Shown here: one piece after another, positions 1 through 64,000 of the stretch
Layout: every line of letters starts with the position of its first letter
How positions within the stretch are numbered: the stretch's first letter is position 1
Source of the DNA: Adineta ricciae
Lineage: Eukaryota > Rotifera > Eurotatoria > Adinetida > Adinetidae
Assembly: GCA_905250025.1 (NCBI GenBank)
Contig: CAJNOJ010000009.1
Location: 496,001-560,000, forward strand
Length of the DNA stretch: 64,000 nt
Direction of reading: 5' to 3'
Made by a program: the position numbers and the translations under genes
The notes under the pieces: model-generated
Seen by the model: the letters and a program-made list of their open reading frames with translations, nothing else
Database searches by the model: none
What the model was told of the DNA's origin: nothing

Positions 1-133
1 AACGTAAACGTTGCAATTCTTCGTAAACGATACGAGGACATGGTCCATAACTGCCATGATTGACATAAACTAGATTTGGATCGAGTAGATAATGTTCACG
101 GTGTGTCTGTTCACCAAATTCAATGTGAGTCAT
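1..133 (-). CDS. Class-V aminotransferase-like enzyme, 5' end only
   Basis: Reading leftward from an ATG at 133, the first 44 codons stay open to the window edge. They contain VNHGSYGPCPR, which closely matches the N-terminal substrate-site motif (NHGSxGxxP) of PLP-dependent class-V aminotransferases of the isopenicillin-N-epimerase / cysteine-desulfurase-like group. The PLP lysine and the rest of the fold lie outside the window, so the reaction cannot be assigned. The ATG is the only one in frame and is followed at once by MTHIEFGEQ, a plausible cytosolic start with no signal peptide. The protein continues off the left edge. Confidence 0.6.
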   Translation of the reverse strand, partial: MTHIEFGEQTHREHYLLDPNLVYVNHGSYGPCPRIVYEELQRLR

Positions 134-1067
134 GCTTTATCGGGAACAAAAAGAACGAATCCTAGCAATGTAGTTCTATCTGTAATATAAGGTTTAGCTG
201 TGTAGAAAGGAGATGGGTTTGCATTCAGTTTAAAAGAGAAAGCAGATGCACAAACAAATGACACGACAATATTTTATCTCACCTCGGAGATTTTAATAGT
301 GGATTCTGTGTATTTGTTTTTGGTTGTGGTGAAATAGAATAATAAAAATGTCGTTCGAATCGAACTGTTGGTATTCGTCGATAGATTTGATTAGTTCGAT
401 CGAACATCGGATTATTAGGAAATGTACCCAGCATACTAAGTTTTTTTCTGAATGAATAATCTAAAACATGAATGTAGACACACACATATGTATATATACG
501 ACGATATAGACAAAAGTATAGATATTCGCATGACCTAGATATTGTGCGCGTGCGAAACATGCCCTGTCATATGCAACAACATGCATTAGTACGATGACGA
601 GAAAGAAAATGCAGATAAATAATCATTGGTCATATGGATTAGAAGGGAGAAAAGGATTGCTGAAGAAAGTAACGAGGAATAATTATAGCAGAAATGTAAA
701 TACAAAGAACCGATAAAAAATATGGTCTTGTCGACTTCTTTCTCCTCCTTTCGAGCTGATATACGAGATATTGATTCGATAGTTCTCAACGCATGCGAGC
801 ATTAGAAGAAGCAAAACGTCGGCTGACTATGGTTGATATTTAGAAACACATGATGATAATAAAGAATAGGCTAACGAATGTTTATTCAAAACAACTATTC
901 ATATACGTAGAAAACTTAGAAAGGAAACTCTTCTGATTGAGTCATGTTTCTCATAGAATACATCTGTTAATTGAATAGAAATTCAAGAAAGACAATAACG
1001 TATTGTGGATTTGGTTTTTTTTCTTTTATTAATGAAACAAAAACAGGAGAAATATCAGTTCTTTTTC
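134..1067. other. Intergenic, no gene seen
   Basis: This lies between the start of the aminotransferase-like gene and the 3' end of MRPS18B. The open frames here are short, low in complexity and without family motifs. An AATAAA on the minus strand at about 1026-1031 is well placed to be the MRPS18B polyadenylation signal. The aminotransferase promoter should lie just right of 133. Confidence 0.5.
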
Positions 1068-1790
1068 CTAAGTAGCATGAAGTTGTTCATCCGTTAATGT
1101 TAAATCATCTAGATTTGTTAGTTTTTGATCTTGTATAGTTTGCAATATTGTCATGAGAAGCGACGGAGTGCGATCTTTTTCTTCACGTAGTTCTGGATAG
1201 TAATCTCGATAATCATATGTTCGGAATGGAACTTCATATGGCATCAAACCAAAATCATAAGCTTTACGCAAAGCGACACGAAGATTTCGTAATTGAGCTT
1301 GACATATCGATGTTTTTATCACAGGTTCGATTTCGCCAGTGTGATCATTGACGAATTGTTTCAAAAGTTTTACATTCCGATAATCGAGCAAAAGATATTC
1401 ATCTCGACATATCGGACATGGATTTCCACGAACGTAAAGACCTTCTTCGGCACAGAAGTCACGTGTATAATGAGGAAGACGTTGGTTTGTTCGATTCCGA
1501 ACGTAATTTTTCCATACAGGATCTTTGCCATAAACAGTTTTATAAGCGTCACTTTCCATGTAGCGAAGGGATGTTTCAATATCTGTGACTTTATATGGCG
1601 TGCCTTTCAATGAGGTTTTCGTTTTATTGTGTGCCAATTGAGCTGACTGGGCTGTTGGCGCAGCCGGTTCAGCAGGTGTTTCTGGAGCGGCTGGTTTCGC
1701 GGCATGATGAGTTGATGATATGGACAGATAAGCACGATGTGCGTTAATTAACGAATGAAATCGTAGCGATAAAAATCGTGATGATAGCAT
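1068..1790 (-). CDS. MRPS18B: Mitochondrial small-subunit ribosomal protein S18B (mS40)
   Basis: This intronless gene encodes about 240 residues. The core GNPCPICRDEYLLLDYRNVKLL followed by QFVNDHTGEIEP is the hallmark of animal mitochondrial S18 family member B; the paired CPIC cysteines are part of the zinc site. The protein is a structural component of the mitochondrial small ribosomal subunit. The first 40 or so residues (MLSSRFLSLRFHSL...) are rich in Arg, Ser and Leu with no acidic residues, as in a mitochondrial targeting peptide. I chose the ATG at 1790 over one 17 codons upstream for that reason, and because CATTGAAG directly before it looks like a 3' splice site. An Ala/Pro-rich linker precedes the conserved part. 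Confidence 0.9.
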   Translation of the reverse strand: MLSSRFLSLRFHSLINAHRAYLSISSTHHAAKPAAPETPAEPAAPTAQSAQLAHNKTKTSLKGTPYKVTDIETSLRYMESDAYKTVYGKDPVWKNYVRNRTNQRLPHYTRDFCAEEGLYVRGNPCPICRDEYLLLDYRNVKLLKQFVNDHTGEIEPVIKTSICQAQLRNLRVALRKAYDFGLMPYEVPFRTYDYRDYYPELREEKDRTPSLLMTILQTIQDQKLTNLDDLTLTDEQLHAT

Positions 1791-4285
1791 CTTCAATGAG
1801 AGGAAAAAAACGATTTTAATTATCGGAATTTGATGCACCACAAATGTCTATCGAATGATATTGATATTTGATTCAATTTTATAATATTCACTACAACTAC
1901 ACTGCATCAATAATAATAATCAGTAGTACTTGCTTTTGATTGGATGATTTCTGCGACCTTTTCGAAAATATGTACTGCGATGTCGTTACTGGAAAGACAA
2001 TAATATCCTTTTTTTTCCTTGTAGATCAATCCTGCTCTTTGTATTGGAAAATTTGAAATAATTTTTCTTTAATTTGTAATAATATTGATCAACATCAAAG
2101 CTAATCAAATGACTATGGCAACAAAAGAAACAAACCAACCGTGTAAGCAATCAGTCATGCACGTTACCAGCGCTTGCTCAATTGAATAGAACGAGAGAGA
2201 GAGAAGACAATAGTGTAAAACTATTCACTTATTAGTTTTCACTGGTTGTGTCATCTCTAAATCAAACAGACATTTTCTTTCATTATGTCAACACATACAG
2301 AGCGAAGACGATCATTAATCAAAAATGAAAAAAGACATTGGTCTTAACTATTCTACGACGCAATAAAGTGATCATGTTTGATATTGATCTAATCCGATCT
2401 GACCGTTCAGATCGTTATATTGATAATGATAAATCAAAATCTACTAGATGATAACATTCATTACACATCAACATTATACGAATAACATATTCGACTAGTT
2501 CGTTCACATACGTAGTTATACAAATCATGGATGATTACGTAAATCAGATGCATTGCATTCTACGCGAAATGTTATTCATTGTGAACATTTGAATTTTCTC
2601 ACAGTATCAAATAGAATCATTTTCTTCTACTATTGCAGATATCTTAAATCAGCCACATGTAGTGTTTGTATCTTGTGAATGAAAACGTTATAGTCATATT
2701 AGATAACGATATTGTAGATCGATGTGTTACGCTAGCATCCGTAACTGATTTCTAACTTAATTGCTTTGGTCGCCGAGGACACACGTATTTTTTCTAGGCG
2801 AAGAAGGCATGAATTGATAGATGTGTGACACTCTCGATAAACGTTGGTGTGGTGATCGATGAAGTAATAGCATATGTATGAAATCAAACGATTATATATT
2901 CGATTAAAGAAATACATGTTGTTTTCGTATAGGACAGATCAACAGATGAGATTGACGAGATTAGAAAGGATATGTTATAATGAGAACGAAGATCTCAACT
3001 AGATTTGCACTTAAAAAATGAAAACTATCGGCGAATAATATTCTTTTGTAGACATTTTCAAATTGTATACGAAGCTCTAGAATGCTTCAGTAGACAGTGA
3101 AGATTTGAATATATGTGAAAGATCGTTCTTATGATTTCTTCTGTTCTCACAGTGAAAGAATAATTTATTTCGTGTATTGTAAATTCAGTTGATGTTTTCT
3201 CAATCGATGTATTCAAGTACTTGACTTGCAAATTTCAACCGACGATATCAAGTGTCTTTCATCTAAGCACACAAATTCAGTCAATAACTATAAACGTATC
3301 AATATTATTAACAATTAGACATTCAAAATCATCACTAATATTATTGATCGTCGATCCTATTTGACTTATTCATTTCTCTACATCATTTTCGCATTTTGTC
3401 ATTACCAAGTTGAATCTTTAGCTCGAAGAGAACATCGAACAATTCTTGCACTCAAAGATAGAAATTGCTTTTCGTCACAAACATTAGAATTATTTACAAA
3501 CTGTTCAATACCTTGGTACAATAATAAGAAAACAGACCTATTCCTGACGAATTCTCGAGAAGAATCGAACATGTTTCGCTGTTCGAAGTTTCAAACTTGA
3601 TTGCATTACAAGGCCGTAAACACTACATTTTGCAATGTTTACGTTTCTCATAATATGCAATTTTCTTTGCATTATTAATAATTGGAATAACTAATGTTCG
3701 AGTTGTTTCAGCATCTCACATGGAAATTCAATTCAATTCATCGATTAAAATGGTTAACTATTAATCGCATCGATATAAACTGTATTCCTGATCATTCGAG
3801 AGCTTAGCTTGCCCTTAAATAAGTCGAAGTCTCCGTCGATACCTATACGTAAGAAGTATACGAGACATACGATTAATCTTTAAGATATATATTTGATATA
3901 TCACAATTTCTTCTGCATTGCCAGCCAGTTCGGTAGTCACACACCATTGTGCTGTTTCGAGAGACTCAACTCATGAGGTCTCATTATACCTTTTGTATGC
4001 GCACGTGGCGTTCGTTTCTGATTGGCTGCTTTAAAATACCCTTTTTAATGGATATTTTGTCGTGTCGTCGTTGAGAGATGGTCTTCCTTTTTTTTCGTTC
4101 TGATATACATATTCTGTCTTTTTTTTTCTTTTTCAATGTATTGATGTTCTTTTTCTCCATTCAAACAGATTGGTTATTTACTTTTTTTTGTTAATCATAT
4201 ACCTAATGGCGACGAGTGTCAGTGTCTTTTGTTGGGCGACGATTGAAACCATTTAAAAACGGTTTTGTTTTATAAATTATTGTAG
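1791..4285. other. Intergenic between two divergent genes, no gene seen
   Basis: About 2.5 kb separates the MRPS18B start from the TANGO1-like start. The open frames here (for example 2732-2917 and 3361-3600) have no recognisable motif, no splice-compatible partners and low-complexity composition. The stretch should contain both promoters. A pyrimidine-rich run ending in TTATTGTAG directly before the ATG at 4286 looks like a 3' splice acceptor, so the gene may have a non-coding first exon or be trans-spliced. Confidence 0.4.
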
Positions 4286-7200
4286 ATGAGGCTGTGCAAG
4301 GCATTGGTTCACTATTTTTTATTTCTTTTCCTCTCTCTATCCGTTTTCCAATGTTACGGTCATGAACATCACACACACGTCGATTCAGTAACGACGAAAT
4401 ATTCACAGCCAGCGGCTAATATCGACCCTATAAACAATAATATAGGTAAGATTGAAATCATCTTTCTGTTTCCAATACATTGATTGTTTCGTTTTAGAAA
4501 CCACAAATGTTCATAAACATACTGACGAAGACCATCATCACGACACAATTGACGCTCGTTTAAGGGCGAAACATAGTTTAAGACAATCCGTTCATCAGCA
4601 TACTGATGACGATAAACATGAAAATGAGGAAGATTGTAAGGACATTTTCTATTCTTTCTGTCAACACGAATGAAAACAAAACACTCTCTTTCTGTTTTCC
4701 ATAGATATCAATCGATTGAATTCAGCACTAGAAGACAATTATAAACACGAACATCAATTTCAATATGCCGTCCCACCTGTTGTAGATCTTGTTAACAACA
4801 CACAATTAGAAAATCAAACAAGTGAAGATATTCAAAAACCACTGCAAACACATAATGATACAACATCCCCTTCATCTACATCTACGCCGACACCACTAGA
4901 GCAAAAACAACATACCACCGATACATTACCACCTATCGATGAATCAAAAATAATCGTTAATCAAAAGTTAGACGAGATCCTCGATTCAAAAGTACCGCTT
5001 GATCAAGCTATCCCATCGTTACAAGTAGATACAAATGAACAAAAATCAACCGACACTCGTCAAGAAAATATTGTAAAAGAAGACGTTCTATTCATCCATA
5101 CAGAAACATTATCAACAACGTTGTCATCTCTCCAACATGACGATACATCGAAATCGACTTCGACTACTATTTCACCTATACCAGTACAGGAACCACCGAC
5201 TACCGATACAGTTCGAAACGATACACCATCAAATGACAGTCAGTTGGAAACGAAATCATCGACTCCAACACAGTTGCAAGCAGAAGAAGTTAAATCCGAG
5301 ACAACACCCAATGTTAATGTATCCGATACAGTCGTGCGTGACAATACACCACAATCGGATTCAATGGGACAACAAGTATCGGATAAAATAGGGAATGTCA
5401 GTTCGACCGACGAAAATACCACACCTATTACACCAATAAAACTGAATGAAGAACAGCAAAAGCCTGATGAGGCAGTTCGAAGCACAATCGAGCAATTGCA
5501 AAAGACACCTCAATCTGACGAAACCGAAAAGAAATCAGATGAGAGCTCAGCAGCACATACAGAGCAGCCTACTATTGTTCAATCATCAACTCCCCCTACG
5601 CCACCACCATCACCACCATCGTCGACGACAAGAGTGTTACGTTCGTCAACGGCTAGACTGGGTGCCAAACTACAAAACCGTCAACGTCACGCACATGGAC
5701 ATGGTCATATACACGGTCATGATCATGGGCATGATCATAGTCATTCACACCAAGAACCATCGAAAGCCAAACAAGAACCAGAAGTTGAAACTGTTACAAC
5801 AACAGGTAATGATTTTATAGTACATCTTTTATTCTTTCAAGTTTTTAATAGCTTTTCTAGAGAAAACGACTACTGAGGCAACAGTTTCATCTACTGCAAC
5901 ACCGATCGCTGAGCAACCTGTCGAAACATCAGCATCGAAACATAACCTTGAACCAAGTGAAGAACTATCCCCTGCTGTTCACACTGACAACGAAACCAAA
6001 GAGCAACTCAAGGAAGCATCCGAAGCACAAACCACGAACGACACAGATACACAAACTAACGATACTGTTGACATTCAACCCAACGATGAATCACAAGTCG
6101 ACAATGTAACTGATATTCAAGATCATGATCAAGTTCTAGAATCATTGAATGTCGATGATTTACCCCGTCAAGTACATGTTCATGATTCAAAGATTATTTA
6201 CAAAGAACTGAAAGAAGAATTGCTGAAAACTGATCAGCTCTCACACGACCAAGAGCTTGAAAGCAATAACACTGCATCATCATTTCTAGCAAACGAGCAT
6301 AGTCCACATTTACCCCGAACATTGGACAACGAAGAACTTTCGACAACAACTGCGAAAACGATCGAAGCTACAACCGAACGAACTCCAATTCATACACACA
6401 TAGATTCTAACGTAAGATTCGGGAAGCAAGAGGCGTTTTTCTTTTATTTTCTGTTTTTCTCCAGGTTGACGATGTAAACAATTCTTCTATGCTAAAATCG
6501 AATTATACTGACACGTTATTACCAATTGAGCATCGACAAGTTTGTTGGCGTTTACCGAAACCATTCGAATCTAGTGTGGTATTAGTTGAAAACCAAGCAT
6601 TGCGTTTCACCAATCTAGTAAACCGATTTCCTCCTTGCCTATCCAGCATTTCAATGATTTCTTTCTTCTTTCAGCTACCTGAATACATTCAAGCGATATT
6701 TTTGGGTCCTACGGTTGATCGAGAAAGACTCATGAACACAGTTTGGTTTGGTTCGATCTGTTCCATCTGCTTTTTCTTAAGTTTCATTTTTCTCTCCGTG
6801 GGTGCTAAACGTTTGAAACAAAGCAAAGATATAAAAGAAGTTCGTGCTCGTTGTCAACAATTACAACAATATAACAATCAATTAGAACTCGAACGTGCTA
6901 CATTCGAAAAACAAAATCAAAAGTATGAAGCAAATTCACATATCATTCATCTTATTCTTTTCTGTATATTGATTAGATTATCGGATGAAATCGATGAAAT
7001 GAAAACCCTTCCTATTCGTGATGCCGACGAAGAAATTTTCGATCTGCGTGATAAATACGAACGCCTTTATGCTGAATTTGAACGTATAGGCTCAGATTAC
7101 AATCTGGCTTTGAAAGATATTGATTACAAACAAAGCCTAATCCAAAAACATGATTTCGATATGCAAAAACAGGCAGAAACTGCAGCACATTTAAATAATG

Positions 7201-9577
7201 AAGTGAGTAAACCATCAACGCTGTTGTCTTAGTCAAGTATATTCAAATGAGAAAGAAGACAGTCAGTTCTAACAATAAGAAAAGCATCTGTTACGAGAAT
7301 TTTCTTTCCAATACGATCATTGTATATTCATATATTCAGCTTCAATGATAAACAGATGTTTGAGTAGATTTCATTCAACATTATTAAAACTCTTCCCTTG
7401 ACCCGTATCTCTTGTGATAAAGCTTCGATTTCCTTGAACATGTACGTGATTCATTGTCGAAAAGAAAATTTATTTGAGACATGCATCGTTGCTTGTCATG
7501 CGTAAAATCATTCATACAATTTTCCAATCAAAATAGGTATGACTTTCAATATGTGAATGATATGATGTGGACCAATCTTATCGATTCTGAATTTCAAGGT
7601 CGAAATATCCCTCTGATTACCGAAGAATTTCTCTATTTTCCGCATTAAATCCAATGAGAGAAAAGTCGATTTGTGTTGGTGAAGACATACGTCATGTTGT
7701 ATGCTTTAGATTCTCCGACAAAAACAAGAACTAGAAAAGGAACGTGAAACTATTGCGCGATTACAATCCAATGATCTTTCATTAGAACGTTTCGAAACAT
7801 TACAGCAAACTATCCTTGATCAGAAAGCAGAGATCTCCCAATTGAAACAAGCGAAACTTGCTCAAATTGATGAATTGGAAATAGTTCAAAAACAAGCGAA
7901 ACAACTAGATCTTGATAACAATCAATTAACCATCAAAATGAAACAACTCAAAGATTTACTTCAGCAACAAGAGGAAACTATCAATCGTATCAATAGTAAA
8001 GCATACAATGGTAATGATGACGACGAAAAGGAATACAACAATAGCGAGAACGGCAATGCTGACGATGATTATGACGAAGAAAAAACAAGAGGCAAGATCT
8101 CGTAATGATAACTTTGTTTCGACAACTGTTTTCTAAAATAGGTCACCTAAGCAAAACCAAATCACTCGAACAGACTTCCGATGAGAGTCAACGAGAACTT
8201 CTGTCAAAAATTGATGATGACGTCGAAAAAGCGAATCAACATCTACGTGATCTTCATTGTGAAATTGACGAAAAAACTCGTCGTATTAAAGAACTTGATT
8301 TGTTACTCAATCAAGAACGAGATCGTTGTCGAGAATTGGAAACAAAACTTAAAGTTGTTCTTGAACTACGAGAACGCGATGCTCATCTACATATCCGTCA
8401 ACTTGGACAAACCGATGCTGAACTAAGAAAAGCACGAAATGATACCGAACGTGTGCGCATTCTACAACAACAATTACAATTGAAAGAGTACGAATTAACT
8501 TGTTTTTGTTTTCGTCTTCATTTCCTTTTCCTTTTCCAGACAACAACTAGAAGATGTACGAAAAGTGCTCAATACTGAACAGACGAAATTCACTGAAGAA
8601 TGCAGTAAACTACAACATGAAATACATGAGAAATGGATGGAAGTGAAGAGATTAACACGAGAATTGGATGGAGCGAAGAAAGAATGTGAAAGTCTTCGAA
8701 GACAGTATGCATTGATTCCTCTTGTGCCAAATGATTTTAATAGTTCTTTGTATAGAATCAGTAAATACGGAAACAGTGATCGTTCCTCACTGGAAAAGAC
8801 CATGCATAAACCAGTGCCACAACATATGAATACTAGTGCTGGTCAGTATTTTCTTTGATGAAATTTTGTTTATATGTGTGTAAATTGTAGGTCGAGCATC
8901 GAGCGATCCAGAAACGAATGGAAGCTCTCCACCACCACCAATTCCGTATCAGCAAGGAGACAAGTATATTAATTTAATTTTGCATTACGCAATGATGAAA
9001 TTTTCATATTTATGAATAGTTTCCGACCGATTGACAACGAACGCAATGATTCGGGTGCTGCTAGTCCATCAGAAATGTTCAGAATGCGTATATTTTCTTG
9101 TTGTGATCATTTTCAAAAAAGCACAGTGTTTGTTTTTCAGGCCCACCACTATTCGGTTTGCCTCGTCCACCATTCTACCCACCACCATTCTTACCTCCAC
9201 CACCTAATCCATTCATGATGGGTGCGCGATTTCCCATGCCGATCGGAGCTCCACATGGAATGATATCACCTATACCGCATCTGATAACAAATGGCAGTGG
9301 TGGTAGTGATGCAAATAGTTTTGAAATCGTTGATTCTACGAATATCACCCCGAATTCTATCAGCTATGATACACAACTAAACGGATCGGCTGTCTCACCA
9401 CCACCCGATGGTATGATATTCCTATGGAAGTATATTGGGCAAAATGAGAACAATATGTTATATATTTTAGGCGAACAACAAGCAACGACAAAAGTTAAGA
9501 AACCGAAAAAATCTCTAAAGAAAAAATCTAAAACCTCGAGTGCAACAGTAGCGCCTGCCGCGAAAGAGGACGTATGA
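4286..9577 (+). CDS. TANGO1: TANGO1/cTAGE5 (MIA) family ER exit-site cargo receptor
   Basis: Fourteen exons can be chained in phase: 4286-4445, 4498-4635, 4705-5805, 5861-6411, 6465-6617, 6675-6922, 6977-7202, 7710-8091, 8142-8487, 8540-8841, 8891-8963, 9020-9087, 9141-9410, 9471-9577. The product has a signal peptide; a long acidic, Ser/Thr-rich luminal part with His clusters; a single membrane segment (VWFGSICSICFFLSFIFLSV); a long cytosolic coiled coil (exons 6-10); and a proline-rich tail (PPFYPPPFLPPPPNPF) that fits the Sec23-binding PRD. That order is the cTAGE5/TANGO1 plan, used to load bulky cargo into COPII carriers. I see no N-terminal SH3 domain. The intron at 6618-6674 is 57 bp and open, so it could be retained. 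The intron at 8092-8141 needs a GC donor. The intron at 7203-7709 is unusually long. Confidence 0.85.
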
Positions 9578-10222
9578 CGCTATTAAAAGAATTGTTGTTT
9601 GTTTGTTTTTCCTTGTGAAACTGTTTTACGATACTTGAACATTCGTCATCTGACCTTTCTCTCTCTCTCTATTCAAGTTTCTTTGTTGAACATAATTGTT
9701 ATTTATATTTGCCGTATTTCTATTTCACTTGGGGTGTTACATGTCTACATAGAGGAATGATACTAAATCATTCTTCTTATTATTTATGTGTGTGTGTGTA
9801 TGCTAATCGAAAGAAGAAATCAAATGTGACAAGAGATAGATATTCTATTCTTTTTCCGTATCTGTGCGTGCGTGTGTATTTATTCGATTCTTTCAAATCT
9901 ATGTACACCTCTCGTCATATTTTTAGTTGTTGTTATTGTTACTGTCAAACGTGAATACTGTTATTTCGTTGTTGATGTTACTTGCCAATGGTGAGTGTGC
10001 TCTTGTCTTAACAGTCAATATTTTTTCCTTTTTTCTCTCTTTCTTTCTATCTCTTTCTCTCTTCTTTTGCCTAATTGCTCACATGCACACTTATAGAGAA
10101 ATAATATGCTGACAAAAACAGAATTTCGTGAAATTGTGGAGTAGATCTGACATACAAGGATATACAAATCGATGTTTAATTGAGACGAAAGTATTTTATT
10201 CGTTCGAAAAGTTGAATGCTTT
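9578..10222. other. Convergent 3' intergenic region
   Basis: This lies between the 3' ends of the TANGO1-like and vWA genes. It is T-rich and GT/CT-microsatellite-rich and should hold both 3' UTRs. No gene is seen; the two small frames at 9709-10112 are low complexity. Confidence 0.4.
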
Positions 10223-12437
10223 CTAATCTTTGTGAAGTCTTTTTGCACTCAAATTGCGTGTAATAATCTTGAATATTTCGGGACTCTTTGATCTATTATC
10301 CGTGGCAGTGACAGAACGAGATCGAGTGACAGAAGGAAGAGAGTTCAGATAATCATCGATGTTTTTTAAATTCGGATTTGAACGTCGAATTGGTGAACTG
10401 AGTAGGATTGACTCATCTTTATTTGATTCTCTTGTGCGTGGCTTGCGTATGGTTGGTATTTCTGCATCAGTCATAAAGGTCGTTAATGTTGGCTCCGGAA
10501 CATCAAGTGTTTTCCCTAGGAATGTCGTTTTCGTTGTATTCAAGTCAACGTTTCTTGCGTGATCTCTCTTATACACAGTTTTGACTTGTGTTTTAATCTC
10601 CTCAATATCACCTGTCAGTGGACAATCAGCATCCGCATCACCTAACCAAGCTGCCACTGAAAACCCTTCCGTTGCCGAGCCACAATTCATAAAATGACAT
10701 TTAGCGCCTAATGTTTGATTCAAACCACGAATAATTGCTTGATATGATTTATCATTCTTTTTCGGACTTGTATCTATTCCATCGGAAAATATATAAAGAT
10801 CAATATATAAATACGGTTGCCGTTCGAACATTTGATACACTTCGTTTAACACCGTATAAAAATACGTATCAACTGACCGTGGACTTAGTTCGATTGCGTC
10901 GATACGCTTTAGATTAGCGGAATCAGCAATTTCACTCGCATTGCATAGAGGGATAACGGCAGGCTTTGTTAGTTTTTTGTCAAACGTAGTCAGAATGGCT
11001 TGATCCACTGGACCGGCCGCAGCAGCTATTTCTTTTAGTAACTGCTTGATAGCTTCTTTGGTTTGAAAGATGCGTGATAAAGTTGATTTCTTATCAATTG
11101 TAATCGTTTTCAAAAGATTGAACGTCATGGATGATGTGATATCTACGAGAATATATGTTAAACGTGCACCATTGAAATTCTGCCGAAACAGGGCAACTGC
11201 TCGCCAGTCAAATCGATAGTCATGACACGCTTTCGAACACTTTGGACATCGAAATTCTGGCACACGTGTGTCTTCCTTTTTCATTTCTGCTTCGGAATGC
11301 TTTTGTTGATCGGAATACGATACTAATTCGTTCAATGCACTCTGAGTAATTGGACAAAAACATGAAAGAATATAAAAACTACGTTCTACAACAGAAAAAA
11401 CACATTGTTAATGACTAATTAAAAAAAAATAATCTAACCTGCAGGATTTTGCAATGCAGCTGAACCTGATCGAGGTGAAACCAGTAAATCATTCGTGTAA
11501 CACTTTAAAATAATGAGAAATAGATCGATATGCAATATTCTGGTTTTCACGTACCTCTGGTTTTGGCAGTAGTGGCACAACACAATCGGGTGTCCACATC
11601 GAACTAGTCGAATGTGCTGATACATGTTTCGTATTTGACCAAAGTATGGTTATCGTCGGAATTGTCGAAGTGTTGGTTTGAACATCCAATGGAGAATATA
11701 TTCTGTTGAGTCGTTTACGAAGATCGTCACTGCCACCGGGTACATTGGGATAGACAGAACGAATTCGCATATTGATGATATTTGAAAGACTATGTAGACA
11801 GAGTGTTAAAACAGCATTGGGACTTTTCATCTGAAGAAAAAAATACAAAATGCTGTCAAGTGGAATCGACATAGGAAATGATACGAACTGGTTGGTCCTC
11901 TCGAAGTTGTTCTAATACGAAATGTTTCCACGTTTCACCCCATTGTAAACAAGAATGTAAATCAGGATCTGTTGTCTGATATATTTCAGCGTTGAGTGCC
12001 ATGTCAATAATGTTTCGGACGCGTAGTTCTCGCGCACCGTCATCGATATCTAATCGACAAAGAAGTGCAATGGTGTTGTAGAGGTAGTTACTCTTAGATG
12101 CATCTGTTTTTACTGGATGATGCTTTTGGAGGACATTATTATCCTCAGATATGACGTAATGCCGAAGGTAGTGAAGTGCTACACGGTCGGTATCATGTTC
12201 GTCAACATCAAATGTAGAAAAAGGCGTAATAAATAATGGATAGTTTTTCATAACCTTGTTGAATTGAACACATTTGTCTTTTATTGCATCGAAATCTTTT
12301 TGAGTGGAGTAGATGTCTAGTAAGGTAAGTAGAATTTTTGAAAATATATCAGATCGACTAAGTTGTTTGCAAGTGGTGCACAATATCGCATGGGCGTGGG
12401 GTGCATAAGCATCGCTATCACAAAGTTGGCACTTCAT
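10223..12437 (-). CDS. vWA-domain protein with cysteine-rich N-terminus
   Basis: Four exons on the minus strand: 12437 to about 11889 (or 11871), 11830-11555, 11502-11439, 11385-10223, giving about 685 residues. The N-terminus has CQLCDS...CTTCKQ, a probable zinc-binding pair. A second paired motif, FRCPKCSKACHDYRFDW, comes directly before a von Willebrand A fold whose first strand reads TYILVDITSSM, a MIDAS-like D-x-T-S-S. Later vWA strands include LYIDLYIFSDGIDTS. The C-terminal 120 residues are Ser/Arg-rich and look disordered (SRSVTATDNRSKSPE). I do not recognise the family. The zinc-ribbon-plus-vWA order recalls Sec23/24 and ubiquitin-system proteins, but no specific motif supports either. 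The 3' end of the first exon is uncertain because both frame-compatible donors are weak (GTTCGT or GTCGAT). Confidence 0.65.
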
Positions 12438-13740
12438 TGTTATTGTGACGATTTACGAACTAGTTGTTATTTTATAGTAAAAGCAAATTCAGAAACAAAG
12501 AATCATCGTGCGCTAAACAAATATATCTGAGTCAGATAATATCGTGGTGTGATAAAATGTTTTCATTTTCTTATCAAACAAAAGAAATCTAACACAGTTT
12601 TATTATTCATGGTGACTTGTTGTTTCAACAGTATACACACGTTTCAAAGAATATAGACTAAGAGATATATAATTGCGCATAGAACGCGAAATACCTAGAT
12701 TAATTCAAACTGTAACCCAATTGATCAGTTATGATAATCTTGTTTTCATGTAATAACAAACGGATTTCACGCAAACGATAGTGTTGAATCAATGCTGATT
12801 CACAATTGAACTTTCGATTTATCTTTAAGTGATTATTGGATTAAGAGTGCTCTTTAGACTCGTATCGAGAATCCCGTTGTTTCACCTATCACATAATAAC
12901 ACTGCCGAATGGTGTAAAGTATTTTTCAAATACCATTTCTTATCTAAAAACTATAGACGAGCAAAAGAAGTCGAATAGATTAACATTTTAAAGTTGATGA
13001 GAGAGAGATGCAATGTGGTCTTAAATAATCAGTTTTTACTCCTTGAACGTCACATCTCTTACACAAAGTACACTGCTTCGTCATTCTGAAACCAATCTTT
13101 CCTACTAAATCACATAAATATATATACAGTACAAAATTCATTCACTTCACATATTATCTATTGTAGAGCCTGAAGATAATCATCGTACGGTGGTAGCTCG
13201 AATGTATAATCATTTTCTCTGATGAATACATGAGAGCGAAAAAGCTTTCAGTCATGTTCTTTTTCATTCCTTATCGAACGCATAGCAATGTATTCATTCC
13301 ATTTAAATCGTCGTATTCTAGACATTCACACTGTGATCGATTTCGTCGTCGCACTTGTACGACTCAGTAGTAATAGAAGTTTATGATTACGTTTCTTTTC
13401 AATGAATCGACAGTGTATTTTTCAAATGACATCGTAACGAACATGAACAACGTCGATTCGCTTTTCAAATAGTAGAAACTTCTATTCATCGTCGCCAATC
13501 GCTCTGTCACGTGTTTCACACTCCAACTATTACATGATTTTATGGGCAGATAGAGAAATGAAGGTAAATTACTATTGGATTACACATCGCCTTCGAACGG
13601 AACTAGTATTCACTTGTCATAAAGTTACGCAATGAAAGATATTCGTGTGAGAATTCACGATCATGCACAGATATCATTTTTCTTACGACTAAAAACATTC
13701 ACTAATGATTAGTCAACCGATTTTTAATAGTTTATTTTAG
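12438..13740. other. Divergent intergenic region, possible 5' exon of the transporter
   Basis: No coding segment is evident in this 1.3 kb between the vWA gene and the SLC33A1-like gene. It ends in TTTATTTTAG immediately before the ATG at 13741, a good 3' splice site. Either a leader exon for the transporter lies here or the site is used for trans-splicing. Confidence 0.4.
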
Positions 13741-15211
13741 ATGTTTGTTACTGCACCAATAGCGAGTATTACTGTCACATTAATTCTCTATCTTTTACAA
13801 GGCGTTGTTCTTGGTTTATCAACTTCCATTCCTGTGTATCTGAAAAGAGCCGGTGCTAGTTGGAAACAGCAAGGTCATTACAGTCTCGCACATTATCCAT
13901 TCAGTATAAAACTAATCTGGGCGCCAGTCATCGATGTTTTCTACATTCAACGTCTCGGACGTCGACAAACATGGCTATTACCTGTACAGGCATGTCTCGG
14001 CGTTGCTTTGATCGCGCTTTCCTTTTATATTGAATCATTTATTGATGGATTGCAAGTTATTCTGTTAACAATATTAGTCTTCATTGTGCTTTTTTTCACT
14101 GCCACTCAAGACATATGCGTGGATGGATGGGCGTTAAATCTTTTTGCTTCAACAAATGTTGTTTGGCAATCAACATCGCAGACTATTGGACAAACGTTTG
14201 GTCGTTTTCTTGGCTCATCATTCTTATTAACATTTCGATCAGCTAATTTTACCAATGAATATATTCGTCAACCATTATCAATTCCTCCTGCTGATACCGG
14301 ATTGTTCACTTTGGCACAATTCGTGCGTTTTTGGGGTATTGCTTTTCTCGTTGTAACATGTATTGTTGCCTTTGTTTATCGACAACGACCATCCAATGAG
14401 AATAATAATGACATTGGTCCAAGATTGAAGTTATTTGAAATATATTTATCAATTCTGAAAATCCTGAGAAAGAAATGTATGTTGGAACTGGCATTCATAC
14501 TGTTGGTTTCTCCTTTTGGTTATGCCGCAACTTACTTCCTGACAAATCTTGCTTTAATTAAGTAAGGCAATATCGATCGATCGTGTTCGACATAAGTTCT
14601 GTGCGTTTTGTGTCTTTAGTAATGGTATGTCTGAGGCAACTCTTGGTCTGATTACAATGCCAATCATATTCGTCAAAATTCTCGTGCCATTAATTCTTTC
14701 TCAAACTCATCGACCTTTGATCTGGTTCACACGATTATATCCACCTCGGTTAATCATTTCAGTGGTCATCGGTGTCTATGTTTTCTTTACTCCTCAGTTA
14801 ATCAAATATCCTCGTGTTTTCTATTCAGTTTTAATTACATTATTCATTATCAACGAAACCATTATCTATTTACAACTTGTTGCTCGAGTTGGTTTTTATG
14901 CACAAGTGAGCGACCCTCGTATTGGTGGAACGTACATGACATTAGTAAGTACACTTGGAAATATTGGACAAACAGTATCGAATAGTGCTGTAACGTACGC
15001 AGCCGATTGGTTACCGAAACAACATTCCTATTCGATTGAAGTTGCCGCTTGTACGATCATTGGTATTATCTTTTTGTTAATGACATGGCGCATGATGCAT
15101 CGATTACAACAAATACCAAGTCATAAATGGTATCTAACGCAGGAAAACGGTAGACCAGTGGAAACGAATACACAGGAATTATTAGCAACGAGAGGAACAG
15201 AGAAAATATAA
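13741..15211 (+). CDS. SLC33A1: Acetyl-CoA transporter (SLC33A1/AT-1 family)
   Basis: Two exons (13741-14561, 14620-15211; 58-bp intron) encode about 470 residues with around a dozen hydrophobic segments. LYLLQGVVLGLSTSIPVYL, PFSIKLIWAPVIDVFYI with following LGRRQTWLLP, and the later TQDICVDGWALNL and QTIGQTFGRFLG are signature stretches of the MFS acetyl-CoA transporter family. The family moves cytosolic acetyl-CoA into the ER/Golgi lumen for lysine and sialic-acid acetylation. The N-terminal cytosolic tail known from vertebrates is missing from this exon; the ATG sits directly behind a splice-acceptor sequence, so a short upstream exon is possible. The C-terminus (HRLQQIPSHKWYLTQENG) is hydrophilic, as expected. 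Confidence 0.88.
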
Positions 15212-15509
15212 TTTATACAGTCTATTGTTATGCTTTTTTGTATATTTTACAGGTAAATTCTAATGATAATTGTTTGATGTAATGCTTAACGATGTGAATA
15301 GATTCTTTCTAATGTTAAACTCATATAACAAATATCTTCTATTTGCTCTGAATCACCTCAATATGATAATTGCTTATGTGATAAGAGGTTAACGTGTGAG
15401 AGATAAATAGATACCTTTTTCATTCTGTCTCTATTCCTTCGAGTACATACATTCATACATTTCCCTAAATTTGCCAGAAACAAGAATTCATTTGAATTTT
15501 GAATAAAAT

Positions 15510-16535
15510 ATGATTGATAATACATTCACCGTATTTCTTTTATCTTATATTTCGATACTGACGATATTCATCGTCAATTTTCGAATTAGTCAACATTATA
15601 ATATACCATATTTGTTTTATTTGACGGTACTTATTAGTTTAATCAGTGTAATTTACATACCATCAGTCTTAGCATCGGAATCAACACATAATTTTCAAAT
15701 TAAACTTTTCGTTGGTGCATTGAATATTCAATTTACGATGAAATTTCTTGAACTAGTATTTTGTTTTTCGTGGGAATATATACGAGAAATGCCATGGAAA
15801 TTTGCATTCATATATTTGAATAGTTTCCCACAAATGCCCGAATCAAAGGAGAAGTTTTCGTTGGCAATGAATCCGATCATACGTCGACAAAATATCCAAC
15901 TGATCCTACGAGGTATCTGTCAATTCATTATTATTCAAATATTTCTCTATTTCATATCATCGGAATGGCTCTCCGCGCCTTCGTCATCATTACCTCCAGT
16001 CATTCGTTATCTTCGACATGGTTTATTTAGCGTTTTACTTTACTTAGCAATTGATGCGATGACTGGTGTTGGATTTGGTACCTACGGTTTTCTATTTAAC
16101 ATTCAAATGAAACCAATCTTTCCAGCATTTCCTTTTGCTTCTACCAGCCTTCGCCAGTTTTGGTCTCGTCGATGGAATCGATTGATTCAAACATCTCTAC
16201 ATCTTCTCTCCTTTGTTATCATTCCAAATCTACTTGCTAGATTTATCTCGTTGAATAATATAGCAAAGAGTTTTCTCGCGTTTACAATATCCGGTTTTAT
16301 ACATGAATATGTTCTGTGGTTTGCAACTGGTATCTGGTCAGGACGATATATGATTTTTTTCTGGATACATTTTCTGCTGATTCTATTGGAAATTCAGATG
16401 AAATTTCCGATGGAACCCAGTACATTCCATGGAAAAGCTCTCGGATGGTTATGGACGGCTGGAATCACGTGGATTACTACACCACTCTTTTTTGATCCAA
16501 TGATCAATTCGACTAACATTACTAATGTAAAATAA
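15510..16535 (+). CDS. Wax-synthase-like membrane-bound O-acyltransferase
   Basis: A single uninterrupted frame of 341 codons encodes a protein with eight or so hydrophobic segments. The segment FPAFPFASTSLRQFWSRRWN matches the LRxFWGRRWN motif of plant and fungal wax synthases (MBOAT_2-type, long-chain-alcohol O-fatty-acyltransferases). Near it FTISGFIHEYVLWF supplies the conserved catalytic His found in SGxxHE of this group. The likely reaction is transfer of an acyl group from acyl-CoA to a long-chain alcohol or similar acceptor in the ER membrane. The lack of introns is unusual here. AATAAA at about 15503, just before the ATG, probably belongs to the upstream transporter; another at about 16551 follows the stop codon. 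Confidence 0.78.
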   Translation: MIDNTFTVFLLSYISILTIFIVNFRISQHYNIPYLFYLTVLISLISVIYIPSVLASESTHNFQIKLFVGALNIQFTMKFLELVFCFSWEYIREMPWKFAFIYLNSFPQMPESKEKFSLAMNPIIRRQNIQLILRGICQFIIIQIFLYFISSEWLSAPSSSLPPVIRYLRHGLFSVLLYLAIDAMTGVGFGTYGFLFNIQMKPIFPAFPFASTSLRQFWSRRWNRLIQTSLHLLSFVIIPNLLARFISLNNIAKSFLAFTISGFIHEYVLWFATGIWSGRYMIFFWIHFLLILLEIQMKFPMEPSTFHGKALGWLWTAGITWITTPLFFDPMINSTNITNVK

Positions 16536-16941
16536 ACCCCGAAGTAATGTGAATAAACGTAGTTTTATGTACTTGTTTTATGTTAAATAGTTAAAAGATT
16601 GAAGCTAGCAGCACTGTGTCAGTTGGTTGATTTTCAGGCGTCCGCCCATACTTTTCTATGTACTTTTCTGATGAGAACGAGAAACATCTGTAAAAGTCGC
16701 CTGTTAGCAAAATATCTTTTCTGATTTGACTTTTATCTGTAAAGAGAACACGAAACATGTATGTTGAAAACGACTGGGTTGTATAAAATTAAAGATGCCT
16801 TGTTTCTCAATAGAAATAGATCTTAACTACTCCTGACTTTTCATCTGTTTCACATTCTCACGCCGTGCCCATTAATCAAAATATATCATGTTATACGAAT
16901 GCGCAGTTGCAGCGTCTGTTCTTAGCCTCAGTTTTTGAGAA
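16536..16941. other. Intergenic, presumptive promoter of the astacin gene
   Basis: Four hundred bases separate the wax-synthase-like stop from the astacin ATG. The stretch holds an AATAAA (about 16551) for the upstream gene. I see no further gene. Confidence 0.4.
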
Positions 16942-17906
16942 ATGTTTCTCCAAATCGGTTTGCTTTTGAGCGGTCTGTTAGTGTCGTATCATGCTAATGT
17001 AATACCGACGCAAGAAGATCGTGAGAATGTTCCTAACTTATTTAACTTACCAGGAATATCAGCTAACAATCGAACTGATATTGAGATAGTAGAAGGTGAT
17101 ATTGCTTTCCCTGCACATGCAGATCGAACAGCATTTATTCAAGCTCCAAAATGGCCTAATGGTATTGTACCGATTGAATTCGACGGAGCATTCACCAACG
17201 ATCAGAAAAATGTGATCATCGGAGCCATGACAACCATCAGTCAGAACACAAATGATTGCATTCGGTTCGTATGGCGTAATAATAATCCAGCTTGGTTGCG
17301 AATTCATTCTGGCCAAGGGTATGGCGCACGCAACTATTCTCTTTTCACGAACAACAAAGTTTTGAAATATCTAGATGTTGGTCACACATGGGAAAAACAG
17401 TTAGCTCTGGAGCACAAGATCTTTCTCTCCAAATCCCTGCCTGTGTTCACCATTCCGTAGCCTTACACGAATTATTACATGCACTTGGTTTTGCTCATGA
17501 ACAGACACGTCCTGATCGCGATACGTACGTGCGTGTTTACTATGAAAATATCCAAGCTGGTTAGAGAAAATCATCATGAGATATATATCCTATATATTTA
17601 AATAATGATTTTTTGACAGGTCATGAACATAATTTCGATAAATTTACTTCGTCACAAGTGAATACATTCAATCAAGCATATGATTATGGTAACAGTTGAA
17701 TGCGAGATGTTGTCTTCAATAGGAAGTATTTGAATCTTTCAGGTTCAATTATGCACTATCGAAATGATGCTTTCTCAACTAATGGTCGCCCTACAATCAG
17801 ACCCATTCTTGCTGGATATGAAAACTGGGAAACTTACATGGGTCGTGGAGATAAGATGAGTGCTCAAGATATTCAAAAGCTCAAAGCTTATTATGGGTGT
17901 TCATAA
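16942..17906 (+). CDS. Secreted astacin-family (M12A) metalloprotease
   Basis: Four exons: 16942-17318, 17375-17559, 17620-17688, 17743-17906, with every junction in phase, giving about 264 residues. Order of parts: signal peptide (MFLQIGLLLSGLLVSYHA); propeptide with VEGDI, matching the FxGD aspartate switch that keeps astacins latent; catalytic domain with HELLHALGFAHE, the HExxHxxGxxHE zinc motif; Met-turn SIMHY; and conserved cysteines around SGQGCWSHMG. The protein ends right after the catalytic domain (AYYGCS), with no EGF, CUB or ShK modules, so it is a minimal astacin acting outside the cell in digestion or matrix turnover. The apparent frame change after residue 125 is explained by the first intron, not by damage. 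AATAAA at about 17943 follows. Confidence 0.92.
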
Positions 17907-18059
17907 AATCAGATTTGACCTGCTTGTAGTTTCCTTGTGAACAATAAACAATCAGAAGAAAAGAACTTTTTTTGTTGTTTTTCTCGTTTTATTTTCAAAG
18001 CAAAAGTAAATCGATGTACAAGTCGGAGAATAGTACAACATTCGAGTATTCAAGTTAAA

Positions 18060-20792
18060 CTAAGTATGAATCGTTGGTGGATGTTGCTGATAATAACCAT
18101 TCGTATTGTTGTTTGCATCATAAAGATATGGTGGCCAGAATCCATTCATTGCACCATAGTCGAAATGCATCGAATTCGATCGAAGGAAATCATTTGCTGG
18201 ATATGATGCTATTGTTGACATCATCGTTGCCGATGACGATGATGACGAGGTGAGAGATGGTGGTGAAGACTGTTCATAGATATTAGGTGATGATTTGATC
18301 ATTGCTTGATTTGTTGTAGTCACGTCAACGTCTTTACTTTCGCATGCGGGTGCTAAAGATTGTGTTGCGTGTAAAGATGAATCATTGTTGTTGGTTGATG
18401 TTGAACTTGTCTCATCATCCGAGTAGACTTCTTCACCATTGCAATTGATACCATTATCATTGGAAGAACGCGTCCGGTTGCCTTGACGATTGGATTTCTT
18501 TTCTTTCGAACGTTTATTCTAATTAAGAGAGAAAAAGCGAAGTTAATGATGAGTAGATTGATAAAGAAGATTTCGTTGAAACTTACTTGAAACCATATTT
18601 TGACCTAGAGAAATGAAAACAAAAATAAAAACGAATTAATTCATTTAATCAAATCTGAACACAAATAACAAAATAGCCATAACTTCTATCTCGCATCACT
18701 CATCGATTTAGTCAAGCATTTCATCTCTACATAGATAGTTTTTTCATGTGTGTATCTCTATCGACTATATTTTGTGTGAAGGGCGTATCGGTCATCATGT
18801 ATTGTCCTTGTCCCATCAATGTACAACGTATATGTATGTATGGGAGGCAAAGGGAGGAGAGATGTCACACATAGATCTTACAATCGAATATACCCGCAGG
18901 GTTCATACTGACCATCACATCAATATGCATCTTTTTACCTGTCCGTATTCTTTCACAATGTGTATTTGTAATAACAGGTTGTCTTGTGAGCATAAAGCGA
19001 GAAGAAAAAAAGGGAACAAAGCATCAATGCGTGCGTGATTTGGATATAAAGAGAAAAATGTCTTTGTATTTAAAAAAGGAACGCCCATTGTACCGTTTCT
19101 TACCTACTGTGATAGATATATAGAGATCACTGAAGTAGTCTTGCGAAAAAATTAAACACGGAAATCTCACTTGATTGATTTTTGTTTTCGTTTTGCTTTT
19201 GAATAGGAGCAAAAAGAAGAAGAAAAACGCATCTAATTGATTTTCAGATAAAGTGTCGAAATGCTTTGACTTCAAAAATCGTCTACACATGAATGAATAC
19301 GATCTTATTTCGTAGTATCCACAGTGGGCGTTGCCGTTTCAGATAAGAACTTTTCTCTCGCTCTTTTTCGGCTTCAAAAATGCCGACCATTTGCCCTCGT
19401 CTTTCGATTGTTCACGCAATGTTGAGCTCCCCGCTGATGCGTCTTTGAATTTCTATATACATACAATTTGAGTTTGCCGATAATGCATCCCGCCTTCTCC
19501 TTCTCTCTCTTTTTCGTCTTATTTGTCGTGACTCGTTTTCTGCAATGCAACTATCAGTACACATCGTTGCGCAAGTTAGTCATAAAATCAATGACATTTT
19601 TCATGTTATTCCTCTTTTTCCCGCACGAAGGACATACATATTTGCCCAAAGATGGACATCATGAATGATGATCTTCAATTCATCATTTTTTTCTACATCG
19701 AAATGTTAAAGGGAAAATAGACAATAAAATATGTCATGCTTAAGGCGATACATGTGACCTTCAACGTGTCAAATCAACAGATATAAAACTCACCTGAGTT
19801 TGTGTTAAAGCAAGCATTGCTGCTAATTCGGCTCGCTCAGGCAATGCTAAATATTGTGTACGATGGAAACGTTTATTGAGTGCTTGTAATTGTAGTGGAT
19901 TGTAAATTGTTCGTGGTTTACGAACTTTCTTGCCCTTAGCAGTCAACTTAGGCAATGGAAGTGCGGATTGTTGCTGTTGTTGTGCGGATGGTGGTGGAAG
20001 ACTTTCGTTAGTGTTGATTGCAGCCAAATTGATCGATTTTTCTATTCAAATATTAAAATGAAAAGATCAAGAACATAAATAATGTCGTGTTTTTCTTCTC
20101 TCGCCGACATTCTGATCAAGCGAGATAAGCAAAAATGCTTCTTTCTCTAAGATCGATGATTATCTATCGATCTTAGACGATAGATCAAGAAATCAATTAA
20201 AAGGGTTTTTCTTTCTTATTTAAGATCGATTGAATTGAATTCGAAAAGATCCTCTCTGTTTCGAACGCGTTCTCATTTTATCTTCTGAGTTAAAATCAAT
20301 CCCAATCATATCTCTTTTCTTCTTCTGTTATCAGTGTTCATACGGATAATACTTTAACACTTCATCGCTGACGATAATTTTCTTTGACACACATTCAGAT
20401 ATGTGCACAGTCGGAAATCATCTTGATTACTTACCTTCTAATGGATTAATGCCACTTTCTTCAGGTGAATAGAACGGTTTTATCGGAGCTGATGGTGATG
20501 ATTGTGGAAGCGAGAGATTATTTGTTGGAACATAGACAGGACTCATCGTTACATTGACATTCATATTCAAACCATGCATAGCAAATGTTGGATAACCAGT
20601 TGGTGATGATTGAAGTTTATCATTTGAAAAATGTGTTGATGAAAACATATGTTGATGTTGATGATAATGAGGTGGTGGTGACGAAGAACTACCAAGATTG
20701 GTTATATTTGAAGACGAAGACGACGTCGAAGGATTATATGGAGGAAAATCCGGATATGGATTATTCGATGGAGAGTAATGGTTTGGAAACAT
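18060..20792 (-). CDS. Dlx: Distal-less (Dlx) homeobox transcription factor
   Basis: Four exons on the minus strand: 20792-20435, 20041-19794, 18604-18587, 18518-18060; about 360 residues. The homeodomain reads [20 protein letters not shown], then [20 protein letters not shown], then [17 protein letters not shown]. This is near-identical to Dlx, including the diagnostic TIYxxLQLQALN and [13 protein letters not shown]. Flanks are Ser/Pro/Gln-rich with a Tyr/Pro-rich N-terminus, as in Dlx activators of appendage and neural patterning. The recognition helix is split over three exons, the middle one only 18 nt (VKIWFQ). I start at MFPNHYSP because the upstream in-frame ATG (20858) runs through a CA-repeat-like leader. 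Introns up to about 1.2 kb are unusually long for this window, as in regulated developmental genes. Confidence 0.92.
18587..18604 (-). other. Dlx: 18-nt microexon inside the homeobox
   Basis: The six codons VKIWFQ are flanked by CTAG on the 5' side and GTAAGT on the 3' side. The neighbouring exons end at TQTQ and begin at NKRSKEKK, all in phase 0. Without this exon the homeodomain would lack most of the DNA-contacting face of helix 3, so it must be constitutively included. Confidence 0.85.
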
Positions 20793-22429
20793 TTCGTTGC
20801 GTGTAACGTTCGTGTGTGTGTGTCTGTTTGTGAGAATGCACAATTTGTCTCTAGTCACAAAATAGTGAGATGGTGGACCATATTTTTTTTCATTTCAAAT
20901 TTTCTCTCTCTCTCTCTCCTTTTCTTTTTCGTTTCTATTGTGATCTCAGTAGGCGGTTGACGTCAATGATTGGTCTAAGCGAGATATGTATAAACGAAAA
21001 GAGAACGAACGAAAAAAGGAACATTGTGAAAAGTTCTCGTTCGCTTTTTTCCTTATTGCTGTTTGAAGAAGATGTCCCCTGTGCCGATGATTGGCGAGAC
21101 AGAAATGAAACGATCCAACAGATATAATTTGACATGCTTGATGGCGTCAAAACAAGGAAAAGATGAACAGGAGCATTGCTCGAGATGACAATTGAACTGT
21201 GTCTTTACCTAAGAGATAACTGTCATCATAGAAAATATCGAGCTCGCACAAGGACGATGAGACTATTCACAATTACAATTCGTGCGATTTTTCCATTTGC
21301 ACTTGGTAGGTGGTTGATGTCTATACATTTATTTGGTTGACAACATTGGTGATGCCGATCGAAATAAAATCTCGTGGAAACTTTCTTTTCATTGACTAAA
21401 AAATCCGACCTATCTAGTTTCTTCAAGTTCATCACCTATCCACAGCATTACATGAATTCGATGATGATAATAGCATCATCAAAATTTCACAGCTTGTTCA
21501 TCATCCACTCAAATCATTCATGCTTTATTGACTTGCTTCCTTATTACATATGCAATACTGATAAATGCCCACTCATCATCGACATATTCCTACATATCAC
21601 TAGCACTTCATTTGCTGTACATGCTAACTGTTCTAGCGTACGTACATGGAAATGTTTAGTGTGCTAAACTTATGTAATAGATCTTCGAAATGGTGTGATT
21701 TCATTCCAGCGAGAGAGAGAGAAACTTCATGTTGTAATGTTCCCATCATTGATCGGAAAGAAAAGTGTTGCATTCCTTTTGCTGTCTTGTAACAATCTAA
21801 TTGAACAAATATCGATTGTATTCATTGAATATACGCATGGTTCATCTTTCTCCTGGTGAGCGCGTGAATGAATCGTGTCGTTAATTTTCCCATAGACTTT
21901 TCTCTCCTTGCCATAGATATATACTTTTAATTCCATATGTATTTACGACTACCGTAAGAAATCCAAGTCTACATAGAACATTCTATTATCTTCTACATAA
22001 TTCGACAATAGAGGTATTTTCGTTTGAGTTCATGTCATTATCGTATGTGTTTATTTATTAATTATGCTACTTGTCCTTGCCTTTATTTGACATACTCAAA
22101 TCGTTCATTCATTTCACACATGGAAATTATCGATAATCATGTTGATGATTTCGATTTATGTGATGATGGTGAGGTTGACGGTGATATGCTTTTCAACTGT
22201 CCATCAGAAATCTAATTCTGTATGACAAACCATGAATATTCAGTTGTCATCGGCGCTTTGAAAACGTGTTTCGATCATACCAGTATGACTTTATTATAAA
22301 AAAAAAGGAAATATCATGAAACAGTGAAAAGAAGAAGAAATATTATTCTTTTTCTTATTTACAACCAAAATAGGCGCACACAAACACACACTCATACATA
22401 CTGTTATTGAATAGCAGAAAATAAAGCAA
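20793..22429. other. Intergenic upstream of Dlx, probable regulatory DNA
   Basis: About 1.6 kb between the Dlx start and the 3' end of the SH3BGR-like gene. It has CT/GA-rich tracts near 20895-20930 and 21715, otherwise mixed AT-rich sequence. Frames here are unsupported. Enhancers of the homeobox gene are expected in this stretch and in its long introns, but I can name no specific site. Confidence 0.35.
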
Positions 22430-22998
22430 TCACCAACCACCGGCACGTCGACGGCCAGTTGGTTTATCAGCTGGTTTCGTATCTTCATCGTCTTTCTTCT
22501 TTTCAGTTTCTTCGGATTTCTTCTCTTCAGTAGTCTCTTCTTTCTTATCCGAATCATCCCAACCGCGTCGGCGTCGAGATGAGGCAGTCGAAGCTTCTTC
22601 TTTCTTCTCTTCAGCTTTCGTTGTCTCCTCTGCTTTCTTATCATCTTCATCCCAACCACGTCGACGTCTCGATGTTGTTGTGGAACTTTCTTCCTTTTTG
22701 TCTTTCTCCTCTTTGTCTTTGTTTTCGTCAGTTTTTGTTGCTTCTTCAGCTTTCTTGTCCTCTTCGTCCCAACCACGGCGTCTTCGGGATGAAGCTGTCG
22801 AAGTTTCCTCTTTTTTCTCTTCAGTTTTCGTTGCTTCTTCAGCTTTCTTGTCCTCCTCATCCCAACCGCGGCGTCTTCGGGATGCGGCTGTCGAAGTCTC
22901 CTCCTTTTTCTCTTCAGTTTTCGTTGTTTCTTCAGCTTTTTTATCTTCTTCATCCCAACCACGACGACGACGTGACGAAGTTGTTTCCGCTTTCTTTT
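22430..22998 (-). repeat. Tandem coding repeat (RRRRGWD unit) in last exon
   Basis: Five consecutive copies of a unit of about 32-42 codons beginning SRRRRGWD. The first two copies are nearly identical (EEDKKAEExTKTEEKKEETS); later ones diverge by insertions (DENKDKEEKDKK). Two further single copies lie in the exons at 23361-23564 and 23060-23221. The array explains the long spurious open frames on both strands here. Confidence 0.85.
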
Positions 22999-24375
22999 CT
23001 GAAAATGATGAAAATCGCCTAAGCAAGTTTGTATTATGTGCCAAAATGTATGTTCATACCTGTTTTCGATTCACTTTCATTTTCCTTTGCATCGGATTTT
23101 TTACGTTCCGACGCTTTATCTTCGCTTTTCGTATCGCTAGCATCGGATTTCTTTCTTGTGGATTTGTCATCTTCTTTATCATCCGTGTCCCAACCACGCG
23201 ATCGACGACTAGGTTTCTTTTCTAAAGCGAAAGATCGATCTAAGTCATAGAGAAACATGTATTCTATTCGACAAACCTGCTGGTTTTGTTTCTTCATCCT
23301 TGGCGGTTTCTGAAAGAGTATATTAATTTAATGAAATACTTCAAAGTCTAATTTTTGTACCTTCATCTGCTGCTTTTGTTGTTTCTGATTTCTTCTCTTC
23401 GTCATCATTTGTATCCCAACCTCGACGTCGTCGACCTGCTGCTGGTTTTTCTTTAGATTCTTCACTAACCGAAGCTTTCTTGGTTTTCGTTTCTTCGGCA
23501 GGTTTTTCCTCTTCTTCGTCTTTTTCTTTTTCAGCCTTCTCTTCTTCCTCTTCTTTCTCTTCTTCTAAAATGAAAACAGTACAGATACAGAAAAATCAAA
23601 CCTGTATGGATTTACCTGCAGGCTTTTCTTCATTATCTTCGTCTTCTTGAGCTTTTTCTTCTTTCTCTTCCTCGTCTTCATCAGGCTTCTCCTCCTTCTC
23701 TCCTTCTTCCTCATCAGCTTTGGTTTCTTCTAAAACCGAAATTATTCATCAGTATTGTAAATCAAACGATTTCTCACCAGTTTCCTCTTCGTTTTCTTCT
23801 TTGACTTTCTCTTCTTCATCACCTTCAGCTTCTTCTATAATACAATCAAAATAAAAATCATCGAAAATAGAAAGCGAGCATTTACCTTTAGTACTTTCAT
23901 CACCTTCTTCCTTGTTTTCCTCATCTTCATCGCCAGTTTTTTCTTCTTTTTCGCCGTCTTCAGTCTCTTCACCTTCTTCGCCTTCTTTCGTCTCACCTTC
24001 TTCATCTTCTTTGTTCTCTTCAGCTTCCTCTTCCTTCGTTTCGTTTTGGCTACTTTTTTCCATGGCATCGAATTCTTCCTGTGTAATTTGCTTCAAAAAC
24101 AGTTGCAATTTTTCATGTTCGATAGCTTGTAGAAAGTCCAGATAATCGCCACAGCATTCGTCTTCTTTAAAAATTTGCGGTAACATAATTTTACCATCTT
24201 CTGTTTTCTTTCCACTTTCAATGACAAAATCTCGGTCTTCTTCGTGCTCTGGCGCAGCGACATCAATTGCTTCGTATTCGTATTTCCATGAGCTTAACAC
24301 TGCAAAGACATGAATTTGTCGTTTACGTATATCACGACGACCGGTTGATGAAATAAAAAAGACACGAAGAACCAT
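22430..24375 (-). CDS. SH3BGR-like thioredoxin-fold protein with Glu-rich linker and RRRRGWD repeats
   Basis: Seven exons: 24375-23886, 23834-23778, 23729-23616, 23564-23361, 23309-23277, 23221-23060, 22998-22430; about 540 residues. The first 100 residues match the SH3BGR/SH3BGRL glutaredoxin-like fold: MVLRVFFISSTGRRDIRKRQ at the start, then LPQIFKEDECCGDYLDFLQA, where the family has LPPQIFNxxxYCGDYxxF. The C-terminus, which in the family is just Glu-rich, is here a long acidic Lys/Glu segment followed by seven RRxRGWD repeats, each starting an acidic stretch like EEDKKAEE, and a final GRRRAGGW. Five repeats lie in the last exon. All introns are phase 1 and the five internal exons are multiples of three. 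The function of the repeats is unknown. Confidence 0.82.
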
Positions 24376-25724
24376 TTTGGGGATCTCTTTTGTTTATCAG
24401 AATACTTGAAATGAATGTAGCACAAAAGAAAACAATTGATCAACAGTCAATCATTGAGAAAAACATCACATTGTACGTATATTGTTGGCGTTTGCTTGTG
24501 TATTGCTGTAGGATGAGTGGTAAAATAAATGGATGGAAAGAAAAAAAAAAGAAAGGAAACAGGAAAAAAACAGTAGACACAAGAGATACCAAGTTTGTAC
24601 CGTTCTGAGAATAGTGGGTGTCGATTTTTTGCCCTTCTTGTTCTTTTTCCTTCTTCTGAATGATATTTATTACCCAATGGATAGAATACAACCATCGTTG
24701 TCTTCTTATTCTTGTCTTCTATGTCGTCATCTTAAATCAACAGCTCTAGTTTTCCATAAGAGGAAACCGTCGCCATACAATACTCATGGTCTTCGAACGG
24801 GTCGGATGGCTGTACATATTTCTATGCATATGTGCGCACTTGTTGTCACTCTGTACATCTCTTTAGAACAAATGAATTTATCTAAATGACGAATGGACAA
24901 TTGTGTTATTCGGAGATGTTGTTGAAAAATAACTACGTAACATATCATTATATTTAATATAGTGCTAGCAGTACGTACACTGCTTGAATGGAGAAGGAGA
25001 GAAAGGGGCAATTGTATCCTCAATGGAAAACTTATCCCACTGAGTTCTGTTTTGGAAAAGCTACATCGAATTGTAGTCGATGACTCAACAATAATAAACA
25101 TATGATTTCAAGAGTATACGCCGAACAATATAGAATAATAATTGAAGAAATGACATTGAGTCAAGTGGCAAAGCATTCTGCTTCATTATTGCGCTATCAA
25201 TACAGTTTTGATATCGAAACAATAATAATCTAGCGTCCAACTTTATCTTTTGCGAAGAATATAGGATCTAGTCTCCCAAACGAAATACTTTGGAATGAAA
25301 ATCTCATCCTACATGCTTGTTGGTCTGGAATGTCTATTGTTGAAGTCATTGTTCGAGTAGTAGTTGTATTTTCACTTCTAATTGTTCACAAAAAAATTAC
25401 GTAAACATTTATTCTTATGTAAGAACCTTTATTTCCAGTGTTTCATTATTATACAGATTTATCTGTGTACTGACGAAACGAATATATAAATAATCCAAGC
25501 AACTATGTGCAGATGGCGTTATAATCCGATTGTCGAAAATTTTTTCTAGAGAAAAATTCTCATATGATGCACTGTCAGTCAATCACTTTATGAATATGAC
25601 GTTCATTCATTTATTTAAAAGAAAAACATACTCGGTGATACGAATGAGAAAAAATAACATTACAATTGAAATTCTATTCCCATTTTAATACAAATCTTTA
25701 CTCATTATTGTAATTGATCTCATC
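24376..25724. other. Intergenic, divergent promoters
   Basis: This 1.35 kb lies between the starts of the SH3BGR-like and UBA-PTH2 genes. No coding potential with recognisable motifs is seen. Open frames at 24440-24889 overlap one another on both strands and are rich in K/R or F/L from A/T runs. Confidence 0.4.
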
Positions 25725-26543
25725 ATGCAGAATGCCGCTGCATCGAGCACTGGAGCAGACAATTTGGCTGTTCTTATAGACATGGGCTTTTCTCAAGAAC
25801 AAGCCAAAGCAGTAAGAGACAAATCTTTCGTTTTTTTAACTCCTGAGAAAAACACACCCTTATCCATTTAGGCTTTACAGCGTGTAGAAAATTTAGAAGA
25901 TGCCATTGCATTCTTACTTAATGATCAAGTCCAACCGTCTCCACCACCATCATCTCCAGGTGTTTCCCAAGTAATAATCTCGAATAATTTCTATTGGATT
26001 GTCACCAAGATTTTCTCTTAGGGTGATACAAGTGAAGATGAAGTGTCTTATGCTACGAATCCTCGTAGCATGCAATTCATCATCAATACAAGTCATCCAC
26101 ATTTGTCATTTTCAGCTTGCTTATTAAATATTGCCCAAGCATCATTCGATCTCTACGATCAAATAATGCAACATCGTTCACAGTTGCTGTCATTCAAATC
26201 CTGGCATCATCATGGTGAATCCAAACAATTATTTGAATGTGCAAATGGAAATCAATTACGAGAATTAAATTCGCAGCTAGAAATGACCATAGATGCGAAT
26301 CAAATCTGTACAGCATTGACATATGATTCGAAATACAATGAACCAGTATGCTTAGCTATCTTTGGCATTGCAACATATCTTGAACAGTATACATCTCAAT
26401 TCAAACGCTTACGATTATGTCCATCGAAATTTTTCATCCATGATGATGGTGATGAAGACGAAGATGACACGAATAACGATCATCAGAATAACAAGAAGAC
26501 TACTACGGAAAACAAAACTAGGAACAGTGCAGAAAGCCAGTAA
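25725..26543 (+). CDS. UBA domain fused to a PTH2 (peptidyl-tRNA hydrolase 2)-like domain
   Basis: Three phase-0 exons: 25725-25811, 25872-25970, 26022-26543; 235 residues. Residues 10-50 form a UBA domain (ADNLAVLIDMGFSQEQAKAA, then ALQRVENLEDAIAFLL), a ubiquitin-binding three-helix bundle with the MGF loop. After a Pro/Ser linker comes a domain that follows the PTH2 pattern: a first strand MQFIINTS, a helix SACLLNIAQASFDLYDQ where PTH2 has GKIAAQCSHAALGLY, and a strand ending GIATYLEQYTSQFKRL. The catalytic lysine position of PTH2 appears to be Leu, so enzyme activity is doubtful. The C-terminus is a long acidic and Asn-rich tail. It may be a ubiquitin-linked adaptor, comparable to catalytically doubtful PTRHD-type proteins. 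Confidence 0.7.
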
Positions 26544-26961
26544 TGATTGTCTTGTTGAAGAATTGTATATTGTTCGTGTAGATATTTATATTGGCAATAT
26601 TATTCATTTATATATACATTTTGACAGTTCGGGTTTTCTTTTTTATCATGTCTATCTTGCTGAATAATATATATATTCATGAATCGAATGATTATTTGAG
26701 AAAGAAACAAGTCGTTAAACCGTATAAATGGTTTATTATTTGTTCAGGAAAACTATTTCAGTACGAAATAGCAACGACATCTATCGAATGTCTACCAACC
26801 ATCAGGAATAAAAGCTAAGGTCATCTATAATTATTCATCATGCTCGAATGTTATGAGTTAAGTTAGGTAAACTATAGACTACCCCAACTTGTTTAGTTTA
26901 CATTTGTGGTAAAAGTCTTTGCTTTATAAGAAAAAGTCGTTACCTTTTTTTTTTAGATCAA
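26544..26961. other. Intergenic, no gene seen
   Basis: The gap is about 420 bp. It ends in a long T-run and TTTTTTAG five bases before the TIMM9 ATG, a strong 3' splice-site-like sequence. The frame at 26591-26818 has no motif. Confidence 0.4.
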
Positions 26962-27390
26962 ATGCTTTTCGGACGATCATCTGATAACAAACCAGCTGCA
27001 CCCACTACGCCTGCAGCTCCGAGTTTCGAAGATCAACTACCCACCGTAATTTGAATGAAATTTCTGTTTTTTTTCTCTTAATTTTCGTATATTTCAAATT
27101 TAGTTACGCGAATTTCTTCGTGAATACAATCGTATAGCTGAAGTCTGTTTTAACGATTGTATTAACGATTTCACAGGTCGAACAACAACAGCATCTGAAG
27201 TATGTTATTCAACCTTTTCCTATGTGTTTATCGCTCGTTGTTTTCATGTGCTTAGAATTCATGTGTCAATTTTTGTTTGGAAAAATTCCTCAAAGTAACA
27301 CAACGTATTTCTCAACGTTTTCAAGAACAGCAAATGTTAATGAATGAAAATCAGGTCGTTGCCGGAAAGGCAAAAGGTCTTTTTCAATAA
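26962..27390 (+). CDS. TIMM9: Mitochondrial intermembrane-space chaperone Tim9
   Basis: Three phase-0 exons (26962-27045, 27104-27199, 27256-27390) encode 104 residues. The twin CX3C motifs are present: CFNDC and CVNFC. Between and after them the sequence follows Tim9: LREFLREYNRIAEVCFNDC, later LEKFLKVTQRISQRFQEQQ. Small Tims form hexamers (Tim9-Tim10) that carry hydrophobic carrier proteins across the intermembrane space. The N-terminal 28 residues are Ala/Pro-rich and longer than in yeast or human Tim9. The stop codon TAA lies inside an AATAAA (27386-27391), which may double as the polyadenylation signal. The gene faces the coiled-coil gene at 27531 tail to tail with a gap of 140 bp. Confidence 0.93.
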
Positions 27391-27530
27391 ATATTTGTCT
27401 TTATTGAATTACGTTTCATACGTGATGACGACAATGATAAACTTGAATTCGTTGACTGATCGATCGATCGCGATTCTTTCAAAATTTCTTCCAAGAAAAA
27501 GAGCACAATAAGAATAGATGCAATCAAAAA

Positions 27531-29682
27531 CTAGAAGTCATTACGTGAACCTGCATCATCACCATAGCGGAGAACGCTAGATAGCGTCTCATGATCCTAT
27601 CGATACTACTGAGTACAGTTTGATTATATCGATGAATATTAACTTACCTCGTCATCTGCCATATGTTTCACTGTTTTGGATATGATATCAAATACATATT
27701 GAAGACGTTCAATGAAAGGAACGGGTGGTTCAGTAAGAATCTAAATGTACGGAATCGTGGTGACGGTCATCGTGAAAAACATCTACTTGAGTGCCCAGAT
27801 GTTTACAGAGAGCTTTAGATAGCACCATAACAAAGTCATTAATATGACGTACAATGCGATTTTGTTCTTCGATGGAATCATTTGTATAAAGTACTTCTAA
27901 TTTTTGACGCTGTTCATTCATGGTATTCAAGATTTGATGTCGACTAGTCAAGATGAGAGAAGACTATATCGTATTTACCGGTTAAATCAACTTACATATC
28001 ATTTTTACAATCGATGGACATTTCGATTAGTTTCAAAAGCTTGTCTGTTCGATTGATCTGTTGAGTAATTTGCTCTTTTTCTTCGATCATTCGATTTGTC
28101 ATCGTTAACACTAAAATCGAAAACATTATTATCTGTACGGATGATTTGTTTTCCTAATCCAGACTGGCGACCGTTTTGGACGATGTTTCACTAGCCATAC
28201 TCTTCAATTGTTTCGAATGCTACGCAAACAATTGAAGAATGAAACCTATTCATTCGAAAATCCATTCTTTACATCGATATCGATCGGTAGTCCAGCCATG
28301 ATAATATTGTAGAATTGATCGTACATGCAGCGGATTTGGATAATTTCATCACTATCCATAAAGTTTGAGTTTTGTTGTTCAATATTTTGTTGCGGATCGC
28401 CTGTACTAGTTAATCTTCGCGAATCGAATACTGTTGTCATATTGTTCGTGGCTATAAACAACCGAATCACTTAGTAAAAGTACGAACTAGAAATCTATTC
28501 ACATATCATTTGAGCCTGGTATTGTTCTTCCAATTGTTCAGTAATGGAAGTCATGGCTTGCTCGTGAATAACACGTCGTTGCCGACTCTATATAAACATA
28601 AAATCTTTATGATTTCCTGTGACGTAAAAACGAACTTGGATTTCTGTTTGAGCTAATAGCTGTTGATAGATTTTCTATCAGAAGTAGCACGTAATTTAGT
28701 AACGACTATCAAAATATGTCTAGGCAATCCTACCAAACGGCGTTTATTTTCAGCAACGATATCCGTAAATTCTTTCTTAAGAATGATTCTCTGGTCAAAT
28801 TTCTGTCCAATATCTTTTTGCATGTTTGGCAGTTCCTTTCGTAATAGATCCAAATCCTACTATGGAACGTATTGTATACTGAAAGGTTCAATTGTATCTC
28901 CAATTTGAAAATTACACATTGCAAGTATTGTTTACAAGTATTCAATGTTTTATTCATTAAATTAACGCTCGTCAAACTATCTTGCTTTTCCCAAATACGA
29001 CGTAAAGTCATTTTTGTATTCTAAACTTTGTATTCCAGTTCTAGAGGAAAGCTTGCAATGATTTTACTTCAGTTTGTTTCGACGGTGGTGAAATCAAACG
29101 ATCATTTTTCGTATTAGTACAATTTTCATCTTGCAGAGATTCGAGACGATGAAGTAAACATTTTTCGATCAATAATAGCTGATCATGCTGATGAACAAGT
29201 TGAGTTTCTTTCTCGCTAACATATTTTATGCCTTCCTATGATCAGATTTTAATACGTCAAGCAATGCTGTGAATCTTACGACAATACTAATGTCTTTTCC
29301 AAACGAATTAATCTGTACCTGAAGCGGCAATAATAATAGCAATTCTCAGAAGAAATACCGGACAACCTTTTCAGACGTTTTTAGGTTTTTACGTAAATCA
29401 TTATTCTTTGTCTCCATATCATGTCGTTCGCCTTTGATTTTTGTCAGTCGATCAGTTTGATCACCCAACAAGCAATACTCGACATTTTCTTCGAATGACA
29501 ATGATTTTTATCCATTTTAAATGCATACTAGTCTGTCTACTTAGCCATCGAACACGATTTCGAAGATCGTACACTCGGTCGACAACGCTCTTTAACGGTT
29601 TTTCTACATGGTTATCACATCTGAAAGCGAAGAAAATGAACACGATGGATGTGGAATCTCGTCAATACCCAAGACGTGGCAT
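27531..29682 (-). CDS. Coiled-coil protein, 15 exons, family unknown
   Basis: The chain, all in phase: 29682-29669, 29620-29529, 29488-29367, 29318-29280, 29235-29068, 29020-28916, 28856-28734, 28659-28636, 28587-28503, 28451-28273, 28219-28165, 28110-27996, 27943-27787, 27740-27648, 27596-27531. It gives 478 residues. Most of the product is predicted heptad-rich helix (DLLRKELPNMQKDIGQKF; RMIEEKEQITQQINRTDKLL). It has no signal peptide, membrane segment or catalytic motif, and ends SVLRYGDDAGSRNDF. Size and composition resemble axonemal or ciliary coiled-coil proteins, which rotifers need, but I cannot match it to one. One exon is 24 nt (LLAQTEIQ), another 39 nt and the first coding exon 14 nt. 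It was pieced together from fragments, so a micro-exon error is possible. Confidence 0.65.
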
Positions 29683-30089
29683 GATCAACAAAAAGTAAAA
29701 GAAAATGAAAGATGTCTTTTCGATTTTCAGTCGTTTCTATGGTATTTCACTCGAAGATTTTCGTACTTTCTATTAGTATAAAACACGCTATTCATGCAGT
29801 ATTAACTATTTATATCGTAACGGAGATCACCATTGGGTTACGATGGATGTCTTAGTTTGTACTATGATCAGTTTTTGTTGAGAAATACACAAAACTCTCC
29901 CTCACTTTTCCAACGAACATCGATTTCAAGTATTGATATGTGTCACGATATCAGATATATATTGCATTCTTTCTTGGCGCTACCTATTCGTATCGTCTAC
30001 TTGACAACGCTATTTTCATTTATTTCTATTTTATTTGTGTTTGTTTTCAAAATTTTCGACGATAATAGACTCATATTTATCAATTTAAA
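29683..30089. other. Intergenic, divergent promoters
   Basis: Four hundred bases between the coiled-coil gene and the LEA-like gene. It is AT-rich, with no coding motif. The sequence GATAATAG about 20 bp before the ATG at 30090 could act as a splice acceptor. Confidence 0.35.
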
Positions 30090-30959
30090 ATGCCACCAAA
30101 ACGATCCCGAGCAGTAAGGAGCATTCTAATGTTTCACTCGATATAAAATGTCGTTTCTATAGAATAACTTTTCAGAAGAAGCCAGTCGTACATTAAAAAC
30201 AGGTTTTGAGCGTGATATATTGCTCGTAGAAAACTTCACTTGTTTTTTTATTATTATAGCTTCTAACAAAGCTGATTATGTTGGGCAAAGTATTAGACGA
30301 GAAACGAAGAAAAGTTCGTCGATGAATTTCTTCGTTTCTAAATACATTTGAAGTATTTAGCCGGTGATAAAATTGAATACACAGCAAAACAAGCTAAAAA
30401 CGCGGTCGCTGACGCGGCCAGTACGACAAAGAAGAAAGTCAACCGAGGTGCTGAAAGCATTCGGGCTGATATTGGTAGAAGTAAGCAATTTTGTGTTTAT
30501 TATGTTGATAATGCTTCATTTTTGCCTTTTAGAAACCGGAAAGGCGAAAGCAGCAGCCAAAGATGTTACTAAGAAAGCAAAAAATGTGACTGATAGTAAA
30601 TATTCCATCTTTCTATATGCATCAAATAAATCGATTGGTGATCTAGGAGCTAAAAGTGCAGCAAGGTCAACAAGAAAAGCTACGGATAATGCATATAAAG
30701 GAACGAAAAGAGCTGCGAGAAAAGGTGAATACACATCCTACTTATACAAGAAATGACTTTCTCATCTGATTTTTGTGAGTCTATTGTATTTGATATTCTT
30801 ATTGCAGCTGCAGATAGTATGAAAAATACGGCGAATAGTCTGACATCTAAAACAAATGAATTCGCGCAAAAAGCCGCCAAGCCAGCTGGTCAAGCAGCAG
30901 AAAATGCATCGCACGGACTATCGGATATCAAAAAATCGATCGAAGGACTTTGCAAATAA
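30090..30959 (+). CDS. LEA-like (group 3 type) amphipathic-helix repeat protein
   Basis: Seven small exons in phase: 30090-30113, 30163-30202, 30260-30313, 30361-30480, 30533-30595, 30647-30724, 30808-30959; 176 residues. The protein is almost entirely Ala, Lys, Thr, Ser, Asp and Arg, with only one Cys and no Trp. It has loosely repeated 11-mer-like units such as TAKQAKNAVADAAS, AKAAAKDVTKKAKNVTD, ATDNAYKGTKRAA and TNEFAQKAAKPAGQAAE. This is the look of group 3 LEA proteins, which are disordered in water and become helical on drying, protecting proteins and membranes. It has no signal peptide or ER-retention tail, unlike the best-known bdelloid LEA proteins; the N-terminus MPPKRSRA could favour nuclear or cytosolic location. 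The last five introns are phase 1. An alternative is a histone-H1-like basic protein. Confidence 0.62.
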
Positions 30960-33900
30960 AATCAATCGACTTGAAATCAAACATTCGAACCTTGAATTTT
31001 CGAGTCTAGTCGTTAATGATTTTGTTTTGTATGATCAATCTTCAAACAGACTCTTGTGTCTATTACTAAAATAAACATGATTTCAGTTGATAAATTCTTT
31101 AAATTCGTACATATAGACTCTCCACTTTCATGTGAAATGGGACGTAAAACGAACGGATATTATTCTAACCTTCCTGATAATTATTTACATAAAACCTTGG
31201 TAACTATATTAGAGAAAAAGCAATACATTGAATAATTTCTTTCAATTACTGTATCATTAGATGGGCACTATGTTTACACTATGTTATGCATCATCTCTGA
31301 GTAGTTTCGCATCAATTTAATGCATGATAATTAGCAAAACATATTTTCAAATTTCATTCATTCGATTAGGTTATTAATGATCGAGTATTAGTCATAAATC
31401 ATGATAGCAATTCTTTTTATTGATCTCGAAGAGAAGGAATTAACATAGAAAAATGTCATATGGAACGAATCTCATGTGTACATTGACATTTGACGAGTAA
31501 ATCGCACTGTTCTATATTAGTAATGAGATCCTATGACGACATTGAAAAACGACAATCCAATATCGTACGTTTACTTGCCAGAGGATTCGGTATTCCCGAT
31601 AACAAACAAGTAGTTAGTTTACATCAGTTTTCTTTTTTTAGAGCCCGAACAAGAAATTGTTTTTCTTGTTAGTCTGTCATAGACATCAAATCAAAGCTAT
31701 TGACATGGACACATGTGCTATATTTACCGAACACTTTGTAGTATACACTCCATCCAATTAAACCATTTGTCAGCGTTCTTTTTTATTACAAGCAAATCTC
31801 TAGACAGAAGTAAATCTCACATTCTAATAAAGACAAAATATAGGTACTGATAACAAACGTTTTTATCAAATCGAGTGCTATTGTTGATTCAATTTAGTAC
31901 ATTTTATTTCATTGACTATAATTTACTGTCGAAAAGTCAGCAATTATCGATTATTTCGATGATGCGTGTATAATATTTATAATGTCGTCGTACTTTCTTT
32001 TGCCAATAGGATCTTAATCATAATAATACGGAGAAGAAGAACAGACTAGCAATCGCTATCTCAGTACTATCATCAACAACAGTCTTTGTTCTATGCATGA
32101 GTACAAATCTTCTTTCGTCAGCAAATTACCAAAATAGGCATTAACCTATAGATAATTCTCTTTAAATAAAGGATCTTTTGCATATATCACGAATATATCA
32201 AAAGCAATTGTTCTCTCACTAATAATGTTAAAGCTGATATTAATGAATAGCAATGGATGCATGATTAGTTCAACGACTTTTTCCTCGACGATCGACCCAC
32301 CCAGTGATTGACACCTGATTAGCTCAACTAATCTTTTTCTCCTTTCAATCTTCTATCCTATTGTTGATTCGTACAGTAGTTGAACGTATATTCTCATCAT
32401 CTTCTTCTCTCTTTTCCTTCATATATAATTGACCTTTGTTCGTCCTTCTCCTACACGCATACTCTTTCGCTTTTCATTGTTCACTATCGTTCTATTTACA
32501 CATTGTCATTGTCAAAGATCGGACTAACACAACGGGCGGTATGCATACTTTTCTTTTTCGAAGTTTTTTTATTACTAGATGCGATCCGATATTAATAGAG
32601 TACTACCCATTATCAAGGTAAATAGCTCTAATACAAATGAATCAATAGGTGACAATGATTCTATTATATTCAATATCAAATAGATATAATTTTCTCGTTC
32701 TCTTTTCATTGAATAAACACCTTGTCGATTTCCTTATTTTCAAGGAAGATTATTCTCTCAGATAATGTTATCGAGACATATTTATCTCGTCAAAAATAGT
32801 ACAACATCAATCGCCTAACTTCTCAATCTAATCTGTCCATCGATATAAGTGTCAATTTCTTCTTTCTTTCCTCTATCCATCAATTCTCATCTTCTCCTTT
32901 CTTCTTCTGCTTTTTTTTGTAAGTATGAAGTGTGCGTGTGTGTCCACATTATTTCTTTTTTTTTTTTCATTCTTTTTCATGCCGCTTCAACCAACAGACT
33001 GCTTAGTAAAATGTACAGTTAGTTGATGGTTATGTGCTATTGAGCTGATTTGACATGTGTCCATGGGACGACGGATAGTTTGAGTGAAATGACCTTGCCT
33101 CGATATTTCTACTATGGCGAGGTCAAGTTATGAGCATTCGTGCAAAGGAACAACTAGATAAAGATAAACGAGAATTGATGGATGGTTAAGGCTGAATTTC
33201 TTCTTCTTCGTCTTCTTTTTCCATTATCGTTCTCGATGAGCAACCTTGAACCAATTAGCAACTGAGTAACTTTCCTTTTCTCTTCGAACACGAAGAATCT
33301 TGTATCGTTCTCCATAGAAAAGTAGAACACACATACATCGCTCCTACTTTCCAATGACTTTCATATTACACAATGAAGAGAGAAAAACTTTACACAATAG
33401 TAATTGATACTCAATTTGACAAGAAAGAAATTGAACGAGAACATTAAGCTACATGCATACATATATAAGTGCGCGTCTTAGCGACAAAAAGGTAGGTTTT
33501 CATTCATACTCAACAACACACCTCGTCAACTACTAGTATGAGTCGATCATTTTCATAATCGGCAAGAATGAACAATAAGTCATCACTCTTTTGATGATCT
33601 GCATAAATGTAAAAAAGAAGGGTAGAAGATAAGATGGTGAGACAAAATGCACTAATTACAGACAATGTTTTCGGCTAAAGAAACATGCACTGCTGGTTAG
33701 TATAGCGTCGCATGCGCGCACACACACACATATATACACATTTCATTTTGCAGTCCTTGTGCTATTGGAAGAACAGCAAATGATAGGGGAAAAGGAGAGA
33801 AAAAAGTAGGAATAGGAATGTTTGTCAGCCAAACAACGTACAGACATTTGTCTCTTCCCTACTACCGGTATACAAAGGAAACAGAGAGATAGATAGAACG

Positions 33901-35251
33901 CGATCGGGAGCTGCATTCTCTACTGTTGGAATACAGAGATAAACACGCACAGAGTATTGTCGCTGTCATTGTCATCGGTAGCATTGTCTATATAGATAGA
34001 TATATATAAAGAGCAACAACAAAAGTACTGCCAGAATAACAATCGTATATAGTATGAGAGAGTAGGTAAATGGTAGTAGTTTACAAATCACGAGATAGAC
34101 AATCTAAATCCTTTTTCCTTCATGGCCAAGCTGAGCTCTTCTTTTACTCGTTGCTAAGATGAATGGAGAGATAAACGAGGGCTAGTGTATATGGCAAACA
34201 TCAATTACATAATGAAAGAGATATATAAAGCCGGACTACTTTCTTCTTCTTATTCATCATCATCATCATCATCATCATCTACTTCTTCTTTTGTCGTCAT
34301 ATGCTATTCGTCTATCGATGATATGTCAACAATGTGGACACGAAAAAGAGAGGGAGGATTAGTACAAAGAAAGTGGCTATTTTTATCGAGAGTGTATGTT
34401 TGCGGTCAGTCATTAGGATGCTTCCATTGTTATCTCGTGACATGCAACATTTTCTTTTTTTCTTCTTCTTCCGACTGTCCCTGACAGATCGCCTCAAGTC
34501 TTTATATTTAATATAATCGCCCCTACTTTTCTTTTAGTTGACATTTCACTCTTACCTTTTCTCTCCTTCTCGCAGCTCGTTTTTTAACTTTTTTATTGCG
34601 CAAGTCCAATTACAAGATGACGAGGTAGACAATCGCAATGACAGAGAAAAAGGAGCCGAGAAAGAATGAAGTGCTTGCAGTAGTAGTAGTAGTAGTAGTT
34701 ACGAGTAGCAATACAATGGCATTAATGGCGCGGAAGAGCAAGCTATCGTCATTATCGTACGTCTTGATAGCTTTCAAGAGAAAGTGATTAGAGCTGGCCA
34801 GTCTCAAAAGGTTTCAAATAATATTATTCTTGACTTTACTGTTATTTCGCTTCTTACATCAACGATAAACGTATATAACTGTAGTCTAGACTATATATAC
34901 ATATACACTAAACCTTCGACGAGTATATTCAATCATATGGGGGGAGGGGGGTACTATGGTCCAATCTGCATACATAATACTAGCTACGAACGAACTTTTT
35001 CGTTCTTTCGTCGTCTTTTTCTCCTCATCATTTGTTCATTGAACTATATGCACTTGTATGTACATTGTCGAGCCGATTGACATTCAAGTGCGCGAGAGAG
35101 AGAGAGAATTTCGCTCCTACTTGTCCGATCATTTTTTTTCTCTTCTCTCTTTCTGTTTCCTACATACACATCTGTGCCAGTATATGTACGTCCTAGAATA
35201 GAACATTTTCTCTTTTTTTCAGTCATGGCCAATGTCTAGTAATCGACGAAT
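30960..35251. other. 4.3-kb gene-free region with microsatellites
   Basis: No exon with recognisable motif was found on either strand. The stretch contains many simple-sequence tracts, including (TCA)n near 34255-34280, (TAG)n near 34680-34698, CA and GA runs near 33715-33735 and 35095-35105, and a G-run near 34938-34951. Given the compactness elsewhere this length is exceptional. It probably holds regulatory DNA and 5' leader exons of the gene starting at 35252. Confidence 0.4.
34255..34280 (+). repeat. (TCA)n microsatellite
   Basis: A run of at least eight TCA units in non-coding DNA, with a (TAG)n run about 400 bp further on. Both are likely length-variable. Confidence 0.7.
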
Positions 35252-38043
35252 ATGAGTATATTGCTCAAATGGAAGAATAAACTCCAGGATCCTTCGTTAT
35301 ACGAAGTAAATTCGAATTTTATTCGATTATATTGAGATGTATTTCCTTTGCTAGACGAAGATCCGTGAATTCGATGAACGTGTGTCACATCTCAAAGACG
35401 AGAATGTCGAATTGCACAAACGCATTGATCAGCTTGAGGCTTTGGTAAATAATATATATTATAAAAATATATTCCATCTGTGTTTCATATAACTTTTTTT
35501 TCTTCTCCTTCTTCTATCTATCAATTACTAATAGTGCACAACAAGTGTCGACACTCAACAAACACGTTCCCTCCAAGAACATATCCGTCAGCTTGAACAA
35601 GAAAATGGACGATTATTTGTCGAAAATCAATGTCAACGACAAGAATATGAAAGTTTTCTAGATCAATTAACGACGATGGTTTTAAGAACGGCAATCATGC
35701 ATGAGGTAAGCGAAAAACGCCAAGAATGATAATGGTCAAACTTTTGCGTAATGATGTCTACCGTTTGCAAAGGTCAGTATCAATCCCATCAAAGCATGCA
35801 TTGTTTGATAAAAACAAAGGAGAAAATCTGCGGCTAATTAGATCGAAAAAGACTTTGATTTCATAATCTGCCTTTTGGTCATTTCCCATCTTTACTATCA
35901 CTGCCAAAACAATATGCAGAGCGGCATATGTCCTATAACAATTATTCCTCTCTTTCTTCGCCCGTCTTCGTTCTTTTCTCCCTTCTTCTTCGTCATCATC
36001 TTTCTTGTTGCTGATAGTTAATGGTGTGCGGTCAGCAATCATGAGTAGTAGTTACTCTTTCCATTGAAGAGAAAACGGATGAACAACGAAAGCAGATGTG
36101 ACAGAGTAGGAATAGAATAAGAAAAAAAGAAGAAATCACCGGACATTGCTTCTTCTTCATTTCAACATTTTCATTTGTCTTATGAAAATGGTCAGTCGAC
36201 TGACGACAACATCGCCATCTGAGACATTCATTGTAAGTAAAACCATCTTTACGGTTGCTTGAGTTTTACTAATCGATAGAAGGTGATTCAATGTTGACAG
36301 TGAAAAGAAAAGAAATGCTAAATTTCATTAACACGAATTGAAAGACATATTTCTCGATGGCATCCTTCGCGATGCTTCAATGATCATTCCACTTGAAAAA
36401 GAAATGTCTGTCTGTCTAGCTTTTCTTGTCAGTTGATTTCCGTCCATAAACTACACTCTGTCAACGGGTCAACATACGGCTCAGATTACCGTCTGTATCT
36501 CGACAGGTCACAGCATCTTTTCTTTGAATAAATAATCAGGCGTAGCACATCACAACTGATGGTCAAATTCAATGTTCAATTTCCTTCCGGGGATTTCACT
36601 CATTTTTATTCTCCTATCATCAATTTACCTTCTCTAATAACCTTCATTCTTGATGATGATGGACTGTATAGCGAAAGTACACATACACACAGCTCAGAGC
36701 ATACATACAAAAGTGACACACGCATCTAATATTGTATTTAAGTGAGAAGGGTCGAATGAATATATACATTTTATGATGTAACTCTTTCATTCATTTTACA
36801 CACGTGCATAAAGTGATGCATCTATACAAAAGTAGAAAAATGAATACAAAAGAGCAACTATTATTTGATGATCTTATCTGTTGATGACAAGGAAATATTT
36901 ATTTATTTATTTAGAATATTCGCAAAGAATGTGCATCAATATATCATGTTATCGAACGACTATCAACATTAACTGCTGATGCGATTGAAGACGACCAGCG
37001 AAATCAAGTAATATTTAACAAATTGTATGCGAGAAAAGATGCCGAACCGTTCGTTTGACTTCATAGATTGAACATCGAATCAAACATATCAGAAGTCTCT
37101 CATGGGAAAATTTCAATCCACCATCTTGTGAACTGATTTCGAATTGTCAATATTTATCTCCTTCTCCAAATATAACTGCTGAATTTATTCGACATCTCTA
37201 TCAAAATCGATCATCTCTATCCCCATCATCTTCATCGTCATCATCATGTTCATCAACAACAACTCATTGTTCATTTTCTACATCGGGTAGTTGGACACTC
37301 GATCTGGTAAGTCAATCTTCACGTTATTTGGATAGAAACTTTCGAGCCAAAATGTTTTATTAACATAAATGACATCCGTCCGTTTTCTTTACTGACATTA
37401 TTTATGATGTAACTTCATCATTTCGAACAAACATTAGTTTAATAGATACTTTCTATTGCTTCGGGTCAAATTCATCTTCAACGGAAATAAGAATAATTGT
37501 CTCGTTTCTTCCGAAATAAAAAAAGAGAAACTAGCCAATGTAGCGATCGAATAAATGAAACTTGTTTTTTTTGTGTTTTTCCTAGCCATTGTACAATCAA
37601 AATACAAGTGTTCAATTACCTTTACTATCCATTACCAACGAAGCGATAGGTAGAAAGTTTTTTTTTCGAAATTCATGATAATCGTAACTTGGAGAATCGT
37701 TACTTTTCTTCTAGAATCCCCAGTGGAACAAAAAGACGAACCAGAACAAGAGCAACGCGTTCTTCAACGTTCCGAAACATTCGTAATTACAAAAATACCA
37801 GAAAAAGAGACACAAGAGGAAGCAGAAGTACCATCGTCAGCTTTGCTTTCTAATGTCAAAACGATGACAACGAACGAGCGCACTTCAAATTCCAATGTTC
37901 AGCGTTGTTCATTAACACGAGCAATGCCTTCCTCAACAGCACCAGCTGTAATACGTCCCTCACGATTACCATCACGTTGTTCAAACAATCGTCCACTAGC
38001 GAACGCAACTAACACTTCAAATAATAAAACGCTTCCATTAAAC

Positions 38044-38082
<39 letters not shown>

Positions 38083-40013
38083 CGCTCTCTTTCGGTTAAG
38101 AAAGCTTCGAAATTACCCATTCGGACAACGACATCGTTAACAAAACAAGTAGTACCCGTGAAAAAAGCCATCAATGTTCAGACATCTGTTGCAGCAAAGA
38201 CAAAGAAAGATTCGACAGTTCCATCTTCTCGAGCTGTTGCATCAGCGAATACAACAACGGCAAAGAAGACTATTCGACCGCCACCGACATCGAAACCATC
38301 TCTTGTACAAACTTCTTCGACCAAATATCGATCACGTTCAATAACCACAGCTACTATGAATCCGCCGGGTTCAACAGTAATAAGTAAACGCACGCGCACA
38401 ACACCACCCGTGGTAAAGAAAAGCACCGTAGAGCCAATTGCACCTACGAAGAAATTCAATAAATCGACGGAAGAGAAATCATTGTGTACCATCGAACAAA
38501 TGAACTCAACGTCGAGTGAATCCAGTATTGAAGAAAATCAGCGACAAAATAAATTATTAGCGATCGTTCAAGATGAAGGATATTCCACTTGGTCGTCATC
38601 CGATGTCAAGGATGAAATCATCTTGGCCAATGTAGCGAAAAGTGACACAAACGAAAGGCGACGAAGTACTGGACTTGTTAAAAGTTGGCTTGACACAACA
38701 AACGAACGATGTTCAAGGAAACCGGTGAAAGAAGGTTAGGATCCATACGAGCATTCTTTGATCTATCTTCCTTGTTCTCGATGTTTTAGTGGAGATTGAT
38801 AAATTGGAAGAATTCACTCGAGAGTTATCCGATGGTTCATCAATTCTTTGTCCATTTGTACGTAATCGTTGTTCGAATGGTATTATCATTCCACTCGCTT
38901 CGACAACACTAACATCAACAGTATCACCGCCATTACCATCGCCATCGAATCCACTCGACAAAGATATCTCAATTGATAGTCTCGAAGCTGTTGCTGCGTC
39001 TCCTAAGATGTCTCAACAAAAAGTACTAGCTTCCAAATCATCACTCTCATCATCCTCGTCATCATCGTCATCGACATTTTCTCGTTCTGAAACATTCGAA
39101 AAAATTCTAATTAATCATTCATTACCTGTTATCATTGACGATCTTGCTGATTCAACTGATTCCACATGTTCAGATGTGAATCCACTATTCAACATGTCAG
39201 AATACATTGAGGATAATTTCCTTGATCATGACCACAACTCTCCCGATCATTCTTCTTCGTTACAACCGCTATCGACTAGTAAAACCGAAATTGTCAAACC
39301 CGAAAAACGTCTCATGTTTCCTGGTTTATTCAATCGTTTGATTTTTCTTCGCCGTGTTCTCTCAGATTCTGATCTTCAACAAAAACTATGCTGTATAGCA
39401 GACGATGAAGTACAATTTCATGTGTATCATTCAAATATCATTCAGGAACATTCGATCGAACTGAATTTAATGAATACATATGGTTCAGATTCGGAATTAC
39501 ACGTCTGGTCACATGACTGTGCTGAACAACGAAGATTCGTTAATGAACGACAGCAACAACTCTTAATGACAGCAAAAGAGTCGACAGCGAAACTATCGCA
39601 CATTGAACGAATGGTAAAAGTCAACAAATTTTTTTGTTTCAGATTGATTGTCGTCTCCTTTTCAATTTTAGATACGAATGAATTTTGATGATAGCGGAGC
39701 AGATGAAACGAACACCTTCGAATTAAATAGCGAAGAATATGATCAACAATTAGCTGTAGAACGACAGACATTGCTTCAACAGATCTACGAATATCCTTGG
39801 TTGTTACAAGATGATGATATCGACCAAGTGCCCGTTTGTACATCACCAAATAGTGAACAACCGTTATTATCGCCCTCACCTGATTTAGTTGTTCCATCAC
39901 ATAATCCAGATTTCTATCAATTATGTGCATTAACAAATAGTAGTTCATTTGCAACATCTTTTGGTACAAATTCTAGACATACAACACCACCCATAGCTTC
40001 ATCTGTTTTATAA
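35252..40013 (+). CDS. Large Ser/Thr/Asn-rich protein with N-terminal coiled coil, family unknown
   Basis: Nine exons in phase: 35252-35305, 35355-35444, 35535-35705, 36915-37007, 37067-37306, 37586-37649, 37715-38734, 38790-39613, 39672-40013; 965 residues. The first 130 residues form a coiled coil (EFDERVSHLKDENVELHKRI; LQEHIRQLEQENGRLF). The rest is low complexity with basic Ser/Thr/Pro stretches (SVKKASKLPIRTTTSLTK, SRSITTATMNPPGSTV), a run of about 14 Asn, and several short conserved-looking islands (DEGYSTWSSSDVKDE, LMFPGLFNRLIFLRRVLS, YEYPWLLQDDDIDQV). This architecture is typical of microtubule- or actin-associated scaffold proteins, but I cannot name the family. The intron at 35706-36914 is long. 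The stop codon is followed within a few bases by repeat-derived DNA. Confidence 0.68.
38042..38083 (+). repeat. Coding (AAT)n microsatellite, poly-Asn
   Basis: About 14 AAT/AAC codons in a row within exon 7 of the large Ser/Thr/Asn-rich gene. The tract keeps frame and is likely variable in length between alleles. Confidence 0.85.
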
Positions 40014-40230
40014 GAGACTAGCGGGCGTACCCGCTGCAAAATAAGAAATATCTATGTCGAATGCCTGACGTGTTGAAAAGCTGCAGCAAATAGAAAAATC
40101 AATAGACTCCAAGATTGTATGCTGGCGGTCCTAATTTTTCCCGCCGTGCATCGCACAAAACGACAACTTCAATTATAGCTCTTTATGCAAAAGAGTTACC
40201 GAAGCTGATTTCTGCCTCAGAACTTATTCA

Positions 40231-40262
<32 letters not shown>

Positions 40263-41000
40263 AATATTCATTCTACACTCCAGCTATTCATTCATCGACC
40301 TCTTTCTCACTATCACGTCACTTCATACCTTATATCCTTCGAATTCGCCCACCCTCGACATTTATCTTCATTTTTTGAGATCCTGTAACGCTATTGGTGA
40401 GTTTCGCAGATTATCTGTAGCATTCACCGAACTATTATAGGCGTAGAGATCACGTGGATTGTTGTCTTTGAGCACTCAGACGGTCTTCGCTACCGACCCG
40501 CTGCAATTTTTCACATCTCGCAATCCAATTGGTTAGCGTCCAAGGTTGCTTGTAGCATGCACAGGCAGAACACGTGGATTGATGTCTATGTGCGCTCAGA
40601 CGGCCTTCGGCCGCCTTCGCTACCGACCCGCTGCAATTTTTCACATCTCGCAATCCTATTGGTCAGCTTCGCAGGTTGCTTGTAGCATGTATAGGACTCC
40701 CATGCGCACGTAGAACACGTGGATTGTTGTCTATGAGCGCTCAGACGGCCTTCGGCCGCCTTCGCTATTAATTTCCTCAATTTGGGAAATCTCGCAATCC
40801 TATTGGTCCGTTTCATATATTGCCTGCAGCAAACGGCTGGCTCCTTTGTTCTCGGGGAAAAGTAGATGTCGACCTTCCTCTGGGTCTCAGGAAGCATTGT
40901 GGAAAGTTCCACGCCGATAGCTGCTACAGGGACTGAATGCATAGCGAACAGACAGACAGACAGACAGACAGACAAACTTTCTTCTTTATATATATAGATT
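40014..41000. mobile_element. Repeat-derived insertion, SINE-like or non-LTR 3'-end type
   Basis: This is the only clearly GC-richer stretch in the neighbourhood. It starts right behind a stop codon with a short perfect inverted repeat (AGCGGG-CGTA-CCCGCT). It holds a (CT)n run (about 40233-40262), then three to four degenerate tandem units of 120-145 bp, each with CACGTGGATTG (40451, 40571, 40716), a CGGCCTTCGGCCG-type hairpin and CGCAATCCTATTGGT. It ends with (GACA)n (40948-40976) and TTTATATATATAGATT. A GACA tail plus TATATATAG end is common in families of non-autonomous retroelements in invertebrates. No transposase or reverse transcriptase frame is present. Boundaries and class are uncertain. 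Confidence 0.5.
40379..40815. repeat. Degenerate tandem repeat, 120-145 bp units
   Basis: The string CTATTGGT or a close variant recurs near 40391, 40526, 40656 and 40800. CACGTGGATTG recurs at 40451, 40571 and 40716, and the phrase TACCGACCCGCTGCAATTTTT occurs twice. Units differ by small insertions, including duplication of the CGGCCTTCGGCCG hairpin. Confidence 0.75.
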
Positions 41001-41100
41001 TCTTTTTTTTTTGCCTTTTTTCTCATTGAGTGTGTACAATGCTTTCGTTTTCTTTTAATAAAAAAAAATTAACAGAAGGATATATGCGACGCGTGTTCAG

Positions 41101-42677
41101 TTACGATTTGCGTAGCGCTTGTCTCAATCGGGGTGGATCGATCCATGTCGGTCCTTTGAAATCGAGATATTTCTCCTCTTCCTCATCAAGTTTTGGGGGC
41201 GAGAGGACTGACATATGAGTACCTTCTACATGAAGGTTCGCCGTTGGAGAAACAATAGTCTGCAAGACCAGAAAAGAGAGAAATTCATTACAACGAAGAC
41301 ATAAGACATACCGATTCATCATCGATTGTTGCTAATCGTGGTGTATTTTTATCCAATTCATCTGAAATACAGTTTTGCAGAGATCTCTGATTGAAAGAAC
41401 AAAGTAAAAACATACTTATTAATTGTTCGAATGTTTTCTCGCCTGTATCACTGCGTATTGTTAATTGTCCTAAATCCACTGCCAGCAAAGCATTGTTGCC
41501 GATATCCTTTGCGATATCATCCGCGAATAAATCTGTTACAAATGTGTTTCTGCAGAAAACATTCAAGAGACATTTTTATATTAGTTCGAGCGTTATTACT
41601 TGAAAGCAGTTGTATCAGCAACATGTGCGACATTCAATTTTTCGCTAATAACAAGATTTGTTTGTTCCAATGCTCGCACTTGTTCTTCCAGTTGTGTCAC
41701 ATGTTGTTCTTGTAAAGTGAGCTGTTAAATCAAAACCATTCTTGTGATTAGAAGAAAAAAAACAGAAGAGGAAGTTCTTCGGCTTACTTCATGTGTCATG
41801 TATTGATTTTCACTTAACATTTTTTTCGTAAATTGATCGAGACCTAATGCCACTCGTTCGGTCGCTGCACGAGTCTTTTGATTAATTTTGTTCTGTGCCG
41901 TTTGGGTCAATGTTATTCGTTCTTCATTTGTACTTTCTGATAAGTATGCTAAAGAATATACTCATAAGTAGAGACGGATCATTTTAGAAGAGCCATAATC
42001 AAATACTTGTGAGCACTTCATAATTTTCTGTCATGTTGGCGAGCTCGCGTTTTAATGAATCGATTGCGCGTTGTTCTTCAATTCGTGTGACATCACGATA
42101 TTTGATACATTGCCTGATTAAACTTCGGACTTTGAATATCTCGACTTCCACTCGAAGCATTTGCTCATGAATTTCTTCAAATCAAACAGAAATATTCATT
42201 TTTAATTAAAACTCAAAATTTACTTCGTAACTCTGCTTCTTGTTCGGCAGCTGCATTCATCTTTTCATGTACAGCGGCGTGAACCTTCACACGCAAAGAG
42301 GAGACGCTCAGGCTAAAAGCAATTCTACAAAGGAAAAACTCACTTCTTCTCTGCCGATTTTCGGATACGTAACATTTTCTTTGTCGAATTGCAACGCATT
42401 GGTGACAAGTCTTTTCATAGACTCAGCACATTCTTCGCGTAGATGCGCATCACGTCCTGACAAAGCTTGATTTTCTTCTTCAAGTTGATATGCACGAAAA
42501 CGCCACTCTTCCAATTCTTTGTCAATCACAGTAATTCTTAAAACATAAATAGATAACTAAAGATATGAACAGATTTTGAACGAATTCAACAAACTTGTAT
42601 TCCAGTAAAGCTTCGTAGACATTGTCGCCTCCTTTCTTCTTCTTCTTACCACCTTTTTTCTTCTTCTTTTCAGCCAT
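41101..42677 (-). CDS. Lys-rich-start coiled-coil protein, probably ciliary
   Basis: Nine exons in phase: 42677-42595, 42536-42344, 42284-42224, 42174-42007, 41948-41788, 41721-41600, 41549-41416, 41361-41312, 41259-41101; 376 residues. The N-terminus is MAEKKKKKGGKKKKKGG, followed by long heptad-rich helix (ELEEWRFRAYQLEEENQALS; TLQEQHVTQLEEQVRALEQT). A charged C-terminus ends KYLDFKGPTWIDPPRLRQAL. Poly-Lys N-termini before a central coiled coil are typical of basal-body and axoneme proteins of the CFAP157/BBOF1/CCDC166 group, to which I tentatively compare it without a decisive motif. Rotifers are heavily ciliated, which suits the guess. The 3' end abuts the repeat-derived segment. Confidence 0.62.
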
Positions 42678-43032
42678 GACTACTCTTTCTGTCTTTTAGC
42701 TTGACAAGATGGTGATTGAAGTTTTTTGTTGTTCGTTCAGGTGAAGAAAAAGAGAAGGGAGAAAAAAAACAACGACGTTGCTTAATGTCGCGTGCACAAA
42801 TGTTAAAAATGCAGACATGCCGCGACGTCAAATCCAAGGCAATTCCTCCTTGAACAACAATGATGTGGCGCTAAAGTCTAGTGTATACGGTGATGAAATT
42901 AACAAGATTTCAATTGTCAAAGTACAATATTGAGAGTACATATTGACTGATCAGTAATTTAGCTCTCTATTTCATCTTGAAACTATTGACAGACATCATT
43001 CATTTAATACCTTAGTCTCGATCGAGATTACC
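42678..43032. other. Short divergent intergenic region
   Basis: This is a 355-bp gap between the starts of two divergent genes. I see no coding content; presumably it holds both promoters. Confidence 0.4.
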
Positions 43033-43920
43033 ATGTTTCTTTTCTTCTTCATACTGTATCTCCGAGCATCAGCCGCTCTGTTAGTTTCTACACAAATTCG
43101 TGTGTCCACTCGAAACATCACATGCCAGAATGGGTCATCGGCAGGGAACTTGATATTCAATTGTGAAGCATGTCTTGTTATCGCACGTAATTACGATATT
43201 CGAACAACGCTCTCTATCACGGGAGCGGGGCCAACGGGTTTTACTTATGCATGCTTGCAAGTAAATCAAATCGAAGCTTATCACGAGAATCTCGTTCGAG
43301 AATGCAACGATTTTCCTGTAGGTACTTTGAATGGCTATGATGATTTCTGTGTTGCTTCTCCCTTCAACAAACTACGCGGTTCGTATCGGGCATGTTTATG
43401 TAGCACGAATGCATGTAATTTAAACTATTCGGAATGTGTTCAACGTACGAAACCGTACTGGGATCAAAAGCCGCCAACATTCAGTAATAGCATTAGATCA
43501 TTAACTGATCGAGTGAAATGTTATCGGCCGTATGAAGATTATCGACCACAACCATATTCTAGTCTAACAGCGTTGTGCGCAACAAATGATTTAGAATGTA
43601 AAAATTTCCTATTTGATCATGGTGTGGCATGTGTGATTAGTGTGGATCGAACAAATCAAATTACACGGCAGACTTTATCACCGTCAATTTATTCGGCACA
43701 ATTAATGAAATTTAAAATGACACTTTGCAAATCTTTTACATGGACATCTAAGAGCATTTATTTTACTCAATGTCAATATGATGAAACAATATGTATGTGT
43801 GCTGTCGATGGATGTGACATAGATCTAGAAACATGTCGAACAAGCAACGCGATACATACTTATATTGGGCATTATTCGTTTTCTTATTTTCTTTTACTTA
43901 TACTAAATATTTACTATTAA
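43033..43920 (+). CDS. Secreted or GPI-anchored protein with two Ly6/uPAR-like cysteine domains
   Basis: A single-exon frame of 295 codons. It has a signal peptide (MFLFFFILYLRASAALL), then two cysteine-rich units. Each ends with a CxCxxxxCxxxxxxC pattern: ACLCSTNACNLNYSEC and CMCAVDGCDIDLETC. That ending, in which a CN or CD follows a close cysteine cluster, recalls the three-finger Ly6/uPAR fold. The C-terminus is hydrophobic (HYSFSYFLLLILNIYY) with no following charged tail, as in GPI-anchor signals. A role at the cell surface is likely, but no ligand can be inferred. The two units look like an old internal duplication (about residues 30-145 and 160-275). Confidence 0.65.
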   Translation: MFLFFFILYLRASAALLVSTQIRVSTRNITCQNGSSAGNLIFNCEACLVIARNYDIRTTLSITGAGPTGFTYACLQVNQIEAYHENLVRECNDFPVGTLNGYDDFCVASPFNKLRGSYRACLCSTNACNLNYSECVQRTKPYWDQKPPTFSNSIRSLTDRVKCYRPYEDYRPQPYSSLTALCATNDLECKNFLFDHGVACVISVDRTNQITRQTLSPSIYSAQLMKFKMTLCKSFTWTSKSIYFTQCQYDETICMCAVDGCDIDLETCRTSNAIHTYIGHYSFSYFLLLILNIYY

Positions 43921-44100
43921 AACAAGAGAAGAATAGATTACATTTTCTACTCATTTAAGTACGATAACAATCAGAGGTGCCGTAGATTTCAGGATTTATG
44001 TCTGTATTTATATACAAAAAATCAAAACAAACCATATAATAAATGTTATGTATGAAACTTGACAGTTTATAGACAAGAGCAATCATTCGTACTAAGATAT

Positions 44101-44740
<640 letters not shown>

Positions 44741-45026
44741 AGTTTTACGAAATGTATGTGAAAATAAAGTTTCTATTTCGTTCCTCATTATATAGTGTCC
44801 CACTAACGTACAACTTTCTCGAGTGTGATTGGTCGATATTCACCAATCGTACACTTGTTATTGCACCATGAAGAAATCGACTAATGAAATACAATCCAGC
44901 AAACGTCAACCATTGCGTTCTTTTGCTTTTTACCGTTCTGTAACCAATCATTGTTTAACAAATGTGTCTATAAAAGGAGCACCTCTTGCCAGCAATTGCA
45001 TTTCATTTCAATTTCATCGAAATAAC
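44741..45026. promoter_or_regulatory. Bidirectional H2A/H2B promoter
   Basis: The 286 bp between the two ATGs holds a TATA-like box for each gene: TATATAA read leftward at about 44788-44795 for H2A and TATAAAAG at 44969-44976 for H2B. Three CCAAT boxes sit between or near them: ATTGG at 44828-44832, CCAAT at 44843-44847 and CCAAT at 44944-44948. The first two are inverted relative to each other. CCAAT plus TATA is the classical histone promoter arrangement; co-expression of both partners is the natural inference. Confidence 0.7.
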
Positions 45027-45641
45027 ATGGCTCCTCCAACACTCAAAACACCAAGCAAAGGCTCGAAGAAGATGATTAGCAAACAGTCGAAAGTGACTAG
45101 CAAAACGAGCGCTAGCAGCGATAAAAAGACTAACAAACGTAAACGTAAGTTGGAATGCACATATTCGATCGAAGGATTTTTAGCATATTGAAAAATTTTC
45201 TTTAGGAAAAGAAACATACTCAATCTATATCTACAAAGTTTTGAAACAGGTAATACATTGTGGTCCATAAAAATTGAAATAATCGTTGTCGTTTACTTAG
45301 GTTCATCCTGATACAGGTATTTCTAGCAAGGCAATGTCTATAATGAATAGTTTTGTTAATGATATTTTTGGTAAGTTATAAACATGAAAACAACAAAGAA
45401 ATGATTCATCGTTTGTGGTTTAGAACGTATTGCGGCTGAAGCTTCACGTTTAGCTCAATATAACAAACGCCAAACAATTTCGTCACGTGAAATTCAAACT
45501 GCTGTTCGACTTTTATTACCTGGTGAACTTGCCAAACACGCCGTTTCAGAAGGCACAAAGGCTGTTACGTAAGTTCATTCGTTCTCGTCTGCTTTATTCA
45601 TTCGATTCTGTGTTTTTAGAAAATACACCAGTCAAAAGTGA
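45027..45641 (+). CDS. H2B: Histone H2B, intron-containing
   Basis: Five exons in phase: 45027-45144, 45206-45249, 45301-45370, 45424-45568, 45620-45641; 132 residues. The tail is Lys/Ser/Thr-rich. The fold is unmistakable: [92 protein letters not shown]. Canonical metazoan H2B genes lack introns; this one has four. An AATAAA at 45744-45749 about 100 bp past the stop, and no visible histone stem-loop, suggest polyadenylated mRNA. Paired head to head with H2A. Confidence 0.97.
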
Positions 45642-45897
45642 ACAATCAAGTAGATATTGACATAGAACATCCCGTTTCTCCTTATTGCTTATTTCATTTG
45701 AAATTGTACTTATGTTTTCGTGATGATTTGCTCTTGTATATCAAATAAATATTGTGAAACCTATGTTCATTTTCTTACTGTTCGCAATGAAAAGAAAATT
45801 ATGTAGTTAGTCGCCTATAACTAATATGCTTTTTCAATTTATTTCATGTGTTAGTGTTTAGTGTCTCAAGTGAACTGAAAATACAGAATAAAAGAGA

Positions 45898-47073
45898 TTA
45901 AAATTTGAAGACATTTTTCTCGGTAAAGCCAAGCTTTTTAAGAAGACCGGTTAGTTCACCCTAAAATAAGCAGATTGTATACGTTAATAAACGTGAAACA
46001 GTCGTAACTTTGTTCTGTAAAAAACGTACCTGTTTATAATCTTTGGTTTTCTCTCCACTGAGTAATTTCATGAATCCAGGTGGACCACAAACCATAATCA
46101 ATAAACTCTCATCATCTTGCTTAGCTGGTATCGGTAATAATCGTTTCAACATATCAGGTGTGATGTAGCTAAATAACAGGTACACTCCATGGAGCATAGT
46201 ATGCGATGAAGTTCACTTACCCAACTTCGCCTTTCCATGCTTTTTTAGCATTCTTATCTGCAAGTTTATCAACTGTGTAGTGAACCTTGAAACGATCTGG
46301 ATATTTCTGAGCAAGTTTATCGATATCTTCTTTGAGAAGAATATCGTCGATGGTTGTATTTGCAAATAGAAGTGTAACTTTGGTTTTGTCATCCGGATTA
46401 AAGAGAACTTCCTCGATCATTTGAATCTAATAGAATAGCGTATATTATTAACTGATTTCAAATCTGACGACAACTTGCCATTGGTGTAATGCCAGTACCA
46501 CCAGCAATCAAACCAAGTTGTTGAAACTTATTTGGCTCATATGGATATTTTGGAACTAAAATACAAATAATTCAAACAATGATGTTCTCGATAAATATCT
46601 GAAGAATTACTAGGTCCTTTGATTTCAATTGAGTCACCCTTTTTCATTTCATGAACGTGTTTACTCATGACACCTTGGGGATAATTTTTAATAACAAATT
46701 CTAATTGACCAATTGTATTGGGTCGTGAAATAGGTGTGTAAGGTCGAACCTCATCTTTTCCATTAACATTTGCTTTAAGCATAACGCATGAAGCAGTTTT
46801 GCCATTATATTTTGCTTTCGGATCATCAAATGCAAATGTAAATACATTTGTATTATGATTATACTTTTTTATATCTGCTAATTTAAACTTGCGAAATGCG
46901 TTTGGATCTAAGGCATCAGGTGCTGCTGCTGCTTTCGATTGATCGCCTGACGGTTTCGTTTCAAGTACCATTTTTTGACCCGGTCCAAACTTGAGTAAGT
47001 AAGCAGCACCGGCAACGGCTAAGCCAGTGCCTACCCATATCCATTTTCGTGACGCACGAGCGACTGCTGACAT
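45898..47073 (-). CDS. CYB5R: NADH-cytochrome b5 reductase
   Basis: Five exons: 47073-46611, 46555-46479, 46426-46221, 46168-46030, 45960-45898; 315 residues. It has an N-terminal membrane anchor (WIWVGTGLAVAGAAYLL), the FAD-binding RPYTPIS, then GVMSKHVHEMKKGDSIEIKG, the NADH-binding GGTGITPM and CGPPGF near the C-terminus, ending NVFKF. These are the diagnostic motifs of CYB5R1-3-type enzymes, which pass electrons from NADH to cytochrome b5 for fatty-acid desaturation and haem-protein reduction at ER and outer mitochondrial membranes. Intron 2 begins GCAAGT, a GC-AG intron, directly after the codon for the Met of GITPM. Same strand as the HYI cluster but 450 bp downstream of it. Confidence 0.93.
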
Positions 47074-47523
47074 AACAGCGCGATTATTTGGTTACAATTA
47101 CAATGACGAAAATAAAGCGATGTGGTATAGGACATGACAAGGCAAAATTTTTGGTATGCTGAGCGTTCTTTCCAATCAAATGAAAACGAAGTAGAATAAT
47201 TAGTGACATCTTTACCATGGAAATGTAAGAGATGGTTAACATATGCGATTAATTTTGACAACGAAAGGAAGATGTGCATGTATAAGACACTTTCTAAATC
47301 AGTCGAATTATACTAACAACCCATTCAGTCAAGACACATTAAACACGATGACTATTGAATTATCTTTTGCTTCGGAAAAAGAATTTAGTGTTTCAGCTAA
47401 TGCTTTTCTTCAACTGTTACAATTGATACAGTATAGAATTAGATCCGTGTATGTATGAAATACTACTATACTAATCAAAAATTCATTATAATCAAAATGA
47501 ATAATATTACAATAGAAGAAAAA
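47074..47523. other. Intergenic, no gene seen
   Basis: The 450-bp gap holds the CYB5R promoter and the 3' flank of HYI. No coding motif is seen. Confidence 0.4.
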
Positions 47524-48505
47524 TCAGTTCGTTGATGTGAATTCATCCAGCCATTTTAGAGATGCGTTACTTGAATCTAGAGAAGACGCGTAGAGATTAT
47601 AGGAGACCGCATCGGTTTTCCTTACCGTTATATTCCAAACCGATGTAGTCTTGATAAAACGGTGCAATAAGGCTAGAGAGAAAATATCGATGATTAACTT
47701 CACCATTTTCACTCATAGGACAGTCACGATTTGGCGTTTGTGAAATTTGAACGTGTCCAACGAACGGAGTTAATTCCTTACGATGAGAAAATATGAATTG
47801 TGTTTGAAAACTAATCAGAATTCATTTCGAATACTTTGACTCTTTCAGTTAAGTTTCCATGTAATCGTTGAAGATGGAATGAATCCAACATGATTTTCAG
47901 ATTATTGCTGTTAGATGACTGAACAATACTCATTGCTGTCGAATACGATTGTAAATAGTAGTTCGATCGTGTTGAAAGTGGCTCAATCAGACATAAAATA
48001 CGATGTGGTTGAAAGAACTGAGCTGCTTGGTGTACAAGATCGATGATCCTTGCTCTTAACTCCGTATGAAAATAAATGTAAAATCTTTAGTGTGAGAAAT
48101 TCTTACCGATCCGAATCATCCTTTGCTTCTGTCATCACTAGATGCACTTTACTGACGTTGAACATTTTAGCATAATCAAGTGTACGATCAAGAACTATCT
48201 TTTTGTATTCGTTGAATGATGGAATCTCATTTGTTTGATCATAAAGTGGTAAACTATTGATTAATATCCATTTCAACGATCTGTCTTTCGCCATCACCTC
48301 TTTCCATGTATCAGTAGATACCTCATACGGATTTTGACATTCAATAGCGTCAAATCGATAGTCTTTTCTACGGATGCGAGATTCATAAAACAAGAATGAA
48401 ACTATTTGGATTTGTAAATGATTACCGTTGTCCAACATGAATATACCGTTCGGTTAGTCTGGGTATATCATTGAATAAAGTTGATAGATTTGCACAAAAA
48501 CGCAT
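47524..48505 (-). CDS. HYI: Hydroxypyruvate isomerase-like TIM-barrel protein
   Basis: Five exons: 48505-48426, 48367-48107, 48054-47835, 47776-47626, 47576-47524; 254 residues. It follows animal HYI throughout: MRFCANLSTLFNDIPRL at the start, FDAIECQNPYE (family: FEAVEVAWPY), ILINSLPL, VHLVMTEAK, IEPLSTRSNYYL, IMLDSFHLQRLHGNLTE, VGHVQISQTPNRDCP and IGLEYNG. The Glu, Asp, His and Glu positions expected to bind metal are all present. The presumed reaction is hydroxypyruvate to tartronate semialdehyde, in the cytosol. The ATG lies eight bases behind TTTTGTAG, a 3' splice-site-like sequence. An AATAAA in the gap upstream (about 48572-48577, minus sense) likely ends the NELFCD transcript. Confidence 0.88.
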
Positions 48506-48642
48506 GGAATTTCTACAAAATTCAACGGATGTTAAAGAAAGTAAGAACGATCTGTTTTGCTCTGTTTTTGTTTTATTTCCGTTGAGGAAAAGGAATTATT
48601 CTATACAAATCAAGTCATTAGGACACGAATGAAACATAGATT

Positions 48643-51033
48643 TCATGTATTCGATGAAACAATCGTCGACGCATGGTCTACAAAGAAGAGTTATAAGTAA
48701 GAGAGAAAATTTCGAAAACGAAATTAACTTTACCAATAAATTCTTTCACACATTTTCGTTCTTCTTCGGTACGAAGAGATATTGTTCCACCGATAGCTTC
48801 ATTTTGAAGCAAAGGTAAAAATAATTGTACAAACGATGGCTCATAAGGAGGACCAATCATTTCCAAAACCTTGACACATAAAATGTTAACTCAACAAAAG
48901 CAATGATTTCAGTAATTTACTTCGAATACAAAATGACGAATCAGCGATACATCTGTGTCTTGTTGTTCCCAACGTTTTTTTATATATTCTAATATTGGAT
49001 GCACAAACGAACAACTGAGCATGTGAACCATACGATCAAGAATCGTCTTTTTGAATTCCAACTAGCATAAAACAACAAGATTTAAGCATCATATGAAAGA
49101 ATTTTTCGTTGAAGGTTACTCACATGAATAAGTATATCAAGTTCGGCAAATGTTGCTTCGAAAACACGAACTAATAATTCAAACGCTTTTTGGTGTAGTA
49201 AGAAATGCAAACTGACAATCTAATTAAAAGAAATAGTCGGTTATTACAAGTCATAAGGTTTCCTCGGCACAAGCATACTTCATCGATAATAATGAGATGA
49301 ACTGGTGTTGTACCTTGATCAAGTTTAAAATAGCTTTGATCAAATATACGAAATTCAATCCAACGAAGAACACACGCCGCAACAATTGGAAATCTATACA
49401 GTTAACTTAAGTGCTTGTCAGGTCTTTCGAGAAGAAATCATACCGAAGACATTTATAGAGCTCATTCAAGTCGCTGATAAGGTCAACCGTCGATTTTGAA
49501 CTAATGCATATTTCATGTGCTTTCTCAAGCGCTATAGTTGTTTGTGATAATTCTTCTTTACTATTGATTGTACTCTTTCGAGAACTCTATAAAAAAGACG
49601 CAACAATCAGCTTTGATTGACGAAGAAACTTACTTTCTTGTTCGTTTCAGCAACACTACAAGCATATGCGAGAAGAGCGATATATTTGGGTCGATGTTCT
49701 GGATTTAGTGTGGAATCTGGGTCAAATAATTGGGTGATTAATAATTCTAGAAGAAAAAGAATATAAAAAGATGTTTCGACGGAAAAGGAGAAGTTTTTAC
49801 CTATGAAGGCCGGCTTTCGGATAAGGTCAACTGGTGGCGCATCGTTGGATTGATAGATTTTGTAGAGCTATTTGCAGAAATAGTGTTTTTTAAGTAAATG
49901 AAATCATCGAGACTGCCTACAGTAGTTATATCAGCTGGATTTAATACTTTTTTCGACAACATTGTACAGAGTGGTTGATAGGCTTTCGGATAAGCAGTTG
50001 TACCATCAAATGTTAAAGTAATATCTGTTACGTTATGGCCTCTGAACAATGAAACAAAAAATATGAATATGTTGAGAGTTGAATGCAACAAGAAAGGAAT
50101 GGTTTACTTTGCTTTGGCATGTAGTTCGATTTCTTCTGAAATTCGTCGAACAATCATCGATTTTGCATCGTTTGCCAATGACGCGAGAACACTTTGTGCA
50201 TATAAATAAGTGTGTTCACTATGACAAGCCAATTGCTATGGAAAAAGTGACATTTTTCTAATCTTATTCGACGTATTATGCTTCTTACCACAAGTTCTTG
50301 AATGTTTCGTTGCCAATCGTCAGGTTCACTATCGATAGTACGTTGGATAGTGGTCATCAAGACTTTGGTGAAGACTTCGACTTGTTGTGCAGCTACAGGT
50401 ACACTTGTGATTTCATCTTCATGACCAGAATCGACCAAAAGCTATAGAGTGAAGGACGCCATTATCAATGAAAACCTCGTTTCCAATCGACTTTGTTACT
50501 TTAATGGTAAAGTTCAACATTAAACAATTAGGATATTCTTCTGCTAATTTGTAAATCATCGAACGCCAATTCATATGTTCAGTCATGTCAGTTAGCCAGG
50601 ATGGAACCTATTCAAGAGAAAAAAATTGTCTTCAGTTTGACGAGAAAATCAAAGTATACATACTCCTCCGGCTTCGAAAATACTATCTGCTTTTTTAGGT
50701 TCGAAATGCTTCTCGATTAATGTTTGTAAATGTTGTACAATCATATTGACAACATCGGCTGGTTCAACTCCTGTTAGAATCAGCCAATCAGCCATCAACG
50801 TGGCTGTTTGCGCGATAGCCATATAGTTTTCTGACAATAATTCGATGACCTGATCAGGCGCACCTCCATGACGAAAATAACTGAAAAAAAGAAAAAACAC
50901 AATTATGCGTACAGAAGCAAATCTCTTACTCCTTAATGGTATCAAAAACTTTGGATTCCATAATGAAATCTGTCGATGAGAATAATTGTACGCATTGTTT
51001 TTGAACTTGCTCATCTTCATTTTCGGCATCCAT
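48643..51033 (-). CDS. NELFCD: Negative elongation factor complex subunit C/D
   Basis: Fourteen exons, all phases consistent: 51033-50930, 50880-50664, 50607-50500, 50441-50289, 50235-50108, 50041-49921, 49867-49801, 49746-49634, 49586-49444, 49393-49279, 49219-49124, 49061-48921, 48869-48734, 48677-48643; 558 residues (human about 590). Conserved stretches run the full length: [101 protein letters not shown] and [23 protein letters not shown] is the TH1 subunit that, with NELF-A, B and E and DSIF, holds RNA polymerase II in promoter-proximal pause. TTTTTCAG lies 19 bp before the ATG, consistent with a trans-splice acceptor. Confidence 0.95.
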
Positions 51034-51124
51034 TTCTAACTTTCAATCGAATCTGAAAAACACAGAAAAAAAAACGAAGCATGCTTTTTTTTTGTAAGGT
51101 GCAATTCAAGAAAACAAAATAGAA

Positions 51125-52985
51125 TTAATTAAAGAAACCCGTAAAAATTGTTTCGACCGGAATAGGTTCTTTTAAATAGACGAAACAATGTCCATCACCG
51201 AAATATTTCATAACCATCTGTTCATTATCACTGTCCAGCACTCGAGTATTTCTTTGAAGACTATCACTTTCTTTTCGAATCATGTCGATCATATCTTGAC
51301 CGGTTTGAACTGCGCTGACACCTGGCCCAACGCCACATGTCAAATGAGCTCGTGAAAGAAAACCAAATGTTGGATGAAGAAATGACATTTCTTCACTTTC
51401 ATTGGATGGAGTAACTTTATCAACTAAAAGCACATCATCATCAGCTACGGATCGAACCATAGGTGATGTATCATAATCATCATCAGTTGTTGTAATCTTT
51501 GATTTGTTATTACGACGAGGCCCACGATTTTGTTGCTGCTGCTGCTGTTTTTTATTACCGTAACCTCGGGCATTATCATTTCTAGCTGTTGGAGTTGAAT
51601 TTTTCGTTACAGTCTCATTATCATCTTGGTCCCATAGCGACCAAACATTGCGATCAGTAAAAAGAAGACGAGCACCTGAAATCCATAGACTTGTATGAAG
51701 AAAGGTGATCATCGCAATACTTGCCTAATGTACGTGGCGTAATAGCAAAACCAACAATATAACCAGAACACATTTTCCCTAGTAAATGTGAAACCAAACG
51801 GTTTCCAGCATATTTTGAATATTCATTTCGAGTTTGATCTGTTGTCTTTCCAATGAATTTGACAGTGCAATGAAGAATCTTCGGCTGTACAGTCATATTC
51901 GATCGATGTAGCAGATTATTCACATGTATGTCTATACGAAAGCAAATAATTAAAAAACAAATCTTCATTCTCTACTCTTTACTTTTCGAACGGCTAACTT
52001 TTTCAAGATCATTTCGTAGCTGTGGAAACATTTGTAGAGCTTGGTGATAATAACCGTATGCTTGCTGGAGAACATAATTCGATTGTTCTTGATTAAGAAA
52101 CAGACCGAAATAGAATGGAATCAGCGGAGTATACTGACGTAGACGCCCTTCGATAACATCTGCTGGTACTTGATGTGTATTTCGAACTATTCAACAAAAA
52201 AACCCAGATCCTTCAAAATCAATCGAGGAATCCTTCGTCTTAACTAACTATTCAGAATATTAGCATCACGTTTCCAATTCGTTCGTGGTTCAACAATAAT
52301 CACAATATAACCATAAGTGGACGCTTTTTGAAAATATGGTCTACATTCATCCATTCGGATGTTTGTATTATCAATAATCACAGCTAAGACATTATTTCTA
52401 CAAGAACATCACATGTGTACAATCAGAAGAGACAATTTCTTTTCAGTTTTATACTTGCAAGCATCTTCTGCATGTTCCTGACATACGCGATGTGCTTCGC
52501 CAATTTTATCCCGATTGAAATTATACACACCTTGACTATCAAGGAAATAATTATCTGCCGAACAAATCACAAACGATTGCGAATATATTCTTTTGAGAAT
52601 ATTCACCAGGGTGGATTTACCTGAGCAACAAAAGATAAATAAACAAATAACTTTAACATTTCATATACCCGATCCAGGCAATCCTCGCATTAGGAACATT
52701 ACCTAGCAGACAAAGAAGAAGGTTTGAGAGGAGAATGAGTTTTGGCATGTATCAAAAAGCGTACCTTCGTTTTCCGAAGGTGAGCAATGGTATTCGGACA
52801 TTTTATAAATGGATGAGATAGGGAATATAAGTCATCTAACTGTTGAATATCAAGTATTCGAATTGAGGTTGAGGATTTCTAAAATTTTCAAGATATGTAA
52901 TCATCGCATCGATGAACAACTTCGAACTTACAGTAGTTGACGTCGTACTTTGCATGAAAAACGATGGAACAATCCAATCAAACAT
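51125..52985 (-). CDS. CNP: 2',3'-cyclic-nucleotide 3'-phosphodiesterase (CNPase)
   Basis: Eight exons: 52985-52932, 52878-52765, 52702-52669, 52620-52455, 52397-52249, 52186-51983, 51931-51725, 51675-51125; 492 residues. It shows the two-domain vertebrate plan. First is a polynucleotide-kinase-like P-loop domain (FLMRGLPGSGKSTLV, then ICSADNYF, IIDNTN, VEPRTNW). Second is a 2H phosphoesterase with both HxT motifs, HCTVKF and AHLTCG, and VSAVQTGQDMIDMIR. It hydrolyses 2',3'-cyclic nucleotides to 2'-phosphates. An insertion of about 70 residues between the two HxT halves is disordered and Gln-rich (KKQQQQQQNRG). The C-terminus FTGFFN lacks the CaaX prenylation signal of the myelin enzyme. The last intron starts GCAAGT (GC-AG). 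Confidence 0.92.
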
Positions 52986-53089
52986 CTAAAAATCGAATGA
53001 TAACAAATGTCAATAGAAATTTCTATCAAATCTAGTGCGGAAGTAGATACGCTGTTTAAAAAACCACATTTTCGAAAACTAAACTTCTA

Positions 53090-54208
53090 TTACGATTTGT
53101 TTGCATTACTATCATCATTCATCCCTTTGGAAATCTCATGAACAGCATCGATAAACCATTTAACATTGTCAACAGACATATCCGGATAGATTCCGTGGCC
53201 TAAGTTAGCGATGTATTGTTTCGTGCCGAACACTTGTAGCATTTCACGAACCGATTTTTCTAAGTTGTCTTTTGATGAGTAAAGTGCACATGGATCGAGG
53301 TTACCTTGAAGAACTAGTTTTGAATTTTCATTTCTTAACGATTTTATGCATGCAGATGTTATAGTCCAGTCTAAGCTGATCACGTCAAATAAACCGGTCG
53401 ATGATAGATCTTGAAGACCGTAGTGTGCGTCCTTAGCGAAGACAATAAATGGGACGGAAGCGATTTGCCGTTTGGAAAGTTCATCACGAACACCTTTTGC
53501 AATCTGAGACAGATATGGTAAAGAGAAGCGATTGAATAAATCCGGTGTTAAACAAGCACAGTGCGATTCAAATAATTGAACAAGTTGAGCACCAGCAGCG
53601 ATCTGTTCGACAAGGTGATCAATGATAAACTTAGCGAGAATACCAAGAAGATCATGTGATTCTTTTTCATAACTATATAACCATCGTTTCGCTTTAGACA
53701 TCGTCGAACTGGCCTTTCCTTCGATCATGTACGACATCAATGTCCATGGAGCACCACTAAATCCGATCAATGGACATTGTCCATCGAGGGTACGTCTCGT
53801 TAATGTAATAGCTTCGTAGACATATTTCAATTCAACGCTAGCTTGTCGTGTACGATCAAGTTTTGTATTGATATCATCGGGCGTTTTTAGCGGTTGAGGA
53901 AAGCAAGGACCTTCGTTTGCAATCATTTCCACTTGCATGCCAAGTGCCTGAGGTATAACAAGAATATCACTGAAAATAATTGCAGCATCGAGATCAAATC
54001 GACGAACAGGTTGAAGTGTAACTTCACATGCAAGTGACGGTGTACGACACACTTCAAAAAATGAATGTTGAGCACTAACTGCTTTGTACTCCGGTAAGTA
54101 ACGGCCAGCTTGTCGCATTATCCAAATAGGAACACGCTCGACGGATTCACCACGACATACACGAAGAATGAGATCATTCTTTAATGAAGGAAAATCATTC
54201 GATGACAT
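53090..54208 (-). CDS. UROD: Uroporphyrinogen decarboxylase
   Basis: A single exon, 372 codons. UROD signatures are PIWIMRQAGRYLPEY, AIIFSDILVIPQALGM, LIGFSGAPWTLMSYMIEG, AGAQLVQLFESHCACL, VLQGNLDPCALY and YIANLGHGIYPDM. It decarboxylates uroporphyrinogen III to coproporphyrinogen III in cytosolic haem synthesis; the substrate-binding Asp (FSD) and the Arg in RQAGR are intact. The sequence looks metazoan, not bacterial. The ATG is preceded by ATTTTAG about 20 bases upstream. It would be the first gene of the operon-like run UROD-CNP-NELFCD-HYI. Confidence 0.97.
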   Translation of the reverse strand: MSSNDFPSLKNDLILRVCRGESVERVPIWIMRQAGRYLPEYKAVSAQHSFFEVCRTPSLACEVTLQPVRRFDLDAAIIFSDILVIPQALGMQVEMIANEGPCFPQPLKTPDDINTKLDRTRQASVELKYVYEAITLTRRTLDGQCPLIGFSGAPWTLMSYMIEGKASSTMSKAKRWLYSYEKESHDLLGILAKFIIDHLVEQIAAGAQLVQLFESHCACLTPDLFNRFSLPYLSQIAKGVRDELSKRQIASVPFIVFAKDAHYGLQDLSSTGLFDVISLDWTITSACIKSLRNENSKLVLQGNLDPCALYSSKDNLEKSVREMLQVFGTKQYIANLGHGIYPDMSVDNVKWFIDAVHEISKGMNDDSNANKS

Positions 54209-55417
54209 TACTGTTTGATAGATCTAAAATATTCTTTCGCTAAAAAATAATTGATTTGACTGATTTCTCTTGATTGACGAAATTACTAGTCATATGATGC
54301 ACTGATGAAATCCTACTCAACGTCGATGATAATAACATACGCAAACTTTTCAACTAGAATAAGTCAAATTTGAAAGCGAAATTTACAACTGTTTGACAAG
54401 AGATATTCAACGATTCTCTCACTACTTTGTTACAACCGATCATTGAAATATAAATCCGTATTACAATTGGAAAAAATGAATCCCAATATCTTAACTTTTC
54501 AACGTTACAAATGAAATGAGCATTAACACCTATACTTTTTGTAAGATATGCATCATATTGGACGCCACTGTCAATGTTTGATATACTCGGTAAGTGGCGT
54601 TGTCCTTTGGACTGTAAGTTACCGCCATCTGTCACAAATGCACTCTAATCAAAAGAAAATCATTGGTAAGAGAAATATCAGCGTTCTTTTCTTTCTTTTT
54701 TCATCGTATGATATTTTTCTGTCTGTTTCTTCTCGTCCTCCTTTTCTCCTCTCCCCTGTTCGCGCTCGGCTTTTTCCTTTTTATTCTTTTTTGGCCTTTT
54801 TATTTTTCTTCTTTTTCTCTTCTTCGACTGGTTGCTGTCGACGTCGTCCGTCGTTGTCCTTGTTTCACTACCTCCCGTATTCTTCTTTCTCTCTTTCTAT
54901 TTCTTCGTTTCTCTCGTTTGTTCGAGCACACACATATACACTTATTTCGACGACAACGCCCGTTGCGATCACTTCTTTTCTGTCTTTTTTTCTATATGCT
55001 TAACGCTTAGAGAATAGAGAAGAAAAACGAACGAGAGAAGGGAAGAACGAGAGCGATAGAGTAGGCAAAGGAAAAAATCACTACTTCTTTCAACCGAACA
55101 GCACCCAGTGCGAAAATGTTTGCTGATAGTTTGTTTCTGTCTTTTGACAATGTCGTTCTCTACTTTCTCCTCTTTCTTCTCCTATTTAAAATGTTAGAGT
55201 ATTAGAAAAGAGAACACAAGACGTGTTTTGTCCATCCTCCTTTTTTCCTGTTCTTTCTCTTCTGTTTTAGATAACTCATCATATAAATATATGTAATAGA
55301 AGACATAATTTATTTCTCTTTTCGTTTGATCCTAAATTCCTTTTTTTCATATACTTCGCTTTTGGAGACTCATCTCGTTGGTAGTCTCATCAATCAGAGT
55401 AAGAGAGAAGGGGCTTC
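54209..55417. other. Intergenic, divergent promoters
   Basis: This 1.2 kb lies between UROD and the first zinc-finger paralogue. It is strongly pyrimidine-rich on the plus strand around 54680-55000, which creates three overlapping frames with F/L/S-rich translations that I do not count as genes. Confidence 0.4.
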
Positions 55418-57244
55418 ATGACGAAAAAGTCTGAACAGAATACCATCCAGTCGGGTGGCAGTGTTAATGTCACTCCAATATCGATACCGACTTCAACAAG
55501 TACCACGACATCAAGTGGTATTGTTATTGTTCAACAGCAACCTATCAGTGAACAACAACATTTCTTATTGCCCACAGCAAACAATGTAGCACCGATGATT
55601 ATCACTACACCTTTAGGTAGAGAAGATTTTTTACAAACTTTCAACAGTCAGAGAATTTCATTTTCTAACTTAGCTGTTCCTTCCATGATTACCCAACAAC
55701 AACTACCGACAACAACGATTGTCCAACCACAAACAGTAGCAGCTGCTACCAGTACTTCAACGACACTTGCTGCACCTTCAGCTGCTACGACTCCCGTTGC
55801 CAACAATACAACAGTTCAAAATAAAGCAACGAAATCGCCGGGCCAAGATCGACTTGTTTGTAGCTTGTGCAACAAAGTCTATCGGTCATCTGCTGGTCTT
55901 CGATATCACAAGAGAAAACGCCATCGAGGTATGAGAGAGGAAAACTTGAGTCTATATTCATATCTTATGTTCAGATGAAGGTATGCTTAAACCAACTCAA
56001 CTGCATCGAGTACGGTGTCTTGAAAATGGGTGTGCTTATCAAATGTTGGCCATATCTGATCTGAGAAATCACCTAGCTAATCATCATCTCAAAACGGATT
56101 ACAAAACAACGGAAGAAAAGAAATTCAATTCGTTTGCTGGTAAGATTTTTTTGCTGGCCGTAACATTCTTTGGAAGACTTTGAGTAATCTACACCATAGT
56201 TACCGAAAAACTTGATCACTCGATTTTCTTCAAAGAAAAGTTCAGATCATACTTTAGGGTAGACATGATATTTTATTTTGTTCTTTCCTTGAACAACTTG
56301 ATCAACTTGCCATAGTTGAGATCGTATAGAAAATCGATCGTCGTTAACTTCAGTGCGGGAAAACAAATGTCAACAAGATTTTGATGACATTCAATGTTTA
56401 TTCGCTGCAGGATATTCAACGAATTCTTCTCTAGATTGATTGATTTAGCGATTTCAATTATATGAAGTCTATATGCATAATATCTATTTCTATCTATTTG
56501 ATTTTATTTTTAGAATTTACTGAATGGAAATCATCATTCGAACAAAGTAGTGGCTCGAAATATGTGAAGAATTGCGGCTCCAAAGGCAAATCTGAGAATC
56601 AAACAACTGAATATTATTATTGCAATCGAACAGGACCATGTAAATATTTACTTGTGCTTCGAGAGAAGACTTCAAACACTGTTTTCTTCATCTAGATAAA
56701 CAAAGTCGGCAAGGATGGCGTCGAAACTCCAAAACTACTGATTCACTTCGTTGCGGAATTCATTGTACTTCCTCGATGAAAGTTGACATCAGTCGTAATG
56801 ATCAAGTATCCGTACAGTATTATCCTGCCCATTATGGTCATACAGCCGAACCACCATTACAAGCTCCTTCATCGTCCTCAACTACAAATACGGTTCTACC
56901 GACAACTAATGGTGAATTAGTTGAACAGTCATCTGTGCAACAACAAACTATTCCGCCCATTCAAACAGTCGTACAAGCAGCTGTTCAACAACAAATACAA
57001 ACAACGACGACAGATCACTGTGTTAGACTTCATCATCAACATCATACGCAAACATCGAGTATTATTATCAATATTGCGCCAGTAAGTTACTTACCTTATG
57101 TATGAACGAATGGGATGGAAATAGAAAGAGAAAGAGGAAGATAGACCAAGAGAAAAGAATTAAATATTTCATTGTTAGACATATCAAACTGACTAATATC
57201 GTTTTTTTTTCCAGGTGAATACAACAATTATCAAATGCGTGTGA
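55418..57244 (+). CDS. C2H2 zinc-finger protein with transposase-like zinc domain, copy A
   Basis: Five exons in phase: 55418-55928, 55975-56139, 56514-56639, 56696-57081, 57215-57244; 405 residues. A long Thr/Gln/Ser-rich N-terminus leads to a C2H2 finger (CSLCNKVYRSSAGLRYHKRK with the final H). A second C2H2-like unit follows (CLENGCAYQMLAISDLRNHL with HH), then EFTEWKSSFEQSSGSKYVKN and YYYCNRTGP. Last is a stretch ending with CGIHCTSSMKVDI and VQYYPAHYGH. The last part resembles the zinc-binding (FLYWCH/WRKY-GCM1-like) region of Mutator-type transposases, which is often domesticated into DNA-binding proteins. The final exon adds VNTTIIKCV; if intron 4 is retained the stop falls at 57105. 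Sister of the gene at 58262. Confidence 0.72.
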
Positions 57245-58261
57245 TAAACACGTCTATGTGCGTGTGTACTTGTGTATTTTATAAATGCGCAAAGAAAAAG
57301 ACTGATTTTCCTTTCTTCTCTTCTCCATCTAAATTATTCTAGCCTGAAGATCATCGAATCAACTCAACTCCAAGATTCCAAAAGAAAAAGGATTCGTTGT
57401 GTTTTTATTATTTTTTAAAAAAAATTATTCATCGATTTAAGCAGATGATCAAATTCATTTTTATTTCGATGAATAGTCTATAACAGTGACTAGGCAAAAA
57501 GAGTATTGAAATAGACGAACGAGAGTTAGATACAGAAAGGAAAACTGAAAGTTTTTTTGTGCACGTTTTTTTTGTACAGTGGCTTTTTTGTGCTCTCTAC
57601 ATACACATCTAACATCCGGTCTCTCTTTCTTTCTTTCTTTCCTTTTTTCTCTCTCAATAAGATACACAAGCACAAATACGCATGTACACGTGTTCTTTCT
57701 ATGCGAAACATATGATGAAATAGGAGCCTCGTCATTTTCATTTTGTTTTTTTTTACTGTTGATAAACTCTTTCTCTGTTTTTGGCTTGTATCTTTCTTTC
57801 TTTCTCTTTTTTGTGTATCTCATTCTTCTATTTGTGGCCTTTTGTTTTTGTCTTCTACACAAGTCGAGAAACTAGCTAGCAGTACACTTACTTGTGTTTT
57901 GCTTTGGTTTTTTTTTGTAGAGATGCCTTTGTTTTTTCTTCTTCCAAGACATTTTGTTTGTTCGTTTTGTTCGTTTGTTTCTTTCCGTTTATTCATAACT
58001 TTTTTTTCCTTTTTTTATTTCGAATACAACCAAAAAAGAGAAAAAAAGAAACTTTGCATGGGTAAATCAGTTTTATTGACACAATCTTCAAATAAGATTT
58101 CCTTGATAGCTCTTTGATTAAGAAAAAAAAGAGAAAACTAGATTATATATCAAAGAAATCGAAACCATGTGTGTGATTATTTTCTTTTGTTTTTAGATTT
58201 TTCTTTCTCCTCTTCTCTTTCTTCTCTTCTTTTTTCTTTTCTGTTCTTTCCTCTCAAAAGT
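57245..58261. other. Pyrimidine-rich spacer between paralogues
   Basis: The spacer is rich in TTTC/TTCT runs (for example 57620-57650 and 57790-57815 on the plus strand), giving long but meaningless frames on both strands. It ends in a pyrimidine tract and AAAAG just before the ATG at 58262. No gene is seen. Confidence 0.45.
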
Positions 58262-59799
58262 ATGACAAAAAAAGGCTTGACGGGAGCCTCATCGCCGTCG
58301 GAGACCTATGATAATGGTGGGCCTGCCGCCGGTCGTTTCGTTTGTTCAATGTGTGCCAAAGTCTATCGATCGGGTGCTGGATTACGTTATCACAAGAAGA
58401 AACGACATCGAGGTAGGTCAGTCTTATCTAGTGAAAATCAAGCCGAGGGATAATTTCTGAAATAAATCAAGTATTGTTATATTAATTATGCCTATTTTTT
58501 TTCCGTCGGGGAAGGCGTGGTCGAACCAACTGCACTTCATCGAGTCAAGTGTCAAGAACCTGGTTGTACATATCAAATGTTAGCTATCTCTGATCTTCGG
58601 TATGCTTAAAATCAGATTTGAAAGCAAGTTATCGATTCTTTTTTGTCTTCTTAGGAATCATCTGTCAAATCATCATCAAAAACCAGAATATAAGTGCACA
58701 GAAGAAAAGAAATTCACCAGTCATGCAGGTAAATGAATGAAAACTTGATTTTTCTGGTTTTTATCGTCGTTCTCATTGTCAAACAGATTTCACTGAATGG
58801 AAATCATCATTTGAAAGTCTAACTGGTTCGAAGTATGTGAAAAACTGTGGTGCAAAGGGCAAATCGGACAATCAAACCACAGAATATTATTACTGTAATC
58901 GTACAGGACCATGTAAGTAATCCCGTTCTGTCTTTTGGAAATCCGCAACAAGTTTGTATGATTTTTTAGTTAGTCAGGGTTTACGCCGAAATAAAGCTCA
59001 GGGTTCATTACGCGGTGGTATACATTGTACATCATCAATGAAAGTTGAAATACAGAATGACGAACATATTACTGTACAATATTATCCTGCTCATTATGGA
59101 CATTCAAACTTATCGGGCTCCGATGATTTCCATTTGTCTGAGAATAGTATGACTATGGGAGGCGTGAATGGTAATTCATCGTCTATGATTAGCAATGGCC
59201 ATCAGCAGCAACAAGAACACGCACAACATGCTTCCAATCACTATTCGTCGCAAGGTGGTGATTGTTCATCATCGTCATCGCCTGGTTCGGCATCAACAAG
59301 TCCATCAGGCGGTTCAAATTCGAATTCAAATTATCCACTATCGTCATCAATAATGCAACCTACAGATCGTCAGTCTGTAACTACATCGAATATATCGATA
59401 AAAAACAATAATATGACTAATACTAATATTTCTCATAATCCTATTTCGTTACAAAACCAAATGTCGCATTGTATCATAATATCACCCTCGTTTGTTGTTG
59501 AAGAAACATTACCGTCACATTCCACTCAACATTCAGCACCGGTGCTTGCTGTTCAACAACAGCCGCAACAACAACAACAACAACAAACTAATCAACATCT
59601 ACCATCGACGAGTGCCAATGCTACTTCCACAACAAACTTACCAGCCAAAAAGGACAAATGTGTATCGGATATAATGCACGAAGCTTTTCAAATTCTTTCC
59701 TATTGGCCATTAGATCACCATCACGGTCTGGTGACTGCCGAGAATGACTATCAAATACCTCATTCTCATGTTAACATGGACGAACATCTTATGTTCTAA
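58262..59799 (+). CDS. C2H2 zinc-finger protein with transposase-like zinc domain, copy B
   Basis: Five exons in phase: 58262-58412, 58515-58599, 58655-58728, 58787-58912, 58970-59799; 421 residues. It runs parallel to copy A: both start MTKK, then CSMCAKVYRSGAGLRYHKKK, CQEPGCTYQMLAISDLRNHL, DFTEWKSSFESLTGSKYVKN, YYYCNRTGP, GIHCTSSMKVEI and VQYYPAHYGH. Copy A encodes the second finger in one exon (55975-56139), while copy B has an intron after ISDLR at 58600-58654. The N-terminal Gln/Thr domain of A is missing in B, whereas B carries a long Ser/Asn/Gln/His tail ending SHVNMDEHLMF. The two arose by tandem duplication. It is likely a nuclear DNA-binding regulator; the target is unknown. Confidence 0.75.
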
Positions 59800-60386
59800 T
59801 ATTGTTTTTTCTCCTTTTTATTTCGTAGTTTTCTCTTTTTTTGGCGCATCCCATTCAATGTGATCAAATAACATGTCTTTTGTTCTTGTTATTGAACACA
59901 TTTAAAAAAAAGAAACAGTGCTTGTTCTCCGATCAACATTGAACAAAAAACTCTTTTGTTTTTGGACATATATACATATCTACAATCATTTGTTTGTTCT
60001 TTTTTCACTTCATTTCTTTTCCTACTTCCTGTCATTCATTCCTTTTCTGATGAATTGTTTGTGTTTCTTTTTTCCCGCAAATATCTCTTGTTCTTTCCTG
60101 TGGTTGTTGCACGTACACGGATAACTCGGATGATTATTTTGCACATGCAAATGAAAAAACGAATTAGATCTTTGTTTGGTTTTTCTTCTCTCTGCTTTTT
60201 CTTTTTTTTCTTTCTTTCTTTCTACATTTCATTATCATCATTGTTGAGAAAACAAATTCCAACATTTATTTAATCAAACAATTACATTAGAAAGATTTTC
60301 AAATGTTGATAATGATTTTTTTTTATATTAATGTATCTTAAGAATGGCATGAATAAAAGTAAATGTTAAAGATCATTCCTTTGCAG
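59800..60386. other. Intergenic, promoter of the PPR-DYW gene
   Basis: This is a T-rich 590-bp stretch with no coding motif. It ends in CCTTTGCAG directly before the ATG at 60387, a good 3' splice acceptor. An alternative in-frame ATG lies upstream at 60363. Confidence 0.4.
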
Positions 60387-63097
60387 ATGCTATCACAGTA
60401 TAAAATTCGAGATCGTCATTGTTCAATGATTTGTTTACGATTACTGACAAGTACAAAAGATACTTCTCAGAGCGATCAACAATTGACCAGTAATTTGTGT
60501 CGAGAATATGGTCGTCGAATGAAAACTCATCTTAATCGTGCTGAGAATGATCGAGTATTGAGTTTATTCGATGAACTTATTCAGAAGCATCAAATCAAAC
60601 CAACTTATATGAATTATCTACTTGCGATGCAAGCAATCACCGGTTCAAAACAGAGGATAGAAGCAGATCGATTGCATGATCTCGTAGAACAAGATGATTC
60701 GATTAGGAATGGAACTCAGATGCAAAGAGGACTTGTTTATATGTATGCTGTCGCTCTCGGCGATGTTTCCCATGCAGAGAAACTTGTAGCGGCCATGCCT
60801 AAACCAACTCATATCAGTATATTCGCTACTCTTATGACTGTAAGCAGTCTTTTCTGAGTATGACAGGAAAAGAAATCAATATTGATGATTGTTAGGGATA
60901 CATTCGTCATGGCACGCCTGAAAAAGCTGTAGAATTATTCACTAAAATTGAAAACGACGGACAATTAACACATGATCGATTTTCTTACACTGGTACATAT
61001 CATTCTATGATAAATGAACTTATTCGTACAATATTTTCATTTAGCAATGATCAATGCATGTTCGAAATTAGGCGATTATGCTCGAGGGAAAGAAATCATC
61101 GATCGAATTCTCGCAAATAACGATCCACATTTGCTACAGAACGCAAATCTTATTACTACGATGATTGATATGCTCGTAAAGTTGTTTCCTCGAAGAGTTT
61201 CATTTTCGTGAGGAACTTTGTTTCTAAGGGTAAAGCTGGAAGTCATCTTCAACAATGTATTCAATTATTTAACTCTATTCAATTGGAAAAACGCACGGCA
61301 TCTCTTTACAACGCGATGATGAAAGCATATAACAAATCAGCTGTGCCAAAGGAAACCTTGGCATTATTCGAACAAAGAATTAGTGAAGAATCTTATAAAC
61401 CTGATCGCATTCATTTTCTTCTTGTATTCAATGCGTGTAAGTTCGAAACAAATTAACTGTTAATAAAGTCTTCGCCAACTATTCAGGTGCAAAAATTGGA
61501 CGCGTATGTTTGAAAGATGCACACAAATACTATCAACGAATGCTGGACGATTTGCGTTCATGCGCGCGAAATCCTCGTTGCCGAAACGCTGCTATTGACA
61601 TGTACGTAAATCGATTCTTGACGTGATCGGAGATGTGACGCAAGTTCATTATAGGTTTGGCAAGTGTGCAGATCTTCAAATGGCTAGGAGCATTTTCGAA
61701 ACAAATCAAGATTTAAACGATATTGTCTCATGGGGAACAATTGTAAGTTTAAATTTCTATTTCAAGAGCTGGATCGAAGTTTTCGACATGAAATTTGTTT
61801 TAGCTCAATACTTATGCTCTGCATGCCAATGGACGACAAGTACTTCATATGTTTGAGCGCATGCAAATGGAAACAGAGATCAAACCGAATGCACAGATCT
61901 ATTCCACAGTAGATTTCGTTTTTCAGTTCAGATAGAAATCGACATCATTATTGATTGTGTTGTTTCTAGGTGCTCAATGCTTGTTCGCATTCAGGTTTAC
62001 TTGATGAAGCGAAGAAAATATTTTCCCAATGTAAAATCGAATTACCTGAACTTTGGAAATATATTACAATCGTAACGAAAATAGAAACAAAGATATTTTT
62101 CTCTCTAAGTAGCATTTAGATTGATGCACTAGCTCGAGCTGATCGATTCGACGAAGTAACACATTTAGTAAACATTACTCGTTTTCTTTACATTTATATT
62201 CTTAGGCATTAAAAATGATTGACAAATACGAATTAACAAACCCCCCGTCGATGACAATGTACATGTCCATATTGAGCTGTGCACGTCGCTGCGGTCTTGT
62301 ATCAGTTGCTGAAACTATAGTTCGTCGTCTGGAGGATTTGAATACGTTTCGATCGGAAGATTTGAAAGTTGCCTACGTAATGCTTGGTATACTTTTGTTT
62401 GTTAGGTATCTGTTTGTTTTTCGTCATTGGATCTTTTCTCTAGCTAATCTTTACAATGCTCAAGGTCGTCGAGAAGATGCTTTCAAGATTCGACAGTTAA
62501 TGCGAGACAAGCAAACGAAGAAAATGCCTGGTTTGACGTGGATTGAGATCGATGGAATTTTACATGAGTTCTATTCGAATGAGTAAACTTCTAATTCTAT
62601 GTTTCAACTATGTTTTAACCACTAATGCGTCCATTTAGTCGTCGTCATCGCCAAACTGATGAAATCTATAACGAAGTGGCTCGTATTGATGATGAATTAG
62701 AAAAAGACGGACATATGGTAGATAACAATTCCGTGCCTAGTGGTAGTGTACATAGTGGTAATAAAAAAGATAAATTTCATTTGGTGGCAACGGAGATTGC
62801 TCTGTTTAGAAAAGCTAGCCATTGCTCTAGCATTAATTTCAACATCTTCTGGAAGTTCACTTGTGCTTACAAAGAACCTACGCATATGTCCAGATTGTCA
62901 TGAAATGTTAAAACGTCTATCGAAATTACGCAATCGAAAAATTGTTTTCAGTAAGGAAACTGACAGCTTTCTTTTTGAAACAATACGTTGTCAGGTTATG
63001 ACGAAGAGTTAACAAACAATGTTCTTTTTTCTTAGGAGATTCATTTCGATACCACGAATTCGCTGATGGCCAATGTTCATGCGGCGATTTTCTCTGA
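60387..63097 (+). CDS. Plant-type PPR protein with E-like and DYW cytidine-deaminase domain
   Basis: Fourteen exons, every junction in phase: 60387-60839, 60896-60992, 61045-61175, 61229-61436, 61487-61601, 61655-61742, 61804-61908, 61970-62071, 62120-62155, 62206-62386, 62444-62582, 62639-62757, 62810-62950, 63036-63097; 658 residues. The start (MLSQYKIRDRHCSMICLRLL) looks like a mitochondrial presequence. A run of PPR repeats follows, with plant-style phrases such as AAIDMFGKCADLQMARSIFE, DIVSWGTI and KPNAQIYSTVLNACSHSGLL. Then comes PGLTWIEIDGILHEFY, the E+-like motif. The DYW deaminase follows, with HSEKLAIALALI (active-site HxE), NLRICPDCHEM (CxxC) and the second zinc site YHEFADGQCSCGDFL. 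It ends in DFL instead of DYW. Such proteins bind one RNA site and convert C to U in organelles. Confidence 0.93.
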
Positions 63098-63473
63098 CCA
63101 ATCTCTTTTGATGAACTTTTCAATTTATGAAACACACAAAAGCAATCGGTGTTACAAACAAAGCATCCAAAAATAAAACCTTTTTATGAGACATTCGTTT
63201 GCGCTGTAATATCTGTCAATCAAGATCACTTGATAAAACTTTCGATTGTTTTTTCATCCAACATTGCTAATGTATATTTCTCGAAGGAAAAATTTGAAGT
63301 TTGATTACTTGTATACGCCTACCATATTAATCTTTGAGAGTTCTTGTGCAATGTCTTTATTTTCTTCGCGGCCGAAAAGAAAAAGAAGTAATATCGTCTC
63401 TGGTGCGAAGCACGTGTCTTTTCATTTTCCAAGCAGAGGTGAAGCAATTGTTTAGTGGGTAAATTGGCAACTA
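63098..63473. other. Intergenic, no gene seen
   Basis: The gap holds the PPR gene's 3' flank, with an AATAAA near 63172-63178, and the promoter of the RRM gene. It ends with CAATTGTTTAG some 20 bp before the ATG at 63474, an acceptor-like site. Confidence 0.4.
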
Positions 63474-64000
63474 ATGGCGGACAAGAACCATCCTCAAAAA
63501 GATCGTCCAGTAAAATTAAATAGATGAACAGCTGTGAGTCTCTTTTTAATTTATGATCATTGTTTAGAGATTTGTATACGATCACTCGCCGTCTGGAGCT
63601 TTACCACCGAATGTAATGGGAACTGAATCGTCAAAATACACAGTCTTGGTTAAACATATTCCTGCACAGGTGAGTCGGCAGACAATTATTGATTTTGCCA
63701 GTCGATTTGGAACATTACGCGCTGAACCTTACATTACTCAGAGCACAGGTACACTTTCAAGTAATAGTATTAGCTCATGTTCATTAACTCTGTACTTTAG
63801 AAAAACTACGAAAACTTGCTTGCCTTACTTTTACAGAACAGGCCGCTGTTGAACGTTGCATGAATGGCGATCGTCAAAGTTACAATCTCAACGGTTATCC
63901 GATCTCTGTACAACGATATCTTCCTGTTGGTCTGACGTTCACGGAAAGCTATCGTTTGCTTCTTAGTTTCATCGAAAATAGTTCGAATGTAGTGCTGAGC
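63474..64000 (+). CDS. RNA-recognition-motif protein, 5' part
   Basis: Three exons are visible: 63474-63509, 63568-63748 and 63837 to the window edge; phases agree. The translation starts MADKNHPQKDRPRFVYDHSP. It then reads SSKYTVLVKHIPAQVSRQTI, IDFASRFGTLRAEPYI, then EQAAVERCMNGDRQSYNLNG and YPISVQRYLP. That is the strand-helix-strand-strand-helix-strand order of an RRM, with LVKHIP as RNP2. The RNP1 strand is weak. The gene continues past 64000 (LTFTESYRLLLSFIENSSN), so nothing can be said of further domains or the exact family. Confidence 0.65.

Follow-up and report, generated by a model that had tools for sequence, protein, structure and literature searches.

A divergent plant-type PPR-DYW gene in the bdelloid rotifer Adineta ricciae and a footprint of predicted mitochondrial C-to-U editing

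Does a gene of plant type in the nucleus of an animal encode a working RNA editing factor, and do the mitochondria of that animal carry anything for it to edit? The question is raised by a gene of Adineta ricciae lying on the plus strand at positions 60387-63097 of the window, a stretch of 64,000 nucleotides (C9:496001-560000) of the 130.5 Mb assembly. The hand-built model of this gene comprises 14 exons and 13 introns, with 1977 nt of coding sequence for 658 amino acids and no internal stops. The introns are 48-85 nt long and all 13 have GT-AG borders. The frame is open throughout, in agreement with the initial annotation, which had described 14 in-phase exons separated by host-type introns. 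Intron 12 splits the Glu codon of the HSE motif (62757/62810), exactly as that earlier reading of the motif requires. The exons are as follows:

60387..60839, plus strand: exon 1, start Met, presequence-like N-terminus and first PPR motifs
60896..60992, plus strand: exon 2, PPR
61045..61175, plus strand: exon 3, PPR
61229..61436, plus strand: exon 4, PPR
61487..61601, plus strand: exon 5, PPR
61655..61742, plus strand: exon 6, PPR
61804..61908, plus strand: exon 7, PPR
61970..62071, plus strand: exon 8, PPR
62120..62155, plus strand: exon 9, PPR
62206..62386, plus strand: exon 10, end of the PPR tract and E1; the E_motif match spans exons 10-11
62444..62582, plus strand: exon 11, E2 and PG box (MPGLTWIE, residue 533)
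62639..62757, plus strand: exon 12, beginning of the DYW domain, with the His and Ser codons of HSE at 62751-62756 and the opening base of its Glu codon at 62757
62810..62950, plus strand: exon 13, last two bases of that Glu codon (62810-62811) and CPDC (62887-62898)
63036..63097, plus strand: exon 14, RYHEF, CSC (residue 652), DFL end at 63086-63094 and stop

Pfam profiles for PPR (95.6 bits, cut-off 25), E_motif (39.3 bits, cut-off 27.3) and DYW_deaminase (91.5 bits, cut-off 24; profile positions 24-92 of 93) all match the 658-aa protein above their cut-offs, which bears out the claim that an animal genome encodes the full PPR-E-DYW architecture. The repeats, assigned by hand, follow the order L-S-P-L-S-P1-L1-S1-P2-L2-S2 and lead into E1. 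E motifs and a PG box lie ahead of the DYW domain. Other features listed by the initial annotation were also recovered: its deaminase and second zinc sites correspond to HSE at residue 590, CPDC at 618 and CSC at 652, and its C-terminal DFL in place of DYW to the actual end of the protein. A second copy of the gene, on contig C15, carries the same three motifs and ends in DIL, the literal DYW being absent there too. A terminal DYW is likewise missing from 8 of the 29 plant-labelled rows of the alignment, several of which, here and in the trees below, are of unconfirmed source. Since accepted relatives vary at the C-terminus, the terminal DFL was not treated as decisive, and the lack of a literal DYW does not decide class membership.

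The C15 copy is represented by P0001, an annotated A. ricciae protein of 649 aa that matches 98% of the query at 94% identity. It differs from the window gene by 106 substitutions and no gaps across 1977 coding bases, distributed over codon positions 1, 2 and 3 as 25, 16 and 65, and keeps GT/AG at all 13 introns, where identity is 91.9% over 724 aligned bases. Because P0001 matches and the C15 copy is gap-free with every splice site in place, the gene model is not a chance reading. The annotation of P0001 departs from our own model of the same C15 DNA at two points, taking the second Met, residue 14, as its start and containing four additional residues at intron 10. The AlphaFold2 model of P0001 (m2e58ae98eada, built on a 28-row alignment; mean pLDDT 85.3, pTM 0.78) has its best Foldseek match in 9kfx, a synthetic PPR-DYW protein with RNA (E 2e-29), and reaches a TM score of 0.83, by target length, against 7o4e, the DYW domain of plant OTP86. 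On this model P0001 is predicted to have a DYW deaminase fold matching solved plant-type DYW structures.

Comparison of the two copies gave dN 0.028, dS 0.168 and dN/dS 0.17 for the whole gene. The DYW part is the most constrained of those measured (dN 0.018, dS 0.205, dN/dS 0.09). With the catalytic motifs present in both copies and purifying selection acting on the gene, and most strongly on the deaminase, the earlier claim that a full catalytic signature has been kept still stands. Residues 1-45 (dN 0.10, dS 0.07) show the rates expected of a fast-evolving leader, import into an organelle being itself predicted.

Conserved motifs may nevertheless serve another function. About ten residues found immediately upstream of HSE in most DYW rows of the alignment are absent from the window protein, and this shortening, together with the non-DYW end, would suit a protein that binds, stabilises or processes mitochondrial RNA without deaminating it, in a bdelloid in which mitochondrial DYW editing is real and is carried out by other factors. 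Such a role appears unlikely given the retention of HSE, CPDC and CSC in both copies, the strong constraint on the DYW part, the variable C-termini of the plant-labelled rows, and the Jatropha protein P0047, which is shortened at the same place. Arabidopsis MEF10 is similarly short before HSE, yet functional.

The gene is one of many. A DYW profile search of the assembly gave at least 127 matches, which after merging of those within 1.5 kb represent about 81 loci on 48 contigs, a count that includes both copies where both were assembled, as well as broken genes. Contigs C461, C311, C322 and C170 each carry four to six loci. Many of the profile matches contain stops in six-frame reading, from introns or decay. 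Among the fetched loci, tblastn detected the window-type DYW only in the C15 copy, and the remaining loci with a C-terminal match show about 22-44% identity. A whole-protein query (7993 candidates scored) found 44 proteins, the second best being 33% identical, and no orthologue from other bdelloids closer than 33-34% was among the matches listed. The restriction of the gene to A. ricciae among these proteins is a further point in favour of a non-deaminating role. The E2-DYW part as the query gave 27 proteins from 478 candidates; of these P0001 alone was named as bdelloid, and the best of the others, P0045, is 46% identical. P0045 (853 aa), which has near-identical P-L-S triplets, is the nearest non-bdelloid DYW protein to the window type, and its owner may point to the donor group.

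On a first phylogenetic tree the expanded bdelloid family formed one clade (100/99), with the window type outside it, near plants at 63/42. In a second tree, to which a gene from contig C45 was added, the window type, the C45 gene and the family fell on one side of a branch supported at 85/91; the family clade (100/98) again did not include the window type, and P0045 adjoined the bdelloid side at 86/94. AU tests that grouped the window type with the family, C45 or P0045 gave p values of 0.095, 0.247 and 0.126, respectively, and rejected none of these alternatives. A separate transfer of the window type from plants is not claimed, its placement near plants in the first tree having given way to the bdelloid side once C45 was included. 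The old horizontal acquisition put forward by the initial annotation is, on these trees, a candidate reading. The window gene and its C15 copy are a divergent type outside the expanded bdelloid family. Exon breaks of the family loci fall at DYW-profile positions of about 97-98 and 184, and those of the C15 copy of the window type at about 106, 153 and 202; the difference suggests that introns entered the family and the window type separately. Judged from the known distribution of the family, a non-animal origin is likely.

Two further loci are of note in their own right. The C45 gene (C45:186429-186701, locus L016, minus strand) is a single-exon E-DYW part, GHSERLAIALSLISTPSG, whose sequence lies between the plant-like and family-like ones and decides the placement of the window type on the tree. 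The gene on C131 (L024:5393-7231), a PPR gene interrupted by few introns, begins with a presequence-like segment and closes with a DYW-like one that carries HTE and CNEC; it represents a third type of bdelloid DYW protein.

If such proteins edit mitochondrial RNA, the mitochondrial genome should contain codons in need of repair. It was located via COX1 at the end of contig C55, at about 464.5-478.2 kb (C55:464500-478188, loci L011-L013). It contains 12 open genes, atp8 being absent, in the bdelloid order as far as the available part of the Rotaria rotatoria paper shows; Rfam and tRNA scans of L012 gave no matches. COX1 and cytochrome b each have one match in the whole assembly. The rest of the 478 kb contig has nuclear composition. 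The position of the mitochondrial DNA at its end is probably an assembly join, and less probably a nuclear copy. Reading of cob and cox1 by eye against solved structures revealed two candidate sites:

C55:467334, first base of cox1 codon 377: CTT (Leu; Phe if TTT)
C55:471813, second base of cob codon 273: TCT (Ser; Phe if TTT)

At the cob site A. ricciae has EWYSLFAY, compared with EWYFLFAY in all five displayed alignments (mammals or unnamed; 39 chains listed). At the cox1 site it has HLHYAL, compared with HFHYVL in solved structures, the codons concerned being CTT (377) and GCT (A380). By comparison with the bovine enzyme, residue 377 lies between the two heme-ligand histidines. For wider comparison the best 120 of 7999 scored cox1 relatives were used, giving 17 bdelloid-type rows, namely A. 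ricciae, P0071 (R. rotatoria) and P0072-P0086 (75-88% identical to A. ricciae), and 104 rows from other animals (P0087-P0190), nearly all insects by name. Phe occupies position 377 in every one of the 104 other animals; A. ricciae, R. rotatoria, P0077 and P0085, four of the 17 bdelloid-type rows, have Leu there. Codon 377 is the only CTT among the 66 Leu codons of A. ricciae cox1, and CTT accounts for 14 of the 537 Leu codons in total. At fourfold sites of this mitochondrial DNA no base is rarer than C (12/940), and because third-position C is so scarce, mutation does not appear to favour C. The available part of the R. rotatoria paper (PMC2784805) indicates that its mitochondrial DNA also avoids third-position C, CTT being commoner there (58).

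Other residues were considered as sites and rejected: cox1 A380 is Ala in 17 of 17 bdelloid-type rows and its C is preceded by G, and the Ser of nad1 PRSRYD is encoded by AGA, beyond mending by a C-to-U change. No strong candidate site was seen in nad4, nad5, cox2 or cox3 when these were compared by eye with the displayed solved-structure alignments. The PPR code of the window protein matches the two candidate sites at one of three and two of three informative positions, and neither is singled out, 39 of 625 mitochondrial Cs scoring 3/3 with a code limited to three informative positions and to repeats assigned by hand. The lack of a clear match is a further point in favour of a protein that does not deaminate.

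A broader signal emerged from cox1 columns that are invariant in the 104 other animals. Columns in which all 17 bdelloid-type rows deviate were left out before counting, as were S-R and M-I pairs, which are likely code artefacts. The remaining columns contain 58 distinct lineage-restricted changes, 17 of which are explained by T-to-C alone (Y18H, W24R, W80R, F101S, F147S, L194S, F220S, I245T, L246S, L246P, F268S, W288R, F305S, W323R, W340R, L381S and I389T); T-to-C is possible in seven more, all Phe to Leu. At other cox1 columns, T-to-C-only changes number 15 of 301 (Fisher p 3.4e-7, inexact given related rows). In a reverse control, based on columns uniform in the 17 bdelloid-type rows and with at least 95% agreement among the 104, T-to-C alone explains none of 40 changes (p 5.9e-5) and possibly explains two of 40 (p 4.4e-5), both p values being inexact for the same relatedness. 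W-to-R in rows P0072-P0086 could represent AGA under another code; without the five W-to-R changes the counts are 12/58 and 0/40 (p 0.0013, again inexact for related rows). On the cox1 tree F377L requires at least four changes and Y18H at least three. Four of the 17 bdelloid-type rows (P0076, P0078, P0080 and P0081) lack any T-to-C-type change. To our knowledge, no process besides editing places T-to-C changes preferentially at invariable residues.

At invariant residues, the cox1 of P0083 alone would call for some seven C-to-U changes, W288R and W340R among them, and, if the sequence is real, it may represent a heavily edited bdelloid-type lineage. A pattern scan for bdelloid cox1 in the viral_contigs collection returned five loci, none of which is similar by tblastn to the 12 mitochondrial proteins; the same scan of genome_contigs returned five bacterial records.

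Database cox1 rows may include nuclear copies or assembly errors, and 15 of the 17 rows come from neither A. ricciae nor R. rotatoria; in one of them, P0086, odd changes cluster at 427-442. There is, however, only a slight chance that the footprint arose in this way. R. rotatoria cox1 carries Y18H, I245T and F377L, and its mitochondrial DNA was, according to the part of its paper available, amplified from genomic DNA by PCR. Decay would moreover spread beyond T-to-C at invariant residues, and the A. ricciae assembly has a single cox1 match.

A different objection denies mitochondrial editing altogether: cox1 F377L and the Ser of cob would be substitutions of an ordinary, tolerated kind, and the DYW proteins would act on RNA of the nucleus or cytosol, or be retained for some other reason. 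In A. ricciae cox1 taken alone, restoring C-to-T changes are not over-represented (2 of 138 possible, one of them A380; G-to-C gives 11 of 267 and G-to-T gives 8 of 267), and a report of C-to-U editing in bdelloid mitochondria was not found in the literature searched, judged mostly by titles and abstracts. Tolerated substitutions, however, are a rather improbable explanation of changes by T-to-C alone that are enriched, not depleted, at invariant cox1 columns, affect Trp, Phe and Tyr, arise more than once at a given residue and oppose the base composition.

The cox1 footprint and the two A. ricciae candidate sites lend indirect support to the suggestion of the initial annotation that the protein may edit mitochondrial RNA. 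Bdelloids probably run plant-type, restorative C-to-U editing of their mitochondrial RNA, driven by PPR-DYW proteins, the first such system in an animal, served by dozens of DYW genes in the nucleus. Sites would be gained and lost between species, and the window gene would be a divergent, catalytically intact member of the set. On balance, the gene is expected to encode an animal mitochondrial editing factor with C-to-U activity, the editing itself being predicted from sequence. As a functional PPR-DYW protein of PLS type within a large bdelloid set, its product would be imported into mitochondria, where its PPR tract may bind one or a few transcripts and a cytidine a few bases downstream would be deaminated to uridine. 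The A. ricciae DYW set as a whole would restore cox1 F377 (CTT to TTT) and the conserved Phe of cob (TCT to TTT), and the window protein may act at one of the sites.

The closest known systems are the PLS-class PPR-DYW factors of land-plant organelles, which share with the window protein the P-L-S repeats, E1/E2, PG box, HxE, CxxCH and CxC. The best solved relatives are the synthetic PPR-DYW 9kfx and OTP86 (7o4e), and plant-like rows are up to 46% identical to the E2-DYW part of the window protein. In contrast to the land-plant factors, the window gene resides in an animal nucleus, is interrupted by 13 short introns, has a DFL/DIL end and encodes about ten residues fewer before HSE. The bdelloid DYW family of Adineta, Rotaria, Didymodactylos and Philodina has the same host group and architecture, and the window gene shares its one-residue-longer or plant-unlike E1 loop; identity is 28-34%, however, the window type has its own branch on the tree, and the family ends in DHF/DYF and not in DFL. 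Naegleria and Acrasis (Heterolobosea) are likewise non-plant hosts of DYW proteins with few mitochondrial sites, but there editing has been shown by cDNA, whereas in A. ricciae it is predicted.

The presence of DYW proteins in bdelloids was already known; what is new is the cox1 editing footprint of bdelloid-type mitochondria. The recognition of about 81 DYW loci, with the window pair as a divergent type, also goes beyond earlier reports. Schallenberg-Ruedinger et al. reportedly named A. ricciae and P. roseola in 2013 and are said to have given candidate sites for Malawimonas, not for rotifers. In the parts available, both PMC4202320 and PMC5295000 state, citing Schallenberg-Ruedinger et al. 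2013, that rotifers have DYW-type PPR proteins, and in the tree of the Acrasis paper (PMC4202320) the Naegleria DYW homologues group with the rotifer clade. Mitochondrial coding sequences of A. ricciae, Habrotrocha rosa, Philodina roseola and P. acuticornis were derived from transcriptomes in PMC3426538, whose available text mentions editing only as sequence handling and places the deposits within JX183989-JX184083 or JW861079-JW861112.

The prediction is directly testable at two named bases in A. ricciae, for which transcript-derived sequences, according to the part of that source available, have already been deposited. If it is true, some residues of published bdelloid mitochondrial proteins are mistranslated, and phylogenies based on these proteins inherit the error. 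Bdelloids would then be an animal test case of restorative editing established after gene transfer and subsequently locked in, as in a neutral ratchet, in which the size and type of the DYW gene family can be compared with the number of editing sites.
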